Assembly (NCBI RefSeq): GCF_031200575.1
Contig: NZ_CP133597.1
Span: forward strand, 62,001 to 126,000
Length of the DNA stretch: 64,000 nt
Reading direction: 5' to 3'
From: Ferroplasma sp.
GTDB lineage: Archaea; Thermoplasmatota; Thermoplasmata; Thermoplasmatales; Thermoplasmataceae
Shown piece after piece: positions 1 through 64,000 of this stretch (position 1 is its first letter; each line of letters begins with the position of its first letter). The notes beneath the pieces were generated by a model. The model saw only the letters and a list, made by a program, of their open reading frames with translations. It was not told the DNA's origin and searched no databases. A program made the position numbers and the translations under genes.

Positions 1-674
1 TTAATCGCAGTATTTTTAACGATAACCTTAGGCGAGTCTGAAAAAACGAAATCCATTGGAATTATCATGCTGTTGAACATTGATGGCTTTCCTTCACTTT
101 TCATGACTGCGGCATCGCTGAGTTCCTGAAGCGTATGCATCTGGGTTTCATTAAAATCACCTGTGGAGAGTCTTCTGAGGTCTGCCATCTGTGCTCCGGT
201 TCCAATTACATAGCCCATATCCGTACATAGAGTCCTGATATAGGTGCCTGATTCACATTTAACCCTAAATAGTATTAGTTTATCATCAATTTCAAGTATA
301 TCCATACTGTATATGGTGCGCTCCCTGACCTGCCTGGAAACTGCGGACCGAACAGGTGGAAGCTGGTATATTTTGCCGGTAAATTCACTAAACACTCTCT
401 CTATAGTCTCATTATCTGCATGGGAGTATAATCTCATTACAGATATGTATTCCTTTGATTTTTCATGAACTATATCTATAAGTTTTGTGGCCTTTCCCAG
501 TGCCATAACCAGTACACCGGATACTCCTGGGTCCAGAGTACCTATATGCCCAACCCTTTTTTCCCCAGTTATATCCCTTATCCATGAATCGACCTGATGG
601 CTTGTGGGCCCCTTTGGCTTATCAATTACTATAAATCCGTTTATTTCCCCTTTATTTGATCCTGAAGTGTACAT
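1..674 (-). CDS. cbf5: tRNA/rRNA pseudouridine synthase Cbf5/TruB family (3' end cut by window edge)
   Basis: Isomerises uridine to pseudouridine; archaeal Cbf5 is the catalytic subunit of H/ACA guide RNPs and can also modify tRNA U55. I translated it by hand from an ATG at 674; the frame stays open to position 1 (about 224 residues). The catalytic motif GTLDPGVSG has its aspartate at residue 48, after the family block DKPKGPTSHQV. The C-terminal PUA domain would lie beyond the edge. The N-terminus is short, more TruB-like than the extended N-terminus of many Cbf5 proteins. It is the last visible gene of the S10-spc-adk series, 27 nt after cmk, a usual archaeal position for cbf5. Confidence 0.9.
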   Translation of the reverse strand, partial: MYTSGSNKGEINGFIVIDKPKGPTSHQVDSWIRDITGEKRVGHIGTLDPGVSGVLVMALGKATKLIDIVHEKSKEYISVMRLYSHADNETIERVFSEFTGKIYQLPPVRSAVSRQVRERTIYSMDILEIDDKLILFRVKCESGTYIRTLCTDMGYVIGTGAQMADLRRLSTGDFNETQMHTLQELSDAAVMKSEGKPSMFNSMIIPMDFVFSDSPKVIVKNTAI

Positions 675-701
675 AATTTATACTCTATTGTAAATCTAAT
701 T

Positions 702-1238
702 TTAATCTTTGTTTTTGGGCTGTTTATGATTCATATAGTTTACAATGCTATCTACTATTGCCTCAGGTGTAAAATCATCTGTGTCCACAATATAATCATA
801 ATAACTGAATACCCGGTAATCAAGTCCGTAAAATTCCATATAGCGTAGAATTTCAGATCTAGATCTGGCCAGTATGTGTTTTTCATCAGTACCATTGTCC
901 CTTTCCATGAGTCTCCTGCTTCTAACATTAAAAGATGTATCGAGGTATATCTTGATCCCTATTGCCTCCCTATATGCCAGAACTCCAGAAAGCCGGGATT
1001 CCATAACTATATTATCATTATTTCTCATGAAATCTAGAATCATTTTGTCCTGATCAATGTCGATTTCTGGGTGTTTTTCTGCATAGTTACTGAACTCCAG
1101 GAGATTTAGTCCATATTCTTCTGCCTTTTTTCTGAAAAAATACCCTCCAGAAAAAAATTGGTAATTCAGTTTTTCGGCTAGTAACTTGCCAACAGTTGTT
1201 TTACCGGATCCGGATTCACCACTGATAGTTACTATCAT
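702..1238 (-). CDS. cmk: Cytidylate kinase (archaeal type)
   Basis: Phosphorylates CMP/dCMP with ATP in pyrimidine nucleotide metabolism. The 178-residue protein starts with a P-loop GESGSGKTT (residues 7-15), followed by the short archaeal Cmk block SGGYFFRKKAEEYG. The length matches archaeal Cmk (about 175-190) and lacks the insert of bacterial enzymes. The start overlaps the stop of the DUF106 gene by 4 nt, implying translational coupling. Placement between the adk/DUF106 genes and cbf5 is typical of euryarchaeal ribosomal operons. Confidence 0.93.
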   Translation of the reverse strand: MIVTISGESGSGKTTVGKLLAEKLNYQFFSGGYFFRKKAEEYGLNLLEFSNYAEKHPEIDIDQDKMILDFMRNNDNIVMESRLSGVLAYREAIGIKIYLDTSFNVRSRRLMERDNGTDEKHILARSRSEILRYMEFYGLDYRVFSYYDYIVDTDDFTPEAIVDSIVNYMNHKQPKNKD

Positions 1239-1918
1239 ATTGATTGCGCCGTATCCTCATCAATTTTCCTAAGCTTGTATGTAAAGTCAACATACTTCAT
1301 AATCATTGTAACGAAGTATCCTACTGCGAGGTTACCCAGAGTATACAGGGCCATCCATAGGGGCATTATATATATCTTCGATGTAACTATATTGAGATTT
1401 AAATCCCATGGCATGGATACATACTGGTAATGTATTGTAAGCATGAAGACATAAAGCCATATGAATATCAGAAAGAAGAATATTTCAGTGACCATTAATG
1501 GCTTCATTGTGTTCATTGAAAGTGCAGCCTGATCCATCTGTCTCTGCATCTGCATCTTCTGAAGTTTCTGCTGTCTTGTACGGTCGCCTGATCTATAGGC
1601 CTCTCTCATGGCCTTGGAATAAGCCCTGCTTATCATCTGCATTTTTCCCATCTTGAGCCAGTCGGTAAAGAAATATCTCGGGATGGATGATATAAGCCCC
1701 AGGATAATCCCGGTAAGCATAAGTGTTAGGATGGGGAGCTTATAGTTAAAGCCAAGCAATGGCATGAAAACGTAGTTAAGATAATGCCCAAGAGGGTTTC
1801 TTATGGAGGGGTCGCTTATAATAAAAATTAGGCCCAGCCCTGCAAACATAAAGATGAACTCTATCATCATAAATTTAGTCATCTGTGGATTCTGTGCCGG
1901 TCTATTACCCTGTTGCAT
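1235..1918 (-). CDS. DUF106 membrane protein (EMC3/Oxa1-superfamily insertase-like)
   Basis: The 227-residue integral membrane protein has one N-terminal helix (about 17-35), a second at about 62-80, and two C-terminal helices (about 143-163 and 184-207). Between them lies a basic, Gln/Met-rich cytoplasmic segment (KLQKMQMQRQMDQAAL). This is the layout of archaeal DUF106 proteins, which belong to the YidC/Oxa1/EMC3 superfamily and are thought to insert membrane proteins beside the Sec translocon. Linkage to secY two genes upstream fits. Function is family-based inference. Confidence 0.85.
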   Translation of the reverse strand: MQQGNRPAQNPQMTKFMMIEFIFMFAGLGLIFIISDPSIRNPLGHYLNYVFMPLLGFNYKLPILTLMLTGIILGLISSIPRYFFTDWLKMGKMQMISRAYSKAMREAYRSGDRTRQQKLQKMQMQRQMDQAALSMNTMKPLMVTEIFFFLIFIWLYVFMLTIHYQYVSMPWDLNLNIVTSKIYIMPLWMALYTLGNLAVGYFVTMIMKYVDFTYKLRKIDEDTAQSI

Positions 1919-1919
1919 T

Positions 1920-2462
1920 TTACAAACCTCCTAATATGCTTTCTGCAGCTATCTCTGGATGATTGTCTGGATTATATATATACTTTATTGTGGCTCCAGA
2001 ATAGACAGAATAGGCCGCGGCATAATACCTGTTAACCTCCTGGTGTTCCTTTATGTCCTGTACTGTATCACTGTCACGGCTCCTTGTTGAATCGTTATCT
2101 CTCCTGCGCTTAATTTCCTCCGGAGTGGATTCTATAAGAAAATAGGAGGAAACCATTAATTCCCTTAGGACCCATTCCGGCAACCCGGGTAGATAACCTG
2201 CAGGTGACTTTATGGACATATGGGTATCTATTATGATATTATCCATCTTTCCTATTTTGTTTGATGCCTTTTTCTGCAGATTTTTCTGGGTATCCACATC
2301 AAGCCTTCTTATGTCGTCCCTGGATTTTACAAGATCAAGGTCCACAGCCATATCGAACATCAGGGTACCGAAATTAATTATCTCATACTGTGTTTTTTTT
2401 GAAACCATTTCCAGGATTGTTGATTTTCCAACACCTGGAATGCCTGAAATTACTACTCTCAT
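1920..2462 (-). CDS. adkA: Archaeal adenylate kinase
   Basis: Interconverts AMP+ATP and 2 ADP. At 180 residues it has the archaeal AdkA N-terminus with P-loop GIPGVGKST (residues 7-15) and lacks the long LID of bacterial Adk. A run near residue 80-95 (SNKIGKMDNIIIDTHMSIKSP) fits the family's 'IDTH' block. It starts 2 nt after the secY stop, so it is almost surely co-transcribed with secY, as in most archaea. Confidence 0.93.
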   Translation of the reverse strand: MRVVISGIPGVGKSTILEMVSKKTQYEIINFGTLMFDMAVDLDLVKSRDDIRRLDVDTQKNLQKKASNKIGKMDNIIIDTHMSIKSPAGYLPGLPEWVLRELMVSSYFLIESTPEEIKRRRDNDSTRSRDSDTVQDIKEHQEVNRYYAAAYSVYSGATIKYIYNPDNHPEIAAESILGGL

Positions 2463-2464
2463 GT

Positions 2465-4225
2465 TTATCCACCACTGAAGAACTGCCTTATCAATGGATG
2501 CATCTCCATCAACTGTTCTCTCCCCATTGCCTCATAGAATTGTATTACAATTCCAACAGCCAGCAACAGACCTGTACCGCTGGTGTCACCAACTGTACCG
2601 ATGAGATCGGCAGCCCCTGCCAGTATTCCCACAATTGCACCGCTGAATATAGTTATTGCGGGTATATACTTGCTCAGCACCTTGGCCATTATACGTGGAT
2701 CGCGCCGGAAACCGGGTATCTGCATACCACTGGAACGGATCTGCTTTGCAACAGCATCCGGCCCCATATTGGTTGTTTCAATCCAGAACTTTGCAAACAG
2801 TATACTGAACCCAACCAGGAAAGCCATGAATACTATGATATGGATCAGTTCTTCCACAGGCGTGTGACCCAATAGCACGCTCTGTGAGACAGAGGGTTGC
2901 AATATTGGGAACAACCAGTCGGATAAACCGTTAGGCGTATAAAGATAAAACGCCAGCCCTCCCGTGGGTGTTGTGGAAGATATGCCCAGTGCCGAAATCT
3001 GCGCTGATGAGGCATAAGATCCGAGCAGATGGCTATGGCCCAGTATAGGAATCTTATCCAGAACCGGACTGTGCCAGAATAGCAGGGTCCACATGGATAT
3101 GTTTGCCAGAAGCGCTGTGGCAAGTATAACAGGTATGTTTGAAGCATATAAAAGCTGCAGTGGGTACCTTCCCCTGGCTCCCCTTACACGCTCATGTGCT
3201 ATGGGGAGCTCAATCTTGCTGCTCTGGAAGAAGGCTACTATGAAGAATATAAGCAGCGTCCCTACAAGCGCTATCATTGGGTTTGGCTGCGCAAAGAGTA
3301 TCTGCTCCATTCCGGTGTTTGTCAGGTATGAACCTAGTGCATTCATGAAAAGGTAAAGGGCTTTAGGTATTGCCCCTGCAGGAGGATTTGAAAGAGAAAG
3401 TGGGGATGTTATTGTGGATGGTATCCAGTTAAATGTACCTGTAAAGAGCTGCTGTGATACCCCTGCAGCAATAAATAGTGAGATACCTGATCCTATACCA
3501 TATTTTGATACCACCTCATCCATAAGGAATACAAGATATGAACCGAAGAATAGCTGAAGTATAATAATGCTCTGTGCCAGGAATTCACCGTATCCGGGAA
3601 CAACATGTGCTATGCTGGATACTAAACCGGCATCAGGCACGAGAAACCCGAATGCCTGTGGAATAGCCTCTACAAATATCATTATAATTACCAGGAGTTT
3701 CTGGAATCCCTGATACATGGCCTTATCACTGGAATCGCTTAGGTCCAGGTTGAATATTTTTGCCCCTGCAAATAACTGCATTACTATACTTGCTGTTACA
3801 ATGGGCCCGATACCTAGATCCATAAGTGACCCGGATGCACCAGCAAAAATTGCCCTAAATGAGGCAAATACATCCACAGTCTTTGATGTGTTGAGCCCGT
3901 ATATGTAAACGTTTGTCAGGGCAAAATATATAAGGACAACCACTGCAGTCCACATTAATTTATATTTGAATGGAACGTGACCCTTGGCTTTTTTAACCGC
4001 AGGAAGTTTTGCTGTAAGGTTTTCAAGACCGTACAGTTTGCTCTTTTTCGGTCCCCTGTAGCTCAAAAGCAGGTATGCAATAATAAAAAGTGGCGATGAT
4101 AGCAGTCCAAGGATGAATAATTTGAGCCCGGTATAATGCGAGAAATAATAAAATACAACGATAAACAGGGCGAATATAAATATTACGGGAATGGCGGCTC
4201 CCTTATTTCTACGGATTTCAGTCAT
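2465..4225 (-). CDS. secY: Protein translocase subunit SecY with extra N-terminal membrane helices
   Basis: Forms the protein-conducting channel for secretion and membrane insertion. Canonical archaeal SecY features are visible: the amphipathic lead-in KKAKGHVPFKYKLMWT (residues 78-93), the block IGPIVTASIVMQL, and the GIGSGISLFIAAGVSQ cytoplasmic loop. The protein has 586 residues against roughly 430-500 for most archaeal SecY. Homology to the usual start begins only near residue 64. The first 60 residues hold two hydrophobic helices (about 11-29 and 34-55) joined by a short turn, so about 12 membrane segments instead of 10. The start at 4225 overlaps the end of rpl15 by 8 nt, supporting this long form. 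Confidence 0.95.
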   Translation of the reverse strand: MTEIRRNKGAAIPVIFIFALFIVVFYYFSHYTGLKLFILGLLSSPLFIIAYLLLSYRGPKKSKLYGLENLTAKLPAVKKAKGHVPFKYKLMWTAVVVLIYFALTNVYIYGLNTSKTVDVFASFRAIFAGASGSLMDLGIGPIVTASIVMQLFAGAKIFNLDLSDSSDKAMYQGFQKLLVIIMIFVEAIPQAFGFLVPDAGLVSSIAHVVPGYGEFLAQSIIILQLFFGSYLVFLMDEVVSKYGIGSGISLFIAAGVSQQLFTGTFNWIPSTITSPLSLSNPPAGAIPKALYLFMNALGSYLTNTGMEQILFAQPNPMIALVGTLLIFFIVAFFQSSKIELPIAHERVRGARGRYPLQLLYASNIPVILATALLANISMWTLLFWHSPVLDKIPILGHSHLLGSYASSAQISALGISSTTPTGGLAFYLYTPNGLSDWLFPILQPSVSQSVLLGHTPVEELIHIIVFMAFLVGFSILFAKFWIETTNMGPDAVAKQIRSSGMQIPGFRRDPRIMAKVLSKYIPAITIFSGAIVGILAGAADLIGTVGDTSGTGLLLAVGIVIQFYEAMGREQLMEMHPLIRQFFSGG

Positions 4226-4625
4226 TTTCTATCTTAGTACCGTAATTGGAAAGCTTATTAATAGATTTTTCGGTAGCCTGCGGTATTTTGATCCTGCACT
4301 TCACCTCGAAGTTTCCGGTACCCAGCAGCTTGGTATAACCCGCACCCTCCAGATCTATCAAGTCATCCACAACATAGCCCATTGCCTTTAGTTCCTCATA
4401 ACGGTCGTTAAGCTGATTGAGGGTTATAGGCTTTTCATAGGTTTTTGAATGGCTTGTAAATCCGTGTACTCCATAATGGTTTTTATCGTGAAGTATCAGC
4501 CATATTTTCCTATGGCCACCGAGGCCTGCCATTCCATTACCTCCTTTTTTACCCTTGCCTCTGCCTGATTTCATACCTCTGCCATAATGGCCTCCTCTTA
4601 ATTTTTTAGTTTTTGTTCTCACCAT
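4218..4625 (-). CDS. rpl15: 50S ribosomal protein L15 (uL15)
   Basis: Large-subunit protein placed by the Gly/Arg-rich N-terminus [29 protein letters not shown] region (split motif, residues 6-34) that threads into 23S rRNA. At 135 residues it is a normal archaeal length. It overlaps rpl30 upstream by 20 nt and secY downstream by 8 nt, the usual L30-L15-SecY order. Confidence 0.95.
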
Positions 4626-5100
4626 TTAAATTCACCCCCGGAATAATCATACGCCTTATCAGCTTATTGATTTCACTGCCCCTGTAACCAGCAGAACCCT
4701 TCTGGTGGAATGGTTTCTGTATTGCCTCATATCCACCCTTTGGGGGATTCAATCTTATTACAGGATTAACGTCAGTTAGATCTTTAAACTTTAGTGTGCC
4801 ATCAGCCAATTTACCTGCCAGTTCACTAATAGAGGAGTAACCTGACTCCTTCAGATAATCATCGGTTAATTTTTTACGGCCTTTTAATAGAACCCTGTCC
4901 TTGAGAACAAGTTCCAGGGTCTCCTGGTCTATTTCCCCCCAGGTCACATAATCCTTCACACGGTTAAGCATGCCGTTTAAGCTGTCTGACTCAGGAAAAA
5001 TAACCATATGGTTTATTCTGTTAAGATTCAGTAATTCTGCAGTTTTTTCAGCACTGGGTTTTATTCCCGTGCTCCCCCTAATCCTTATTATTGCTATCAT
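4606..5100 (-). CDS. rpl30: 50S ribosomal protein L30 (uL30), archaeal long form
   Basis: At 164 residues it is the long archaeal/eukaryotic L7e-like form rather than the 60-residue bacterial one. The N-terminal core [19 protein letters not shown] is the uL30 ferredoxin-like fold. The C-terminal part carries the basic family tail ([21 protein letters not shown]). It overlaps rps5 by 23 nt. Confidence 0.95.
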
Positions 5101-5743
5101 GTTCTATTCCTCCTACATATATGGGCGTTGTCAGATTTATTTTGGGGTTCATTTTCATTGATACCGTCTCTTTCAGGGCATCGAATGTTGCCAGCGCATA
5201 GTTTACAGTTGTCTTTGTGTGGCCTGATGCGAAACCCCATGCATCTTCTATACCTGCCATCTTCAGGATAATTTTTACAACATCCCCAACTGCAAGTCCA
5301 ACTCCCTGGGGAGCGGGTTTAAGCTTGACAACAACTGATCCCGACTTTCCAGTAATTTCAAACGGCAGTGAATGTGGTCTTCCACATCCGCATTCCCAGG
5401 AACCGCATCCTCTCTTGATTTCTATAATGTTGGTTTTGGCATTGTTTATTGCCTTTCTTATGGCAGGTGCGGCCTCTTTTGCCTTGCCACGGCCTATTCC
5501 TATGTATCCATTTCCATTACCAACAACTGCGGTAATAGAATAATTCATCCTCCTTCCAGAATCGGTCATTCTCTGAGCTCTTTCAATGTTAATGACCTCA
5601 TCCTGAAGATCAGGAATAAGATAATCAACTATCTGGTATTCTTGCAGAGGCAGTTTTGTGTGCAACGCGTCGCCTATGCTCTGAATTTCATTATTGGCCA
5701 CAAGTCTTCCCAGTTCCGTTTTAGGAATCCATTCTTCGTCCAT
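5078..5743 (-). CDS. rps5: 30S ribosomal protein S5 (uS5)
   Basis: Small-subunit protein near the mRNA entry site. The double-stranded RNA-binding-like domain ([21 protein letters not shown]) and the C-terminal block [17 protein letters not shown] are diagnostic. At 221 residues it is typical of archaea. It sits 2 nt after rpl18. Confidence 0.96.
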
Positions 5744-5745
5744 AT

Positions 5746-6219
5746 TTATTCACCTTTTTTAACAAATTTTGAAATGTCCACCTTATTTTTTAGGTGTTCA
5801 CCATTTATCCTGGATTCATCCGGGAACGAGTCTTCGTCTGCAGGAACATCAATGCCAGAGTCTATAATGCCCTTCAATGCTGCGGATAGCCTGCCCCCAT
5901 GGATAAATTTATACCTTCCAGTATCCAGTATAGCCTCCTCTATTCCCTTTTCTGCTGCTTTCTTTCCAGCAAGATATCCTGCCAGGTACATTGCCTGTAT
6001 GTTATTCCCGTACACTCCATATTCCTTTTGCAGGGTTTTATCTGTAACAGTTACCCTTACAACATCCCCGGCTGGATCATAGTCAACAAACTGGATCATT
6101 AATCCCTTGTTGCTGGGTCTTACTACAGCCCTTGTTATTTCTGATTTGAGTAGTTTATAACGTTTACCGTAATCCGTAATACCGGACTTCCTTCTCTTAA
6201 GAACTGGTGTTGTTTTCAT
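5746..6219 (-). CDS. rpl18: 50S ribosomal protein L18 (uL18)
   Basis: 5S rRNA-binding protein of the central protuberance. The family N-terminus ([19 protein letters not shown]) and the LAGYLAGKKAAEKG and FIHGGRLSAALKG blocks are clear. At 157 residues it is slightly shorter than the 190-200 of many archaea, mostly at the C-terminus. The start lies inside the end of the L19e gene. Confidence 0.94.
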   Translation of the reverse strand: MKTTPVLKRRKSGITDYGKRYKLLKSEITRAVVRPSNKGLMIQFVDYDPAGDVVRVTVTDKTLQKEYGVYGNNIQAMYLAGYLAGKKAAEKGIEEAILDTGRYKFIHGGRLSAALKGIIDSGIDVPADEDSFPDESRINGEHLKNKVDISKFVKKGE

Positions 6220-6673
6220 TTTTATCCTCCTTTATTAATGATTCTGTCTTTAGATGCGAAACAAGCTGAGCTCTTGAAGTAAAGGACCCACTTTTTATGG
6301 TTCTATAATATTTGCGGTAGGTAGTCCTGTCGATGGCATCTTTTTCTTTTAATGTCTTTAATTCATTTCTCAGTGCCCTTATGGTTGTTATCCATCTTCT
6401 CTTCCTGGGATACCTTGCGTATTTTGTGCCCCTGACAGATCCTGGACCCCTTCTTCTCCCTTTGCTTAGCTGGTTTATTCTCTTCTTTAAGCGCTGATTT
6501 GAATGGTTTTTCTTATCCTTCTTCTGTATAACATTGAGTCCGATTAACTTTTTAATATCGTCTCTTGATGTGGCATCCAGTACTTTATCAAGGTTATTTG
6601 TATCTATCCATACCCTTGATTTGCCTACTTTCAGCTCATCTGCCGAGATTTCCCTTATGCTAGACATTTTCAT
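6197..6673 (-). CDS. rpl19e: 50S ribosomal protein L19e (eL19)
   Basis: Archaeal/eukaryotic-specific large-subunit protein. Recognisable by GKSRVWID near residue 17 and the basic [18 protein letters not shown] and [14 protein letters not shown] blocks. I keep the ATG at 6673 because AAGGTGG lies 4 nt upstream of it; the ATG at 6667 would sit 10 nt away. It overlaps L32e by 4 nt. Confidence 0.95.
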
Positions 6674-7074
6674 TTTACCACCTTATTAAATACATGTATA
6701 CCAAGATTCTCGGCCTCTGATTCGATATCAATTCTTTTCTTATAACCTACTGTCGAGGCTATTCTTGCTCCTTCCAGATCAGGATTTATGAGTGACAGCT
6801 CCTTAACATTATGTACAAGAACCTCCCTGAATCCGGATGGATGCAGTCCACGAACGGCCTTCGGGGTTCTGTAACCCGGGCTCACAACAGGTGGCCTGTA
6901 ACCGAGATGTGTTCTGAGCTTTGAATGCTTTCCTCTTGGCCTTCTCCACGAATCGTCAAACTTCTTATACCTAAACCATTCCTGTCTATGGAATTCTACC
7001 CTTCTCCTATTTGCTTCATTTTTCTTTTTTAATAGTATTTTCTGTTCCTTAGTTAATAAGGGTTTATAGCTCAT
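6670..7074 (-). CDS. rpl32e: 50S ribosomal protein L32e (eL32)
   Basis: Archaeal/eukaryotic large-subunit protein. The block [16 protein letters not shown] is the signature, followed by [16 protein letters not shown]. At 134 residues it is the usual archaeal size. The start is inside the last codons of rpl6. Confidence 0.96.
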
Positions 7075-7609
7075 CTGGGTTCACCCCCTTTAATAGATAT
7101 ATCCCATCCTGGAAGACCCTTGCATCAAAGTGCTTTATGTATGTAGCCCTTTCTATATTTGATGCAGTGTCTCCCATATCTCTCTTATCTATACCCTCAA
7201 TAATAACACGGTCTCCTTTTACAGATACCTTGCAATTCTTGATTTTTGCAATTCTTGGTGCCTTGCTACCCAGAAAGTTCTCCACGTAAAGAAGGTCTCC
7301 ACGAACTGAAACCCTCATAGGGAAATGAGTAAAATCTATTTTCATTTCATATTTGAAGCCCTCAGTGACACCATGAAATACCAGGTTGAGTTCGGAATAC
7401 CAGGTTCCTACTATGCCATTAGTGAATTTGTTTTCCTTGCTAACAGCTATTATTATGGAGTTTTCCTTTTTATAGACCTTTACATATTTGTCCCTGAAAT
7501 TCCTGGATGTTGAACCAAGCTTGCCCTTGACATTGATTACTGTCCCATCAATGTCCACGTTTATTCCCTCTGGAATTTTTAATTCCATTTTATCTTTCCA
7601 ATTTATCAT
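7064..7609 (-). CDS. rpl6: 50S ribosomal protein L6 (uL6)
   Basis: Large-subunit protein near the factor-binding site, made of two similar domains. [21 protein letters not shown] opens the first domain; the C-terminal run with [20 protein letters not shown] is the archaeal uL6 ending. A GAGGTGG ribosome-binding site 5 nt before the ATG at 7609 supports the start, although an internal ATG (MELKIPEG) would also give a normal protein. Confidence 0.95.
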
Positions 7610-7622
7610 TTAATCCACCTCA

Positions 7623-8012
7623 TCAATAAATATAGGCCAGAAGCTTGCCACCAATGCCGAATTTCCTAGCTTCGAGGTGGCTCATCACACCCTTTGTTGT
7701 GGTGAGAATAATTATCCCGAAATCCTGTGCAGGGAGATATCTTGATTCATATCTTCCTATGCTGGATCTTGTAACAGATAACCGTGGTTTTATTACACCA
7801 CAGTTATTTATTGTATCGCTGAGTTTGACGTTGAATTTTCCGCCTCTTTCCTCCTCTATTACCTCAAAGCTTTTAATATAGTTATAATCCTGCATAACTT
7901 TCAGGACTCTTCCTATTATTCTTGAAGCAGGTGCAATTGTTATCTCATTCTCCCCGATACGGGAGGCCATTTTAATTGTGTTTATTACATCATTTAAAGG
8001 ATCACTTTTCAT
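7623..8012 (-). CDS. rps8: 30S ribosomal protein S8 (uS8)
   Basis: Binds the central domain of 16S rRNA. The product MKSDPLNDVINTIKMASRIG... is 129 residues, the standard archaeal size of about 130. The open frame extends upstream to 8093, but that extension runs through the S14 gene in another frame, so I start at 8012, 11 nt after the S14 stop and just after GAGGTGAT. The C-terminus has the KGVMSHLEARKFGIGGKLLAYIY ending region typical of archaeal S8. Confidence 0.95.
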   Translation of the reverse strand: MKSDPLNDVINTIKMASRIGENEITIAPASRIIGRVLKVMQDYNYIKSFEVIEEERGGKFNVKLSDTINNCGVIKPRLSVTRSSIGRYESRYLPAQDFGIIILTTTKGVMSHLEARKFGIGGKLLAYIY

Positions 8013-8022
8013 TACTATCACC

Positions 8023-8181
8023 TCAACTATATTTTCGGAAACCGATCTTCTCAGCCGTTTCCCTGAAACATTGCCTGCATAGCCTGATACCATATCTCCT
8101 TACCAGGCCTCTTTTTCTTCCGCATCTGACACATCCCTGTGAGTGCCCATAATTCTTTTTTGGCTGTAATTTTACCTGCAT
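8023..8181 (-). CDS. rps14: 30S ribosomal protein S14 type Z (uS14), 52 residues
   Basis: A short gene found by reading the minus strand between L5 and S8. Translation from ATG 8181 to TGA 8023 gives 52 residues with a zinc ribbon: CVRC at 17-20 and CRQC at 35-38, then [14 protein letters not shown]. This is the archaeal zinc-binding S14, which is normally 50-57 residues. GAGGTAAT lies a few nt upstream. The L5-S14-S8 order is standard, which confirms the call. Confidence 0.96.
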
Positions 8182-8186
8182 TGATA

Positions 8187-8714
8187 TTACCTCACTATCT
8201 GAGCATTAAAGTTTTCTTCGAGGAATTTTATGCTTTCCTCTCTGGATATACCTATACTGGCAGGTATTCCCTTGGCACCTATTCTCCTTCTGGGAAGTCT
8301 GTACCCCCCGGCCCTCTTAAGGACTATGGCTATATCCATACCAAATATCCCGATATCAGGATCATATTTCATCCCCTTGAAATCGGTATAGTCGGTTATT
8401 CCGAAGTATGCATTCCCCTGCCTGTCGAAGGAATATACGGGTATCTTGTAATCCTTTGCATAAAATGCCTCCTTCAGAAACTTGTATGCATCAGCCTTTC
8501 TAAGTGTGACTTTTGCCCCTATGCTGAGGCCTTTTCTTATATTGAAATCCCTTATAGTCTTCTTTGCAGTTGTTATAACAGGTTTATGGCCCGTCAGGAG
8601 TTCAATAACCTTTGTGGCCTTTGTTAATCTCTCGCCTGCCGCACCAACACCTATATTTATAACAACCTTGTCTATGGAGATTTTTCTCATTGGATTCTCT
8701 GTTTTACTCATCAT
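8187..8714 (-). CDS. rpl5: 50S ribosomal protein L5 (uL5)
   Basis: 5S rRNA-binding protein. The blocks [24 protein letters not shown] and [19 protein letters not shown] are characteristic. At 175 residues it is a typical archaeal form. GGAGGTGA six nt before the ATG at 8714 supports that start; the gene overlaps the end of rps4e by 11 nt. Confidence 0.96.
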
Positions 8715-9420
8715 TTCTGGTCACCTCCAGATCAGGAGTCCTGAATGTATATTTTGGTGTTCCCACAACAAAGATATAATCCTTAATTGTGGAAAAACCC
8801 TCATTCAAATGCACCATATTTTTGACTGAAGACTGCTTTACCTCGATAGATTTTATTGATGCAAGTTCTCCCACATGGGAACCACCAGTAATAAATACCT
8901 TATCACCGTCAGCCAGTTTCAGAACATCCACTATCTCAAGGTCTGGCACCTTCATCAGCAAAACATCCGATGTGTGTATATCCTTCCTATCTGTTGTAAT
9001 GGTTTTCCCGTCATGCATTCCAAGCTGTATTTTATTGTTACCAGCTACGGTTTTTCTCACAACTTTGAACAATTTTATACCCTTATTTTCCTGGGGGTTC
9101 TTCCTTGCAACCAGCTTGCCCTTCGAATCATACATTATGATATAATCATTGTCCATGCCTTCAATTGTAAGCACGTCCATGAATCCCACAGGAAATCTTC
9201 TATCCTTAACAATCTTTCCATCCACACGTACCAGGTTGTTGTTTAATATTCTTGTTATCTCACGCTCCTTGTCGCCGAGCTTTAAATAATCCCTCAGTAC
9301 AATAAGCATGGGAATTGAATCCTGCTTCTTATGTGTGGCCGGAGTCGGAGTAACTGACCAGAAATTTGTTTTTCTGGGTATTTTCAGTTTTCTCGAGGCC
9401 ATCATTATCTTAGTTTTCAT
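8704..9420 (-). CDS. rps4e: 30S ribosomal protein S4e (eS4)
   Basis: Archaeal/eukaryotic small-subunit protein with S4-like, central and KOW domains. Visible marks are the RKLKIPRKTNFW lead, LGDKEREITRILNNNLVRVDGK (S4 RNA-binding part) and a C-terminal KOW-like GDKVFITGGSHVGELA. I chose ATG 9420 because AGGAGAGG lies 9 nt upstream; the ATG at 9429 is too close to that site, and ATG 9405/9402 (MASRK...) would be nearer the usual family start. It overlaps L24. Confidence 0.93.
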   Translation of the reverse strand: MKTKIMMASRKLKIPRKTNFWSVTPTPATHKKQDSIPMLIVLRDYLKLGDKEREITRILNNNLVRVDGKIVKDRRFPVGFMDVLTIEGMDNDYIIMYDSKGKLVARKNPQENKGIKLFKVVRKTVAGNNKIQLGMHDGKTITTDRKDIHTSDVLLMKVPDLEIVDVLKLADGDKVFITGGSHVGELASIKSIEVKQSSVKNMVHLNEGFSTIKDYIFVVGTPKYTFRTPDLEVTRNDE

Positions 9421-9895
9421 TATTATCATCCTCTCCTAAATTTTTATCCTCTTCCGTAGAAGCATCGTTTTCATCTTCCTGTTCCGGGAGGTCAATAGTC
9501 TCACCCTCTGTTTGTTCTTCAACTGGCTCGGATTCGACCGGTGTTGCTTCCGACTCCGCCGGTTTTTCCGGTTCAGGTGCGGGCAGGTTTCTTCTTGCTG
9601 TTATATCTTTAATCTTGTTATATCTACCCTCAATGGAAAGGTCAAGTTTTGTTATCACAAGATTGCTATGATCAATATAATAGGCAACCTGCTTTCCATC
9701 TGCCTTTGGTAAGGTAATCCCCTCTATTGAGATTTTGTTTGTTTTATGGCTAACTGCAATTACCTTGCCTCCTTCTCCCTTTCTGGATCCAGAAACAATT
9801 TTCACGATATCCCCCTTTACCACTGGAAAGCGGCGTATACCGTATTTCTTCCTTAGTTCCTGGTTTAATGCCACATTTATTTTTGTATTTAACAT
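9410..9895 (-). CDS. rpl24: 50S ribosomal protein L24 (uL24) with acidic C-terminal tail
   Basis: Early assembly protein of the large subunit. The KOW core PVVKGDIVKIVSGSRKGEGGKVI lies at about residues 23-46. The archaeal core ends near residue 105. The last 55 residues form a Pro/Glu/Asp-rich tail (for example EPEKPAESEATPVESEPVEE) with almost no basic residues. Total length 161 against about 115-125 in most archaea. A strongly acidic tail is unusual on an rRNA-binding protein. Confidence 0.93.
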   Translation of the reverse strand: MLNTKINVALNQELRKKYGIRRFPVVKGDIVKIVSGSRKGEGGKVIAVSHKTNKISIEGITLPKADGKQVAYYIDHSNLVITKLDLSIEGRYNKIKDITARRNLPAPEPEKPAESEATPVESEPVEEQTEGETIDLPEQEDENDASTEEDKNLGEDDNNEN

Positions 9896-9905
9896 AATAC
9901 TTACC

Positions 9906-10304
9906 TCATACTATTGTAGATGCTATTGCGGCAATTCTTGGCCATCTCTCAGCTGCCTCTCTGGCAACTGGCCCTTTAATTTCTGAACCCCTTACCTCTC
10001 CCTCTGGGGTAACAAGAACAGCCGCATTATCTTCGAATTCTATTATATTGCCATCTGCCCTTCTATATGGTCTTCTCTGTCTTACAACCACAGCATACAC
10101 TACTTTTGCACGCATTTCTGGGGTTCCTTTTTTGACACTGGCAATAAACAGGTCTCCAATTCCCGCTGCCGGTATTCTCCTTGCAACTGTGTGTAAATCC
10201 TTCACTCCTATCAAGCTGATCACCTTTGCACCGGTGTTGTCTGCGCACGGAATAACAGCACCCAGTGGAAGCCCTCTTGATTCATTTCCTGAAATCCCTT
10301 TCAT
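9906..10304 (-). CDS. rpl14: 50S ribosomal protein L14 (uL14)
   Basis: Interface protein forming bridges to 16S rRNA. LPLGAVIPCADNTGAKVISLIGV, followed by RRIPAAGIGDLFIASVKKGTP, is diagnostic. At 132 residues it is the standard archaeal length. It sits 1 nt after rps17. Confidence 0.97.
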   Translation of the reverse strand: MKGISGNESRGLPLGAVIPCADNTGAKVISLIGVKDLHTVARRIPAAGIGDLFIASVKKGTPEMRAKVVYAVVVRQRRPYRRADGNIIEFEDNAAVLVTPEGEVRGSEIKGPVAREAAERWPRIAAIASTIV

Positions 10305-10305
10305 C

Positions 10306-10626
10306 TTAGTTCACCTTCTCGATCACTACAAAGTCAATTGTTTTTGCCAGTTTCCTGCATTCTGCTGCCCTTACGCTGTCACCGACTTTTACATCGATGC
10401 AGTCAGGAAGGTGTGCGTGGTATTTCGTGAATTTGGTTTTATATCTTTCATATTTCTTAATGTATACCTTTGCTTCCCTGCGAATCACCACGCTTCGCTT
10501 CATCTTTACTGAAACAACCTTACCGGTGAGTATTTGTCCCCTGACCGGTAGCTCCCCATGAAAGGGGCAATTGACATCATTGCACTCCTTTTCGGGTGGC
10601 TTAACATCTATTCCTATATTTCTCAT
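10306..10626 (-). CDS. rps17: 30S ribosomal protein S17 (uS17)
   Basis: Small-subunit OB-fold protein. The archaeal N-terminal block NIGIDVKPPEKECNDVNCPFHG and the core RGQILTGKVVSVKMKRSVVI identify it. 106 residues, normal for archaea. It overlaps rnp1 by 4 nt. Confidence 0.96.
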   Translation of the reverse strand: MRNIGIDVKPPEKECNDVNCPFHGELPVRGQILTGKVVSVKMKRSVVIRREAKVYIKKYERYKTKFTKYHAHLPDCIDVKVGDSVRAAECRKLAKTIDFVVIEKVN

Positions 10627-10922
10627 CTTGAATCATACCTCCTCAGTTTTTTGTATATTTTTCTTTTCTCCTTGGTTCTGTCTTCCGGTTTAAGCAGTAT
10701 GGCATCACCATGGATATCATACCAGGCATCACCAAACTCCACACGGAATACAGCGCCGGTTTTGGGTATATTACATACCTTACTCCCGGCATCTATTGCA
10801 ATCATATTCCTTGATTCGTCAATTATCTTACCATTAATGCCTACATTATTCATGTTAGGCGAATTCTTGACTTTGATATACTTACCTATTAATTCCTTTA
10901 AATAGACTTCATTAGTATTCAT
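10623..10922 (-). CDS. rnp1: Ribonuclease P protein component 1 (Rnp1/Pop4/Rpp29)
   Basis: Protein subunit of archaeal RNase P, which trims tRNA 5' leaders. The 99-residue product has the Sm-like barrel pattern: LIGKYIKVKNSPN, GINGKIIDESRNMIAID, and a basic C-terminus (DRTKEKRKIYKKLRRY). Its position between aIF1 and rps17 is the conserved euryarchaeal slot. It overlaps both neighbours by 4 nt. Confidence 0.93.
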   Translation of the reverse strand: MNTNEVYLKELIGKYIKVKNSPNMNNVGINGKIIDESRNMIAIDAGSKVCNIPKTGAVFRVEFGDAWYDIHGDAILLKPEDRTKEKRKIYKKLRRYDSR

Positions 10923-11218
10923 GCCATCTGAACCTTGAATCCCATGCTTTCCAGCTCTCTCTTCATAACATCTCTGTGATCGCCCTGCAATTCTATGCTT
11001 TTCCCATCTTTTACGGTTCCACCTGAGGCGGCCTTTTTCTTCAATGCTTTGGCAATCTCGTTGATGTTTTCTGTTTTCGGATCTATTCCATCAATAACTG
11101 TGACAAGCTTTCCATATCTTCTCTTGTCAACACTGATTTTTACAAGCTCACTGTCACGGTTAAATCCTTCCCAAGGCTGCAGTTCCTTTGGCATTCCTGT
11201 GAAATCTTTATCTTTCAT
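10919..11218 (-). CDS. Translation initiation factor aIF1 (SUI1)
   Basis: Fidelity factor for start-codon selection on the small subunit. The SUI1 core is clear: RRYGKLVTVIDGI near residues 33-45, then AASGGTVKDGKSIELQGDHRDVM. At 99 residues it matches archaeal aIF1. Embedded between rpl29 and rnp1, with 1-4 nt overlaps. Confidence 0.95.
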   Translation of the reverse strand: MKDKDFTGMPKELQPWEGFNRDSELVKISVDKRRYGKLVTVIDGIDPKTENINEIAKALKKKAASGGTVKDGKSIELQGDHRDVMKRELESMGFKVQMA

Positions 11219-11412
11219 TATCTTTTTTCCTCCATTATGGTAAGTATCCTGGCTATCTGCTTCTTTATAGAGTGCATGGTGCCCGGGCTTGCAGGAGCTC
11301 CACCCATGGCAATTGCAGATCTCTCTTTAAGAAGAGACTCTTTCAGTGATTTTAGTTTCTCATTCAGTTCTTCCGGAGTCATCTCCCTTAATTCTCTTGC
11401 CTTCATTTCCAT
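11218..11412 (-). CDS. rpl29: 50S ribosomal protein L29 (uL29)
   Basis: Small helical-hairpin protein at the tunnel exit, part of the SRP docking site. 64 residues: MKARELREMTPEELNEKLKSL is the classic N-terminus. The C-terminal half ends in the KKQIARILTIMEEKR helix. Next to rps3 as usual. Confidence 0.95.
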   Translation of the reverse strand: MEMKARELREMTPEELNEKLKSLKESLLKERSAIAMGGAPASPGTMHSIKKQIARILTIMEEKR

Positions 11413-11413
11413 T

Positions 11414-12064
11414 TTATTCTACCTCACTACTGTCATTAGTTTCCGGCTTCTCTGGTGCAACAGGAACCTTAGCCGCCGTATTAATTGATATTTCATCAGG
11501 AAGACGGTAATCCTGTCTTAGTAGCCTGACATATATGCCAATAGCGCCGGTTTTGAGCATGGCCACAGAGTAGCCACTTATCACTCCGGACCTGGCTGGT
11601 TCCCCAGAATATTTTATCTCGCCGAACATGAATTTCTGGGTTCTGGCACGCTCACCGGATATCTTCCCGCCTATTCTTATCAGAACTCCTCTTGCATGCT
11701 GGTCTATTATTCTCCTTAACGTTGTATTTCCTGCTTTTCTGTAATTCCAGCCTTTTTCAAGAGACAGGGCTATTTTCTTTGAAATAACCTGAGGATTAAG
11801 ATCGGGGTTCTCTACTTCTTTGACCTCTATCTGTGGTGATTCAAGCCCATATTTTGATTCAAGGGTTGCAGTCATGGCCTTTATTTTAGACCCGTGCCTT
11901 CCTATTACGAGGCCAGGCCTGTTTACGTACAGTGTTATATTTGTCCCGAACGGTGTTCTCTTCATCTCCATTCCACCGAAACCTGCACTATCGTTCTCAG
12001 ATTGTAAATATTCGGTAACAAGCAGTTTTTTAATGTTATCACTAACAAATTTCTTCTCCTTCAT
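11414..12064 (-). CDS. rps3: 30S ribosomal protein S3 (uS3)
   Basis: Lines the mRNA entry tunnel. The KH motif [14 protein letters not shown] (GRHG loop) lies near residues 51-64 and the C-terminal domain has [20 protein letters not shown]. At 216 residues with a short acidic tail ([13 protein letters not shown]), it is a normal archaeal protein. Confidence 0.96.
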
Positions 12065-12068
12065 CTAA

Positions 12069-12518
12069 TCACTCCTTTTCATTTTCTATTACGACTACAT
12101 CCAGGTTTATAAGGTCTTTAAAGAATGCCCCGGCCCTTCCATATGCCTTCGGGGTAAATTTTTTAATCATTCTTCCCTTAGATGCGGAGATATGGTATAT
12201 CTTCAGGTCATCAGTCAATCCCTTGAATTCTGCGTTGGCTGAAACATCGTCAAGCAGTTTTTTGAATGCCTTTACTGCCTTAACTGGGTATCTTCCAGGA
12301 CCAACAGCCTTCCTGTGCGATACTGAATCAAGGTACCTGAAATATGGGACTGCCATTTTCTTTTCAAGAACAAGATCCAGTGTATTTTTGGCTGACTCCA
12401 GATTCATGCCCCTAATGAAATGGGCAACATTAACTGCGTCCTTTAAGGATATATCTGTCTCCTTTACCTGTGCTCTAGCGTGCTTTTCCGGCATATTATC
12501 TATACTGTATCCTTTCAT
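12069..12518 (-). CDS. rpl22: 50S ribosomal protein L22 (uL22)
   Basis: Lines the exit tunnel. The archaeal signature includes ISLKDAVNVAHFIRGMNLESA and RKAVGPGRYPVKAVKAFKKLL. 149 residues; four nt separate it from rps3. Confidence 0.95.
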   Translation of the reverse strand: MKGYSIDNMPEKHARAQVKETDISLKDAVNVAHFIRGMNLESAKNTLDLVLEKKMAVPYFRYLDSVSHRKAVGPGRYPVKAVKAFKKLLDDVSANAEFKGLTDDLKIYHISASKGRMIKKFTPKAYGRAGAFFKDLINLDVVVIENEKE

Positions 12519-12522
12519 AATA

Positions 12523-12978
12523 TCACTTCAGTGGCAGGAATTTTGATGACCTTGTAGCTCCGACTCCTGGACCGGAATGCTTTACTTCTTTTCTCGTCGG
12601 TGCAAACTCCCCCAGATAATGACCTATCATTTCTGGCTTTATTTCAAATTTCAAATATGATGTGCCGTTATAAAGCTCTATTTTCTTGCCTATAAACTGT
12701 GGAAGTATGATAATATCTCTTACATGAGTTTTAATTGTTTCTTTATCCCCAAGAAGATCGTCAAATACTTTCTTCTGCTCATGGTTCATTTCCCTGTTAT
12801 ATGATCTCCTCACACGTGCCGGGAAAATTTCAAGAAGTTCCGGAAGCTCCATTTCTTCCAGCTCTTCTATGGACTTTCCACGGTAGGAAAACTCTCTGGC
12901 CCTTCCTGTTATGGCTTTCTGGGCTTTTCGGGCCCTTCTTTTAATAGATTTTACTGTTACCTGTCTCCTAACTACCAT
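12523..12978 (-). CDS. rps19: 30S ribosomal protein S19 (uS19)
   Basis: Head protein of the small subunit. The C-terminal block [20 protein letters not shown] is diagnostic; the archaeal-specific N-terminal extension ([18 protein letters not shown]) is present. 151 residues. It overlaps the end of rpl2 by 7 nt. Confidence 0.96.
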
Positions 12979-13670
12979 TTCTTATCCCTCCTTTTAGGTG
13001 ATAATCTACCAACCTTGGCACCTGGCGGGGCACCTCTTGCTACAGTGCTCGGTCCTCCAACGTGCTGGTGGTTTCCACCTCCATGTGGATGGTTAACTGC
13101 ATTCATTGCTACACCCCTCACAGTGTATGCTCTTTTGGCCTTGCTCTGTAGATATTTGATATGTCTCCCTGCCTTCAATATGGGAATATCCCTGGCTCCA
13201 GAACCTGCCACAACCCCAACAGTGGCATGGCAGTTCGGATTCAGCTCTCTGGTTTTCCCTGAGGGAAGCTTAACCGATACATAATTTCCATGACTTATTA
13301 TAAGGCCGGATGACCCTGCCGTTCTGCAAAACTTTCCACCATCTCCGGGATGATTTTCAATATTGTATACGTAGGTTCCATCATCTATCTTGGATAGTGT
13401 TGTGGTTGTACCTGGGTTTGAATTGCCCATTTCTCCAGAATAAAGTTTTTGTCCTTTAAATGCGCCATTAAAAGCTATCATGTAATTTATTTCATTTTTT
13501 TCATTTTTTAGTGATAGAATTGGAGCATTTCTTCCCGGAGCCTGCACAATATCATATACTGTGTAATTACCATCAGAAAGATGCTTTATTTCTGATAGAT
13601 GTCTATGGCTCGGGCTCATGTATGTTAATGAGCCGTGTCCTCTTCTCTGTGCTACTATATGTTTTCCCAT
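12972..13670 (-). CDS. rpl2: 50S ribosomal protein L2 (uL2)
   Basis: Core protein near the peptidyl transferase centre. The conserved [20 protein letters not shown] region contains the critical histidine loop. 232 residues, typical of archaea (about 240). Confidence 0.97.
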
Positions 13671-13680
13671 TCATTTCACC

Positions 13681-13929
13681 CTAGAATATTCCAATCCTTC
13701 CGCCTATTTCTTCAGCAGAATAATCAGAGGAAAGCCTTGCAATTGCTTTTTTCCCCTTTTTTGTGATAAGGATATTAAGTCCTTCCACCTTCACGTCAAA
13801 TCTCTCTTCAATTTCCTTTTTTATATCTGCCTTTTTTGCCCTGCGATCAACAATGAATGTTAATTTATTTTCCTTCTCCATCATTAGTGTGGTCTTCTCA
13901 GTAACCACAGGAGATATTATATAATCCAT
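13681..13929 (-). CDS. rpl23: 50S ribosomal protein L23 (uL23)
   Basis: Tunnel-exit protein that docks SRP and the translocon. 82 residues with the classic ISPVVTEKTTLMMEKENKLTF N-terminal strand and KKADIKKEIEERFDVKVEGLN. Normal archaeal length. Confidence 0.96.
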   Translation of the reverse strand: MDYIISPVVTEKTTLMMEKENKLTFIVDRRAKKADIKKEIEERFDVKVEGLNILITKKGKKAIARLSSDYSAEEIGGRIGIF

Positions 13930-14700
13930 TTAATCCACCTCCCTCAGATTTTCTATTGCAGATGCCGTGTATATAGTCAGCCTGCCAGGGTTTCCCCCCG
14001 GGGCAAGCTTGGTTATGCTGAGACTGTTCAGGGATGCGAGATCAACTCCTGGAAGAGATGAAAATGCCCTGAGGTTCTCGCTGGAGGATCCAACTATCAA
14101 AAGACTTTTAGGCTGTTTGTATGTCCTGTTTCTCATTTTACCTCTTCCGGCCCTGATTTTCTTCCCGTTTTTAGATCTTAGAACATCATCATATACGCCT
14201 AGATTTGCCAGCACCTGAACTGCGTCCTTTACCTTCTTTATGTTCTCTATATCATCTTCCACAACTATTGGAAAAGTTAGTTTATCCACATAATCCTCTG
14301 AAATTTTATGCCCGCGGGCGATTATGCGTTCTTTGTTAGCTGTCATTGCGATGGCACTTAATTTTGCCATTTTTCTTTCCTTTTTATTAATTTTCTTATA
14401 CAGTACCTTATCACTTCTCGGTGATAGGGCACTTCTACCTCCTACCATACTGGCGAGAAGTACACCCCTGGATCCGCTGGCAAGTCTTGGAATCCTGGAA
14501 ATACCATGATTTGGACCAAGGTTATGCCCAACTCTTCTTGTTCCAGCAAGTGGACTTGATCCATAGGGCTGTCTCATTGAAAGCGATATAGCCCTGAAGG
14601 CCTTGTGAATAAGATCTTCTCTTGGATCAATATCGAATACAGGAGGTAAGTCTATTTCCTTGCTGACTTCCCCATCTATAGAATAAATATTAGCCTTCAT
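13930..14700 (-). CDS. rpl4: 50S ribosomal protein L4 (uL4)
   Basis: Tunnel-wall protein. The extended loop with SSPLAGTRRVGHNLGPNHG and GRSALSPRSDKVLYKKINKKER is typical of archaeal L4. The open frame can begin at a GTG at 14709, but I choose ATG 14700 because GGGTGAT lies 4-5 nt upstream and the L3 stop ends at 14702. That gives about 256 residues starting MKANIYSIDG, the family start. Confidence 0.95.
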   Translation of the reverse strand: MKANIYSIDGEVSKEIDLPPVFDIDPREDLIHKAFRAISLSMRQPYGSSPLAGTRRVGHNLGPNHGISRIPRLASGSRGVLLASMVGGRSALSPRSDKVLYKKINKKERKMAKLSAIAMTANKERIIARGHKISEDYVDKLTFPIVVEDDIENIKKVKDAVQVLANLGVYDDVLRSKNGKKIRAGRGKMRNRTYKQPKSLLIVGSSSENLRAFSSLPGVDLASLNSLSITKLAPGGNPGRLTIYTASAIENLREVD

Positions 14701-14701
14701 T

Positions 14702-15694
14702 TTAATCACCCTGTTTTGATTCTCTTGAGATGTATGTTATCTCAACCTTTTCTGCATTTGATACTTTCTGTCTTGCCGGGTCTCTTAATTTTATTAACCT
14801 CTTGGCAGGACCGGATATGGACCCGTAAAGTAATATATAATCATTCCTTACCAGGCCGTAGTTTAGGAAACCGCCCTTAACATTAATCTCGTCGACATTG
14901 TCCTTTTTTCCAAATTTCATAATTCTTATATTATGTATGGTCCTCTGATGCAGTCCTACCTGACCAGCTTGGGGAACAGTATTTCTTACCCAGTCAGGAT
15001 GCCATGGACCGAGAGTTCCTATCATTCTTCTGTGTTTCCTGTTACTCCTGGGCAGAAGCTTTACACCGAACCTCTTTACCACGCCCTGAAAACCTTTTCC
15101 TTTTGTAACTGAAATTACATCAACAAAAGAGCCCTCAGCATTGAAATCAGAGAAGTGCAGTTCCTTACCGAGCTTCTCTTCTGCGAGTTTAATTCTCTCA
15201 GGAATAGTACCTCCAGCTATTCTAACCTCAAATATTTCCGGAGTTTTATTAGGTATTCCTGTAACAAGTTTTGGATTGGTGTTAACCAGCAGCCTTACAT
15301 CTGCCACATCCTTAACCTCTATATTTTTTGAATCCTTATTCTTGATTTCAGGTATCCTCTTAAAAACTTCTTTTTCTATGTTTTCAGCCCTCTTTTCTGT
15401 GAATACTCTGAGGCCATTGTCACCATCTTCATAGTAACGAATAGCTATAACATTCAAAGGAGGTACCTCTACCACTGTTACGGGAACCATTATGGTTTTT
15501 CCAGCTGTTACACTGGTTTTACGGTAATCGGTTACCTGAACGTGTGTCATTCCTACCTTATATCCAGCGAATGCCTGAATCTTCGATTTGCCTTCTATCT
15601 CTGGCCATGATCGAATTCCAGCCCCAATCTTTTTAGCACGTACTCTGGGATAGTACGCCATTGATCCCCTACGGGAATGATGCGGTGTTGCCAT
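14702..15694 (-). CDS. rpl3: 50S ribosomal protein L3 (uL3)
   Basis: First gene of the ribosomal operon. The 330-residue protein starts with the archaeal block HHSRRGSMAYYPRVRAKK and contains VTKGKGFQGVVKRFGV and GTLGPWHPDW. Usual archaeal length. TTGGTGAT upstream of the ATG serves as the ribosome-binding site, so unlike many first genes here this transcript appears to have a leader. Confidence 0.97.
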   Translation of the reverse strand: MATPHHSRRGSMAYYPRVRAKKIGAGIRSWPEIEGKSKIQAFAGYKVGMTHVQVTDYRKTSVTAGKTIMVPVTVVEVPPLNVIAIRYYEDGDNGLRVFTEKRAENIEKEVFKRIPEIKNKDSKNIEVKDVADVRLLVNTNPKLVTGIPNKTPEIFEVRIAGGTIPERIKLAEEKLGKELHFSDFNAEGSFVDVISVTKGKGFQGVVKRFGVKLLPRSNRKHRRMIGTLGPWHPDWVRNTVPQAGQVGLHQRTIHNIRIMKFGKKDNVDEINVKGGFLNYGLVRNDYILLYGSISGPAKRLIKLRDPARQKVSNAEKVEITYISRESKQGD

Positions 15695-16036
15695 TTTATA
15701 TCACCAACCGTTACACTTGCTATATTGCCAATAAATTGCAATATTCCGGGTTGCTATTTGCATTGCCCAATGTGTATGGTTAAATTGCGAAAGGTTATTG
15801 GATTAATATTTATTAAGTTTGTTATTATAATTTCTAATTCTTCCCACAATTTCTAATGGTAGATAACCTATTCCCTGCCTACAGGAAAACATGCTAAAGT
15901 ATAATATATGCGTCTTTTATAATACAGTTAAAAATCATCTGGCAAATATTGCTAAGATGACGCCAAATGATTTCTTAAAGGTATCCTGGTATTCTTAATT
16001 TATTACTGATTATCAACGTTATAAAATATATATTAT
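15695..16036 (-). promoter_or_regulatory. Leader/promoter region of the ribosomal operon with clustered TTGC motifs
   Basis: About 340 bp without a coding gene, between the stop of the MBL-fold gene and the start of rpl3. It must hold the promoter for the long rpl3 operon. Within 15725-15788 the 4-mer TTGC occurs six times, including an ATTGCAAT palindrome at 15735-15742. TATA-like stretches are seen at about 15734-15742 and 15811-15820 on the transcribed strand. I see no RNA gene in it. Confidence 0.45.
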
Positions 16037-16654
16037 TTATGGGCAATTATATGGGTCCCCATGTGATGGTAGTATGGTTACCGGGCATAAATCCTTAATC
16101 TTCTGCAGGGACTGACGGGCATCTTCCATATTTTGAGTAAACATAGGGTCAATCTTAAACTTTTTTCTCTTTATAGTAAATGCATCCCCAACAAATACAG
16201 TGTTTTGCTCCTTATAATAAATAGATACATTGTCCTGGGAATACCCTGGCGTATCCATAACTTCAAGAAAATCAATGTCCATCTTATTATAAGAATATAC
16301 ATGCTGAATTCCTTCAAATCTCAACCCTTTCCCTTCTATTTCAAGAATTCCCTTTAAATTAGGGCCATTTTTCATGGTTCCCATCCCGCGTTTAGGCACG
16401 TATATTTTAGGATTGTAAGTATCGTAAATATCACGCAATGCACCCACATGGATATAATCTACAGCGGTTATCAATACGTAATCCGGGGAAGAACCAGTCG
16501 TACTATAATAATCCATTATTTTATTGAAGTCCGCCTGTATCCCGGCATCTATCTGGATAGTAGTACCGTTATGTTTTAATACATATGTATGAACAACTGT
16601 ACCGGGTATCATGTCTATATTCTCAGGAAAATTGAAAACAATTTTAGACAACAC
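16037..16654 (-). CDS. Metallo-beta-lactamase-fold protein with degenerate metal site
   Basis: The 205-residue protein follows the MBL fold: opening strands with DAGIQ (res 36-40), a C-terminal FVGDAF (D157) and LPSHGDP (H198). Yet the main metal motif HxHxDH reads A64-V-D66-Y-I68-H69, so two histidines and the aspartate are lost. The next ligand in TPGH reads TPGY (Y138). It probably cannot hold the usual di-metal centre. It lies 29 nt after ctaB on the same strand, so it is likely the last gene of the oxidase operon. Function unknown; hydrolase activity is doubtful. Confidence 0.7.
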   Translation of the reverse strand: MLSKIVFNFPENIDMIPGTVVHTYVLKHNGTTIQIDAGIQADFNKIMDYYSTTGSSPDYVLITAVDYIHVGALRDIYDTYNPKIYVPKRGMGTMKNGPNLKGILEIEGKGLRFEGIQHVYSYNKMDIDFLEVMDTPGYSQDNVSIYYKEQNTVFVGDAFTIKRKKFKIDPMFTQNMEDARQSLQKIKDLCPVTILPSHGDPYNCP

Positions 16655-16683
16655 ATTTACCTCCTATCACGAAGATGTTAAAA

Positions 16684-17550
16684 TTATATAAAAGGATATA
16701 TTATTATAACAAGCAAGAGGATCAATAGATACATATTAGAAAATCCGAATGCACTTCTGAAATATTTTTTGTTGTATTCCTTGAAAGCTGGTCTCGCCAC
16801 ATAGTATAGTAGTATAGCATCCATGATTACTGCTATAGGCAGATATGCAAGTCCAAGTTTAATTGCTGGTACCAGGAATGGTATAAGAGAATAAAACACA
16901 AGTATTACAGTGTTGACAATAATCCAGAATTCAGTTTTTTTAACACCGACCATTGCAGGCAGCATGGGCACCTTACTGGCTTTATAATCATCAACATTAT
17001 TAATTGAAAGATTCCAGAAGTGGGTTGGTGTCCACATAAATACAAGGAAGGCGAGAAATAGTGATGTAAGTGAAACCGAATTTGTTAGGGATGCCCATCC
17101 GGCGAGGGCAGGAAATCCACCTGCAATCCCTCCTATGACAATGTTAAGACTTGTCCTCCTTTTAAGGAATACGGTGTACAAAAATACATAACTAAGGAAC
17201 CCGCCGAAGATAAATAATGCCGTAAGTAAGTTTATAAATAAGGAACTGACTGCAAATGAAACAATTATCATAATAAGAGCAATTGAAAATATATAGCTTC
17301 TTGTGTGTTCATTTAGTGTGCCTGATCTGGACCTGGTCCTTTTCATCTTTGTATCTATATCCATATCGTAGATGTTATTGAATATGCTTGCTGACATGGA
17401 AGCCAAGGTTCCTGTCAGGATAAGCAGGAACAATAGAAAAGGATGAGAGAAACTGCCCGGTGCTAAAATAAAAGCTGTTACGGCAACTAAATCTATTAAA
17501 ATTGTGATTTCCAGTTTCGTTATTTTCATGAAATTTGTTAATTTACCCAT
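16684..17550 (-). CDS. ctaB: Protoheme IX farnesyltransferase (heme O synthase)
   Basis: UbiA-family prenyltransferase that adds farnesyl to heme B, giving heme O, the precursor of heme A for the oxidase. The 288-residue protein has about 8-9 membrane helices. The prenyl-diphosphate/Mg motif NNIYDMDIDTKMKRTRSR lies near residues 62-79, and a second loop has NNVDDYKASKVPML. Located in the oxidase operon 51 nt after subunit II, which fits a role in heme supply to that enzyme. Confidence 0.92.
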   Translation of the reverse strand: MGKLTNFMKITKLEITILIDLVAVTAFILAPGSFSHPFLLFLLILTGTLASMSASIFNNIYDMDIDTKMKRTRSRSGTLNEHTRSYIFSIALIMIIVSFAVSSLFINLLTALFIFGGFLSYVFLYTVFLKRRTSLNIVIGGIAGGFPALAGWASLTNSVSLTSLFLAFLVFMWTPTHFWNLSINNVDDYKASKVPMLPAMVGVKKTEFWIIVNTVILVFYSLIPFLVPAIKLGLAYLPIAVIMDAILLYYVARPAFKEYNKKYFRSAFGFSNMYLLILLLVIIIYPFI

Positions 17551-17601
17551 ATTTAGTCACCCTGATTAAAGTAGAAGTAATTTATAATAAAATAAAAGTA
17601 T

Positions 17602-18438
17602 TTATGCACCAGCTGATGGTGGTGCAATTGTGCCATTATAGTAGTTGTTAGGCCCGTAGTTTTCAGAGTACCCGTCCATGTGGAATTTCTCAACCATCTC
17701 ACCATGGGTTGTGGTGTTTAACCAGCTTTCGTACTGTGTTTTTGGTAATACAAATGCCTGACCTCTCATATGGGCATGACCGAGTCCACATAGTTCAACA
17801 CACTCAAAGTGGAATTCCCCAGTTTCTGTAATATTAGTCCATATGTAATTATAATGTCCTGGAAAAGCGTCAACCTTCGTGACATTAATCAGATAGAACG
17901 AATGCATTACATCAACGCTGGTTACATTAAACTGAATTGGAGTGTCTGCTGGAAGTACAACAAAGTGCCTCGATGATGCACCATTGGGATATATGAAAAC
18001 CCACTGCCACTGATATCCGACTACATCAATATCCATGTAGTGATGAGCATCAGTAGGGGCTGATGGTGCTGCTCCTGCAACCCTGATCCCATATGCTGGC
18101 GGTAAATCATATACCAGTAAGGACAGCAATATGAGCACCACAAACAGAACGAATAGCTTGAAGATGGTTTTATTCCCACGTTCAAGGTTCTCTATCCTTC
18201 CTGGTCTCATATCTACATCCTTATTGTACTTTGAATTTTCAAAGTCATCAGCTTTTTTTGGCTTGTAACTTTTGAGAAATACATACACATACCATAGAGC
18301 AAAACCTGCCCCTATCAAAATACCAGGGACAATATATGCCAGGAATATGGATGTAATTTCGGCTCCCGTAATGGAACCTCTTGGTATCAGATGATACACA
18401 CTAGGTAAGATATTATATAGTTCTAACACTTTTTTCAC
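17602..18438 (-). CDS. coxB: Heme-copper oxidase subunit II with CuA site
   Basis: Takes electrons from a soluble or surface donor into the oxidase. The 278-residue protein has two N-terminal membrane helices (about 30-55 and 92-110) and an extracytoplasmic cupredoxin domain. All CuA ligands are present: H179, C213, E215, C217, H221 and M224 (CVELCGLGHAHM). A complete CuA marks a cytochrome c-type, not a quinol-type, oxidase; the donor here is most likely the sulfocyanin encoded just upstream in the operon. Confidence 0.93.
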   Translation of the reverse strand: MKKVLELYNILPSVYHLIPRGSITGAEITSIFLAYIVPGILIGAGFALWYVYVFLKSYKPKKADDFENSKYNKDVDMRPGRIENLERGNKTIFKLFVLFVVLILLSLLVYDLPPAYGIRVAGAAPSAPTDAHHYMDIDVVGYQWQWVFIYPNGASSRHFVVLPADTPIQFNVTSVDVMHSFYLINVTKVDAFPGHYNYIWTNITETGEFHFECVELCGLGHAHMRGQAFVLPKTQYESWLNTTTHGEMVEKFHMDGYSENYGPNNYYNGTIAPPSAGA

Positions 18439-18439
18439 C

Positions 18440-19054
18440 TTATTTTATTGTATAGTACGGTACATGAACCGAAGAGCTAACTATTACATATACATACATT
18501 CCAGCCTCGGCGTGGGTGGTTAATCCGCACACAGCCCAGTAGTGTCCTGGTTGTGTGTCGTTCCACCATATGGATCTGTAATGTGCAACATTACCATACC
18601 ATATAGGATCTATTGTACCTGTGCTAATTATGACTTTCTTTACGTGAACACTAGTATGTGCCCATATAGGTCCACGTGCCCACTGTGATGCATATGGAAG
18701 TTCGAATTTAAGTGTGTGCGGCTTAACCTCATAATCTGTCATATTCGCATGTATATCTGCATTCGCTGGTAGGTATATGGTCATAGCACCGTATGAGGTA
18801 CCGTTGAAATTAAATGGGTATGCATTAGGGTGCCCATTTCCCTGCCCCCAGGCTGCCAGTGAGAGATTCACTATTTGAACTGTTGTTCCATTAACAGTAG
18901 TATTATAGTATGGTATCGCCTTGTAGTTAACTTTGCCCTGGTCTGACATAACTGTATTCATTGGCTGATAAGTAGCAACTGTTATACCAATAGCCGCTAT
19001 AAGTACTATAGCTATCGCAAGTACTGCAAAAGCTGCCTTTGTAATCGGTTTCAA
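18440..19054 (-). CDS. Sulfocyanin-like blue copper protein
   Basis: Membrane-anchored type I copper protein. The 204-residue product has one N-terminal helix (about 6-28) and a cupredoxin domain. The ligand set is H113 (KPHTLKF), C176, H181 and M186 in the spacing C-x4-H-x4-M. The FNFNGTSYGAMTIYLP block matches the sulfocyanin family (SoxE of Sulfolobus and Ferroplasma homologues). It is encoded directly before CuA subunit II (1 nt gap), so it probably shuttles electrons to the oxidase at the acid-facing surface. A rusticyanin-like role in Fe(II) oxidation is possible. Confidence 0.88.
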   Translation of the reverse strand: MKPITKAAFAVLAIAIVLIAAIGITVATYQPMNTVMSDQGKVNYKAIPYYNTTVNGTTVQIVNLSLAAWGQGNGHPNAYPFNFNGTSYGAMTIYLPANADIHANMTDYEVKPHTLKFELPYASQWARGPIWAHTSVHVKKVIISTGTIDPIWYGNVAHYRSIWWNDTQPGHYWAVCGLTTHAEAGMYVYVIVSSSVHVPYYTIK

Positions 19055-19287
19055 CTAAACCACCTTCCCATAAATACCTGGAGAAATAGCCAAAGGCTAA
19101 ACCATATGGCTATTATGATTACAGCCACAGCATATGGGTTCTTCCATATACCGACTTCTCCATATTCAAGGTCATCGTCACCCAGTTCCATATCCACATC
19201 TTCATAACTGTACGAAGATGCCACTCCGCTTTTATTTTTGTTTATCGTTTCTGCGTTTTCTTTATTTATATTATCCATTTTTTTCAC
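19051..19287 (-). CDS. Small single-helix protein of the oxidase operon
   Basis: 78 residues: a polar, acidic N-terminal half (YSYEDVDMELGDDDLEYGEVG) and one membrane helix at about 52-72 (AVAVIIIAIWFSLWLFLQVF). It starts 1 nt after the cox1/3 stop and overlaps the sulfocyanin start by 4 nt. Position and topology suggest a small accessory subunit comparable to subunit IV of bacterial oxidases. I recognise no family motif. Confidence 0.75.
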   Translation of the reverse strand: MKKMDNINKENAETINKNKSGVASSYSYEDVDMELGDDDLEYGEVGIWKNPYAVAVIIIAIWFSLWLFLQVFMGRWFS

Positions 19288-19288
19288 C

Positions 19289-21796
19289 TCATGCTATGAA
19301 TGCAACAGTGGTAAACACTGTTGTAAGGAATACAAACGCTACAAACCACATTATAACGTCTGCACTTGTTGCAGTTCTGCCCCAAAGGAACTTTTTGGAA
19401 TACTTGACCCTTATTGCATAGCCGATCATTACTGCTATCACACCTATTCCAAATAGCAGATCCATCAAAGATATAAGCCAGTACATAGAGGCTATAGGAT
19501 TGTTCGCTGTTGCCCCTCCAAGGCTTAAAGCAGAGTAAGAGTTTATGTTAAGCAGTGAAAGCAGAGATGTTATTATGAATATTATTCCAAACACAGACCC
19601 TACAGCCATATAGGTTGCACTCTTTCCAGGTGATTTTTTTATAGCGCCTGATAGTGATCCCCATGCGAGCAGTGCAGCTATTCCTATGGCAGCTATTGAG
19701 ATATATATGTAGACTGATGCAAGCGACGGGAAGAACCATGTGACTGGATCATTTCCTTCTACATACGGAGATACTGACTGAAGTTTTAACCACTCAACCA
19801 TTCCATAGAATGTGGCCATCCAGATCATATCACCAGCCAAGAATATCAGCATACCGAGCCTTGTGTTATTGAATCCCTTTGTTACCGGGTCTTTCTTATA
19901 TGTTGGAGGTACATTTGGCGATTTAAGTTTGTAATCATCATACATCCAACCAATGGTTCCAACCAGGAAGAGTGCAGCTGCAACTGCTACTATTGCATAT
20001 CCCAGATAAGCATAGAATATGCCGAATGCATATGGTTTGTATCCCATCATTGCGACTACTGCACCTATAAATCCTATTACCACGCCAAGAGCAATATATA
20101 ATGGTCTTGTAGATAATTCTACTTTGGGTGGTTTTATAGGTTTATTCTTATCCAGTAACAGGTCTCTGTTGTCCTCTCCGCCAACATATGGCTCATAGTC
20201 AAAATTGTAATACTTCGGTGGGTTTGTTGTGAACCAGACAAATCCTGCAGTGGCCTTATACGGATTCTGGTCTGTCAATGGCGCGTGTTTTTTCATCGAA
20301 TATGCAAAGTTTGCGAACATTATCAGGAAGGATAAACCGAATATAAATGCCCCAACTGTTGATATTTCATTGAATATAGTATAACCGAATCCAGACTGGT
20401 ATGTGTATACCCTCCTCGGTAAATCGTACAGGAAGAACATCGGGAAATACAGTGTGTTAACTCCTATGTACGCAATTGCCCAGTGTATTCTTCCAAGTGT
20501 TTCACTGTACATTTTGCCTGTGAACTTGGGGAAATAATAATACAGATTTCCCATAAGCCCCATTACGGCCACACCCACCATGAAATAATGGAAATGTGCA
20601 ACGACATAATAGTCTCCGTGAACGATAGTGTCTATAGCAAGTGAAGATTGTGTAACGCCTGTTATACCACCGATCATGAAGGATGTTGATGCTGCCAGTG
20701 CAAATAATATGGGCGTCTGGAACTTATGCTTTGCCCCAAGCAGTGTTGCTATCAATCCAACGATCAACATTCCGGTAGGTATGGATATGGTTTCTGTGAA
20801 TACACTGGTCGCCATTAACCATGCAAAGACTATACCGGTCATAAATGTGTGATGGAGGAAAACCATAACACTGTCAACTGATATTGCGCCCATTGCAGCT
20901 ATCATCCACTTCTTCAGATAGGGAGCCCTGTGACCTAAATTCGATAGATAATCAAACATTGCCCCGGTACCCGGTAATAGAAGTAAATATACCTCTGGAT
21001 GCCCAAAGTACCAGAACAGGTTTTCCCACATAAGGGCACCTCCATATGTTGAGATAAAGCCACTTAATCCCAGAAGGTTAGACACGACAAGAACGAAGAA
21101 TAGTGCACTTATTTCTGGGAATACAAACCACGATATCATTGCAACCCAGAGTATGGCCCACACGAATAATGGTAAGTTCATTAACCTAAAACCACGCGCC
21201 CTGGCCTTGAAGACAGTAGCTATAACCTCAGTTGATGCAATGATTGTACCAAGACCCCTCACCACCACTGCAGCAGCAGCTGTATCAGCCCCTATATATG
21301 GTGTAAACTTAAATGATGATAATGGCTGATAAACTGTCCATCCCGTGTCCAGATTTCCACCAGGGAGGAAGAATCCCATCCAGAGAAGTATGCCACTAAA
21401 TAAGTATAACCAGTAACCAAGGGCATTAATCCTCGGGTATATCATATCTCTAGAACCAATAGCAAGCGGTACCAAATAAATACCAAATCCAAAACCTAGT
21501 GGACCAAGGAACCATATTAGCATTGTAAGGCCATGTATGGTTACAAGCTGATTATACTGAAGTGCGTCCAGAAATCTTCCGGAGAATAGACCATAATGAA
21601 CAAGGTCATATCTCGGTATTGCCAGCTGTACTCTCATCAAGAGGGCCAGAACACCGCCACCTATAAAGAAAACCAGAGATGTCAGTATATACAGCAGTCC
21701 TATTTGTTTGTGATTTGTAGAGAAAATCCAGCCTCTGACTGAATTGTATATCTTGTTATTCTTTTCATATAATTCATCGTTACTACCGACTTCCAT
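19289..21796 (-). CDS. coxA: Heme-copper oxidase subunit I/III fusion
   Basis: Reduces O2 to water while pumping protons. Residues 1 to about 500 form subunit I with all cofactor ligands: H88 (heme a), H266-P-E-V-Y270 (CuB histidine, E268 and crosslinked tyrosine), H315-H316 (CuB), H401 (heme a3) and H403 (heme a). The E in HPEVY marks an A1-type oxidase. Residues from about 640 form a subunit III-like domain with FLAGDMIWMATFYGMVEWL and several helices. At 835 residues it matches known CoxA/CoxC fusions. It is the first gene of the oxidase operon and is preceded by a well-placed TATA box. Confidence 0.95.
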   Translation of the reverse strand: MEVGSNDELYEKNNKIYNSVRGWIFSTNHKQIGLLYILTSLVFFIGGGVLALLMRVQLAIPRYDLVHYGLFSGRFLDALQYNQLVTIHGLTMLIWFLGPLGFGFGIYLVPLAIGSRDMIYPRINALGYWLYLFSGILLWMGFFLPGGNLDTGWTVYQPLSSFKFTPYIGADTAAAAVVVRGLGTIIASTEVIATVFKARARGFRLMNLPLFVWAILWVAMISWFVFPEISALFFVLVVSNLLGLSGFISTYGGALMWENLFWYFGHPEVYLLLLPGTGAMFDYLSNLGHRAPYLKKWMIAAMGAISVDSVMVFLHHTFMTGIVFAWLMATSVFTETISIPTGMLIVGLIATLLGAKHKFQTPILFALAASTSFMIGGITGVTQSSLAIDTIVHGDYYVVAHFHYFMVGVAVMGLMGNLYYYFPKFTGKMYSETLGRIHWAIAYIGVNTLYFPMFFLYDLPRRVYTYQSGFGYTIFNEISTVGAFIFGLSFLIMFANFAYSMKKHAPLTDQNPYKATAGFVWFTTNPPKYYNFDYEPYVGGEDNRDLLLDKNKPIKPPKVELSTRPLYIALGVVIGFIGAVVAMMGYKPYAFGIFYAYLGYAIVAVAAALFLVGTIGWMYDDYKLKSPNVPPTYKKDPVTKGFNNTRLGMLIFLAGDMIWMATFYGMVEWLKLQSVSPYVEGNDPVTWFFPSLASVYIYISIAAIGIAALLAWGSLSGAIKKSPGKSATYMAVGSVFGIIFIITSLLSLLNINSYSALSLGGATANNPIASMYWLISLMDLLFGIGVIAVMIGYAIRVKYSKKFLWGRTATSADVIMWFVAFVFLTTVFTTVAFIA

Positions 21797-21815
21797 GTTA
21801 AATAATTTCTATGTA

Positions 21816-21823
21816 AAATATAA
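21816..21823 (-). promoter_or_regulatory. TATA box of the oxidase operon
   Basis: TTATATTT on the minus strand at -27 to -20 from the coxA start codon. The spacing places the transcription start at or beside the ATG, so the mRNA is probably leaderless. Confidence 0.6.
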
Positions 21824-22290
21824 GAGTAATTATAGAATATTTTCGTAACTTATCCCTATATAAATTTAAAAACTTATCATATAATGCTATTTTCATTCAT
21901 AAATATGTTATATATCAACATATAATTAGATAAAACGCAATATATATGCATTTAACGTGGATGTAAGAAGTTCCCCCTCCATGACTGCAAGATAGGGTGT
22001 TAATGCCTGTAATCCATTTAGCTGTACTATATCGGTACGGTTCATCATGCTACAGTAAATATAGTCAAAAAAGAAGAGAGTAAAATCTTTACAGGACTTA
22101 TAATTTGACTCAGAAAGCCGGATAATCTAATAGAACTGAATATTAGGCACAGGCTCTGCCAAATTGATGCCATTAAGGAATAAATAATACAAGGATTAGG
22201 TTTATACACAAAAGCCAGAGAACATCTGCATTTGTCAGATGGAGCCCACAATACAAATCTCTAAATAACATTTTTAACTTATTGCTACAA
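21824..22290. other. Divergent intergenic region without a supported gene
   Basis: About 470 bp between the oxidase operon and the DUF929-like gene. A minus-strand open frame (22045-22251, 68 codons) is followed after its stop by a second short frame (21926-22048, 40 codons). Neither has a recognisable motif, a ribosome-binding site or a clear promoter. The overlapping short frames could be the remains of a decayed gene, but this cannot be shown from the sequence. Confidence 0.3.
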
Positions 22291-23052
22291 ATGAGCCAAA
22301 AAGAGCATTATAATAAAAAGTTACTGGCATTCTTTATAGCTTTTTTTATAGTTATAACTTTTCTTGCAGTTTACGGTGCTGAACATTATAACGGACATGA
22401 TGAAACAGTGGAGCTTGAACAATACTGCAAAATATCAGATAATGATCTGGTTAAAGGCAATACCAGTACATGTGTGTACTTCATAACATGGGATGGAAGC
22501 CCTACTGGTAATGCGGGATCCTGGGCATTATATGAATTTTTAAATGACCATGGATACAATATGGATAAAAACAATTATGTCAAAAACTCTCAATCCATGG
22601 AGAACTTTGAGTTTAACAATACCCCTGGAGTAATATTCAATAATTCTACATATACTTTAGATTATAGTGGGCACACAACTATAATTAAACCAGTATATAT
22701 TTATGGTGAGAACTTAACTAATAGTACTACAATAGCCGCGGGTCTACAAGAATTAAAAGGAAAGGTGCCTAGTGTGGTATATAAGGAGATTAAAATATAT
22801 ACAACAGAGGCGATAGTTGATGGGCTTAGCATACCAAGCGACAATATCAGTACGTATCATCATATTAATTCTGTTACGTTGATAAATGGACCTGCAGGAG
22901 CATATATTTTTAATGGATACCTTATAAACCCAACCAATTTTGAGGATGAGACACCGAAGCAGGTAATAACAGATTTAAAGGACAACCCATCTTATAAGCC
23001 AGTAAGAAATGCGGTCAAAGGTCTAGAAACATATATTAAGGATTCTGATTAA
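22291..23052 (+). CDS. Secreted/anchored thioredoxin-like protein, DUF929-like
   Basis: The 253-residue protein has an N-terminal membrane anchor (about 11-29, LLAFFIAFFIVITFLAVYGA) and an extracytoplasmic domain. The block VYFITWDGSPTGNAGSWALYEFL resembles the DUF929 family of Sulfolobales and Thermoplasmatales, which has a thioredoxin-like layout. Where relatives often carry a cysteine, this protein has SPTG, so a redox CxxC is absent. I start at ATG 22291; a TTG at 22282 is in frame. It faces away from the oxidase operon across a shared intergenic region. Function unknown. Confidence 0.7.
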   Translation: MSQKEHYNKKLLAFFIAFFIVITFLAVYGAEHYNGHDETVELEQYCKISDNDLVKGNTSTCVYFITWDGSPTGNAGSWALYEFLNDHGYNMDKNNYVKNSQSMENFEFNNTPGVIFNNSTYTLDYSGHTTIIKPVYIYGENLTNSTTIAAGLQELKGKVPSVVYKEIKIYTTEAIVDGLSIPSDNISTYHHINSVTLINGPAGAYIFNGYLINPTNFEDETPKQVITDLKDNPSYKPVRNAVKGLETYIKDSD

Positions 23053-23270
23053 TTATTTATCAAAATTTTAACTATAAGATTGTTTATAAAGAAGAGATGC
23101 TAATAATTTATAAAGTATTGTAAAAAAAGTAAAAAAGGGGATCCCATATTATAATAACTAGCCTGCTAAACAGAAAAATGGATGAAGATAATCTATTGTA
23201 CAAAATGCTGCATATTTATAAAAATTATTTAATTTGAATTGGCATTCTCGCTTAAATTATATATGCTGGG

Positions 23271-23492
23271 TTATGATTCCTTATTTTTGTCTCTGAACTT
23301 TAGGATTATCATTATAGCAATAAATGCCAGTGCTATAGCTAACATAAATAGGTCTACAGCATATCCGTCTTCGTAAAATCCCGAAACAATAGAGCTGGTA
23401 GAATATGGCTTAAATGCCAGCAAAAGTCCGAATATGCCCATCATAGGCACAGAAAAGAATCTATTTTTTATTTCTTTACCCTGAGTTTTCAT
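23271..23492 (-). CDS. Small two-helix membrane protein
   Basis: 73 residues with two hydrophobic helices (about 12-30 and 47-65) and a charged tail (KFRDKNKES). No family recognised. It lies in a group of short membrane proteins between the oxidase operon and the Fe-S membrane protein. Its coding reality rests on clean membrane topology and isolation from other genes. Confidence 0.5.
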   Translation of the reverse strand: MKTQGKEIKNRFFSVPMMGIFGLLLAFKPYSTSSIVSGFYEDGYAVDLFMLAIALAFIAIMIILKFRDKNKES

Positions 23493-23561
23493 AATTATGT
23501 ATAATTTTGTATATTACTTAAAAGTTATTATAAAATATATTTATATTTTAAATATACAGGT

Positions 23562-23789
23562 TTAAATTTTATTTGAACCATTATTCTCTGGGCCATGCAG
23601 TGATATCTGGGTAGATGCTAATGCTGTAAGTCCGAGACCAATTATAAAGGCTGCTGCCCCAATCACGCCAGTGTATGATGCATAGGGCAATAATCCATAA
23701 ATTGATAATATCGCTAGTCCGAATCCACCGATCAATAAAGAGAGCCCGGCCGTCAAAAGTTTCATTCCTTTAGGTAACATATTTATCAC
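23562..23789 (-). CDS. Small two-helix membrane protein
   Basis: 75 residues with two Gly/Ala-rich helices (about 11-31 and 37-58) and a hydrophilic end (SLHGPENNGSNKI). The Gly-rich packing (LLIGGFGLAILSIYGLLPYAS) looks like a genuine small membrane protein rather than noise. TTATCACTTAG sits before the start, weakly supporting translation. Function unknown. Confidence 0.5.
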   Translation of the reverse strand: MINMLPKGMKLLTAGLSLLIGGFGLAILSIYGLLPYASYTGVIGAAAFIIGLGLTALASTQISLHGPENNGSNKI

Positions 23790-23885
23790 TTAGTGATTAT
23801 AATTTAATTCTATTTAATATTTTTTATAGAAATCATTTGCCTGTATACGTTTATATTAAAGTTTGAATATATTCATTAATAAGTA

Positions 23886-23893
23886 TTTTATAC
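23886..23893 (+). promoter_or_regulatory. TATA box before the 51-residue gene
   Basis: TTTTATAC at -27 to -20 from the ATG at 23913, the spacing expected for a leaderless archaeal transcript. Confidence 0.4.
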
Positions 23894-23912
23894 ATACAGA
23901 TAATATGTATAT

Positions 23913-24068
23913 ATGACGTTTGATATAACATCTGCATTAATAACACTGCATGCAGCCGCTTATAATCCTAATTCAGAAACACTGTTCCTGCTTGTTATAA
24001 TGGGTATGTGTGCCGCAATAGCTATAGGAGCAACAATATTTGTAAAGGAATTTATACTTAGAAGATAA
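23913..24068 (+). CDS. Candidate 51-residue single-helix membrane protein
   Basis: Hand translation from ATG 23913 to TAA 24066-24068 gives MTFDITSALITLHAAAYNPN, then a helix LFLLVIMGMCAAIAIGATIFV and the basic end KEFILRR. One positive-inside membrane helix. A TATA-like box sits at the right distance for a leaderless start. No family recognised; such short proteins occur as oxidase or transporter accessory subunits, but that is only a guess here. Confidence 0.45.
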   Translation: MTFDITSALITLHAAAYNPNSETLFLLVIMGMCAAIAIGATIFVKEFILRR

Positions 24069-24156
24069 ACTTAGATTAAAGACATTTTCTAAAAGTTATA
24101 AATTTTGTAGATAAACATTTTTTATAAAATCAAGTTTTAAATAATTATTTAGAGTC

Positions 24157-25695
24157 TTATTTTTCAGCTGGCATAGCTATCTTAGAATTGTGATTTTTCA
24201 TAAGTATTGGTGTTTCTGGAATAGAATATCTATACATTGTATCTATTGTGCTAAGCCACATAAACGGAAGTGAGACCGCCCATAGAATTGCAGAGAAGTA
24301 AAGCTGCTGTTTAATTCCGAAGAATGGAAACATGTCTGTAAGTGATATAATTGATATGTAGAAAAATACTAGTGCAGTCATGCTGAACATCATGGAATTA
24401 AACTCTATATATGCAGCCTTTAGCTTTTCCAGGCTGAAATACACAAGATATGTCAGGATACCAGCGCCTATACCCATTATATTCATCATTATATAAATAT
24501 TATAATTAGAGTATGCATAATAGGCTAGTGAAGGCACGAACCATATAAACATCATAACGGATGCTATGGTTATTATAGCTGCCTTTACTTTTACAGTTTT
24601 TATGAAGGGTTTCATTCCTAATTTTGTTATGGCATACATGAGGAAAATACCAGAAATAAACATAAGTATATTTACCCCATAAAAGAATAGCATAGAGGTT
24701 TTTTGCAAATGGAAAAATATGCCAATCACTTCCAGAACTGGGATCAGCATAACAAAGAATATAGCCAGCAACGGAAAATAGTTACTGTTTCTCAAATTTT
24801 TGATTGAGGATACAAATTTTATTTTTGCTCTGCGATTAATAAAAACACTGAGCATAAAATTACTCAGAAGCAGCAACAGAATACTTTCAGAGAGTAATGT
24901 AGTGCTAATGACAGTGGCCACCACTGCAGCTACAGTGGGCAGTATAGCTGTAAGACCCTCGCACTGGCAGCTTAAGGCTGAAACACCGCCGCTTATAGCT
25001 GGAGTAACAAGATTTGTTGCCTGCTTTCTTGCCCGTGATTTTTTCCCCAGAATCCCGGTGTTTAAGTTCACAATGCTAAAAATAAGGAAGTAATTCTCAG
25101 TTAAAAGTGCTGCAAGTATTATATAAAGTATGATGGACTGCACCCCCATTGTAAAATATATATAATTAACACGCATTATAATACCATAGTAAAACAGGTA
25201 TGGAACCTTTGATGAAGAAAAATCTGCATATATGGAGTCAACAACTATTTTCGTAGGTTCCACCGGAACAGATATTACAAAAAATCTGGAAATAAGTAAC
25301 ATGATAAATAGAATTAATATGAATGCGGCCCCACGGTAAAACAATGGCTTGCTTTTTTTGAAATATAGGTTATCAATTATATCGGTGTAAAAAGCCAGCG
25401 TAAGCAGGATCATTATTTCCATTAGGGGATAGACTATGTAGGTAAAGAGTAGAACTATAAATGTAAATAACCCAATGAACATGAAATACAGATAAATTCT
25501 GTTTATTATTGAATTTCTCCTGAAAAAAACCAGAAGTGGCAATATTACATATGGTATTAACATGGCTATAAATTGGTATATAGAAGGATAGAGCCTGGAT
25601 GAAAACACCACGAATATTCCTGATATGGCGGAATAGATGAACAGATATAAGGTAAATACTGAAATTATTATACTTTCTACTGCTTCTCGCTTCAT
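24157..25695 (-). CDS. Polytopic membrane protein with S-C-Q-C-E-G motif, unknown function
   Basis: 512 residues with roughly 13-14 hydrophobic helices. The one strikingly polar, conserved-looking element is the segment TPAISGGVSALSCQCEG at residues 231-247, with C243 and C245 at a helix boundary, followed by LTAILPTVAAVVATVIS. A basic stretch (GKKSRARKQ, 217-225) precedes it, so the motif probably lies near the cytoplasmic face. A CxC pair can bind Cu(I) or Fe-S intermediates, but no family is recognised. It is divergent from the Fe-S membrane protein gene, sharing a 91-bp promoter region. Confidence 0.75.
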   Translation of the reverse strand: MKREAVESIIISVFTLYLFIYSAISGIFVVFSSRLYPSIYQFIAMLIPYVILPLLVFFRRNSIINRIYLYFMFIGLFTFIVLLFTYIVYPLMEIMILLTLAFYTDIIDNLYFKKSKPLFYRGAAFILILFIMLLISRFFVISVPVEPTKIVVDSIYADFSSSKVPYLFYYGIIMRVNYIYFTMGVQSIILYIILAALLTENYFLIFSIVNLNTGILGKKSRARKQATNLVTPAISGGVSALSCQCEGLTAILPTVAAVVATVISTTLLSESILLLLLSNFMLSVFINRRAKIKFVSSIKNLRNSNYFPLLAIFFVMLIPVLEVIGIFFHLQKTSMLFFYGVNILMFISGIFLMYAITKLGMKPFIKTVKVKAAIITIASVMMFIWFVPSLAYYAYSNYNIYIMMNIMGIGAGILTYLVYFSLEKLKAAYIEFNSMMFSMTALVFFYISIISLTDMFPFFGIKQQLYFSAILWAVSLPFMWLSTIDTMYRYSIPETPILMKNHNSKIAMPAEK

Positions 25696-25786
25696 TATAA
25701 TTTGATTATTTCTAAGTAAGGATAAGTTTAATTATAGAACAATATCTACAATTAACTAATAATAAAATTGTTTAATCGAGAATCAC

Positions 25787-28000
25787 ATGCTTGATATTGT
25801 GTTTTTAATAGGTATCATAACAATTATAGTTATGGTAACGTATATCATTTTTGTATTTTCATACCTAATCAGGCATAAATATGACATATCATTTTTAAAG
25901 GTGGCCGCCATCGGAATATTTACTGCAATGATGGCCAGCATGCTTGATGCATTCCTGCTTTACATAACAACAGTACATGATTTCATTGATACAGCACTGG
26001 CATTTTCATTTGGTATGATTTTAATGTCACAGCCAATAGTGGCAACCTTCGTGGGAGTGATGCATGGTGGACTGGACAGGAAAGGTTTAACCAGGGCAAA
26101 TGCCACAGCGTTCACGGGGCTAATTATATGGAACGAGGTGTCCATGGGACTATTTCTATTCTATTTATTTAACCCTACCATAATACATTTTGATTACTAT
26201 CACGCTTTCTATTCCCTTGATTTTGTTTCAGATCTGAGTAATGGAATAAATACAATATATTTCCTTGTACCCATGAGTGTGGAAATGTTCTTCCTTTATC
26301 TGGTTTATAAACCGAAGGGGATGCATAAATACGCTTCAATTTCTATATTTACCATGGACCTATTTGCGCCTACCCTGCTTGGAAACAATACGTTCGTATT
26401 CATAGGTGGTGTTGGAGAAACTGCAGTAATGATAATATTTATGATTATATTCTTTGAATACATAGCAAAACACAGGTTAATGCTGCCGGAGGATGATGCT
26501 TACCATATAAAAATGATTTTTATCGATTACCTGTTAATGGGTGCCGGAACGTTTATCGGTACTTTACTTTTAGATCCATTTGGCCTTGCCTGGATATTTT
26601 TTGCAATGGCGATCATATTTGGGATGATATATTACTTCCAGAGTATGTTCTCAATAAAGAAACCAAAAGTTGAGGAAAAAACTAGTAATAATGTGGTAGT
26701 GAAACGGAAGAAAATAGTAAACAAACCTGCAAGACTAATATTCTTCGTTCTTGTTGCTTCCTTTGTTTCTGAGCTTTTTATGGCCGGTTCTATGGATTTT
26801 GCCACATATAATTATTTACCATTTTTCCGCGTGATTGATACCCTGCCAGTTTATCATGGAGCCAGTGTGGCAGGTTTCTACGCCCAAGATGTTTTAAAAG
26901 AGTTTGTATCGCCTTTTGTTCCAGCAAGCACCGGGCCGTATAATTTAATTATTTTTTACGGGATGGTTGGAGGCGTATACAAATTTACACCGGTTTCAAC
27001 ATTTATAGAAATTCTTTATATAATAGGGTACATAACAGATTCGCCAACATTTCTTTTGATAATGGGAATAGAGATGATAACTCTAGTTGTGGCACAGATA
27101 CGTATATTGAAGGACAGGGGAAAAAAGATCAATTTGATGTTCGCGATTGCGGCCTATCTCCTTTATACAACTATAGGCCCTAATTTTCTGAATCCCTTAT
27201 ATTATAACCGGCTTCCTTTCTGGGCAAATACTGGTGCACAGGCAGCACTTTATCCATATCTCGTTCTCCCGCTCCTTGGGTCTTATGCATTATATGCACT
27301 TCTTGCCCTGCTTTTTGGCAGGAGGTCTTATTGCTCAACACTGTGCCCATCGGCAGTGATGTACGGCGGAACTCTTGGTCAGTCCATGATAAAATATAAT
27401 TACGAGTCCAAAGTAAGCAGGAAACAGAGAACAAGTTATTTCACGGATTCTGTCCTGTTTATAGCTACGGGTTCATGGATTTGGGCAATACTTGCCTCTT
27501 TATTTTCATATATGTATACAACTACAGGAAGCTTGAGGTTTAGCATTTATGGAATTGACCCCTCAGTTTTCTATTCATATTTCATATGGAATCTTTTATG
27601 GTACGTTTTCTTTTTCTCCATACCGTTTGTAGGCATGAGCCCGTGCAGAAAATATGGATGGTGCTCAACCGGAACTCTTGTAGGATTTTTCAGTGTTCTG
27701 GGATTTTTCAAGCTCAAGGTAAAGGACAAAAATGTGTGCAGAACATGTGAGACAAAGGAGTGTGCAACATCATGTGAGGTTGGTTTATCCACAATGCCTG
27801 GCTCTTTTATCAAAAGTGGCCAGTTCAAAAGCGTAAAATGTGTGGGTTCTGGAGATTGCATAAGGGCATGCCCCTATGGGAATATTTATTTTTATGATGT
27901 GAGGAATTATCTACGCGAAAAATTGGGACATAAGAATAAAGAATTAAATAATGATGGAGAATTCGTAATGGTGAAAAAAAACACAGAACTTAAAAAGTAA
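25787..28000 (+). CDS. Polytopic membrane protein with NapH/CcoG-like 4Fe-4S domains
   Basis: 737 residues. Residues 1-290 and 315-510 form about 14 membrane helices. A NapH/NosR/CcoG-type block GRRSYCSTLCP (C516, C520) is followed by two more helices, then C620-x5-C626. A C-terminal ferredoxin-like domain has C651-x2-C654-x4-C659-x3-C663 and C685-x5-C691-x3-C695-P. NapH and NosR move electrons across the membrane; CcoG reduces copper during oxidase assembly. The long N-terminal membrane region is not usual for these families. It is 12 nt upstream of the CtaA-like gene, so it likely works with it. Exact role unknown. Confidence 0.8.
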   Translation: MLDIVFLIGIITIIVMVTYIIFVFSYLIRHKYDISFLKVAAIGIFTAMMASMLDAFLLYITTVHDFIDTALAFSFGMILMSQPIVATFVGVMHGGLDRKGLTRANATAFTGLIIWNEVSMGLFLFYLFNPTIIHFDYYHAFYSLDFVSDLSNGINTIYFLVPMSVEMFFLYLVYKPKGMHKYASISIFTMDLFAPTLLGNNTFVFIGGVGETAVMIIFMIIFFEYIAKHRLMLPEDDAYHIKMIFIDYLLMGAGTFIGTLLLDPFGLAWIFFAMAIIFGMIYYFQSMFSIKKPKVEEKTSNNVVVKRKKIVNKPARLIFFVLVASFVSELFMAGSMDFATYNYLPFFRVIDTLPVYHGASVAGFYAQDVLKEFVSPFVPASTGPYNLIIFYGMVGGVYKFTPVSTFIEILYIIGYITDSPTFLLIMGIEMITLVVAQIRILKDRGKKINLMFAIAAYLLYTTIGPNFLNPLYYNRLPFWANTGAQAALYPYLVLPLLGSYALYALLALLFGRRSYCSTLCPSAVMYGGTLGQSMIKYNYESKVSRKQRTSYFTDSVLFIATGSWIWAILASLFSYMYTTTGSLRFSIYGIDPSVFYSYFIWNLLWYVFFFSIPFVGMSPCRKYGWCSTGTLVGFFSVLGFFKLKVKDKNVCRTCETKECATSCEVGLSTMPGSFIKSGQFKSVKCVGSGDCIRACPYGNIYFYDVRNYLREKLGHKNKELNNDGEFVMVKKNTELKK

Positions 28001-28012
28001 ACGGTGAAATGA

Positions 28013-28789
28013 ATGAATGTTATTTTGTATTATTATTTTGTATTCCAGGTGATTCTTGCTTTTGGAATAGTAGTAGTTGGCGGGACTGTTGAAGGATATG
28101 GGTATGGACTATCCCTGGGAACAAAATGGCCATATACCAAGGATATGCCATTGAAGGCAAAAGCGGGTGACCCGGAGGTCTGGCATAGAATACTGGCTAC
28201 ATTACTTGGCATAAATGCGGTAATAATGGTAGTTTTAATACACGGTTCCCTGGAAATAACAGGTTTAATTCTTGTAGTTATAACCGCACTTCTTGGCATG
28301 GCCACATTATACACCCTGGCCGGAAAAGCACCATCAGTAGTCCAGGGTTTACATGATATTCTGGCCTATTCGACTGCCCTTACCTATCTTTTAATTGTTT
28401 ACCCTGTGGCTGGAAATGTTCTCGCTTTGATATATCATAATATACCACTATACTTTTTCTTTGCAGTCATATATATGGGTGGTATGACAACAGGGGAAAG
28501 GGGGTACCAGAAGGCTATTGGATACTTCAAAATACCAAAAACAAAGGCACAGTGGATATGGACAATACATGGACTGGCAGTACTGCTATTTCTATTCTCA
28601 CTTATATTATTCTTCTTCGATTACAATGTAGCCCTCATAATAATCGGTTTCCAGATCATTGTGGGAATAATAGTATTCATTTCTGTCAACAAATCAGCAT
28701 CAAGACCGGGATTCATAGTGCCAATGCATCAGTTTTTCACCATACTCATTGTACTCTCCATAGTATTCCAGTTAAGTGTTTTCAGATAA
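28013..28789 (+). CDS. ctaA: CtaA/COX15-like protein (putative heme A synthase)
   Basis: Predicted to oxidise the heme O methyl to give heme A. The 258-residue protein has eight helices in two pseudo-repeats. Each of helices 2, 4, 6 and 8 carries one histidine in the CtaA positions: W-H58-R, GLH114DILA, TIH186GLAVLLF and PMH239QFF. Helix 1 VVVGGTVEGYGYGLSLGTKWP and helix 5 GGMTTGERG match the 'GG...tgaG' turns of CtaA. It is shorter than bacterial CtaA (about 300) and divergent, so annotation by simple search may miss it. CtaB is encoded about 11 kb away in the oxidase operon. Confidence 0.72.
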   Translation: MNVILYYYFVFQVILAFGIVVVGGTVEGYGYGLSLGTKWPYTKDMPLKAKAGDPEVWHRILATLLGINAVIMVVLIHGSLEITGLILVVITALLGMATLYTLAGKAPSVVQGLHDILAYSTALTYLLIVYPVAGNVLALIYHNIPLYFFFAVIYMGGMTTGERGYQKAIGYFKIPKTKAQWIWTIHGLAVLLFLFSLILFFFDYNVALIIIGFQIIVGIIVFISVNKSASRPGFIVPMHQFFTILIVLSIVFQLSVFR

Positions 28790-28864
28790 ATTAAATAGAT
28801 TTATTATTTTTGCAAATGGGTTTTATATAATGTTGATTGGTTAAAAATTATTTATAAAAACAGC

Positions 28865-29491
28865 TTATTTTATTGTTTTTTGTATAACCTGCCTCAACTG
28901 GCGCCTCAAAAGAAGGTCAAGAGTTGTTGGGGGTATATCCAGTGTTGAAGAAAGTTCCTTAAGCCCGATTTTTTTGGGTACATCGAAATATCCCCGCTCA
29001 AATGCCTCTTTCAGTATATATTCAGATTTAACATTGATGTGCCTTCCATTATATATTCTTATATTGCTGTCCTTGATATCATACACCTCTTTCAATGATT
29101 CATCTATGTGCCTTATTTTATTATAGTTATTGACATTCATCTCCCAGAATATATTTCCAGAGTAGTCTATCCTTTCTAATTTTATTTTATTTGAAGGGCT
29201 CATAAGTTTGCGCCTCATGAGTTCAACCAGGGGGCAGCTCTTTGTTAAAACGCTAACTGTTACACAGTTGTTCTCCCTTCCAATTATCTCAATTTCATAA
29301 GAGTGTGGGTAATTTTCCAGGTATTCAATAGATTTATCCAGAAGGTCTTCTGACTCCGCATATATAGCCAGTGTTTCGTAAACGTAATTATCACGCAGTT
29401 CCTGATTTACAATCTTAATTCGCACATTATAATCGCTTATCAGCTGTGATGCGAAACATTTTTCATATTTAAATGAGTACAGTATCTGCAT
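28865..29491 (-). CDS. HTH_10 (bacterio-opsin activator-like) transcription regulator
   Basis: 208 residues. The C-terminal 50 residues form the HTH_10 domain: ILKEAFERGYFDVPKKIGL, then KELSSTLDIPPTTLDLLLRR, with the typical 'GYFdvPr' and 'LrR' landmarks. The N-terminal 150 residues are an input domain without recognised PAS or GAF motifs; it holds cysteines (YEKCFAS, KSCPL) that might sense redox or metal. It is convergent with the ctaA-like gene and could regulate the adjacent oxidase-related genes; this is inference. Confidence 0.85.
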   Translation of the reverse strand: MQILYSFKYEKCFASQLISDYNVRIKIVNQELRDNYVYETLAIYAESEDLLDKSIEYLENYPHSYEIEIIGRENNCVTVSVLTKSCPLVELMRRKLMSPSNKIKLERIDYSGNIFWEMNVNNYNKIRHIDESLKEVYDIKDSNIRIYNGRHINVKSEYILKEAFERGYFDVPKKIGLKELSSTLDIPPTTLDLLLRRQLRQVIQKTIK

Positions 29492-29671
29492 GCAATATCA
29501 AACATTTATAAGGTTTTAATTATTAAATGTTGTTATCTATAAGAGCAATTATGAAATCTATAACTCGATTCTATTCATAGAATGACATAATATGATATTT
29601 AATTATACTTAATCTGACAATTTTAAATGATTTTTTAAAATAGCATACAAAATGATTTAATAAATAACGGT

Positions 29672-30856
29672 ATGCAGGTATATATGATGCGGGTATTTGA
29701 TAGAAGCCAGTTCAGAATACTTTCCCTGGTTTCAATGACTATAGGGCTAAGAACCCTGGGCCTTTTCATGGTTTTACCTATATTTACGCTTTATGGAGAA
29801 AAATTTACAGCTTCATATTTGCTCATTGGGATCGCACTGGGGGCTTATGGAATAACAATGGCTATTTTTCAGACACCGTTGGGAAGGCTATCAGATCGTT
29901 ATGGGAGAAAGTTGATTATATCCATAGGCATTTTAACATTTGTTATAGGAAATTTGATATGTGCAGATCCGATTAATATTTATGGACTTGTACTAGGTAG
30001 GCTAGTTGAGGGTGCGGGTGCAGTAAGTTCTGCTGGAATAGCACTGGTACACGAAAGTGTTCCTGTAGAAAGAAGGAATATTTCTGATGCTATTATAGGT
30101 GTAGCCATAGGTTTTTCATTTATGGTTGGTGTTATCGTAGGGCCTTTACTGACAACAATTGTTAATTATTCATTTATATTCATTATAGCTGCAATTATAG
30201 GAATAGTGTCATTTATTCCGCTGTTGATGGTAATGGAGGCAAAGAAAGAAAGGATATTCAAGATAAAAAGCAAGATTGATTCTAAACTTGCGGTAATATC
30301 TATCATAAGCTTTTTTATCTATTTTTATATGATTGTCTTCTACTTTTATCTTCCTTTATACTCACTTAGATATTTTCCAGTTAACAGGTTTTATGAATTC
30401 CTAATACCTGTGGTTATTATAGCCGGCATTATAGGACTCGCCATCGCGAGACCGGCGGATAAAAATAAAACGGTATTATTTTCACTTGTATCATTAATAG
30501 TTTTATTGATAAGCATTCCTTTATTCTTTCTGAATAATAGAGTTAACGATGTCACATACTTTGGTTTGAGTGTTGCGGCATTCTATTCCGGATATATAAT
30601 AAGTGAAACGGTGTTCCCTACCCTTATAACAAGACTGGCACCCAGGAACAGCTATGGGGGAAATCTTGGATTTTACACATCCATGCAACATGCAGGTGTG
30701 TTTTTTGGGGCCCTGTTTACAGGACTATTGATAGTTAAGATAAACCATGATACATCCATTATGATTCTCCTAATTGTGTCGTTTATATTTAGTATAGTCT
30801 TACTGTATTTTATTACTCACTTCAGGGAAATTTATCTCAACAGGAAAAATGATTAA
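29672..30856 (+). CDS. Major facilitator superfamily transporter
   Basis: 394 residues, 12 predicted helices. The MFS signature between helices 2 and 3 reads GRLSDRYGRK (about residues 71-80). The N-terminal block RTLGLFMVLPIFTLYGEKF resembles YajR/DHA1-type drug or metabolite exporters. The substrate cannot be told. ATG 29672 is used; ATG 29687 (MRVFDRSQF) is an equally plausible start. Confidence 0.88.
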   Translation: MQVYMMRVFDRSQFRILSLVSMTIGLRTLGLFMVLPIFTLYGEKFTASYLLIGIALGAYGITMAIFQTPLGRLSDRYGRKLIISIGILTFVIGNLICADPINIYGLVLGRLVEGAGAVSSAGIALVHESVPVERRNISDAIIGVAIGFSFMVGVIVGPLLTTIVNYSFIFIIAAIIGIVSFIPLLMVMEAKKERIFKIKSKIDSKLAVISIISFFIYFYMIVFYFYLPLYSLRYFPVNRFYEFLIPVVIIAGIIGLAIARPADKNKTVLFSLVSLIVLLISIPLFFLNNRVNDVTYFGLSVAAFYSGYIISETVFPTLITRLAPRNSYGGNLGFYTSMQHAGVFFGALFTGLLIVKINHDTSIMILLIVSFIFSIVLLYFITHFREIYLNRKND

Positions 30857-30932
30857 ATTCTATATATAACAGTATTTATAGAATATATTAAACAATTTAT
30901 AATTTAAAACATTATAGGATATTAGCGAGCCT

Positions 30933-31430
30933 ATGAAAAAATGGATTCTTATACTTGGCATAATTATGGTACTTATCGGTGCATCATTATATGCTTACAG
31001 CAGTTTTGAAAAACCGAAAATAAGCGAAAGTAGTTTTACTGTAAAGGGCAGTGAATATATATCAAAGAATATAACAGTCACTTCTAGCAATTTTATAATA
31101 TCCATAACAAATCCTACGAGTCATTCAGGACTTGTAATGTCTAAAAATGCAAGTGAGATAACAAATATTTCTATGCTTTCCAGCATGGCAATGCCAACAT
31201 ATACCAGCTTCGGGAATATAAAGGAATATAGAAACATGGCTAAGGGAAATTATTCATTTATAGAATTTTCCACATCAAAACCAGCAACATCAATAACATA
31301 TGGACCAACGGGTTATCTTGTTTACATAGGATATGTTGGGGATTTTGCAACGACACTTCTGGTTATAGGTGGGATAGTTCTTATTGCCGGTGCAGTGCTT
31401 AATAAAAACTTTAAGCTCAGTAAGTTTTGA
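30933..31430 (+). CDS. Membrane protein with extracytoplasmic domain, unknown
   Basis: 165 residues: an N-terminal helix (about 4-24), about 105 residues of Ser/Thr/Asn-rich extracytoplasmic sequence (ITVTSSNFIISITNPTSHSG), and a second helix at about 135-155 with a short basic cytoplasmic end. No family recognised. Followed by tRNA-Lys on the same strand. Confidence 0.65.
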   Translation: MKKWILILGIIMVLIGASLYAYSSFEKPKISESSFTVKGSEYISKNITVTSSNFIISITNPTSHSGLVMSKNASEITNISMLSSMAMPTYTSFGNIKEYRNMAKGNYSFIEFSTSKPATSITYGPTGYLVYIGYVGDFATTLLVIGGIVLIAGAVLNKNFKLSKF

Positions 31431-31490
31431 TCTGGTATTTTAACTATAAAAAGTTAAAATAGTATTTTAGCATAACCTATTTAACTAACT

Positions 31491-31564
31491 GGGTCCGTAG
31501 CTCAGCTAGGTAGAGCGATGGACTCTTAATCCATCGGTCAAGGGTTCAAATCCCTTCGGACCCG
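31491..31564 (+). tRNA. tRNA-Lys (CTT)
   Basis: Full cloverleaf: acceptor GGGTCCG paired with CGGACCC, D-arm GCTC...GAGC, anticodon stem ATGGA/TCCAT with loop CTCTTAA (anticodon CTT, Lys), T-arm AAGGG TTCAAAT CCCTT and discriminator G. No intron and no encoded CCA. A T-rich run follows directly. Confidence 0.97.
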
Positions 31565-31577
31565 TTTTTATTTTTGT
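31565..31577 (+). terminator. T-rich terminator after tRNA-Lys
   Basis: TTTTTATTTTTGT directly after the tRNA 3' end, the oligo-T type of archaeal termination signal. Confidence 0.4.
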
Positions 31578-31641
31578 CAATCTGTGGATTATTATATCTT
31601 TTTCGACAAAAGATTATATATGGATATTTATATAAGGAACC

Positions 31642-32037
31642 ATGAAGACCAAAGTAAAGGAATTCAGTGGAAAAAATATAGACCTGGATAAATTATCCGA
31701 AGTTATCGAGAAGTATTTTGCAGACGAAAAGTTCAAAACACAGTTGGGAAAACATCCTAATGGAACCCTAATACAGGCAACAAAAGAGGGCTTATTGAGA
31801 AGCATAGCGGGAATGGATAGAGCGTATTCTATTACAGTCTCAGGCACTCCAGACAATGTCAAGATTAGCATCGGAATGGGAAAATGGCTTCAGGATCTCG
31901 GGGTCGCGGCTATAGAAAGTTTTCTTCTCACACCTGAACTGGCATTTTTTGAGGTGCCTGAATCTCTATGGAGTTTTGAGATAGAAGATAAATTCTGGAA
32001 ATACATTGAAAATCAGATTGATCTTGGCATACAATAA
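31642..32037 (+). CDS. Conserved-looking soluble protein, unknown
   Basis: 131 residues, mixed alpha/beta, no signal or membrane helix. An N-terminal half (DKLSEVIEKYFADEKF) is followed by a strand-rich part (YSITVSGTPDNVKISIGMG) and a C-terminal helical part rich in Trp/Phe (PESLWSFEIEDKFWKYI). I do not recognise a family. A TATA-like stretch (ATTATATATGG) lies upstream, but its spacing allows a short leader. Confidence 0.65.
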   Translation: MKTKVKEFSGKNIDLDKLSEVIEKYFADEKFKTQLGKHPNGTLIQATKEGLLRSIAGMDRAYSITVSGTPDNVKISIGMGKWLQDLGVAAIESFLLTPELAFFEVPESLWSFEIEDKFWKYIENQIDLGIQ

Positions 32038-32086
32038 TCTCAATTTGTATGACAAATTTATTTTATAAGTTTAATATATACTTTTA

Positions 32087-33238
32087 ATGTACTTTTCTGG
32101 AGCCGTGGATGCAATAATAGGTTTTATTGCGGGAATCGCTGTTGGCATGTTTTTATACTTTATAGTTTCAAGAAAGTTATATACAAATATGGAGGGGAAG
32201 TTAAAATCAAGCATGCATGAGTTTTTGGAAGCAGAGAATAGAAATCTTCTGAACACAAGCACCATTGCCTTCAGGAACGCGCTGGAAACTGAAAGGTCAG
32301 ATAGAGAAAACACAGGACTCAGATTGAATAGCCTCATAGACCCGCTACGGGATTCATTACAAAAATACCAGACTTATATAGAAGGCGTTGAAAATGAAAG
32401 AAAATCTGAAACCGGTGCTTTGAAGGATAATCTGGATACCCTTTCAAAGAAAATTACAGATCTTGAACATGACACAATAAAACTTTCCAGCGCACTGAAA
32501 AATCCATCTATAAGAGGCAAGTGGGGTGAAATAACTCTAAGAAGAACTGTGGAGATAGCCGGTATGATTCCTTACTGTGATTTTATAGAGCAGGCAGTGT
32601 TAGAAGATAAATCCAAGCCGGATATGATAATAAGATTGCCCAACAGGAGGAATATAGTGGTAGATTCAAAAGTTCCCCTAAGCGGGTTCTTTGAAAGCCA
32701 GGACGATGCCAATAACTCGGGTGAGATAGATCGGTATTTAGCTGCATTTAATAACCACATAAGGGAACTTGCCTCAAAGAAGTACTGGGAAAAATTTGAC
32801 GGTTCAGTAGATTTTGTGGTGATGTTTCTCCCTATGGAATCTCTTTTAAGTACTGTAATGTCCAGCAGGCCAGATATGATAGAGGATGCGATTTCAAAAA
32901 GGGTCATTGTGGCCACACCTGTAACTCTAATATCTTTATTATTAACGGTCCATATGGGATGGAAGGACGTTAACACCATAGAAAATTTTAATGAACTTAC
33001 TGTAAAAATAAAGGACTTTTATAACAATATGGAAACATTTGTCAATGATTTCAATGATACGTCGAAGAATCTTTCAAGGTCCATAGATTCATTCAACCGT
33101 ATGACAGCAGATATACAGAAGAAACTGGACCCAATTATAGAAAATATCATAAAAACAGATATGGTGACAAATAAAAGTAATATTGGCCTTAATACTGTGG
33201 ACCGGAAACCGTCGGAAATTGATGATCACCTGAAATGA
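32087..33238 (+). CDS. rmuC: RmuC family protein
   Basis: RmuC proteins limit DNA rearrangement and carry a restriction-endonuclease-like fold. The 383-residue protein has an N-terminal membrane helix (about 8-26), a coiled-coil region (about 30-140), and the RmuC core with RGKWGEITLRRTVEIAGM, DMIIRLPNRRNIVVDSKVPL and FVVMFLPMESLL. The 'vDsKvpL' block is the presumed active site. The 3' end overlaps the convergent DUF357 gene by 13 bp. Confidence 0.9.
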   Translation: MYFSGAVDAIIGFIAGIAVGMFLYFIVSRKLYTNMEGKLKSSMHEFLEAENRNLLNTSTIAFRNALETERSDRENTGLRLNSLIDPLRDSLQKYQTYIEGVENERKSETGALKDNLDTLSKKITDLEHDTIKLSSALKNPSIRGKWGEITLRRTVEIAGMIPYCDFIEQAVLEDKSKPDMIIRLPNRRNIVVDSKVPLSGFFESQDDANNSGEIDRYLAAFNNHIRELASKKYWEKFDGSVDFVVMFLPMESLLSTVMSSRPDMIEDAISKRVIVATPVTLISLLLTVHMGWKDVNTIENFNELTVKIKDFYNNMETFVNDFNDTSKNLSRSIDSFNRMTADIQKKLDPIIENIIKTDMVTNKSNIGLNTVDRKPSEIDDHLK

Positions 33239-33510
33239 GTGAATAACCTGTGATCAGAATCCCCATCAAATAAACCTATCCTTATAGCCGAATCTATCCA
33301 GCCATATGAGTAATTTAATGATGCAAATGCATTTATAAGATCATTTTTATTATAGAAATACCTGGCGTCGTTGTAGTAATTCATCACCATGTCCAGATGA
33401 TCTTTTGCTATGCCATATAGGTATGAATCTTCAGGGACACTGATGTGTATTTTTTCCAGTGCCGATTTCTCAATTTCAAAATATCTCTCAACTTTTTCCT
33501 TTAATTCCAT
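33226..33510 (-). CDS. DUF357 family protein
   Basis: 94 residues, all-helical. LYGIAKDHLDMVMNYYNDARYFYNKND and INAFASLNYSYGWIDSAIRIGLF match the archaeal DUF357 family, which resembles HEPN/TPR-like helical bundles. Function unknown. Convergent with rmuC (13-bp overlap). Confidence 0.85.
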   Translation of the reverse strand: MELKEKVERYFEIEKSALEKIHISVPEDSYLYGIAKDHLDMVMNYYNDARYFYNKNDLINAFASLNYSYGWIDSAIRIGLFDGDSDHRLFTHFR

Positions 33511-33596
33511 AATAACCAGTATTATAATTAATTATATTAATGGTAGAACCTATCCATCTATTACTTTTAGCAAAGGGATGAATTTATGATTGATTT

Positions 33597-34814
33597 TTAT
33601 ATGCTCAGTATTGAACCGTAACCTATCAGACGCCACCTGTTAGATATGCGCCTGCCGATTGCCATACGATCGTTTATGTTTGCCGCCACTGGATATTTTA
33701 ATGCAACACTGACCCTGTTGTCTTTTATGGATGTTACCGATCCTATTGTATTGGCGGTTCCAATAGTGAGCATTATAATTTCATTTGGCTTTAGTGGCTC
33801 AACTGTCACCTCTTCATCAAAACCAACGACCCTGTTCAGTAGATGTATATCCATTTCAAGATTAAATATAGTTTTTGGTACATGTCCTTTCAATCCAACT
33901 ATCCGGCCTGTGAAGGAATCACCCTTGGTCAGAAATGGATCAAGTTCAGTACCAACAGCTGCCAGGCCTCCTGGAACTATTGATTTATATGAAGATGAAC
34001 CGGCCATAAGAGAGGTTATCCTGGTGGTTACATTTTCCCAGACCGTTTTATTGCCTTTTGTGGATTGAACCCCAGGTGAAATTTCTATCTCGTCGCCAAC
34101 CGTTAATTTCCCCCTTATAAGTGCCCCACCAAGTACGCCGCCTTTTAAGTCCGCAGGTTTTGTACCAGGCTTGTTTATATCAAAAGATCGGGCAATATAC
34201 ATCATAGGTGTGTCATCCTCCCTAAATTCAGGGGTTTTTATAATTTTCTCTATGGCTTCCAAAACTATATCAATATTTGTATTATGATATGCGCTTACCG
34301 GTATTACCGGTGCATTCTCGGCTATGCTACCCTTTAAAAAACTCTTAATTTCCTTATAGCTTTCAAGTGCCCTTTCACGGGTAACCAGATCTATCTTATT
34401 CTGCACCACTATTATTTCCTTGATGCCCATTATTTCCAGGGCTGTTAAATGCTCCCTCGTCTGTGGTTGGGGACAGGTTTCATTTGCTGCTATAACAAGA
34501 ATCGCCCCATTCATAATGGCAGATCCTGCAAGCATTGTGGCCATAAGAGTTTCATGGCCAGGTGCATCTACAATTGAAATTACACGGGAAAGTTTGCAAT
34601 TTTCAGATTCTTTTTTATTTGAGTAAAATTCCTTGCCGTCGTCGCCTGTGCAACGGTATATAGGCGTATCTGCATACCCTAGCTTGATAGAAATGCCACG
34701 CTTAACTTCCTCCGAGTGAACATCTGTTTTTTTTCCGGTAAGGGCAAAAGTCAGTGTGCTCTTCCCATGGTCCACGTGGCCGACCATACCTATATTTACA
34801 GAAGGCTGCTCCAT
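33597..34814 (-). CDS. eif2g: Translation initiation factor aIF2 gamma subunit
   Basis: GTPase that delivers Met-tRNAi to the small subunit. 405 residues with G1 GHVDHGKST (12-20), G3 DAPGHE, G4 NKID, and cysteines (C55, C73) where archaeal aIF2-gamma has its zinc-ribbon insert; only two of the usual four remain. The EF-Tu-like domains 2 and 3 follow. The start abuts the end of rps6e, forming the usual S6e-aIF2g pair. Confidence 0.95.
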   Translation of the reverse strand: MEQPSVNIGMVGHVDHGKSTLTFALTGKKTDVHSEEVKRGISIKLGYADTPIYRCTGDDGKEFYSNKKESENCKLSRVISIVDAPGHETLMATMLAGSAIMNGAILVIAANETCPQPQTREHLTALEIMGIKEIIVVQNKIDLVTRERALESYKEIKSFLKGSIAENAPVIPVSAYHNTNIDIVLEAIEKIIKTPEFREDDTPMMYIARSFDINKPGTKPADLKGGVLGGALIRGKLTVGDEIEISPGVQSTKGNKTVWENVTTRITSLMAGSSSYKSIVPGGLAAVGTELDPFLTKGDSFTGRIVGLKGHVPKTIFNLEMDIHLLNRVVGFDEEVTVEPLKPNEIIMLTIGTANTIGSVTSIKDNRVSVALKYPVAANINDRMAIGRRISNRWRLIGYGSILSI

Positions 34815-35203
34815 TACTGTTCTCCTTTCTGTTCCTCTTCTTCGCCAGCATCAAGAGGTTTTGTTCCATACTGTGTAACCACCAGATTCAGCTGAGATAT
34901 ATCTGAGCCTATAATATTTCCCCTGAAAGTCACTCTTTTTCTAATGCCATTTTTCCCTTTTCTGCCTGAATTATAAGATACCAGTATTCTTTTCTTTCCG
35001 GCTATGGATAGATCTCTTTTCATTGGAAATCCATCATTAGCACTTCCGCCTGTAACCTTCAATTTATATCCAGGCATTTCGAAAAATATGCCATCTATTT
35101 CTTCACCAATTTTTCTACCGGCAAGGGAGCCCAGAACATCCTCTGATATTTCCTTTTTGTATGTTTTACCGGTTTTCCTGTCTGCAATTACTGCTACAAC
35201 CAT
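34814..35203 (-). CDS. rps6e: 30S ribosomal protein S6e (eS6)
   Basis: 129 residues starting MVVAVIADRKTGKTYKKE. GFPMKRDLSIAGKKRILVS and the RKGKNGIRKRVTFRGN block are the eS6 signature. I choose ATG 35203 over the in-frame GTG 35212 because AAGGTG lies 6 nt before it. Acidic C-terminus (DAGEEEEQKGEQ). Confidence 0.95.
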   Translation of the reverse strand: MVVAVIADRKTGKTYKKEISEDVLGSLAGRKIGEEIDGIFFEMPGYKLKVTGGSANDGFPMKRDLSIAGKKRILVSYNSGRKGKNGIRKRVTFRGNIIGSDISQLNLVVTQYGTKPLDAGEEEEQKGEQ

Positions 35204-35213
35204 AATATACACC

Positions 35214-35306
35214 TTAAGTTTTATTTATTCCACTTTTGAAGCTTTTGCTGAAACTTATTATTTCCCAACTTATAACCGTTTGCTCTTCCATAGAGTGCCT
35301 TACCAT
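35214..35306 (-). CDS. Candidate 30-residue leader peptide upstream of rps6e
   Basis: Translation from ATG 35306 to TAA 35214 gives MVRHSMEEQTVISWEIISFS and then KSFKSGINKT. A TATA-like box sits at -31 to -24, so the peptide could be the first thing translated on a leaderless mRNA. The stop overlaps the ribosome-binding site of rps6e. It may be a regulatory leader or merely an untranslated leader with a chance open frame. Confidence 0.3.
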   Translation of the reverse strand: MVRHSMEEQTVISWEIISFSKSFKSGINKT

Positions 35307-35329
35307 TTCAGGTGTGGGCGATACTGGAT

Positions 35330-35337
35330 TATATATT
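35330..35337 (-). promoter_or_regulatory. TATA box of the S6e-aIF2g operon
   Basis: AATATATA on the minus strand, about 24-31 nt before position 35306 and about 130 nt before rps6e. It is the best promoter candidate for this operon. Confidence 0.45.
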
Positions 35338-35457
35338 GATATATAAGTTTATTTTTATTAATAAATATTTCAGCACGTGTTTTTGCTACAGTAATATGGC
35401 CATGTTTTTATCATTTAAGCTGGGTTAAAGTTCCCATGCCGTATATCGACTCGATCT

Positions 35458-36009
35458 TTACATTATATGATTCAGTATCAGGAAATTTATTAAATTGCCC
35501 AGGGCCTTCCCCCTATGCGATATGCCATTTTTCTCATAAGGGGATAGATCCGCAAGTGATATGCTGTACCCATCAGGAATAAATATGGGATCATATCCAA
35601 ATTTGTTTCCCATGCTTTCCTTATCCGATATTTTCCCATTTAATGTTCCGGTAAACTGGTATACCTTATTTTCTATGATTAAGGAAATTACAGTTTTAAA
35701 ATATGCACTGGACCCGGAAGCCAGTTTAATTATGCCAGAATTGCCAATTGTATCCTGTACATATGATGCATATGGGCCCGGGAATCCGTTCAGCTTTTCT
35801 ATGTATAGTCCAGTATCGTCAATGAAAAAGGGTTGCTCTGTATCCTTTGCAAGTTTTATACAGCTATCCCTGCTGATAGTCTCAGTATCTCCTGCCTGGA
35901 TTTCTTCATATTTTTTCTTTTGCCAGGAAAGTGAGATCCCATTTTTCTGGAAGGCCGCAGAAACTTCAATATATTTATGTTCATTGCTTGTTACGAATTT
36001 TAATACCAT
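35458..36009 (-). CDS. XTP/dITP pyrophosphatase (Ham1/RdgB family)
   Basis: Removes deaminated purine nucleotides such as ITP and XTP. 183 residues with the substrate-binding start [16 protein letters not shown], the [21 protein letters not shown] active-site region, and the C-terminal [11 protein letters not shown] motif. Normal length. It follows the kae1-bud32 gene on the same strand and may be co-transcribed with it. Confidence 0.94.
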
Positions 36010-36046
36010 TATATATCACATCTATATTAGAATTAATTCATGTTAT

Positions 36047-37645
36047 CTATACGTATCTCCTTCTCTGTCTTATTTCATCCAGTACACCGGCTATTTCTAT
36101 GTAATTATTTGATACTTCGCTGTAGGATTCATTGAGTGTTTCTTCCAGTGATTGGCTGAATTGAGAAAACAGGCTTTTAAAAGATTCTGTTAAAAGAAAG
36201 ATATCATCGGCAATATCCTCGACACTGCAGTTGACTGTCCCCATACTGGGATCAATGAGATAAATCTGATTTTTCCACACCATAATATTATTTGGATTGA
36301 GATCCCCGTGTGAAAGGGATTTGTTGTGCATATGTGCCAGCAGGGCACCAAGGCTCCTTATTTTATCCAGCTGTAAATTATTTTCACTTATTAATTTATT
36401 AAGTGTTATCCCACCAATTTTTTCCATTGTTATGGAATAATCATATTTATCAAAATCATAGATTACAGGTACGTTTATCCCGTTCTCCTTCAATTTGAAG
36501 AGGAGATTGAATTCGTTCCTGATTCTTTCGTTTCTTATTCTTCTGTCCAGTTCTGCATTCCTGTAAATTTTCTCCATGCGCGTTTTTTTGATGGCTTTTC
36601 TGCCATAAAATTCTGCATCAGTGATGGAAGCCTCTGCCCCTCTCCCAGTATTTATTTGTGTTCCCTCTGATTTAATCCAGGGAACTGAAACCTCATCTAT
36701 CCTGAATCTCTGATTAACCCGGGTATCCATTATATCCTGCCTCTGACCTGAGAGATACATAAGCATGCCAGCCTGGGCAATCATGGCACCATTATCCATG
36801 CAGTATTTTTTATCGGTCAAATATGCCCTGTAACCGGAAGATAACGCCATTTGATAGACCATATCCCTAAGCCTGTCATTCCGTGCAACTCCGCCGGCCA
36901 GGAGTATTTCTTCTTTATTTGTGTAGTAAAGTGCCCTTTCCAGCACCTCCACTAGCATTGCGAATGTGGTTTCCTGGACACTGTAACATATATTTTCGGA
37001 TGACTCCTTTCCAATGAGGTTCCGGGCAGCCGTGTATATCCCTGAAAATGATGTATCCATACCCTTAACTGAATATGGAAGTTCAAGAAGTTTGTCTCCC
37101 CTGGATGCAAGTTTCTCTATAACCGGCCCTCCGGGGAATGGTATGCCCAGATCCCTGGCAAACTTATCAAGCATGTTTCCTAAACCTATATCCATGGTTT
37201 CTCCCAGTACCCTGTATGACCCATTTTTATGTGCTATAACCTGGGTATTTCCCCCTGAGATGTACAGCATAACAGGGTCCCTGGCACCTGAAAGTTTTCT
37301 TCCTATCTCCACATGGCCAAGTGGGTGGTTTACGCCTATTACCGGAATGCTGTATTTTATTGAAAATGCCCGTGCTGCAGTGGCAACCACACGGAGGCAG
37401 GGACCTAATCCTGGACCCATGGAAAAGGCTACCAGGCTTATCTCATCAGGTGTTGCATTGCACTGCTCGAATGCTTCCTTGATTACAGGTATAATTTTAT
37501 CGGCATGATGAACAGCTGCTTCTCTAGGATGTATGCCTCCAGAGGCAGGTATGTAAGTGGAAGAAACATTAGAAAGTATGGAGTTTTCATCTACAATTCC
37601 TGCGCTCACAGTGTGGGCAGTGCCTTCCAGTCCAAGAACCTTCAT
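36047..37645 (-). CDS. kae1-bud32: Kae1-Bud32 fusion (KEOPS complex)
   Basis: Makes the t6A37 modification of ANN-decoding tRNAs. Residues 1 to about 325 are Kae1, with metal motif NHPLGHVE (HxxxH), SGGNTQ and [12 protein letters not shown]. Residues from about 335 are the Bud32 kinase, with a [12 protein letters not shown] hinge, [12 protein letters not shown] catalytic loop and LIDPSMG metal loop. 532 residues, the size of the natural fusion known from Methanocaldococcus and Thermoplasmatales. Confidence 0.96.
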
Positions 37646-37747
37646 AAAACTTCATTGCAGTATATTATTTTATAGTTGAGTTTGCCAAAAATTATAAGTT
37701 ATCGGTAATATAAAATTGCCGATATAAATATATAAATAATTTTAATT

Positions 37748-38020
37748 TTAATCCTTATATTTAATTGCTGATGATGCTCTGAACACAAATTTGTCCTTGG
37801 CAGGAACCTTTATTTCTTCTCTGGTCTTTGGGTTTCTTGCAACTCTTTCTTTCTGTTCCTTTCTTTCAAAGATACCGAAATCAGCAAGGTTTACTTTCTT
37901 ACCCGCATTTACCGAGTCAACGGTCTCCTTCAGAAATGCTGTTATTATTTCAGCTGTCTTCTTCTGGGTTGTGTTAGTCGTGCTGGCAACTTTCTTTGAT
38001 AATTCACTTATACCTACCAT
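37748..38020 (-). CDS. hta: HU-family DNA-binding protein HTa
   Basis: 90-residue bacterial-type HU protein. The N-terminal helices (SELSKKVASTTNTTQKKTAE), VNLADFGIFERKEQKERVARNP (beta-arm base) and PAKDKFVFRASSAIKYKD are plain. In Thermoplasmatales this protein replaced archaeal histones as the main chromatin protein and came by horizontal transfer from bacteria. Strong TATA box and GGTGA ribosome-binding site precede it, which fits high expression. The beta-arm has the usual RNPKTREEIKVPA sequence. Confidence 0.95.
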   Translation of the reverse strand: MVGISELSKKVASTTNTTQKKTAEIITAFLKETVDSVNAGKKVNLADFGIFERKEQKERVARNPKTREEIKVPAKDKFVFRASSAIKYKD

Positions 38021-38048
38021 TATTTCACCAATAGTTAATGTAATTCGT

Positions 38049-38056
38049 TATATAAA
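38049..38056 (-). promoter_or_regulatory. TATA box of hta
   Basis: TTTATATA on the minus strand at -36 to -29 from the hta ATG. With GGTGA at about -10, the mRNA should have a short leader of roughly 10 nt and a real ribosome-binding site, unlike its leaderless neighbours. Confidence 0.55.
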
Positions 38057-38236
38057 AACTTTTCTATTAAAAATCTGGCAGAGCCCTATTTTTACAGGTT
38101 GCTGCCAATTTTTATGAATAGATATCTTAATTTTAATATATATCATAGTTTATATATCCGGATAATGGTATGTATAATATAAAATATAAATAATTAATTC
38201 ATTAATTCAGAAATGCCTGGTGCATCTCCCTAAAAA

Positions 38237-38244
38237 TTATATAT
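38237..38244 (+). promoter_or_regulatory. TATA box of speE
   Basis: TTATATAT at -27 to -20 from the ATG at 38264, consistent with a leaderless transcript. Confidence 0.5.
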
Positions 38245-38263
38245 GGAATAAATATAAACTCAC

Positions 38264-39085
38264 ATGAGACTAATAGAAAACTGGTTTTCAGAGAGATATT
38301 CAGACAACTTGCAGCTTTCCTTCAGAATTAAGGATCAGCTCCTTTCAATAAAAACCGATTATCAGAGGATAGACCTATTTGACACCTATGATTTCGGTAA
38401 ATTACTATCCATAGATGGCACTGTTCAGCTAACTGAAAAGGATGAATATATTTATCACGAAATGATAACAATGGTTCCATATTACTTTAATTCAAAGCCT
38501 TCCAGGGTTCTAATTATAGGGGGAGGAGATGGTGGTGCTGCAAGGCGCCTTCTAGACCTTGGAATTAAAAATATAATTAACGTAGAAATAGATGGGAATG
38601 TTGTTGAAGTCGCCAAGAAATATTTTCCGGCAATATCATCCTCATTCAAGGAAAGTGCAGTGAAATTGATTATCGGTGATGGGATAAAATACATAAAAGA
38701 AAGCAGTGATAAGTTTGACAGGATTATAATTGATTCCACAGATCCTGTAGGGCCTGCTGAGGGATTATTTTCCCGGGAGTTTTATAATGACATAAAAGCA
38801 CATTTAGCCCCTGATGGAATAGTGGTGACACAGTCAGGGTCTCCATATTACCAGCCCACTGCACTGGCCATGGCACATAAAGGAATGACAGAAGTTTTCA
38901 GGGATGTTAGAACATACTGTGCGTTTATACCCACGTACCCTAGTGGCCTCTGGTCTTTTACCATGGCGTCCCCAGATCAGATCATAGGAAGAGATGAATC
39001 TAAAATAACAGGAAAATACTTCAACGGAGATGTTTTGACCGGTTCATTTTATTTACCGGAATTTGTAAAAAACATCTTAAAATAA
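38264..39085 (+). CDS. speE: Spermidine synthase (polyamine aminopropyltransferase)
   Basis: Transfers aminopropyl from decarboxylated SAM to putrescine or a related polyamine. 273 residues with the SAM site [19 protein letters not shown], the second DxxE loop NVEIDGNVV, and the active-site [18 protein letters not shown] (catalytic Asp). Normal length. Leaderless promoter. Confidence 0.93.
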
Positions 39086-39451
39086 TTATTTTTTAATGCC
39101 CCACTTATGCTTGGCCTCAGTAAGCAGGTCGTCATAGTGTTCCCCGAATCTTTTAGATATCCGTTCAAGATCAGGCATATTCGAAATAAAGGTTTTTTTA
39201 CTTGAACTTTGCAGGAGTTTTTTAAATTTTGACATATCGCTTATCAGGGAATATGACATATATGCGAAATAAGAAAATAAAATCACAGACACAATCAAAA
39301 CCCAGTACTGCCATGCACCTATAAATTTAATGGAAAATAAATGAATCAGAGCTACATTGCCAAATAAAAGATCGTTTATTGATATAATAAAGAAGAATAG
39401 TGAAATAAGGGTTATGACAATGCTGATTATATAAATTTTATCTTTATACAT
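39086..39451 (-). CDS. Membrane protein with cytoplasmic helical tail (possibly DUF3198-like)
   Basis: 121 residues: two or three helices in the first 75 residues, then a basic linker and a helical tail SNMPDLERISKRFGEHYDDLLTEAKHKWGIKK. The tail resembles what I recall of the Thermoplasma DUF3198 family, but this is uncertain. The gene ends exactly where speE ends (convergent). Confidence 0.6.
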   Translation of the reverse strand: MYKDKIYIISIVITLISLFFFIISINDLLFGNVALIHLFSIKFIGAWQYWVLIVSVILFSYFAYMSYSLISDMSKFKKLLQSSSKKTFISNMPDLERISKRFGEHYDDLLTEAKHKWGIKK

Positions 39452-39473
39452 TTATATCTTATAATAAAATAAA

Positions 39474-39770
39474 CTATTTAGATATTAGCTTCTTTCTTTC
39501 CTTAGATGTATAACCGGTCAGTTTTTCCAGTAAATTATTGAAGAATTTAATAGTTTCACCAGGATTCTTATACTCCATATCCGTTTCAGTTTCTGCATAT
39601 AACTTCTTCCCATCCGTCCACAGTTCTATTTTTTTTAGACCGGGATAAGATGATATAATATGCCCCTCTTTTTCTTCAAAATCCATATTATAGGATTTCA
39701 GAATTTCAGATATGGCAGAATTGCTAATTTTAACAGTTTTCTTAACAGGATATTCTCTCATTTTTTTCAC
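39474..39770 (-). CDS. Small soluble protein, unknown
   Basis: 98 residues, no membrane helix. Pattern beta-alpha-beta-beta: KKTVKISNSAISEILKSYN, HIISSYPGLKKIELWTDGKKLY, ETETDMEY, then a helix. It follows the TIM-barrel endonuclease-like gene with no gap, so the two are likely co-transcribed. No family assigned. Confidence 0.6.
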   Translation of the reverse strand: MKKMREYPVKKTVKISNSAISEILKSYNMDFEEKEGHIISSYPGLKKIELWTDGKKLYAETETDMEYKNPGETIKFFNNLLEKLTGYTSKERKKLISK

Positions 39771-40784
39771 CTATAATTTTTTTGCAAGTTTTTTCTGGTA
39801 TTTTTTTGAAAGTGCCCTCCAGTACATAAGCTCCATATACTGTGCGTCATGTTCCAGAAGAGGAGACATGGATATTATGTCCATATCTCTATCATTGGAT
39901 GATATGACATCAGCCAGTGTTTCAAATTTTAGATCTCCATGCTTTATTGCAGTTATCTTCAGTTCATTCCCATTGTCATATTCAACTCCGCCGAATTCCG
40001 TATAGAGGTCATACTTGGAATATTTTGCAAATGAATTTATTACGTCTTCAAAGTTCTTTGCATCTATGAGTGAGCCGTTGTTTATTGAATGTATATGTGG
40101 GAAATTCAGTATAGGTTCAACATCAGGAATTCTATCAGCCAGATAGAATAGCTCTTTCTGTGTGCCGAATAGGTCCTTTTTGCCAGCAGCCTCTATGCCT
40201 ATGTATGGATACCCCTTTTCATGCGAAAACTCTTTCGCTATATCTGAATATATATCAAGTGCCTTTTTCAGGGCTTCAGATTTTTTCCTAGTATAAAATC
40301 CTGTATGTGTGATTATTCTCTTTGCGCCCATGGCCCTGCCAATTAAAAGTGACCATCTCAAATGGTTTATAGATTTTTCAGCCATTTCTCCCCCGTTAAG
40401 CATATCCATGTAATAAGGGGCATGCATGGAGATGTCCACATCAAGTTCCCTGGCGATTTCACTGCCATTTCTAAGATCGTCATAGTTGCGGGCCATGTTC
40501 CAGAAGATTTCCTGTACAATATCGTCTTCCTCTATTTCATTCTCGGTTCCTATGCTTTTATAATTTCCATTTTCATCTGGCCTTAAAACATCAACTATAA
40601 TAGAGTCATCGACATCTTTTGGATACATACCAACATATTCAATCGCAGGGTCTTCACTTACATTGACCCTCAACAGCTGGACCTCTAGTGAATTTAATCC
40701 AAGATTCCCTATATCTTCTATAGAATCTATATAGGTTCTTCCCTTGCTGGTAAGCGGTATCCCTGCAACACCAAACTTAATCAT
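39771..40784 (-). CDS. AP endonuclease family 2 / xylose isomerase-like TIM-barrel protein
   Basis: 337 residues. The fold landmarks of endonuclease IV-type TIM barrels are visible: ISMHAPYYMDML (metal His), KRIITHTGFYTRKKSEALKK, PYIGIEAAGKKDLFGT (Glu), and LNFPHIHSI (His-x-His). Endonuclease IV cleaves at abasic sites using zinc; other members are sugar isomerases. Specific activity uncertain, but the His/Glu set favours a metal enzyme close to archaeal Nfo-like proteins. Confidence 0.8.
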   Translation of the reverse strand: MIKFGVAGIPLTSKGRTYIDSIEDIGNLGLNSLEVQLLRVNVSEDPAIEYVGMYPKDVDDSIIVDVLRPDENGNYKSIGTENEIEEDDIVQEIFWNMARNYDDLRNGSEIARELDVDISMHAPYYMDMLNGGEMAEKSINHLRWSLLIGRAMGAKRIITHTGFYTRKKSEALKKALDIYSDIAKEFSHEKGYPYIGIEAAGKKDLFGTQKELFYLADRIPDVEPILNFPHIHSINNGSLIDAKNFEDVINSFAKYSKYDLYTEFGGVEYDNGNELKITAIKHGDLKFETLADVISSNDRDMDIISMSPLLEHDAQYMELMYWRALSKKYQKKLAKKL

Positions 40785-41073
40785 TCTTTAAATGATATAT
40801 CTGCCTTATTTTAACCTTTTGCAAATTACCACATCTTTCCACATAGATTTATTATGCATCCTGCCTATAATGCCTGAAATAAATTTGAACAGGGGATAAG
40901 ATTATACGATCCATCAAATGGTCTATTATGTATATATGTTATTTTTTATGCTAAAATTATATTACCATATCATATTAGGCAACGAATAGATTATATACAT
41001 TTTAAACATAACAATTTAATGGTAACTAAAAATTATCATAATGACTTAATTAACGCATATAACGGTGGTAATA

Positions 41074-42369
41074 ATGAATGTCGATCCAAACATAACAAAA
41101 TATGTTATCAAAGCAAAGATAGTAACTGATGGTGTTGTTGAAAAACCCGATGTTGTTGGTGCAATATTCGGGCAGACTGAAGGATTATTGGGTGAGGAAT
41201 TAGACTTAAGGGATTTACAGAAAAGTGGAAAGATAGGCAGGATAGAAGTTGAAATAGATACCAAGAAAGGTAGGACAGAGGGGTTCGTATTAATTCCTTC
41301 TGGACTTGACCAGGTAGAGAGTTCAATTCTAGCGGCGGCTCTTGAAACCATTGACAGAATAGGCCCATGCAAGGCAAAGGTGGACATAGAAGACGTTGAA
41401 GACGTACGTATAAACAAGAGGGATAAAGTTATTCAGAGGGCCGAAGAGCTGTATAAAAAAATGGGCACAAATGGAAAGAGCCTCAGTGAAAGCATAATCC
41501 AGTCTGTCAGGGAGGAAGTTGAGAAGAAGGAAATTCTATCATACGGGGAGGAACATCTTCCGGCGGGTCCTGCAGTAGGTACTTCTGATTCAATTATAGT
41601 TGTAGAGGGCAGGAATGATGTGCTCAATCTTCTAAGGTATGGCATAAAAAATACCATAGCCGTTCAGGGCACCAGCGTTCCTAAAACTGTAAAGGAGCTC
41701 TCCAAGGCAAGAACAGTAACCTTATTTGTTGACGGTGACCATGGAGGCGAACTTATTATAAAAGAAATGCTGCAGGTTGCTGACGTGGATTTCATAGCCA
41801 GGGCCCCACCGGGAACTGAAGTTGAGGAACTTACATACAAGCAGATTGTTAAAGCTTTAAAATACAAGGCACCTGTAAATCAGTATCTTGAATCGCATGG
41901 AATGATAGAGGAACTCAAAGAATTTACTGAAAAAAACAATAAGGCCGTTGCAGACATGAATGTAAATATTGAGAAAAAGCTGGAAACGAAAGAGGAACCT
42001 CATAAAGCCGAAAAGGAGGAAAAACATGTGGAACATAGTGAGCCTGCCGCAACAACTGTAGAAGAGGAGATTAGGGATGTGGAAGACCCGCGCTTTGTAA
42101 GGAATAAATTAAATGAACTTTATGAAAGCAAGGCTGTTGAAATATATGACAGTACATCAAATCCAGTTGCAAGGTATCCCATTTCAGATGCTGTTGAGCT
42201 CATGCAGGGTGTCAAAAATGCCAGTGTAATAATAAGTGGGGGTGTTATCTCCCAGAGATTCGTTGATATAGCTTTCAACATGGGTGTTAAATCCATTTAC
42301 GGCATGAAAATGGGACATGTAACAAAGAAGCCGGACGGAATCAGGGTGGTTACATGGGATCATATGTAA
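41074..42369 (+). CDS. dnaG: Archaeal DnaG-like protein (TOPRIM)
   Basis: 431 residues. The TOPRIM domain has the Glu in IIVVEGRNDVLNLLRYG (about residue 175) and DxD in TLFVDGDHGG. Flanking domains are those of archaeal DnaG, which has weak primase activity and binds the exosome in other archaea. ATG 41074 is preceded by AACGGTGGT; an in-frame GTG at 41065 overlaps that site. The C-terminal third includes a charged linker (EEPHKAEKEEKHVEHSEP). Overlaps the next gene by 16 nt. Confidence 0.94.
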   Translation: MNVDPNITKYVIKAKIVTDGVVEKPDVVGAIFGQTEGLLGEELDLRDLQKSGKIGRIEVEIDTKKGRTEGFVLIPSGLDQVESSILAAALETIDRIGPCKAKVDIEDVEDVRINKRDKVIQRAEELYKKMGTNGKSLSESIIQSVREEVEKKEILSYGEEHLPAGPAVGTSDSIIVVEGRNDVLNLLRYGIKNTIAVQGTSVPKTVKELSKARTVTLFVDGDHGGELIIKEMLQVADVDFIARAPPGTEVEELTYKQIVKALKYKAPVNQYLESHGMIEELKEFTEKNNKAVADMNVNIEKKLETKEEPHKAEKEEKHVEHSEPAATTVEEEIRDVEDPRFVRNKLNELYESKAVEIYDSTSNPVARYPISDAVELMQGVKNASVIISGGVISQRFVDIAFNMGVKSIYGMKMGHVTKKPDGIRVVTWDHM

Positions 42370-43835
42370 ATTACAGCGAATATCCGGATACATCATATAT
42401 AAAAATACCAACAAGCCCGCTGGAAAGGGTAATAGGTCAGGAAGAGGCTGTTCGCCTGGCACTTATAGCCGCAAAACAGAGGAGGAATCTTCTTCTTGTT
42501 GGTCCTCCGGGAGTTGGAAAATCCATGATTGCCCAGGCTATGTCTTTTTATATTAGCAGGCCGGAGGAAGAAATCAGGGTAGTGCATAATCCATCATATC
42601 CAGAAAGGCCTTTTGTAGAGGTAAGAACTATCAGTGAGATTGAGAGAGAAAAGCACGAAATGAACTCTATAGAGGGAGAAATCATAGATCCAAAAAATGC
42701 ACCGGATAATGTTGCACAGAGACTTGGATATAAATGTCCACACTGTGGATTTTATTCCCCACCCACTGAGAGCGTGTGCCCCAACTGTAATAACAGCAAG
42801 GCGGCAAATAATACTCAGGGTCCATTCAATGATGTTTTTAACGTTATAGGCGTGGCCTTTGGTGTGAATAACAATAATGATAGGGTGACGCAAACCAGAA
42901 AAATCGGTGACAGGGAAGAGATAGTCGTATACGAAAAATACGGCGATAAGATCAGGGTGCTTGATGAGAAAACACTGGAAAGGCGCCGGAAACTTGAAAA
43001 GAAAAGCCCAAGCAAGGTAATAGTACCCATAGACCGAAATCCATTTGTGCTGGCTACAGGGGCCAGTGAGACTGAGCTTCTTGGAGATGTGAGGCATGAT
43101 CCATATGGAGGGCATCCACAGCTTGGAACCATGCCATATGAGCGTGTAGTTGCAGGTTCGGTGCATATGGCACATGAGGGTGTTCTATTTATAGACGAAA
43201 TTACACATCTTGGAAAACTTCAGCGTTTTATACTCACAGCGATGCAGGAAAGGAAGTTCCCCATAGTAGGAAGAAATCCGCAGAGTGCTGGGGCAAGTGT
43301 CAAGGTTGATGATGTACCAACAGATTTCATACTTGTCGCGGCATGTAATATACAGGATTTACAGTACATACTGAGTCCACTCCGTTCAAGGATTGTTGGA
43401 AATGGTTACGAAATTTTAATGGAGAATTCCATGCCAGACACGAAGGAAAACAGAATGAGGTACCTCCAGTTTATCGCCCAGGAAATCAACATGGACGGAA
43501 AAATACCTAACATGGCAATAGATGCAACAGATATCATTATAAACGAGGGTAGAAGAAGGGCACTTGAAGACCACAAAAGCAACGCCCTAACCCTTAAGCT
43601 CAGGGAGCTTGGTGGTCTTGTAAGGGCCTCAGGCGATATGGCAGTTGAAAATCATCATAAGTTAATAGAAAAATCTGATGTCAAGGAGGCACTTTCCCTG
43701 TATGTTCCTGTAGAAGAAAAGATCAAAAAATACTACGGCAGTATGACCAACGCAATAGGTGAGGAGGCAACCGGATCTCAGAAGGGCGAATATTATAATT
43801 ATTACAATTATAACGAAGACAGATCGTACCAATGA
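42354..43835 (+). CDS. LonB-like AAA+ ATPase without protease domain, with zinc-ribbon insert
   Basis: 493 residues. The N-terminus SPLERVIGQEEAVRLALIAAKQRRN and Walker A GPPGVGKS (50-57) match archaeal LonB. Walker B is VLFIDE (277-282), and SPLRSRIVGNG supplies the arginine finger. A zinc ribbon C128-x2-C131...C142-x2-C145 is inserted between Walker A and B where LonB has its membrane segment. The C-terminal Lon S16 peptidase domain is missing; the protein ends in a Tyr/Asn tail (EYYNYYNYNEDRSYQ). Translationally coupled to dnaG. An ATP-driven remodelling role in replication or RNA decay is inference. Confidence 0.8.
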   Translation: MGSYVNYSEYPDTSYIKIPTSPLERVIGQEEAVRLALIAAKQRRNLLLVGPPGVGKSMIAQAMSFYISRPEEEIRVVHNPSYPERPFVEVRTISEIEREKHEMNSIEGEIIDPKNAPDNVAQRLGYKCPHCGFYSPPTESVCPNCNNSKAANNTQGPFNDVFNVIGVAFGVNNNNDRVTQTRKIGDREEIVVYEKYGDKIRVLDEKTLERRRKLEKKSPSKVIVPIDRNPFVLATGASETELLGDVRHDPYGGHPQLGTMPYERVVAGSVHMAHEGVLFIDEITHLGKLQRFILTAMQERKFPIVGRNPQSAGASVKVDDVPTDFILVAACNIQDLQYILSPLRSRIVGNGYEILMENSMPDTKENRMRYLQFIAQEINMDGKIPNMAIDATDIIINEGRRRALEDHKSNALTLKLRELGGLVRASGDMAVENHHKLIEKSDVKEALSLYVPVEEKIKKYYGSMTNAIGEEATGSQKGEYYNYYNYNEDRSYQ

Positions 43836-43937
43836 TATCATGTTAATAATTTTTATATTATCCTTGTTTTCAAATAATGAGAGATTATAAATTTAAGGCG
43901 GGCAAAAGAATTAATAGGTTTTAATTATGGTGGATAA

Positions 43938-44564
43938 ATGGATATTATTCTTCTATTTATAACCGTTTTCGTGGCACTGTTTGCAATTATAAACCCCATA
44001 GGAGCAGTACCAATACTTATCACACTCACAGATGGTTACAGCCTGAAAGAGAGAAAGGAGGTGATCCGGAGAAGTGTCTACATGGCCTCTGGGATGCTCT
44101 TCGGCTTTATGTTCCTTGGTGTGTATATATTTGATATCCTTGGAATCAGCATATATGATTTTGAAATAGCTGGTGGCATTCTACTCTTCAAGGTCGGTTT
44201 TGATATGCTACAGGGTAAAACCTCCCAGACAAAAATTACAAATGCAGAGCAGCAGGATTCGGCTGATAGGGAAGCAATAGCCATAGCCCCAATAGGAACA
44301 CCTCTGCTTGCTGGTCCGGGATCAATAACAACGGCCATAATATATTTTAATGGGACCGGAATACATATACTGTCAAGAATTGTTGTAATAGCCGCAGTAA
44401 TTCTCGTGCTTATACTTGCATTCATTATACTAAAGTATTCTCTTACAATTTTCCAGAGAATAGGTAAAACTGGGTCAATAGTGATATCAAGAATAATGGG
44501 ATTGCTATTAACAGCCATAGCCGTTGACTTGATTACAACTGGAATCATTCATATTTTTCTCTGA
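43938..44564 (+). CDS. MarC family membrane protein (UPF0056)
   Basis: 208 residues, six helices. The MarC start FAIINPIGAVPILITLTDGYS (14-34) and the second repeat APIGTPLLAGPGSITTAI (about 117-135) are diagnostic. Some relatives act in amino acid export; the substrate is unknown here. Its 3' end overlaps the convergent aroD by 20 bp. Confidence 0.92.
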   Translation: MDIILLFITVFVALFAIINPIGAVPILITLTDGYSLKERKEVIRRSVYMASGMLFGFMFLGVYIFDILGISIYDFEIAGGILLFKVGFDMLQGKTSQTKITNAEQQDSADREAIAIAPIGTPLLAGPGSITTAIIYFNGTGIHILSRIVVIAAVILVLILAFIILKYSLTIFQRIGKTGSIVISRIMGLLLTAIAVDLITTGIIHIFL

Positions 44565-45210
44565 AGCGGCCCAATAGAGAGATAAATTCAGAGGCTTCTA
44601 TCTGTCCAGGAGCTGTTTCGTGCTTATATGAAGCATAAGCATAATCAGAAACGGTAATGGCAGAAACAAGCCTGAAAAGGCTATTGTTGTTCCCCATAGG
44701 TATGTATGCCAGTTTAATTTGATGATCATTCTTATAATGATACAGGTAATCCAGATCGTCAAGAAATTTTCCCGTATCATTGTAAAGCAATGCTATTTTA
44801 TATATATCAGGGGAAATTGCTGACATGTCCTTTAATACAAGATGCACGTTGTCATTATTTAAACCATGAAATGAAACCATGAGATTTGTATTATTAAAAA
44901 AACTTCTCCGGAAATTGAAAGACCCGATGTCAACATCCACTATTGGAGGAGTGTAATTCATGGCATAAGTATAAATTGTTGTTATCTGATCGGGCTGGCT
45001 GGATCTGAATGTAAATATATAATCAACAAGATTTTTGTTTAAATATTCCAGTACCTGTCCTAAATTTACAGTATCCCTGTGCTCGAAGAGATCATATCTA
45101 ATTTCGTAACTCTTTGAAAAGTCCATAGACCCATTTTCAAATTCCATTTTCATGTGCCTGAAGTCAACGAAAAAAACTGATGTGTAAACCTTACATGAGT
45201 TGCCGGGCAT
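44545..45210 (-). CDS. aroD: 3-dehydroquinate dehydratase type I (divergent)
   Basis: Shikimate pathway step 3. The reading frame extends to 45291, but I start at ATG 45210 (MPGNSCKVYT...), which has TTTTTATA at -28 to -21 and gives 221 residues, the normal size. Type I landmarks: YEIRYDLFEHRD (36-46), catalytic H115 in VSFHG, Schiff-base lysine K138 in YKIALLYND, IPMGN (170-174), R180, and APGQ (200-203). The sequence is divergent, for example lacking the usual double glycine. Type I enzymes are typical of archaea. Confidence 0.85.
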   Translation of the reverse strand: MPGNSCKVYTSVFFVDFRHMKMEFENGSMDFSKSYEIRYDLFEHRDTVNLGQVLEYLNKNLVDYIFTFRSSQPDQITTIYTYAMNYTPPIVDVDIGSFNFRRSFFNNTNLMVSFHGLNNDNVHLVLKDMSAISPDIYKIALLYNDTGKFLDDLDYLYHYKNDHQIKLAYIPMGNNNSLFRLVSAITVSDYAYASYKHETAPGQIEASEFISLLGRFREKYE

Positions 45211-45230
45211 ATTAAAGTATTTCAGTATAC

Positions 45231-45238
45231 TATAAAAA
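45231..45238 (-). promoter_or_regulatory. TATA box of aroD
   Basis: TTTTTATA on the minus strand at -28 to -21 from ATG 45210. It supports that start over the longer open frame and implies a leaderless mRNA. Confidence 0.55.
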
Positions 45239-45293
45239 TTATCTACTGCACATAATATGATAAACCTTTTTACATAGAATATTATATCCACGC

Positions 45294-45560
45294 ATGGATA
45301 TGATAGAGATTAAGAAAGGAGGCAAATACACTGTTGTTTCATCAAGCGGGGATGATAAGCCCCTGGTAACAGAGGGAGAATATTTTGGATACGCTATTCT
45401 TGGAGAGGAGGGATCCCTGGTATTCAGAATTACAACAAACGGAAAAACAAAATTGAGGCTCATACCGGTTGGTTCTGTATCATATATAGAATTTGACGAG
45501 GAGAATGTGGTATCAAAAAATAAGGATGAGGACAGAGGAAAAACCACATATTTCAACTGA
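45294..45560 (+). CDS. Small beta-rich protein, unknown
   Basis: 88 residues, strand-rich (KYTVVSSSGDDKPLVTEGEYFG, LVFRITTNGKTKLRLIPVGSV), with a charged tail ending GKTTYFN. The pattern suggests a small beta-barrel, perhaps Sm- or SH3-like. Divergent from aroD across an 83-bp region. An in-frame ATG at 45300 is an alternative start. No family assigned. Confidence 0.65.
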   Translation: MDMIEIKKGGKYTVVSSSGDDKPLVTEGEYFGYAILGEEGSLVFRITTNGKTKLRLIPVGSVSYIEFDEENVVSKNKDEDRGKTTYFN

Positions 45561-45601
45561 GTTTTAAAATAATTTCACTTATATTAGTTTTACAGATAAT
45601 A

Positions 45602-45610
45602 TTTTTATAT
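45602..45610 (+). promoter_or_regulatory. TATA box of the FAD oxidoreductase gene
   Basis: TTTTTATAT at -28 to -20 from ATG 45630, consistent with a leaderless mRNA. Confidence 0.5.
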
Positions 45611-45629
45611 TCATTTAATATAAATTATA

Positions 45630-46838
45630 ATGCCCTTTGATAAATCTGTGAGATCTGTTATTATAGTAGGTGGTGGAAGTACTGGCTCCAGCATAGCTTA
45701 TAACCTTGCAATAAAAGGTGTAAAAGTGACGCTAGTGGATCGTGGAAGTATCGCATCTGGAAATACAGGGAAATCCAGTGCACTGGTCAGGACCCATTAC
45801 AGCAACAGGCTAATAGCATCCATGGCATTATATTCAATAAATCAACTCAAGAATTTTGGAATGGTTGGATATTCAGGATTTACCAGGACAGGCATGGTAT
45901 TCCCATTTAACGGGGACAACGCCGAAACTGCGAGAAAAAACCGCGACATGCTGCTTGAACTTGGAATAGAGGAAAATGAGATATCAGTATCACAGGTCAG
46001 GGAGTTTTTCCCAGATATTGATTCCAGCGGCTTTGATTACATACTTTATGAACCTGAAAGTGGATATGCTGACCCTGTTGCAACTGCCTCTGCATATGCA
46101 AACGCAGCAAAGGATTTGGGTACGGAAGTATATACTGGCACGGAAGTCGTAAAGGTTGAGAATGAAAGAAAAGGTGCCTCGGTTTATCTGGCATCAGGCA
46201 AAAAATATAGTGCAGATGCGGTTATACTGGCTACCAATACATGGACTAATAATCTTCTTCGATCTTCCGGCATTGATGAACGCAGCCTTCCACCATTATA
46301 TGCTTCCATACATGACATTATATATGTAAGGAGGCCTGAAAATTACCAGGGAATAAAACCAACACTGTGGGACCCCCAGAAGTCAGCCTATTATAAAATG
46401 GAGGGTGAGACGCTTACAGCAATCGGGAGCCTGGACCCACGTATAGATAATGAACCGTTTGATGTCAACAAAAACATTGAGGACCATGTTACTGACAGTT
46501 ATATAGAGGAGTATCTTGCTAAAATAACAGAAAGAATTCCATCCATGGGCAATGCATCAATTGTTGCAGCCATATCCGGCCTGTATGATATGTCGCCAGA
46601 TGGGCAGGCGATCATTGATTCCCTTGCCGCAAATGGAATGGAAAATGTATATATCTGTGCAGGATTGAGTGGACACGGGTTCAAACTTTCCCCTGCTTAT
46701 GGACTAATGGTTGCTGATATGGTAACCGGCATTAAGCCAGAGAATTCATTATTCGACTGGTCGAAATTCTCACTGGCAAGATTCAAGAATGGTTCAGGCA
46801 TAAAATCCATGTATTCAGGAATAGGGACCATATACTGA
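45630..46838 (+). CDS. FAD-dependent oxidoreductase (DAO family, sarcosine/glycine oxidase-like)
   Basis: 402 residues. The FAD dinucleotide motif VIIVGGGSTGSSIAYNLA (residues 10-27), then SGNTGKSSALVRTHYSN, is typical of the DAO family. The C-terminal ICAGLSGHGFKLSPAYG binds FAD. Substrate is probably a secondary or D-amino acid (sarcosine, proline, glycine type); it cannot be fixed from sequence. Confidence 0.88.
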   Translation: MPFDKSVRSVIIVGGGSTGSSIAYNLAIKGVKVTLVDRGSIASGNTGKSSALVRTHYSNRLIASMALYSINQLKNFGMVGYSGFTRTGMVFPFNGDNAETARKNRDMLLELGIEENEISVSQVREFFPDIDSSGFDYILYEPESGYADPVATASAYANAAKDLGTEVYTGTEVVKVENERKGASVYLASGKKYSADAVILATNTWTNNLLRSSGIDERSLPPLYASIHDIIYVRRPENYQGIKPTLWDPQKSAYYKMEGETLTAIGSLDPRIDNEPFDVNKNIEDHVTDSYIEEYLAKITERIPSMGNASIVAAISGLYDMSPDGQAIIDSLAANGMENVYICAGLSGHGFKLSPAYGLMVADMVTGIKPENSLFDWSKFSLARFKNGSGIKSMYSGIGTIY

Positions 46839-46859
46839 ATTTATTGAATAAAATTAATA

Positions 46860-46933
46860 AGCCATCGGAGGGATTCGATCCCCCGACCTGCTGATTACAA
46901 GTCAGCCGCTCTACCATGCTGAGCTACGATGGC
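46860..46933 (-). tRNA. tRNA-Thr (TGT)
   Basis: Minus-strand cloverleaf: acceptor GCCATCG paired with CGATGGC, D-arm GCTC...GAGC, anticodon stem CTGAC/GTCAG-type helix with loop CTTGTAA (anticodon TGT, Thr), T-loop ATCGAAT and discriminator T, as usual for archaeal tRNA-Thr. No intron. Confidence 0.96.
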
Positions 46934-46997
46934 GCAGTTAGTGTATTTAAAATTCTTATATAAAATTTCTATTTATCTTAAATAAAAAATAAAAAGA

Positions 46998-47660
46998 TTA
47001 TTCCTGATGGTTATAGGCTTCCATCACATATTCTGCAAACTGGTCGTCAGGATATGCTCCGGGGAATGTAACATCATCATTTATAACTATGTGTGGTACT
47101 GCTGAAACCCCTGCATCTGATGCTTCCTTGTCAAATTCAAGTGATTCTATCATTTCGCTTTTTATGTTCTTGTTCATCAGGGCGAATTTATGTGCTGTAA
47201 TTACAGCCTTCGGGCAGTACTGGCATGTTGGTGTTACGTAGACTTTTATGGTCACAGGCTTTTCTATTTTTGAGATAAGCTCAACGGCCTTCTTAGATAC
47301 ATCAGCCTCACCGCTTGATACATTCTCAAGATCTTCTATAAGTGATCCGAATTCGTATCCTGATGGAATACCATAATAGATAATTCTTCCATCCTCATCT
47401 CCATGCCTTGCGACTATTGTAGCAGGATATTTTTCAACCTGGTATTTTTCAACCATTTCCTTATCTTTCTCATATACGTACTTGACCACATTTATCTTAT
47501 TGGATAGAGCACCAACCTCATCAACAAGGTTAAGTGTGTCCTTGCAGTACTTGCAGTTGCTATCTTCAGATGTAAAAACTACTAAATCTACCATGTTGGT
47601 TAATTTTTTCTCGAAATCTTCCCTAAGGAATTTTGCATCCTCTTCTCTTATCAAACTCAT
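46998..47660 (-). CDS. pdo: Protein disulfide oxidoreductase with two thioredoxin folds
   Basis: 220 residues built of two thioredoxin-fold units, each with an active-site CxxC: SNCKYCKD near residue 37 and PTCQYCPK near 149. This is the glutaredoxin-like PDO of thermophilic archaea, which makes and shuffles disulfides in cytoplasmic proteins. Conserved cis-proline SAVPHIV follows the second unit. Monocistronic next to tRNA-Thr. Confidence 0.92.
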   Translation of the reverse strand: MSLIREEDAKFLREDFEKKLTNMVDLVVFTSEDSNCKYCKDTLNLVDEVGALSNKINVVKYVYEKDKEMVEKYQVEKYPATIVARHGDEDGRIIYYGIPSGYEFGSLIEDLENVSSGEADVSKKAVELISKIEKPVTIKVYVTPTCQYCPKAVITAHKFALMNKNIKSEMIESLEFDKEASDAGVSAVPHIVINDDVTFPGAYPDDQFAEYVMEAYNHQE

Positions 47661-47742
47661 AATTATCGTATTGACATTTTAATACAGTATATAAATATTA
47701 CTGCACAAATATGTATACTTATTTAAAGACAAAGTATATTAA

Positions 47743-47750
47743 TATAATAT
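47743..47750 (+). promoter_or_regulatory. TATA box of alaX
   Basis: TATAATAT at -25 to -18 from ATG 47768, in an A/T-rich stretch; consistent with a leaderless mRNA. Confidence 0.4.
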
Positions 47751-47767
47751 ATCGCATTACAAAATAG

Positions 47768-48484
47768 ATGACTGAAAAACTTTATTATACCGATATGTAC
47801 GGCAGGGAGTTCGATGCTTCTGTTATCTCTGCCGAAAATGGAAGTATTGTGTTAGATAGAACATTATTTTACCCTACAAGTGGCGGGCAACCAAATGATA
47901 CGGGAATCCTGAAGGCAACAAATGGCGATATACATATAGTTGACGTCAGGCAGGAAGACGGTACAATTATGCATATTGCAGATGGTCGTGTAGATTTGGC
48001 CAGTGGTGAAAAGGTACATGGCATCATAGACTGGGAAAAGCGTTACATACATATGAGATACCATACAGCAGTACATATTATTGATGGTGTGGTAAACAAT
48101 GACTACAAGAACGGGCTACTTACCGGTGGGCAGATATACGATGATCATGCCAGAGTTGATTTTAGTTTTGACATTATAGATAAAGACCTTATAACTGAAA
48201 TAATATCAAGAGCCCAGGATATTGTTAATTCGGGATTAAAGGTATTCCAGCGTGAAATAACCAGATCAGAGGCCCTTAAGATACCGGGACTTTCAAGAAC
48301 AGAGCCAGGCAGGCAATTAATAGAAAAACTGCCGGTTGTGAGGATAATAGAAATTGAAAATTTTGATTTCCAGGCAGATGGAGGCACCCATGTCGCGAAT
48401 ACAAAGGAGGTCGGGCAGATAGAAATGCTAAAAATTGAAAATAAGGGGAAAGGACATAAAAGACTAAGTTTCAGGCTAAATTAA
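47768..48484 (+). CDS. alaX: Alanyl-tRNA editing protein AlaX (AlaX-M type)
   Basis: Deacylates Ser- or Gly-tRNA-Ala in trans. The 238-residue protein has an N-terminal domain (DRTLFYPTSGGQPNDTG) as in AlaRS, and an editing core with HTAVHIIDG (HxxxH) and GGTHVANTKEVG. The usual zinc Cys of CGGTH is an Asp here (ADGGTHV), which may be normal for this subtype. Overlaps the convergent aminotransferase by 14 bp. Confidence 0.92.
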   Translation: MTEKLYYTDMYGREFDASVISAENGSIVLDRTLFYPTSGGQPNDTGILKATNGDIHIVDVRQEDGTIMHIADGRVDLASGEKVHGIIDWEKRYIHMRYHTAVHIIDGVVNNDYKNGLLTGGQIYDDHARVDFSFDIIDKDLITEIISRAQDIVNSGLKVFQREITRSEALKIPGLSRTEPGRQLIEKLPVVRIIEIENFDFQADGGTHVANTKEVGQIEMLKIENKGKGHKRLSFRLN

Positions 48485-49586
48485 CGTCATCTATAAGGAA
48501 TGCCGGGAGCCTTGTTGCCTCTGGTATTTCATCCAAGCTTACCGTTTTATTAACCCCGGATAATTTGAAATATGTATTCAAAAATTTGCCTATATAAAAG
48601 TTATTTATAAGCCCCATTGTTCCTATCCTAAGAGTGTTGCCGGATATTGAACCCATTCCTTTGGATACAGAAATGCCAGCATTTAGAAGTTTTTTTATCA
48701 TCTCACTGTCGTTATTGTAAAAGCAAACAACGGTGTTGGAATATATGTCCTTATTGCCGAATATCCTTACGCCATTTTCTGTTAGTTTATCCCTTATAAA
48801 CTGTGAGGAGGCTTCTATTCTGTTCACCCGGTTAAGGAATCCTTCCCGATCAAGTATTTTCAATGCCATGTTCATAGATTTAAATGCCCCTGTAGCTGGT
48901 GTGTATGCTGTCTCATTCTTATCAAGAAATCTCAGGGAAGTTTTAAGATCCAGATAGAAAGGTGCATTAACTGATTCTGTGTTTTCAATATCATCACATG
49001 CCTCCCTGGACAGGAATATTATTCCAATGCCAGGGATGGCGGCAATGTTTTTCTGGCTACCGGTTACCATAGCATATATCCCTTCCATGCCCATAGAATA
49101 ACCACCAAATCCAGAAACATCATCAACCAAAAGCCTTGCACCTTTTCCATGAACTATTTTTATGATTTCGGAAATATCCCTTATTGCTGTTCCGTTCGAG
49201 GTTTCGTTGTGCACCAAAAATAGTTTATCATAATCCCTGTTTCTGATTTCATTTAAGAGTGATTGCATGTCAAGCATATCATATTTTATAAACTGGGTAT
49301 TTTTTGTTCTTCTTGAGATGGACTCTATAAGTCTTTCACCGAAATCACCATAGCTAATAGAGAGAACCCTTTCATTTTCTTTTATAAGGGAAAATACCAT
49401 GGTTTCCACGGCCAGAGTGCCTGAACCTGTAACCATTACAGTTTTATACGCACCTGAAAATTTATTGAGGAGCAATTGGTTCTCTTCCATAATCTCCCTG
49501 AACTCACGTGAGCGGTGATTGACAACATAGGAACCTGCATTTGCAACAGAGAATGGAACCTCCACTGGGCCCGGTATTAACAGCAT
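48471..49586 (-). CDS. Class V aminotransferase (serine biosynthesis, SerC/AGXT-like)
   Basis: PLP enzyme of the alanine-glyoxylate/serine-pyruvate aminotransferase family. Landmarks: LLIPGPVEVP at the N-terminus, VTGSGTLAVETMVFSLI, LLVDDVSGFGGYSMGMEG, and the lysine loop MVTGSQKNIAAIPGIG. ATG 49586 fits the family start and has GAGTGG upstream. It directly follows serA with overlap, so it likely converts 3-phosphohydroxypyruvate to phosphoserine, as proposed for archaea lacking canonical SerC. Confidence 0.88.
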   Translation of the reverse strand: MLLIPGPVEVPFSVANAGSYVVNHRSREFREIMEENQLLLNKFSGAYKTVMVTGSGTLAVETMVFSLIKENERVLSISYGDFGERLIESISRRTKNTQFIKYDMLDMQSLLNEIRNRDYDKLFLVHNETSNGTAIRDISEIIKIVHGKGARLLVDDVSGFGGYSMGMEGIYAMVTGSQKNIAAIPGIGIIFLSREACDDIENTESVNAPFYLDLKTSLRFLDKNETAYTPATGAFKSMNMALKILDREGFLNRVNRIEASSQFIRDKLTENGVRIFGNKDIYSNTVVCFYNNDSEMIKKLLNAGISVSKGMGSISGNTLRIGTMGLINNFYIGKFLNTYFKLSGVNKTVSLDEIPEATRLPAFLIDDVNLA

Positions 49587-49588
49587 TA

Positions 49589-50491
49589 TTACCACTCATT
49601 GATTATATTTTCGGCAGTCATTATAGCAATTCTCTTCTGGGCCTCCTTTGTCTGGGCACCCAGATGCGGGGTTATCATCACATTATCCATGGTTAGCATT
49701 TCACGTTCATAATCCTCCTTTGCGGGCTCATTCCAGAATACATCACTTACAAACGCTGATATTTTACCATTTTTCAGATATTTAAGCATATCTTTTCCAT
49801 TTATAGCCCTTGCCCTTGAGGTGTTGACTATTATTACCCCTTCCTTTAATTTTGCCAGTTCAGGATCATTAAGTATGTATGGGGAATCCTTTCTCATGGT
49901 TACATTGATTGATATAACATCTGATTTCTGTAGAAGTTCGTCCAGAGATACTTTTTTGACATATTCTGGGTATTCAACTGGCATGGGGTCATATGCTATA
50001 AAATTCATCTTAAAAACCCGGGCTGCATCTACAATTGCCCTGCCAATTCTGCCGAATCCAAGAATTCCAAGAGTTTTACCTTCAAGTTCAATACCCTTTA
50101 ATTTTGTGAAATTATTCTTTTTTGTATTTTCTATACCCTTGTACAGGGACCTGGCGCCTATTACCATCATTGCCAGTGTGATTTCTACAACGCTCTCTGT
50201 AGAGGATCCTGGGGCATAAACAACCTTTATGTGTTTTTCCTCGGCATAATCTGTGTCTATATTATCCACCCCTATTCCGGCTCTTGCGATTATTTTTAAT
50301 TTTTTGGCCCTAGATATGACATCTCTGGTGATTTTGGTTCTACTCCTTACCACTACAACATCATAATTCTCTATTACATTAAGGAGCTCCTGTGCAGATA
50401 TTTCAGGGCTGTAGTTTATTTCAAACCTATCGCTCAATTTTTCCCTTAGTACACTATCAACAGGGTCACATATCAGTACTTTTCCGTACAT
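49589..50491 (-). CDS. serA: D-3-phosphoglycerate dehydrogenase (short form)
   Basis: First step of serine synthesis: oxidises 3-phosphoglycerate with NAD+. 300 residues with the Rossmann motif LGILGFGRIGRAIVDAARVF, the Arg loop VNTSRARAINGK and the catalytic His TPHLGAQTKEA. The ACT and allosteric domains of longer SerA proteins are absent, so serine feedback through those domains is not expected. Operon with the aminotransferase. Confidence 0.93.
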   Translation of the reverse strand: MYGKVLICDPVDSVLREKLSDRFEINYSPEISAQELLNVIENYDVVVVRSRTKITRDVISRAKKLKIIARAGIGVDNIDTDYAEEKHIKVVYAPGSSTESVVEITLAMMVIGARSLYKGIENTKKNNFTKLKGIELEGKTLGILGFGRIGRAIVDAARVFKMNFIAYDPMPVEYPEYVKKVSLDELLQKSDVISINVTMRKDSPYILNDPELAKLKEGVIIVNTSRARAINGKDMLKYLKNGKISAFVSDVFWNEPAKEDYEREMLTMDNVMITPHLGAQTKEAQKRIAIMTAENIINEW

Positions 50492-50717
50492 ATAAAGTGA
50501 TGGTATTATTACTTATAATAATTTCTTACCGCAGTTGAAATCAAATATGGCATCAGGTAATTAATTCAAAAAAGCAATTTATTATCCAGCTTCGAAATAT
50601 ATTGTTAATGTGGCAACATTGGATAGTCTATGACTACCCATGCACTTATCCGGAAGCCCGAACTTTTCCAGATCCATAATCGTATAAAGTATTTATAGGA
50701 TACATGATTTAAGATGT
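50492..50717. other. Divergent promoter region, serA and ACT-domain regulator
   Basis: 225 bp between two divergent genes. AGTATTTATAGGATA ends about 20 nt before the ATG at 50718 and can act as the TATA element for the regulator; ACTTATAATAAT near 50505-50520 is a candidate for serA. No repeat or RNA gene is evident. Confidence 0.35.
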
Positions 50718-51305
50718 ATGCAGCTGGTCTTCGATGAATACTTTAAGTCGTATCCGGTAAAGAAGAGGATAATCGAAAAGCTGTATGCAAATGGGATATC
50801 CATAGTGAATGATAAATTTTTTGTAAACAATATAGAAGTCCCACTGAGCAGTATTGCAAATGCAATAAAGGTGAATAGAAGGACCCTGTATGAGACTATT
50901 AAATTCGTAAATGAAAATCCAGTAGTCAGGGAGATTATGCAGAATATTTCAGTAATCCCTGACATAAAAAAGGTTTCTTTGTTAATGAGGAATGAAATTG
51001 TAACTATATATATAGATAAAGGGATGTATTCCAGGGTTATAGTGGAGGTCATGGATATTTTAAGGAATCATGCCCCCAATATAAAAGAAATATATTCACA
51101 GAATTCTGACTATGAATCTAATTTCATCAGGATTATTTTTTATAATGAGCTGGACGCGTCTGCATTTCGGGGTATTGACAGGATAGCTGGTGTAAACAGA
51201 ATTATCATTAATGCCCCTGAAAAGTTAAATGTTATATGCGATAAGTGCGAAATAAAAATATGCCCGCATAAAATATCCTCAAGTTTAAGGGAACATAATA
51301 TTTGA
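50718..51305 (+). CDS. Predicted amino-acid-metabolism regulator with HTH and ACT domains (COG2150-like)
   Basis: 195 residues. N-terminal HTH (LSSIANAIKVNRRTLYETIKFVN, about 41-63), then ACT-like beta-alpha-beta (VSLLMRNEIVTIYIDKGMYS), and a C-terminal part with CDKCEIKICPH. This is the layout of archaeal COG2150 proteins, predicted ACT-domain regulators of amino acid metabolism. Divergent from serA, which it may control; that is inference from position. Confidence 0.8.
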   Translation: MQLVFDEYFKSYPVKKRIIEKLYANGISIVNDKFFVNNIEVPLSSIANAIKVNRRTLYETIKFVNENPVVREIMQNISVIPDIKKVSLLMRNEIVTIYIDKGMYSRVIVEVMDILRNHAPNIKEIYSQNSDYESNFIRIIFYNELDASAFRGIDRIAGVNRIIINAPEKLNVICDKCEIKICPHKISSSLREHNI

Positions 51306-51368
51306 ACTGGACTATATAATGTCATATATAATAGAAAAATATATATGTAACAATATTTTTAGTATATC

Positions 51369-52289
51369 GTGGATCCAAGGCAGGAACTAATAAAAAATAT
51401 ATACGATTTTCTTAGGAAGAATGATTTCACTGTTTCAGAGCCAGGGCTGTACGGGCTGGTTACCTTCGATTTAATATGCAGGAGAGGCAGTGAAAGGTAT
51501 ATACTCAAAATTCTTTATAATGTAAATACATTCAGCAAGATCGGTGTGGTTCCTCTTATTAAGATGAGTGCAATGACCGATTCCACTGCACTTATAATTG
51601 GTGAAAAGGCTGGAAATGGAAAACTTGAAAGGGGGGTCCTTTATTTCAGGCACGGTGTGCCAATACTTTCGCTGGAAAGTTTCGAGGACTATGTAAATGG
51701 AGATGCTCCGTTTATATATTCAGCTCCAGGCGGATTTTACGTTGGAATAAATGGCCAAAAAATGAGGAGCCTCAGAGAGGAGAAAGATTATTCAATAGGT
51801 TACATAGCACAGAAACTTGGTGTCTCAAGAAGATCGGTATCCCTGTATGAATCAGGGAGCTCTGCTACCATAGACATATATCTCAAACTTGAGTCAATAC
51901 TCAAGGGAGATATCAGCCGTGAAGTTGATATATCAATAACAGCTGAACCTGATATGCCCGTAAGCCCAGCAAATGAGTTTATCAGTGAGGTTCTGAGTAT
52001 TATGAACAGTATAGGCTATGTCTCTGAGTATATAAGCAGAAATCCATTTGACGGTCTTTCTTTCAGTTCTGACGCACGGCTGATCGTAGGGACATTCAAT
52101 GATACCGGCGAAAATTTAAATAGAATAAAATCAATAAAAAAGATAAGTGATGTACTGGAAGAAATACCCATCATAGTTAACAGAGAGAGAACATCCAGAA
52201 AAGATGTTTATGGATGCCGGATAATTAATTTCAGTGATTTGAGAAAGGTTTATGATATTGACCGCTTTAATGAACTGTTAGAAAAATGA
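51369..52289 (+). CDS. Archaeal XRE-type transcription regulator (COG1395-like)
   Basis: 306 residues, GTG start. The N-terminal nuclease-fold-like part (TFDLICRRGSERYILKILYN) is followed by an XRE helix-turn-helix MRSLREEKDYSIGYIAQKLGV/SRRSVSLYESG (about 131-165) and a C-terminal effector part. It matches the archaeal family typified by MJ0586. Overlaps the TraB-like gene by 4 nt. Confidence 0.85.
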   Translation: MDPRQELIKNIYDFLRKNDFTVSEPGLYGLVTFDLICRRGSERYILKILYNVNTFSKIGVVPLIKMSAMTDSTALIIGEKAGNGKLERGVLYFRHGVPILSLESFEDYVNGDAPFIYSAPGGFYVGINGQKMRSLREEKDYSIGYIAQKLGVSRRSVSLYESGSSATIDIYLKLESILKGDISREVDISITAEPDMPVSPANEFISEVLSIMNSIGYVSEYISRNPFDGLSFSSDARLIVGTFNDTGENLNRIKSIKKISDVLEEIPIIVNRERTSRKDVYGCRIINFSDLRKVYDIDRFNELLEK

Positions 52290-52918
52290 ATATGATGTAC
52301 CAGGTTAATGACAGGTTATATATATTTGGAGGGGTAAAGGGGCTTGTTCGAGACGGTGAAGAACTGAGAAAGGAACTTCTGGAAAAAAGACCGGATATAG
52401 TGTTTATAACTATTTCCCCGGAACAGGTTGAGGGCATGAAAGATTTTATAGAGGATCCCTTTGAGGTAGACCTTTCAGATTATGAAATACTTTACGGAAT
52501 TAATCTGGCTAATTACGGAGAGGTTATGACGCCCTCACCTGTATACATAGAAGCGACAAAGTACTGCAAGGAGAATAACATAGAAATGATCGGCCTTGAC
52601 ATGGAAGAGGGGGAATATCAGATCCTTTACAGCAAATACATTAAAACCACAGATTTGCTCAGGCATTCACTGAGAAAGAAGAAGGTCAGCAGGTTTAAGT
52701 TTGATCAGGAAACGCCGGAAGAATTCGTCGAGGCATGGAACAGGGCAGTTGACTTAAAATCTTTCAAGAAGGTTAATGCCGCCAGAGAGGAGTATATAAT
52801 AAATAGAATTGATAGCCTCCTGAAAGAGCACAGTGACGAAAGAATTGTATGTGTTGTTGATTATGACTATTACAAAAGCATCTTGAGGCATTTTGATGAG
52901 CACAGAGAAAACAGATGA
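52286..52918 (+). CDS. Divergent TraB/ChaN-like protein
   Basis: 210 residues, soluble. The start LYIFGGVKGLVRDGEELRKEL and KRPDIVFITISPEQ mirror the TraB fold opening ('kPDvV.ve'). The last third, NAAREEYIINRIDSLL then DERIVCVVDYDYYKSIL, resembles the 'ERD.yM...vvvVvGa.H..gi' block, but the conserved histidines are not kept. A member of the wider TraB/PrgY/ChaN clan is plausible. Translationally coupled to the COG1395-like regulator. Function unknown. Confidence 0.55.
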   Translation: MNMMYQVNDRLYIFGGVKGLVRDGEELRKELLEKRPDIVFITISPEQVEGMKDFIEDPFEVDLSDYEILYGINLANYGEVMTPSPVYIEATKYCKENNIEMIGLDMEEGEYQILYSKYIKTTDLLRHSLRKKKVSRFKFDQETPEEFVEAWNRAVDLKSFKKVNAAREEYIINRIDSLLKEHSDERIVCVVDYDYYKSILRHFDEHRENR

Positions 52919-52941
52919 ATGCCTGTGGAATGTTATCCACC

Positions 52942-53526
52942 TCAAATTTTTCCTTTGAACACTATGTACACCTCCCTGCTATGCTGGCGGGATGCGTTTG
53001 GCTTTGTTATTTTATAAAAATTAAAGTATTTTTTCCATGTATTAACAAACGTATTTGTGGAATCTCCCTGAAACTGCTTCAGTACTGCGTTACCACCACT
53101 TGCCAGTAAAGACATGGAACGCTCCATAACATTTTCACAGAGCAGGTAAGAACCGTAATGATCGCGATTGTAATCTCCACTTGTTTTTATCATTGCGTCT
53201 GATATAATGACATCTATATGATTTATACCGGCTGATATCATTGAATCCCTGATTTTTGATGTAAGATCTGGGTCGTTTATATTCCCCTGTATGAATAACA
53301 CATTTTCTATAGGTTCCATTCTGTTTATATCCACGGATATAACCGGTTTTTCAGTAAATTGCTGGACAACCTGTGTCCATCCACCGGGAGACGAACCGAA
53401 CTCAAGGACATAATTATCGGGATTTATAACATTAAATTTTGACTGTATTTCAAGAAGTTTATAGGAAGCTCTGCTTCTGTAATTCTCCTTTTTTGCCTTT
53501 GTATAATATTTATCCTTCCTATCCAT
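52942..53526 (-). CDS. rlmE: 23S rRNA 2'-O-methyltransferase (RrmJ/FtsJ family)
   Basis: 194 residues. SAM site VLEFGSSPGGWTQVVQQF, and the K-D-K-E catalytic tetrad: SRASYKLLE (Lys), VIISDAMIKTSGDY (Asp), AVLKQFQGD (Lys) and SREVYIV (Glu). The archaeal RrmJ methylates 23S rRNA or tRNA ribose. Followed by gcvH upstream on the same strand (9-nt gap to it). Confidence 0.94.
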   Translation of the reverse strand: MDRKDKYYTKAKKENYRSRASYKLLEIQSKFNVINPDNYVLEFGSSPGGWTQVVQQFTEKPVISVDINRMEPIENVLFIQGNINDPDLTSKIRDSMISAGINHIDVIISDAMIKTSGDYNRDHYGSYLLCENVMERSMSLLASGGNAVLKQFQGDSTNTFVNTWKKYFNFYKITKPNASRQHSREVYIVFKGKI

Positions 53527-53534
53527 AGATAAGT

Positions 53535-53909
53535 TTATTCCCCTATGTATGCTTTATATTCTTCCGGACTCATAGATTCATACTTTTCATCTGACATCTT
53601 AATCTTAACAAGCCAGTATTTATACGAATCCGAGTTTACCAGTTCAGGTTTTTCATTCAAATCCTGATTTGTTTCAATTACTTCCCCAGTTACGGGAAAA
53701 TAAACATCCTCGGCAGATTTTACGGATTCTATAGTAAGAAGTGTGTCCCCTGCCTTTCCTTTGGCTCCTTTACCGGGCATATCTATATAAACTATATCTG
53801 TAAGCTGGTGCTGTGCAAAATCGGTTATCCCTACTGTTGCTATTCCGTTTTCTATTTTAAACCACTCATGTGATTTGGTATATCTTAAATCTGCAGGTAT
53901 TGTGGACAT
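53535..53909 (-). CDS. gcvH: Glycine cleavage system H protein
   Basis: Lipoyl carrier. 124 residues; the lipoylated lysine is K64 in LLTIESVKSAEDVYFPVTG. The full H-protein fold is present (SHEWFKIENGIATVGITDFAQ). No gcvT, gcvP or lipoate ligase lies in this window, so it stands apart from the cleavage enzymes here. Confidence 0.95.
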   Translation of the reverse strand: MSTIPADLRYTKSHEWFKIENGIATVGITDFAQHQLTDIVYIDMPGKGAKGKAGDTLLTIESVKSAEDVYFPVTGEVIETNQDLNEKPELVNSDSYKYWLVKIKMSDEKYESMSPEEYKAYIGE

Positions 53910-53959
53910 AGTACTGTATAAATATTACCTATAAAAATACATAGGCATGGCAATACAGT

Positions 53960-55966
53960 TTAGAATGCCTGCCCTATATCCTTATTTTTTATTTCATTCA
54001 GCAAAACTGAAACAAAGCCGTCAAGGGTGTATTCTCTAGTTTTATCATTGCGATTTCTTACGGAAACGCTGTTGCTACTTGATTCCTTCTCACCTACAAC
54101 TATTATGTATGCCGGCCTCATTGGTCTTATCAGTTTAATTTTCTTGGATATTGTGCCATCTGATAGGTCCACTCTTGACCTAATGCCGTTTTCTATCAGT
54201 TTCTGGTTAATGCTTTTAGCATAGTTATTGTAGTTTTCAGATACAGGAATTACATATGCCTGAATAGGTGTAAGCCACAGTGGAAGTTTCCCATTAAAAT
54301 GTTCCAGAAGAATGGCAATAAAACGCTCATAACTTCCATATATTGCACGGTGAATGATTACGGGTCTAACCTTCTTATCACCACTATCTATATAGTAAAG
54401 ATCAAAATTGCCTGGCATGAAAAAATCAATCTGTATTGTTGAAAGCTGCCACTGCCTCCCCAGTGCATCCTTTATGTGTACATCTATTTTCGGCCCATAA
54501 AACGCAGCTTCTCCCGGATATTCGGTATATTTGAGACTAAGGCTGTTCAGGGCATTTCTCAGGTTTTCTGTTGCATTGTCCCACATTGTAAAATCGGCCT
54601 CAAGAACAGTTGAGCCGCAATTAGGGCATTTATATTCCTGTGATGCCGCCCTGAGCATGAATTTTTCGCCACAGGATGAACACTTATATGACATAAGATA
54701 ATTTTCAGAATGCTCTTTATCCATAACACTGAGGTCATAGGTAATTTCATCTGTGCCCATTATAGTTTTAAATATGGAGGGAATTATTTTCAATAGTGAT
54801 ACTGTTTCATCAAATATCTGATCTTCCCTGACAAATCCGTGGCCATCATCAATGGTAAACCCCCTTGGCCTTGTTAATCCACCCATCTCGCCTGATTTTT
54901 CATATCTATAAACAGTGCCGGCCTCAGAGTATTTTATGGGCATGTCACGATAACTGTAAATATTCCTCTGGAAGATTGCTATATGCCCCGGGCAGTTCAT
55001 GGGCTTTAAGCCGTAGCTGTCTCCGTTTGGCAGTGTAAATAGAAACATATCGTCCTTATATTTATAATAGTGGCCTGATTGCTTCCATATAATATCCTTA
55101 AATGCATGGGCTGTCCATACTTCTTCCCATCCACTTTTTGCGTTGAGTTCTTTCATATAATTTATAAGCTCGTTCCTGATCACTGCACCGTTAGGGGCAT
55201 AAAATGGCATGCCTGGAGCCCTTTCATTGTCAAAGGTAAAAAGATCCATCTCCTGACCGATTTTTCTATGATCTCTTTTCATGGCTTCTTCCCGCCTCTG
55301 CAGAAATTCTCTCAGCATCTTTCTGTCAGGAAATGCGGTTCCGTAAATCCTGATCATTCTCTCCTTATTTACATCTCCCTCATAGTTAGTGCTTGAGATA
55401 GATAAAAGCTTGAAAGCTTTTACAAAGCCGGTAGATGGAACGTGTGGCCCCCTGCAGAACTCTCTGTAATTGCCCTGAATGTACATACTGGATTCACTGC
55501 CATCCTGTACATTTTCATTGATTTTATCCTGCTTGTATTTATTTCCAGAAAATTCCTCTAGAAGTTTCAGTTTTGGTAAAATTTTTTTCTCTATTTTTAA
55601 ATTCTGATGCACAAGATCCTCCATTTTCTTTTCTATTGCTGGAAAATCCTCGGTGGATATGGGCTGCATGTTAAAATCATAGTAAAATGTATCTTCTCCC
55701 TCATTGCTGGTATTGGGCAGTGCATCCGGATAAAGTTCTACTATGGCATTCGCCAGAAGGTGGGCGGCACTATGAAGGAGTATTTTTTCACCCTCCCTGG
55801 AGTTAATGCTGATTAGTTCTATGTTCCCGTCCTCAGGAGATGCTTCTGATAAATCATATAACTTTCCATTTAACCGTGCTGCTACAATAGTATTTTTCTG
55901 GTTTGCAGGAACAATATCCTGAAATGCCTGTCCTTTTTTAATTTTAAAAAGTTGATTAGAATCCAT
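53960..55966 (-). CDS. thrS: Threonyl-tRNA synthetase, bacterial-type architecture
   Basis: 668 residues. A TGS-like N-terminus (FKIKKGQAFQDIVPA) is followed by the N2 editing domain with HSAAHLLANAIVELYP (HxxxH) and the EFCRGPHVPSTG motif, then the class II core with GLKPMNCPGHIAIF, MGGLTRPRGFTIDDGH and a C-terminal anticodon domain. A zinc-binding cysteine set is inserted (SYKCSSCGEKF...YKCPNCGS). Typical archaeal ThrRS uses a D-aminoacyl-tRNA deacylase-like editing domain instead, so this one has the bacterial/eukaryotic form. ATG 55966 preferred to TTG 55975. Confidence 0.94.
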   Translation of the reverse strand: MDSNQLFKIKKGQAFQDIVPANQKNTIVAARLNGKLYDLSEASPEDGNIELISINSREGEKILLHSAAHLLANAIVELYPDALPNTSNEGEDTFYYDFNMQPISTEDFPAIEKKMEDLVHQNLKIEKKILPKLKLLEEFSGNKYKQDKINENVQDGSESSMYIQGNYREFCRGPHVPSTGFVKAFKLLSISSTNYEGDVNKERMIRIYGTAFPDRKMLREFLQRREEAMKRDHRKIGQEMDLFTFDNERAPGMPFYAPNGAVIRNELINYMKELNAKSGWEEVWTAHAFKDIIWKQSGHYYKYKDDMFLFTLPNGDSYGLKPMNCPGHIAIFQRNIYSYRDMPIKYSEAGTVYRYEKSGEMGGLTRPRGFTIDDGHGFVREDQIFDETVSLLKIIPSIFKTIMGTDEITYDLSVMDKEHSENYLMSYKCSSCGEKFMLRAASQEYKCPNCGSTVLEADFTMWDNATENLRNALNSLSLKYTEYPGEAAFYGPKIDVHIKDALGRQWQLSTIQIDFFMPGNFDLYYIDSGDKKVRPVIIHRAIYGSYERFIAILLEHFNGKLPLWLTPIQAYVIPVSENYNNYAKSINQKLIENGIRSRVDLSDGTISKKIKLIRPMRPAYIIVVGEKESSSNSVSVRNRNDKTREYTLDGFVSVLLNEIKNKDIGQAF

Positions 55967-56053
55967 TATAACCAATATTTCTAAGGTATATTAATTTATT
56001 TTGACTGTTGAATCAAATCCGGATTTGCCAGTTCTTAAATACTGACCAACCTA

Positions 56054-56061
56054 TTTATAAT
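56054..56061 (+). promoter_or_regulatory. TATA box of the DsrE-like gene
   Basis: TTTATAAT at -26 to -19 from ATG 56080; consistent with a leaderless mRNA. Confidence 0.5.
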
Positions 56062-56079
56062 TTTATGTAATATTCTACC

Positions 56080-56415
56080 ATGTACAACGTAATTATATGC
56101 GGAAATGATTATTCAATGGCAAAAACAATATTCAAACAGATTAAAAATTTAAAAAATGCCATGCCTGATGCAAATATTGAGGTTGTTTTCAATAGGTCTG
56201 CAGTGAAAACACTTCTTAAGGGAAGCGAGTACATACCGGACATAAAAGAACTTATACAGTCAGGAATCAAAATAAATGCATGCAGAAATACACTTAAAGA
56301 AATGAAGCTCAGTGAAGAGGAAGTTGATACTGGTGCGGGAATAGGAATGGTGAATGCAGCGGTTGAGGAAATAGTTAGAAAACAGGCTGATGGGTATTAT
56401 TATCTGCAACTGTGA
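56080..56415 (+). CDS. DsrE/DsrF-like family protein
   Basis: 111 residues, alpha/beta. YNVIICGNDYSMAKTIFKQI, PDANIEVVFNRSAVKTLLKG and GIKINACRNTLKEM are typical of the DsrE/F-like fold (COG1416-like), with one Cys in the position used for sulfur binding by sulfur-relay members. Physiological role unknown. TTTATAATTT lies 19-26 nt upstream for a leaderless start. Confidence 0.85.
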   Translation: MYNVIICGNDYSMAKTIFKQIKNLKNAMPDANIEVVFNRSAVKTLLKGSEYIPDIKELIQSGIKINACRNTLKEMKLSEEEVDTGAGIGMVNAAVEEIVRKQADGYYYLQL

Positions 56416-56470
56416 TCAATCATTTATAATTTTCCACCGTAAAAATAATTATTATTTTTTAATGTAAAAA

Positions 56471-56543
56471 TGCAGGTGCCGGGATTTGAACCCGAGTCGA
56501 AAGCTTGGAAGGCTTCCGTGCTACCAGGCTACACCACACCTGC
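56471..56543 (-). tRNA. tRNA-Gly (TCC)
   Basis: Minus-strand cloverleaf: acceptor GCAGGTG with CACCTGC, anticodon stem GAAGC/GCTTT (one G-U pair) with loop CTTCCAA (anticodon TCC), T-arm with TTCAAAT loop, discriminator A. No intron. Confidence 0.96.
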
Positions 56544-56682
56544 TTAAGGCTTAATCACAACTCTATTTATTTATTTTTCTATTTCACTTATATAAGAAGC
56601 GTAAAATCATATAAACTGTATAATAATTTTAACCTCAGTATATGTCCTGAGTGCTATAATGAGGAGGAAGCCACATAAAATA

Positions 56683-57354
56683 TTAAATAGAATATTCGGC
56701 GATAATTGGTATTACTTTATGGGTTGAAACATGCGTTGAGGTTTCGTTTATGTATATATCTGCTACCGAATTCACAGGTGATGGGGCAGTTATATTAAAC
56801 ATAACATAACCGGTACTTTTATTATAAGTGTAATTTAATTGACTGCCATGTTCCTCTATGCTTATCCCTGTTATTGGGTACTTATATTCCGTGAAATACC
56901 TGAGCGTGTAATTATCTCCTGTAACAAGTTCATATTCCTTGTCCGTTTCCTTCATGGCAGTCCAGTTTCCATGGCCCACCTGATATTCCAGATCTATAAC
57001 CTCCGGCCCGGAAACAACATGCAATGGAGGATTGAGAGCGATTATCCAGAACACAAACCAGGTAATTATAAGCTCAAGGTATACCAACATCTTATGTGAT
57101 GTTTGCTTTGGAATTGCAATCTTGAACATTTTGATTAAATTTCTCAAAAAGTAGATAACAACTATTATTAGTATTATTGCAAGGTACCAGAACCCGTAAA
57201 TTTCTAATTCCCCTGAAAGAAGTCCTACCAATGCCCCGGTTATAAATACCAGTATAATGGCCTTGGCCCGCTCCCTCTCATAAGAGAGATACTGCCTCTT
57301 GTCAAATTTAGGTTCCTCAAATAGGGGCTCTTCATTTTTCTTTGGATTTGCCAT
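56683..57354 (-). CDS. Membrane protein with C-terminal extracytoplasmic domain, unknown
   Basis: 223 residues: hydrophilic start, helices at about 32-48, 53-69 and 86-106, then an extracytoplasmic strand-rich domain (SGPEVIDLEYQVGHGNWTAM, ISIEEHGSQLNYTYNKSTG) that looks Ig-like. It starts 4 nt after the tpiA stop and is likely co-transcribed with it. No family recognised. Confidence 0.65.
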   Translation of the reverse strand: MANPKKNEEPLFEEPKFDKRQYLSYERERAKAIILVFITGALVGLLSGELEIYGFWYLAIILIIVVIYFLRNLIKMFKIAIPKQTSHKMLVYLELIITWFVFWIIALNPPLHVVSGPEVIDLEYQVGHGNWTAMKETDKEYELVTGDNYTLRYFTEYKYPITGISIEEHGSQLNYTYNKSTGYVMFNITAPSPVNSVADIYINETSTHVSTHKVIPIIAEYSI

Positions 57355-57358
57355 AGCT

Positions 57359-58009
57359 TTACCTGTTACCCATTAATGAAACCAACATATTTATTGGTTT
57401 CGCATTTCTTATTATTCCAGAGGCAATAAGCACGCCGTTAGCTCCAAGATCCATTGATGTTTCCACGTCATGCCTGTTTTTAACACCGGCACCAACAAGA
57501 AGCTTTGTTTTACCATCACAGATTTTTGCAGCTTTTTCTATGATATCAGGTTTAGCCGATGATACTGAAATATCCCCGCCTATGAGTTCAGGTGGCTCGT
57601 ATGCTATATACTCTGGTTCCAGTATTGAGTATTTTTTAATTTCGTCAAGATTTTCCACGCACAGAACAATTTTAAAATCCATTTCCAGAGATCTTTTGAC
57701 TGTTTTAGTTATCTCCACAGGGGGGATTCTCCTTTCAGAATGATTCAGTAAAGACCCGTTAATTCCCATACCCTTCATGGATTCCATGGAAATCGATCCT
57801 GTAAATGCACCAAAACCATTTGAATCTACGTGCTGCCCATATATTTGTAGATCGGGGAACTCGCGCTGTAGCCTCAAATCCAGGGGCGATAGGCAGTAAT
57901 AAACGCCATTCTGGGTATCCAGACCTTCAAAATCCTGTAAAAGCTTTTCAACGTTGTATCCTACAGCATTTTCATAATGTTTGAAATTGATGAATATATC
58001 CGGCTTCAT
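57359..58009 (-). CDS. tpiA: Triosephosphate isomerase (archaeal short type)
   Basis: Interconverts DHAP and glyceraldehyde 3-phosphate. 216 residues starting MKPDIFINFKHYE; catalytic His in LLNHSERR, catalytic Glu in EPEYIAYEPPELIG, and phosphate loop GANGVLIASGI. ATG 58009 is chosen over 58024 because the TATA box at 58031-58038 is at -29 to -22 from it. Confidence 0.94.
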   Translation of the reverse strand: MKPDIFINFKHYENAVGYNVEKLLQDFEGLDTQNGVYYCLSPLDLRLQREFPDLQIYGQHVDSNGFGAFTGSISMESMKGMGINGSLLNHSERRIPPVEITKTVKRSLEMDFKIVLCVENLDEIKKYSILEPEYIAYEPPELIGGDISVSSAKPDIIEKAAKICDGKTKLLVGAGVKNRHDVETSMDLGANGVLIASGIIRNAKPINMLVSLMGNR

Positions 58010-58030
58010 GGAACAGTATTTCATTTTAGA

Positions 58031-58038
58031 ATATAAAA
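58031..58038 (-). promoter_or_regulatory. TATA box of tpiA
   Basis: TTTTATAT on the minus strand at -29 to -22 from ATG 58009; it decides between the two possible starts. Confidence 0.55.
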
Positions 58039-58166
58039 ACAGGTATGTTATTTACTGGTACCATTAAAATGCTAAAATTTGAATGTATATATGTCACTTA
58101 ATTATTTATTCTTATACTATTATTATATTCAATAATGCTTAAATAATATGTATATATTCACATATT

Positions 58167-59420
58167 ATGATAACATCAGTTAACAGAGATATAATGCCAG
58201 AAAACTGGTACAACGTAGTTCCAGACCTTCCAGAGCCACTGGCCCCGCCAAGGGATTCAAAACAGGACTTTTCATCCATAAATCTGCTCAATAAAATACT
58301 TCCCAAGGAAGTTTTGAAGCAGGAATTTACCTTCAGGAGATATGAGAAAATACCGGATGAGGTTATGGAGCAGTATGAACAGATCGGAAGACCGACACCG
58401 CTCATAAGGGCAAGAAATCTTGAAAAACATCTGGGATACCGTGGAAAGATTTTCTATAAATATGAGGGGGCTACGGCCACAGGCTCCCATAAAATAAATA
58501 CTGCAATACCGCAGGCATATTATGCAATGAAGGAGGGTGTTAATGGCGTAACAACAGAGACAGGTGCAGGCCAGTGGGGATCAGCCACAGCACTGGCCGC
58601 ATCACTTTACGGATTACCGGCCCAGATTTTCATGGTTAGAATTAGCTTTGAGCAGAAACCACTAAGAAAGACTGTAATGAACCTCTACAATGGAAATGTA
58701 GTTCCAAGCCCATCAACACTTACAGAATACGGGAGGAAAATATTGAAAGAGCACCCTGATACACCAGGAACGCTGGGTATCGGCATAAGTGAGGCAGTTG
58801 AATATGCGCTTGACCATGATTATCGATATATGGTTGCAAGCGTTATGAATGTTTCACTTACACATCAGAGTGTTATAGGCCAGGAAACGAAGAAACAGCT
58901 TGAAATACTTGGGGAACATGCTGACGTACTGATAGGATGTGTTGGCGGCGGAAGCAACTTCGGGGGATTCACCTTCCCATTTATCCCGGATGGTGATGAG
59001 ACTGAGATAATTGCAACGACGGCTGATGAGGTGCCTAAATTTTCCAGGGGCGATTATAAATACGATCTTGTTGATTCTGCCGGCGTTCTTCCAGAATTGC
59101 GCATGTATTCTCTTGGCGCTGATTTTGTTCCTCCCACAATATATGCTGGTGGTTTAAGGTATCATGGTGCATCACCATCACTTTCATTGCTTATCAACAG
59201 GGGCAGAATAAAAAGTGATGAGGTTACAGAGAGCGAGGTAAAGGATGCCTTAAGAACATTTGCCAATACGCAGGGTATTATAGCAGCTCCGGAATCAGGA
59301 CATGCAATAGCCACAGCAATAAATTATGTAAAGGCTCACAGAAACGAGAACAAGACAATAGTTGTAAATGTAAGCGGGCACGGTATGCTGGATCTTTCTA
59401 TTTTCGGTGAAAAGCAATGA
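58167..59420 (+). CDS. trpB: Tryptophan synthase beta chain, TrpB2 type
   Basis: Condenses indole with L-serine. 417 residues; the PLP lysine lies in TGSHKINTAIPQAYY. The N-terminus ENWYNVVPDLPEPLAPPRDS and internal inserts mark the TrpB2 subgroup, which is longer than TrpB1 (about 400). It is the first gene of the trp operon and overlaps trpA by 4 nt (ATGA). CTTAAATAA about 24-32 nt upstream is the likely promoter. Confidence 0.94.
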   Translation: MITSVNRDIMPENWYNVVPDLPEPLAPPRDSKQDFSSINLLNKILPKEVLKQEFTFRRYEKIPDEVMEQYEQIGRPTPLIRARNLEKHLGYRGKIFYKYEGATATGSHKINTAIPQAYYAMKEGVNGVTTETGAGQWGSATALAASLYGLPAQIFMVRISFEQKPLRKTVMNLYNGNVVPSPSTLTEYGRKILKEHPDTPGTLGIGISEAVEYALDHDYRYMVASVMNVSLTHQSVIGQETKKQLEILGEHADVLIGCVGGGSNFGGFTFPFIPDGDETEIIATTADEVPKFSRGDYKYDLVDSAGVLPELRMYSLGADFVPPTIYAGGLRYHGASPSLSLLINRGRIKSDEVTESEVKDALRTFANTQGIIAAPESGHAIATAINYVKAHRNENKTIVVNVSGHGMLDLSIFGEKQ

Positions 59421-60151
59421 AAAAACTTATTCCATATTTTACCCTTGGATATCCAGATAATTCGAGGCTCTGCAGGTTCCTGGACATACTTCCGGTGGAA
59501 AAAATAAATTATATTGAATTTGGTTTTCCATCAGATGACCCGCGTTACGACGGACCGGTAATAAGAAAAACCCACAGTGTTGGGAACAGTAATTTCTCAG
59601 ATAGTGTTTACAGTAAATATTTTGATTATTTTTATAAAAACCACATAAAGATGTATTCATTATCCTATTTTTCTGATATAAAGGATAGATTCGATGAATT
59701 TATTGCATATCTTCAGAAGAACAGGTTTTCTGGAATAATCATACCTGACCTAATAATAGATTACTTCAGTGAATCAAGAGGGGTGATTGAAGATTTGAAT
59801 AAAAGAGGGTTCGAATACATACCCTTCTTCTCGCCGGCTACTCCAGATTCCATAATAAAAAATGTGGCATCCCTTACAGATTCCTGGATCTATTATGGTC
59901 TCCAACCTTCTACAGGCATAGAAATACCATATGAACTGGATTATACAACAGAACGGATTAATACCCTGCTGCCAGGAAGGGAGATAACCTACGGGTTCGG
60001 AATCAAAAGCGATGAGGATATAAAAAATCTCATGAAGAATGGGGGTTCCGGGGTTGCCATTGGAACTTATCTGGTAAAGATGATAGACAGTGGCGATGAG
60101 AAGGGCTTTGTTGATTATATAAACAGGATGAGGGGTGTTCTTGATGCGTGA
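59417..60151 (+). CDS. trpA: Tryptophan synthase alpha chain
   Basis: Cleaves indole-3-glycerol phosphate to indole. 244 residues; catalytic Glu34 in YIEFGFPSDDP and Asp45 in YDGPV are kept. The phosphate loop GVAIGTYLVKMI is near the C-terminus. Coupled to trpB by a 4-nt overlap. Sequence is divergent (the 'GIPFSDP' block reads GFPSDDP). Confidence 0.93.
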   Translation: MKKLIPYFTLGYPDNSRLCRFLDILPVEKINYIEFGFPSDDPRYDGPVIRKTHSVGNSNFSDSVYSKYFDYFYKNHIKMYSLSYFSDIKDRFDEFIAYLQKNRFSGIIIPDLIIDYFSESRGVIEDLNKRGFEYIPFFSPATPDSIIKNVASLTDSWIYYGLQPSTGIEIPYELDYTTERINTLLPGREITYGFGIKSDEDIKNLMKNGGSGVAIGTYLVKMIDSGDEKGFVDYINRMRGVLDA

Positions 60152-61115
60152 AACAGAATACACTGTGGCAAACAGCACCGTTATGAATGCCATGGAATCT
60201 ATGAAAAGGCTTGTTGACAGGCCTGACAGGGAAAAGGTAGAATTCCTTACAGAAATCCACAAGAGGGGTGAAACACCAGAGGAGATCGCCGGGTTTGCTA
60301 TGGCCCTGAGGGATATGGCTGAGATCAATGTGAAATATCCAGGTTTAACTGACGTCGTTGGGACCGGTGGAGACGGAAAGAACACAGTAAATGTGAGCAC
60401 TGCAGTAAGCATCGTCCTGGCATCCATGGGAATAAAAACAGCCAAGCATGGTAATTTTGGGATTACAGGCCACCATGGAAGTGCCGACTTTATGAAATAT
60501 ACTGGTTATAACTTCTATATGGATGAAAATGAAATAATAAGAAACCTTGACAGCAAAAATTATGTGTATATACTCGCCCCGCAGTATAATAAGAGTTTTG
60601 CAAAATTTGCAAGTGCAAGAAAAATGATCAGTTTCAGGACAGTTTTTAACATACTTGGGCCCCTGACAAATCCATTAAATCCAGAAAGGGTGGTTTTAGG
60701 GACATACAGTGACGACCTTGCGGACCTCTATGCACATGTAATCCTGCAGGAAGGAAAAAAGGGTTTCATAATACATTCCAGCGATGGCATGGATGAGATA
60801 TCTCCAAATAGCGAAAACCTGCTTTATTACGTTAATGGCAAAATAGAAAAAACAAAAATAGACCCTGTAAATTTGACCGGCCATAGTACTGGAATTGAGA
60901 GAATATCCACCGTGGATCCAGAAAAGAGTTTCAAAATGCTGCTTTCAGGACTTTCAGGAGAAAACAGGGATGTAGAGGAATTCATAGGATTAAACGCGGT
61001 GCCAGCCATAATGATCAATGGAATGGCAAATACGGCAGAGGAGGCATTTGATCTCGCAGTAAAAAGCATAGAATCAGGAATCGCAATAAAAAAGTTAAAG
61101 GAGGTGTGCAAATGA
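60144..61115 (+). CDS. trpD: Anthranilate phosphoribosyltransferase
   Basis: 323 residues. PRPP and Mg sites: VVGTGGDGKNTVNVSTA and KHGNFGITGHHGSADF. Catalyses anthranilate plus PRPP to phosphoribosylanthranilate. ATG 60144 has GGGGTG upstream; an in-frame GTG at 60135 is less likely. Overlaps trpA by 8 nt. Confidence 0.95.
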   Translation: MRETEYTVANSTVMNAMESMKRLVDRPDREKVEFLTEIHKRGETPEEIAGFAMALRDMAEINVKYPGLTDVVGTGGDGKNTVNVSTAVSIVLASMGIKTAKHGNFGITGHHGSADFMKYTGYNFYMDENEIIRNLDSKNYVYILAPQYNKSFAKFASARKMISFRTVFNILGPLTNPLNPERVVLGTYSDDLADLYAHVILQEGKKGFIIHSSDGMDEISPNSENLLYYVNGKIEKTKIDPVNLTGHSTGIERISTVDPEKSFKMLLSGLSGENRDVEEFIGLNAVPAIMINGMANTAEEAFDLAVKSIESGIAIKKLKEVCK

Positions 61116-61702
61116 AGGTCAAGATATGCGGCATAACCAATGAGGAGGATGCAGATTATTCACTGAAAATGGGCGCTGATATTATTGGTGTTATACTTGA
61201 CTTAAATGTAAAAAGGCACGGTACAGTGCAATTAATTGAAAGGATTAAAAAAATGCACCCGGAGGCACAGGTTGCAGGGGTTTACACGTACATGCCCAGA
61301 TCAGTTGGAAAAGAGGATTATGTACAGCTCCATTTCAACCATTCGCCGGAAGACATAGCCTATGTAAAGAATGTGATGGGTAAAAGAGTCATATCTGTAA
61401 TTGATCTGCATTGTAATCATATTAGTGAAAAAATAACATCGTATCTTAATGCCGGATCCGATTATATTCTTCTGGAAGACCGGGATGGAATTATTAAAAG
61501 AAAACCGCAGCTAATGGGACTTAACATGGAAAGGATAGGTATAGCTGGAAAGATAGACTCCCGCAACCTGAAACAGCTCGTGGAATTAAATCCTGATCTG
61601 ATTGACGTGAGTAGTTCCCTTGAGGAGAGAACAGGGAAAAAATCCTTTGAAAAAATTGATGAGTTTTTCTGTAGTCTGGGTGAGCGCGGTGCTATTAGAT
61701 AG
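61112..61702 (+). CDS. trpF: Phosphoribosylanthranilate isomerase
   Basis: 196 residues starting MKVKICGITNEEDADYS, with the catalytic Cys6 and a late DVSSSLEERTGKKS phosphate-binding block (general acid Asp). ATG 61112 overlaps the trpD stop (ATGA) and has AAAGGAGGTG 6 nt upstream, the strongest ribosome-binding site in the operon. Confidence 0.94.
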   Translation: MKVKICGITNEEDADYSLKMGADIIGVILDLNVKRHGTVQLIERIKKMHPEAQVAGVYTYMPRSVGKEDYVQLHFNHSPEDIAYVKNVMGKRVISVIDLHCNHISEKITSYLNAGSDYILLEDRDGIIKRKPQLMGLNMERIGIAGKIDSRNLKQLVELNPDLIDVSSSLEERTGKKSFEKIDEFFCSLGERGAIR

Positions 61703-62840
61703 AATCAACGAATTCAGGGATAAAAATTTTGCATACTTCTGCAGGTTCGGGGATGAGAGGATATCAGGCATGGAAAGGCTATTTATTTCTGAAAATGCCC
61801 CTGTAAATGTATATAAAAATGCAGTTAGTTACATGAATAACCAGTTCATGAAGGTGGTATCTGAAAACAAAACAATACCAATTTTCGTATCATATGATTT
61901 TGTTGATGACATTTATCCTGATATTATGCTGAAAAGATCAGAATGGCCACAGATTTCCTACATAATCCCCGATAGGGAATACAGCCAGCCTTTTACGAGA
62001 ACAGCGGAATCTATAAAAACTGCCTCTACTGTGCAGCCAGATCCGGATCTGGAGAAAGATATAGAATCAGTTATTGAACGGATTAAAAATGGAGACCTTC
62101 TTCAGATAGTACTCTCAAGGAGATTCAATCTGGGGGATTACGATCCGCTGTATATACTGAGGAAATTTATGGCCGGTGACAGGTCCCTTTACGTCTATTA
62201 TTACAAATTTGGGGATCTTGAAATTATAGGAAGCTCCCCTGAAAATCTTGTTTCACTTCATGACAGTCGCATAGAAATATTCCCTGTTGCCGGAACCCGC
62301 AGGAGGGGCGAAACAGAAGAAGAGGATGAAATTCTTGAAAATGACCTTAAAAACGATGAGAAGGAACTTCTGGAGCACAGGATGCTTGTGGATCTGGCAA
62401 GAAACGATCTGGGAAGGATATGCACACCAGGTTCTGTTAGGGTTGAAAAATCCATGGATGTTGAAAAATTTGCCAGCGTACAGCATCTTGTTAGCAGGGT
62501 ATCGGGTATACCGGAAAATTATGGATTCGGTGACATACTCGCATCGGTGTTCCCGGCAGGCACCGTAAGCGGAGCCCCTAAAAAAAAGGCAATGACATTG
62601 ATAAACCAGTATGAAAAAACTCCCCGGGGCCCATATGCAGGTGCACTGGGCATAGCTGGAAATAATGAACTTGACCTTGCCCTCCTGATCAGAAGCCTTT
62701 ATAGAAATCGTACTGAAAATTATACACAGGCCGGGGCGGGCATAGTAAAGGACTCTGTTCCTGTTAATGAAGTAAATGAAATGTATTCAAAGATTTTAAC
62801 CGTTACAGGTGGTTTATATGAAAAAAATATTGATTATTGA
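61689..62840 (+). CDS. trpE: Anthranilate synthase component I (N-terminally short)
   Basis: Aminase subunit: chorismate to anthranilate. Core motifs VAGTRRRGETEEED, LVDLARNDLGRIC and FPAGTVSGAPKKKAM are intact. The open frame extends into trpF, but I start at GTG 61689 because GGGTGA lies 5 nt upstream; GTG 61680 is an alternative. This gives 383 residues, shorter than the usual 450-500. The N-terminal tryptophan-binding motif LLES reads LLDR here (residues 2-5). Confidence 0.9.
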   Translation: MLLDRINEFRDKNFAYFCRFGDERISGMERLFISENAPVNVYKNAVSYMNNQFMKVVSENKTIPIFVSYDFVDDIYPDIMLKRSEWPQISYIIPDREYSQPFTRTAESIKTASTVQPDPDLEKDIESVIERIKNGDLLQIVLSRRFNLGDYDPLYILRKFMAGDRSLYVYYYKFGDLEIIGSSPENLVSLHDSRIEIFPVAGTRRRGETEEEDEILENDLKNDEKELLEHRMLVDLARNDLGRICTPGSVRVEKSMDVEKFASVQHLVSRVSGIPENYGFGDILASVFPAGTVSGAPKKKAMTLINQYEKTPRGPYAGALGIAGNNELDLALLIRSLYRNRTENYTQAGAGIVKDSVPVNEVNEMYSKILTVTGGLYEKNIDY

Positions 62841-63378
62841 TAACTATGATTCATTTACATATAATATATACCAGTATCTATACTCTAAGGACGTAAGTAT
62901 AGACATAAAACCTAACGATAAACTCCCGGATTCCGGAGAGTACGATGGGTATATTATATCCCCGGGCCCAGGTAACCCTGAGAGGCCTGAGGATCGCGGG
63001 AATCTATATGAATTTATAGATAGGAATAAGGGATCGAGATTTCTGGGTGTGTGTTTCGGGAACCAGATTCTTGGGTATTATCTTGGATCTGATATTGTTC
63101 TGTCAAAAAGGATTATGCACGGGCAGACGGACACAATAATACATAGAGATTCGCCGCTGTATAGGGGAATTCCGGAAAAATTCACTGCTATTAGATACCA
63201 TTCACTTGTACTGGCAGGTGGAAATAGGATAGTAATAGATGCGGTTTCAGAGACAGATGGTGAGATTATGGGGTTCCATTCAAGGGATGGGCGTTTTTAC
63301 GGTGTTCAGTTTCACCCAGAAAGTTACTATTCAGAATATGGAAAGAGTATCTTCAAAAATTTTGTTGATGCATTATGA
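62818..63378 (+). CDS. trpG: Anthranilate synthase component II (glutamine amidotransferase)
   Basis: 186 residues. The nucleophile Cys lies in LGVCFGNQILGYY, the oxyanion loop in SPGPGNPE and the His-Glu pair in VQFHPESYYSEYG. ATG 62818 with AGGTGG 5 nt upstream is preferred; the gene overlaps trpE by 23 nt, so the two are strongly coupled and made in equal amounts. Confidence 0.95.
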   Translation: MKKILIIDNYDSFTYNIYQYLYSKDVSIDIKPNDKLPDSGEYDGYIISPGPGNPERPEDRGNLYEFIDRNKGSRFLGVCFGNQILGYYLGSDIVLSKRIMHGQTDTIIHRDSPLYRGIPEKFTAIRYHSLVLAGGNRIVIDAVSETDGEIMGFHSRDGRFYGVQFHPESYYSEYGKSIFKNFVDAL

Positions 63379-64000
63379 TAGTGGATGATATTTATTCCGA
63401 AAATGACAAAAGGAAACTTATTGAATTCAATATGCGTGAAAGAACTATTTTAAGCCTTAAAGAGTCCCTGCAGAATGCGGAGAAAAAACCAGGAATTATA
63501 GCTGAGTTCAAACGTAAATCACCTTCAGGATTCAGAAATAAATTCAATACTGATATACTTAAATACTTTAATAGTATAAAGGAAACCATCGCAGGAATCA
63601 GTATTTTAACGGAACCTCACTACTTTGGCGGTGACCCGTTAGATGCCAGAGCCGTGCAATGCTATAGCAAACCAATACTAATTAAGGATTTCATATCCAG
63701 CCGTGCGATGGTAAAATCATCATTCATGGCAGGAGGAGATGTATTTCTCCTGATTTGCGACTTCCTTGATTACAGTACCATAAAAGATCTGGTACAGTAT
63801 GGTGGTTCACTGGGAATGGAGGCACTGGTGGAGGTGCATGACCCCAACAGGATAAAAAACATATTTCCAGCAGAAAACGTCCTGATTGGATACAACAGGA
63901 GAAATCTGAGGACATTGAAAATGGATGACAGGGCAGAAGATGTATATGACAGCCTTAAATCCTTTGGCCTGCCGCTGATACTGGAGAGTGGCATAACATC
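63375..64000 (+). CDS. trpC: Indole-3-glycerol phosphate synthase (3' end cut by window edge)
   Basis: Reads open to the right edge (208 codons shown). Catalytic lysines in IAEFKRKSPSG and PILIKDFI, plus the ISILTEPHYFGG and EALVEVHD loops, identify it. ATG 63375 overlaps the trpG stop (ATGA). The usual 'GINNRNL' reads GYNRRNL. Confidence 0.95.
   Translation, partial: MIVDDIYSENDKRKLIEFNMRERTILSLKESLQNAEKKPGIIAEFKRKSPSGFRNKFNTDILKYFNSIKETIAGISILTEPHYFGGDPLDARAVQCYSKPILIKDFISSRAMVKSSFMAGGDVFLLICDFLDYSTIKDLVQYGGSLGMEALVEVHDPNRIKNIFPAENVLIGYNRRNLRTLKMDDRAEDVYDSLKSFGLPLILESGIT

Follow-up and report, generated by a model that had tools for sequence, protein, structure and literature searches.

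The window analysed here is a 64,000-nucleotide stretch (contig positions 62001-126000) of a Thermoplasmatales genome of 1.86 Mb, with Ferroplasma and Acidiplasma as the closest named relatives in a peptide-pattern scan. The three open reading frames singled out in a first-pass annotation of this DNA were all recovered where it had placed them, coding for proteins of 512, 737 and 258 amino acids. The 512-aa gene (24157..25695, minus strand) diverges from the 737-aa gene (25787..28000, plus strand) across an A+T-rich gap of 91 bases, and the latter is followed in tandem, with 12 bases in between, by the 258-aa gene (28013..28789, plus strand). The vicinity of cox genes and ctaB, noted previously at 3-8 kb, was also confirmed, the distances being 2.4-7.5 kb. 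These neighbours, all on the minus strand, are the heme O synthase CtaB (16684..17550; TIGR01473, score above cut-off) and three context genes, coding for CoxB with its CuA domain (17602..18438; Pfam/NCBIfam search), the sulfocyanin SoxE (18440..19054) and CoxA (19289..21796), which is of COX1-COX3 length and belongs to the oxidase of this cluster. A DUF929 protein encoded between coxA and the 512-aa gene (22282-23052, plus strand) is kept in Ferroplasma, Acidiplasma and the g29 genus, and could be an extracytoplasmic partner. On the other side, a gene for an HTH_10 (Bat-like) regulator with two conserved Cys (28865..29491, minus strand) adjoins the module. Such regulators hold this place in Ferroplasma and Acidiplasma and adjoin CuA-like loci in Thermoplasma and others (relatives: L083 6471-7100, L085 13925-14554, L067 6437-7054 and L182 8950-9579); they are candidate metal or redox sensors.

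The 258-aa protein was assessed from its sequence, structure models being those of the 512-aa and 737-aa proteins. Searches of Pfam and NCBIfam gave no CtaA call, the cut-off of PF02628 not being reached, and a PDB profile search with the family found no relative. Comparison of its profile with that of archaeal half-size CtaA using hhalign gave a probability of 89.6% (E 1.9e-6), whereas ten control comparisons gave at most 1.5%. Full-size CtaA from elsewhere in the phylum, outside this class, aligned weakly over the same region, the Poseidonia-type full CtaA scoring 12%. Four His residues with CtaA-like spacing (H58, H114, H186 and H239) and the acidic E27 of the first outer loop were invariant in 11 sequences. 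The earlier label of a CtaA-like gene is thus upheld by profile-profile comparison and the four invariant His. The protein contains no Cys, so that neither loop 1 nor loop 3 has a Cys pair, in keeping with the type 0 heme A synthases (PMC8239418 Table 1). Type 0 CtaA has been listed for Thermoplasmatales by Degli Esposti et al. (PMC8239418); according to a 2026 survey its identity is low and its activity has never been measured (PMC12808453). We found no differences between the 258-aa protein and this type (class D), with which it shares the lack of Cys, the invariant His and the occurrence in Thermoplasmatales. Those carriers of the CtaA-like gene that have a full-length COX1 all have the long (about 820-860 aa) COX1-COX3 form, the remaining typical COX1 genes being open frames of about 470-600 aa. 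Since its traits match the published type 0 and it tracks COX1-COX3, the protein belongs to an already known, oxidase-type-specific kind. It is probably a separate heme A synthase dedicated to this oxidase type, its activity being predicted, and is probably co-transcribed in this lineage. A half-size CtaA in other genera was represented by a single weak candidate (G023:C22).

The 512-aa protein, a member of what we term the CQCE family (fam1), has 14 hydrophobic segments, and its predicted model (mean pLDDT 80.7) contains about 14 membrane helices and a small outer part with strands around residues 139-183. Loop charge alternates cleanly throughout the protein, which places both of its ends inside. 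These results bear out the initial description of a 13-14-helix protein with a CxC motif. The motif is CQCE, at residues 243-246 (24958..24969, minus strand), and is located by alignment and model within a predicted membrane helix (residues 230-257). It was invariant in 31/31 aligned relatives and forms part of the nine invariant columns of the family (M1, N201, I205, C243-Q244-C245-E246, P477 and W480; 31 sequences). Based on conservation, model and loop charge, we regard the protein as a candidate Cu(I)-handling factor. The family had no relatives in Pfam, NCBIfam or the PDB, a weak DUF1404-like stretch aside, and a PDB fold search with the model returned nothing at E < 0.5. An identity with DUF1404 was rejected: the match appeared in two of 31 members, in the same region of the C-terminal third, with E values of 4.5e-5 and 2.5e-4 that were below cut-off, and no mention of DUF1404 was found in the literature searched. 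Outside the order, no member was present in any genome sampled from the rest of the phylum, and two restrictive peptide patterns scanned against 84,980 species gave matches in Thermoplasmata only. The family is unnamed; it and the 737-aa protein are the new part of this work. In genome G017 (CP009479 ASS_A1) a CtaB (L076 12704-14455) carries a fused N-terminal membrane domain of 285 aa that has an SCPTC motif and belongs to no Pfam family; its columns align with the CQCE family with a P of only 0.02, which is not significant, and we do not claim it as a relative.

The 737-aa protein (fam0) combines a Met/Glu-rich membrane domain with a NapH-like cytoplasmic Fe-S module and is a candidate cupric reductase. 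Its earlier description as a polytopic Fe-S protein stands, with about 15 membrane helices and a NapH-like C-terminal region holding 11 Cys. Eleven Cys are conserved at ≥90% in the family, and since all of these fall in positively charged loops they are predicted to be cytoplasmic. Two motifs, C516-x3-C520 (YCSTLCP; 27332..27346, plus strand) and C620-x5-C626 (27644..27664, plus strand), have both Cys invariant in 25 sequences, and loop charge likewise puts each on the cytoplasmic side. They are followed by a ferredoxin-like stretch (27737..27871, plus strand) with the motifs C651-x2-C654-x4-C659-x3-C663 and C685-x5-C691-x3-C695; the second has three Cys, one of the four usual ligands being absent, and the extra CxxxC and CxxxxxC motifs could complete another cluster. 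TIGR02163 (NapH) matched residues 495-697 with an E value of 2.2e-10 and 40.5 bits against a cut-off of 213, and similar matches, far under the cut-off, were seen in 20-21 of 25 family members. The suggestion of a CcoG-like protein fared unevenly: the Fe-S features are compatible with a CcoG-like reductase, but the CcoG/RdxA/FixG model was not among the family matches at E values up to 1, nor was it across the 25 members. Met is strongly over-represented among the conserved columns of the family (15 of 86, p = 6.6e-8) and Glu modestly so; His is absent from these columns, so that none is left to bind heme. Motifs of the Met/Glu helices recur between the N-domain and the middle part of the protein (hhalign, 74-85%). 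The predicted model has a pLDDT of 69; a PDB fold search with it gave nothing at E < 0.5, and a PDB profile search with the family found ferredoxin domains only. A second subfamily, which forms its own clade and is unlinked to respiratory genes, usually lies beside a separate copy of the N-domain, a membrane domain of 280-330 aa (L053 5956-8829, L056 8601-11514, L063 2500-5354 and L092 8283-11166).

The first-pass annotation had joined the three genes into one system, in which the Fe-S protein would feed electrons to CtaA for heme A synthesis while the oxidase copper sites are matured. In favour of this reading, the 737-aa and 258-aa genes lie only 12 bases apart in this lineage, cox and ctaB genes are near, and mitochondrial Cox15 uses ferredoxin. 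The expected co-occurrence of the trio was not seen: of the order's 117 genomes, 14 carry the CtaA-like gene, 89 have a member of the 512 family and about 83 have one of the 737 family. The CtaA-like gene tracks the COX1-COX3 fusion only and is missing from about 70 genomes that have the 737 family; it is thus far rarer than the pair, so heme A is not what the pair generally serves. Thermoplasma, which has both families without a heme-copper oxidase, also speaks against a single system. The annotation had further predicted that the genes would be absent where there is no heme-copper oxidase. For the 737 family this failed, as five COX1-less Thermoplasma carry a homologue of the cox-linked clade beside a 512 paralogue. 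As regards the 512 family, only a paralogue goes against the prediction: the cox-type protein is missing from Thermoplasma, whose sole 512 members belong to the CuA-linked clade. One system for heme A and copper is therefore refuted as the general function, leaving a lineage-specific role at most, and we consider it very improbable. What survives of the proposal is the link of the 512 and 737 families to copper-containing respiratory complexes across the order.

The genus labelled g6 in our survey we take to be Thermoplasma, with G102 as T. acidophilum and G105 as T. volcanium. No COX1 was found in its five species, whose genomes are 98-99% complete, and T. acidophilum and T. volcanium have a bd oxidase (PMC3750248). 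In a tree of 46 members of the 512 family, all CuA-linked ones, from two families of the order, fell into one clade with 99/99 support; this clade also includes three unlinked or cytochrome-b-linked members, while cox-linked members lie outside. The CuA-linked paralogue clade is ancient. Cox-linked and Thermoplasma 737 proteins formed one clade against the unlinked subfamily, with a support of 100. These tree positions show that Thermoplasma has the 737 partner and a CuA-type 512 paralogue without a heme-copper oxidase. In G102 the 737-family gene (L084 7661-9582) consists of two overlapping frames, unlike its relatives.

Among 51 near-complete genomes of the order, the 512 family was found in 36, namely 31 with COX1 and the five Thermoplasma with a CuA-like cupredoxin. 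Its presence coincides exactly with that of COX1 or the CuA-like cupredoxin (36/36 genomes with, 0/15 without). These genomes are not phylogenetically independent: co-occurrence goes with taxonomic family, which leaves few effective events. The 737 family was present in 35 of the 36, G088 being the genome without it. Cytochrome b is encoded in three of the 15 genomes negative for the 512 family, which therefore does not track cytochrome b. In most lineages the 512-family gene is part of the cox operon. In many genera the gene order is small-cox, CoxB, CoxA, cupredoxin, CtaB, 512-family and CPBP-like, often with an adjoining 737-family gene; elsewhere a second 512 paralogue adjoins the CuA-like cupredoxin, usually with Rieske and cytochrome b, and in L067 and L078 without neighbouring Rieske/cytochrome b. 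The cupredoxin has an invariant H, C-x3-C and M, W replacing the second His (alignment A8). It adjoins Rieske/cytochrome b (L085 9069-9785 and relatives) in genomes with and without a heme-copper oxidase. The two settings of the 512 family have in common a copper centre at the outer face; heme A is not shared, and a heme-copper oxidase is not present in every case. Several genomes in the survey are incomplete. In G003, from the genus of the window, and G066, from g27, both rated 91-96% complete, neither COX1 nor the CtaA-like gene nor either family is present; a contig could be missing, or the entire cluster, described in the literature as a genomic island, could have been lost. In the genera g3 and g12 (L166-L169, L057) the 512 family lies away from cox genes and has constant neighbours, which reading of their sequences suggests to be DUF211-like, VIT-like membrane, AAA and TenA/PqqC-like proteins.

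We therefore propose, with a probability of roughly 0.4, that the 737-aa and 512-aa proteins are a copper-maturation pair for the copper-containing respiratory complexes of the Thermoplasmatales, with the 258-aa protein as a separate heme A synthase. The single heme A and copper module is unsupported; the co-occurrence, the linkage and the paralogues support a role of the pair in copper and oxidase biogenesis, and the combination of CQCE, Met-lined helices and cytoplasmic Fe-S clusters would fit Cu(II) reduction and Cu(I) handling by analogy. The linkage speaks for this proposal in that 77 of 108 members of the 512 family lie ≤8 kb from COX1 or a CuA-like gene. Counting against it, the other 31 are unlinked, those of g3 and g12 almost without exception, many genomes carry only the unlinked 737 subfamily, neither model has a significant match in the PDB, and the best family match of the 737-aa protein is NapH (quinol to Fe-S) rather than CcoG. 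Elsewhere in the phylum, genomes with heme-copper oxidase assembly genes lack the 512 family, so copper insertion does not in general require it. In favour of the pair, a search for SCO1 copper chaperones gave no convincing hit; this is weak evidence, 52 genomes having marginal matches.

The genes, motifs, conservation, topology trend, linkage, co-occurrence and paralogue clades behind this proposal were read from sequence; from them we infer the direction of the electrons, copper as the cargo, the contact between the 737-aa and 512-aa proteins and the steps of transfer. Electrons would enter the 737-aa protein via its cytoplasmic ferredoxin-like clusters and pass to the CxxxC/CxxxxxC site at its membrane face. 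Copper may then be kept as Cu(I) in the membrane domain, lined by conserved Met and Glu, from which the 512-aa protein would take it at the intramembrane CQCE site and hand it to CuA/CuB or cupredoxin sites at the outer face, each target complex presumably having its own dedicated 512 paralogue.

The strongest rival to the copper pair is direct electron transfer to cupredoxin. The pair would then be part of an electron-transfer chain resembling alternative complex III, the NapH-like protein taking electrons from quinol or ferredoxin and, together with the CQCE protein, delivering them to cupredoxin/CuA. The best family match, to the NapH/MauN ferredoxins of quinol dehydrogenases, is in line with this, as are the usual position of the pair beside copper electron carriers and the presence of one paralogue per complex. 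A gene cluster of the same kind, which the first-pass annotation had taken to be unassigned, has moreover already been published as an iron-oxidation cluster (PMC12524180). The Fig. 4 legend of that study names COX15, Fd, coxAC, coxB, CyoE, SoxE and hypotheticals in Acidiplasma, Ferroplasma and Picrophilus, and its "sulfocyanin cluster" (Fd, COX15, hypothetical) is taken as the iron-oxidation cluster. The gene set is of the same kind as at the present locus, read there as an iron-oxidation chain, and the main text contains no analysis of the two uncharacterised membrane proteins. Picrophilus has the cluster yet does not oxidise iron, and in Acidiplasma the whole cluster was reported to be expressed more strongly with sulfur than with iron (PMC12524180). 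This expression pattern speaks against a role confined to iron oxidation, without thereby identifying the function. Electron transfer is also at odds with the Fe-S motifs, all predicted to be cytoplasmic and away from the outer-face cupredoxins, and with the want of a conserved His in the 737 family for a heme wire. Most genomes also have a Rieske/cytochrome b complex, and an 850-kDa complex of F. acidiphilum was described as oxidase plus sulfocyanin (PMC8280799). We consider direct electron transfer somewhat unlikely.

A still less probable reading gives the pair a general role in the membrane, in the assembly or quality control of respiratory complexes (heme b/o insertion, disulfide or lipid handling), with copper incidental. 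Target clusters do hold heme proteins (COX1, cytochrome b) besides copper proteins, and their regular neighbours include CtaB and a membrane protein of the CPBP type. Against this, the CuA-like cupredoxin is the only such target beside the 512 family in L067 and L078, there are genomes with cytochrome b, but with neither COX1 nor a CuA-like cupredoxin, that lack the pair, and the Met enrichment and CQCE suggest a soft metal.

Read as a copper-maturation pair, the two proteins bear on the loading of archaeal CuA, CuB and blue-copper sites with copper at a pH of about 1, and their presence wherever the order has such copper proteins offers two defined proteins and one motif to test. Thermoplasma is a natural system in which the copper role can be told apart from heme A and the heme-copper oxidase, and the analysis corrects the view, probably mistaken, that the Fe-S protein serves primarily to donate electrons to heme A synthase. 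It is possible, although we would lean against it, that the pair is a new archaeal copper-loading machine, comprising the first archaeal membrane-bound Fe-S cupric reductase and CQCE-type intramembrane Cu(I) carriers, with paralogues for the heme-copper oxidase and for the CuA-like/Rieske-cytochrome b chain, the latter kept in the oxidase-less Thermoplasma. In a 2020 review the sole named archaeal cupric reductase was the cytosolic CopZ of Archaeoglobus (PMC7558416).

In bacteria, Cu(II) reduction and Cu(I) handling are carried out by CcoG and CcoA, and CcoG homologues occur also in genomes without an oxidase (PMC7558416). Like CcoG (RdxA/FixG), the 737-aa protein is polytopic, has Fe-S clusters and is encoded with an oxidase; it differs in having no C-terminal domain past the ferredoxin part, in its long extra Met/Glu-rich membrane domain, in a cluster motif with three Cys instead of four and in the missing match to the CcoG model. 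Its residues 495-697 align with NapH/MauN (TIGR02163), with which it has in common the CxxxCP that follows a membrane helix and a ferredoxin domain at the C terminus, but it has about 480 extra N-terminal residues and a context of oxidase and cupredoxin genes rather than of nitrate or methylamine respiration. The 512-aa protein resembles CcoA, the MFS copper importer of cbb3 biogenesis, by analogy only, as a putative polytopic copper-handling protein partnered by a membrane Fe-S reductase; its family has no MFS match and carries CQCE in place of Met/His motifs.
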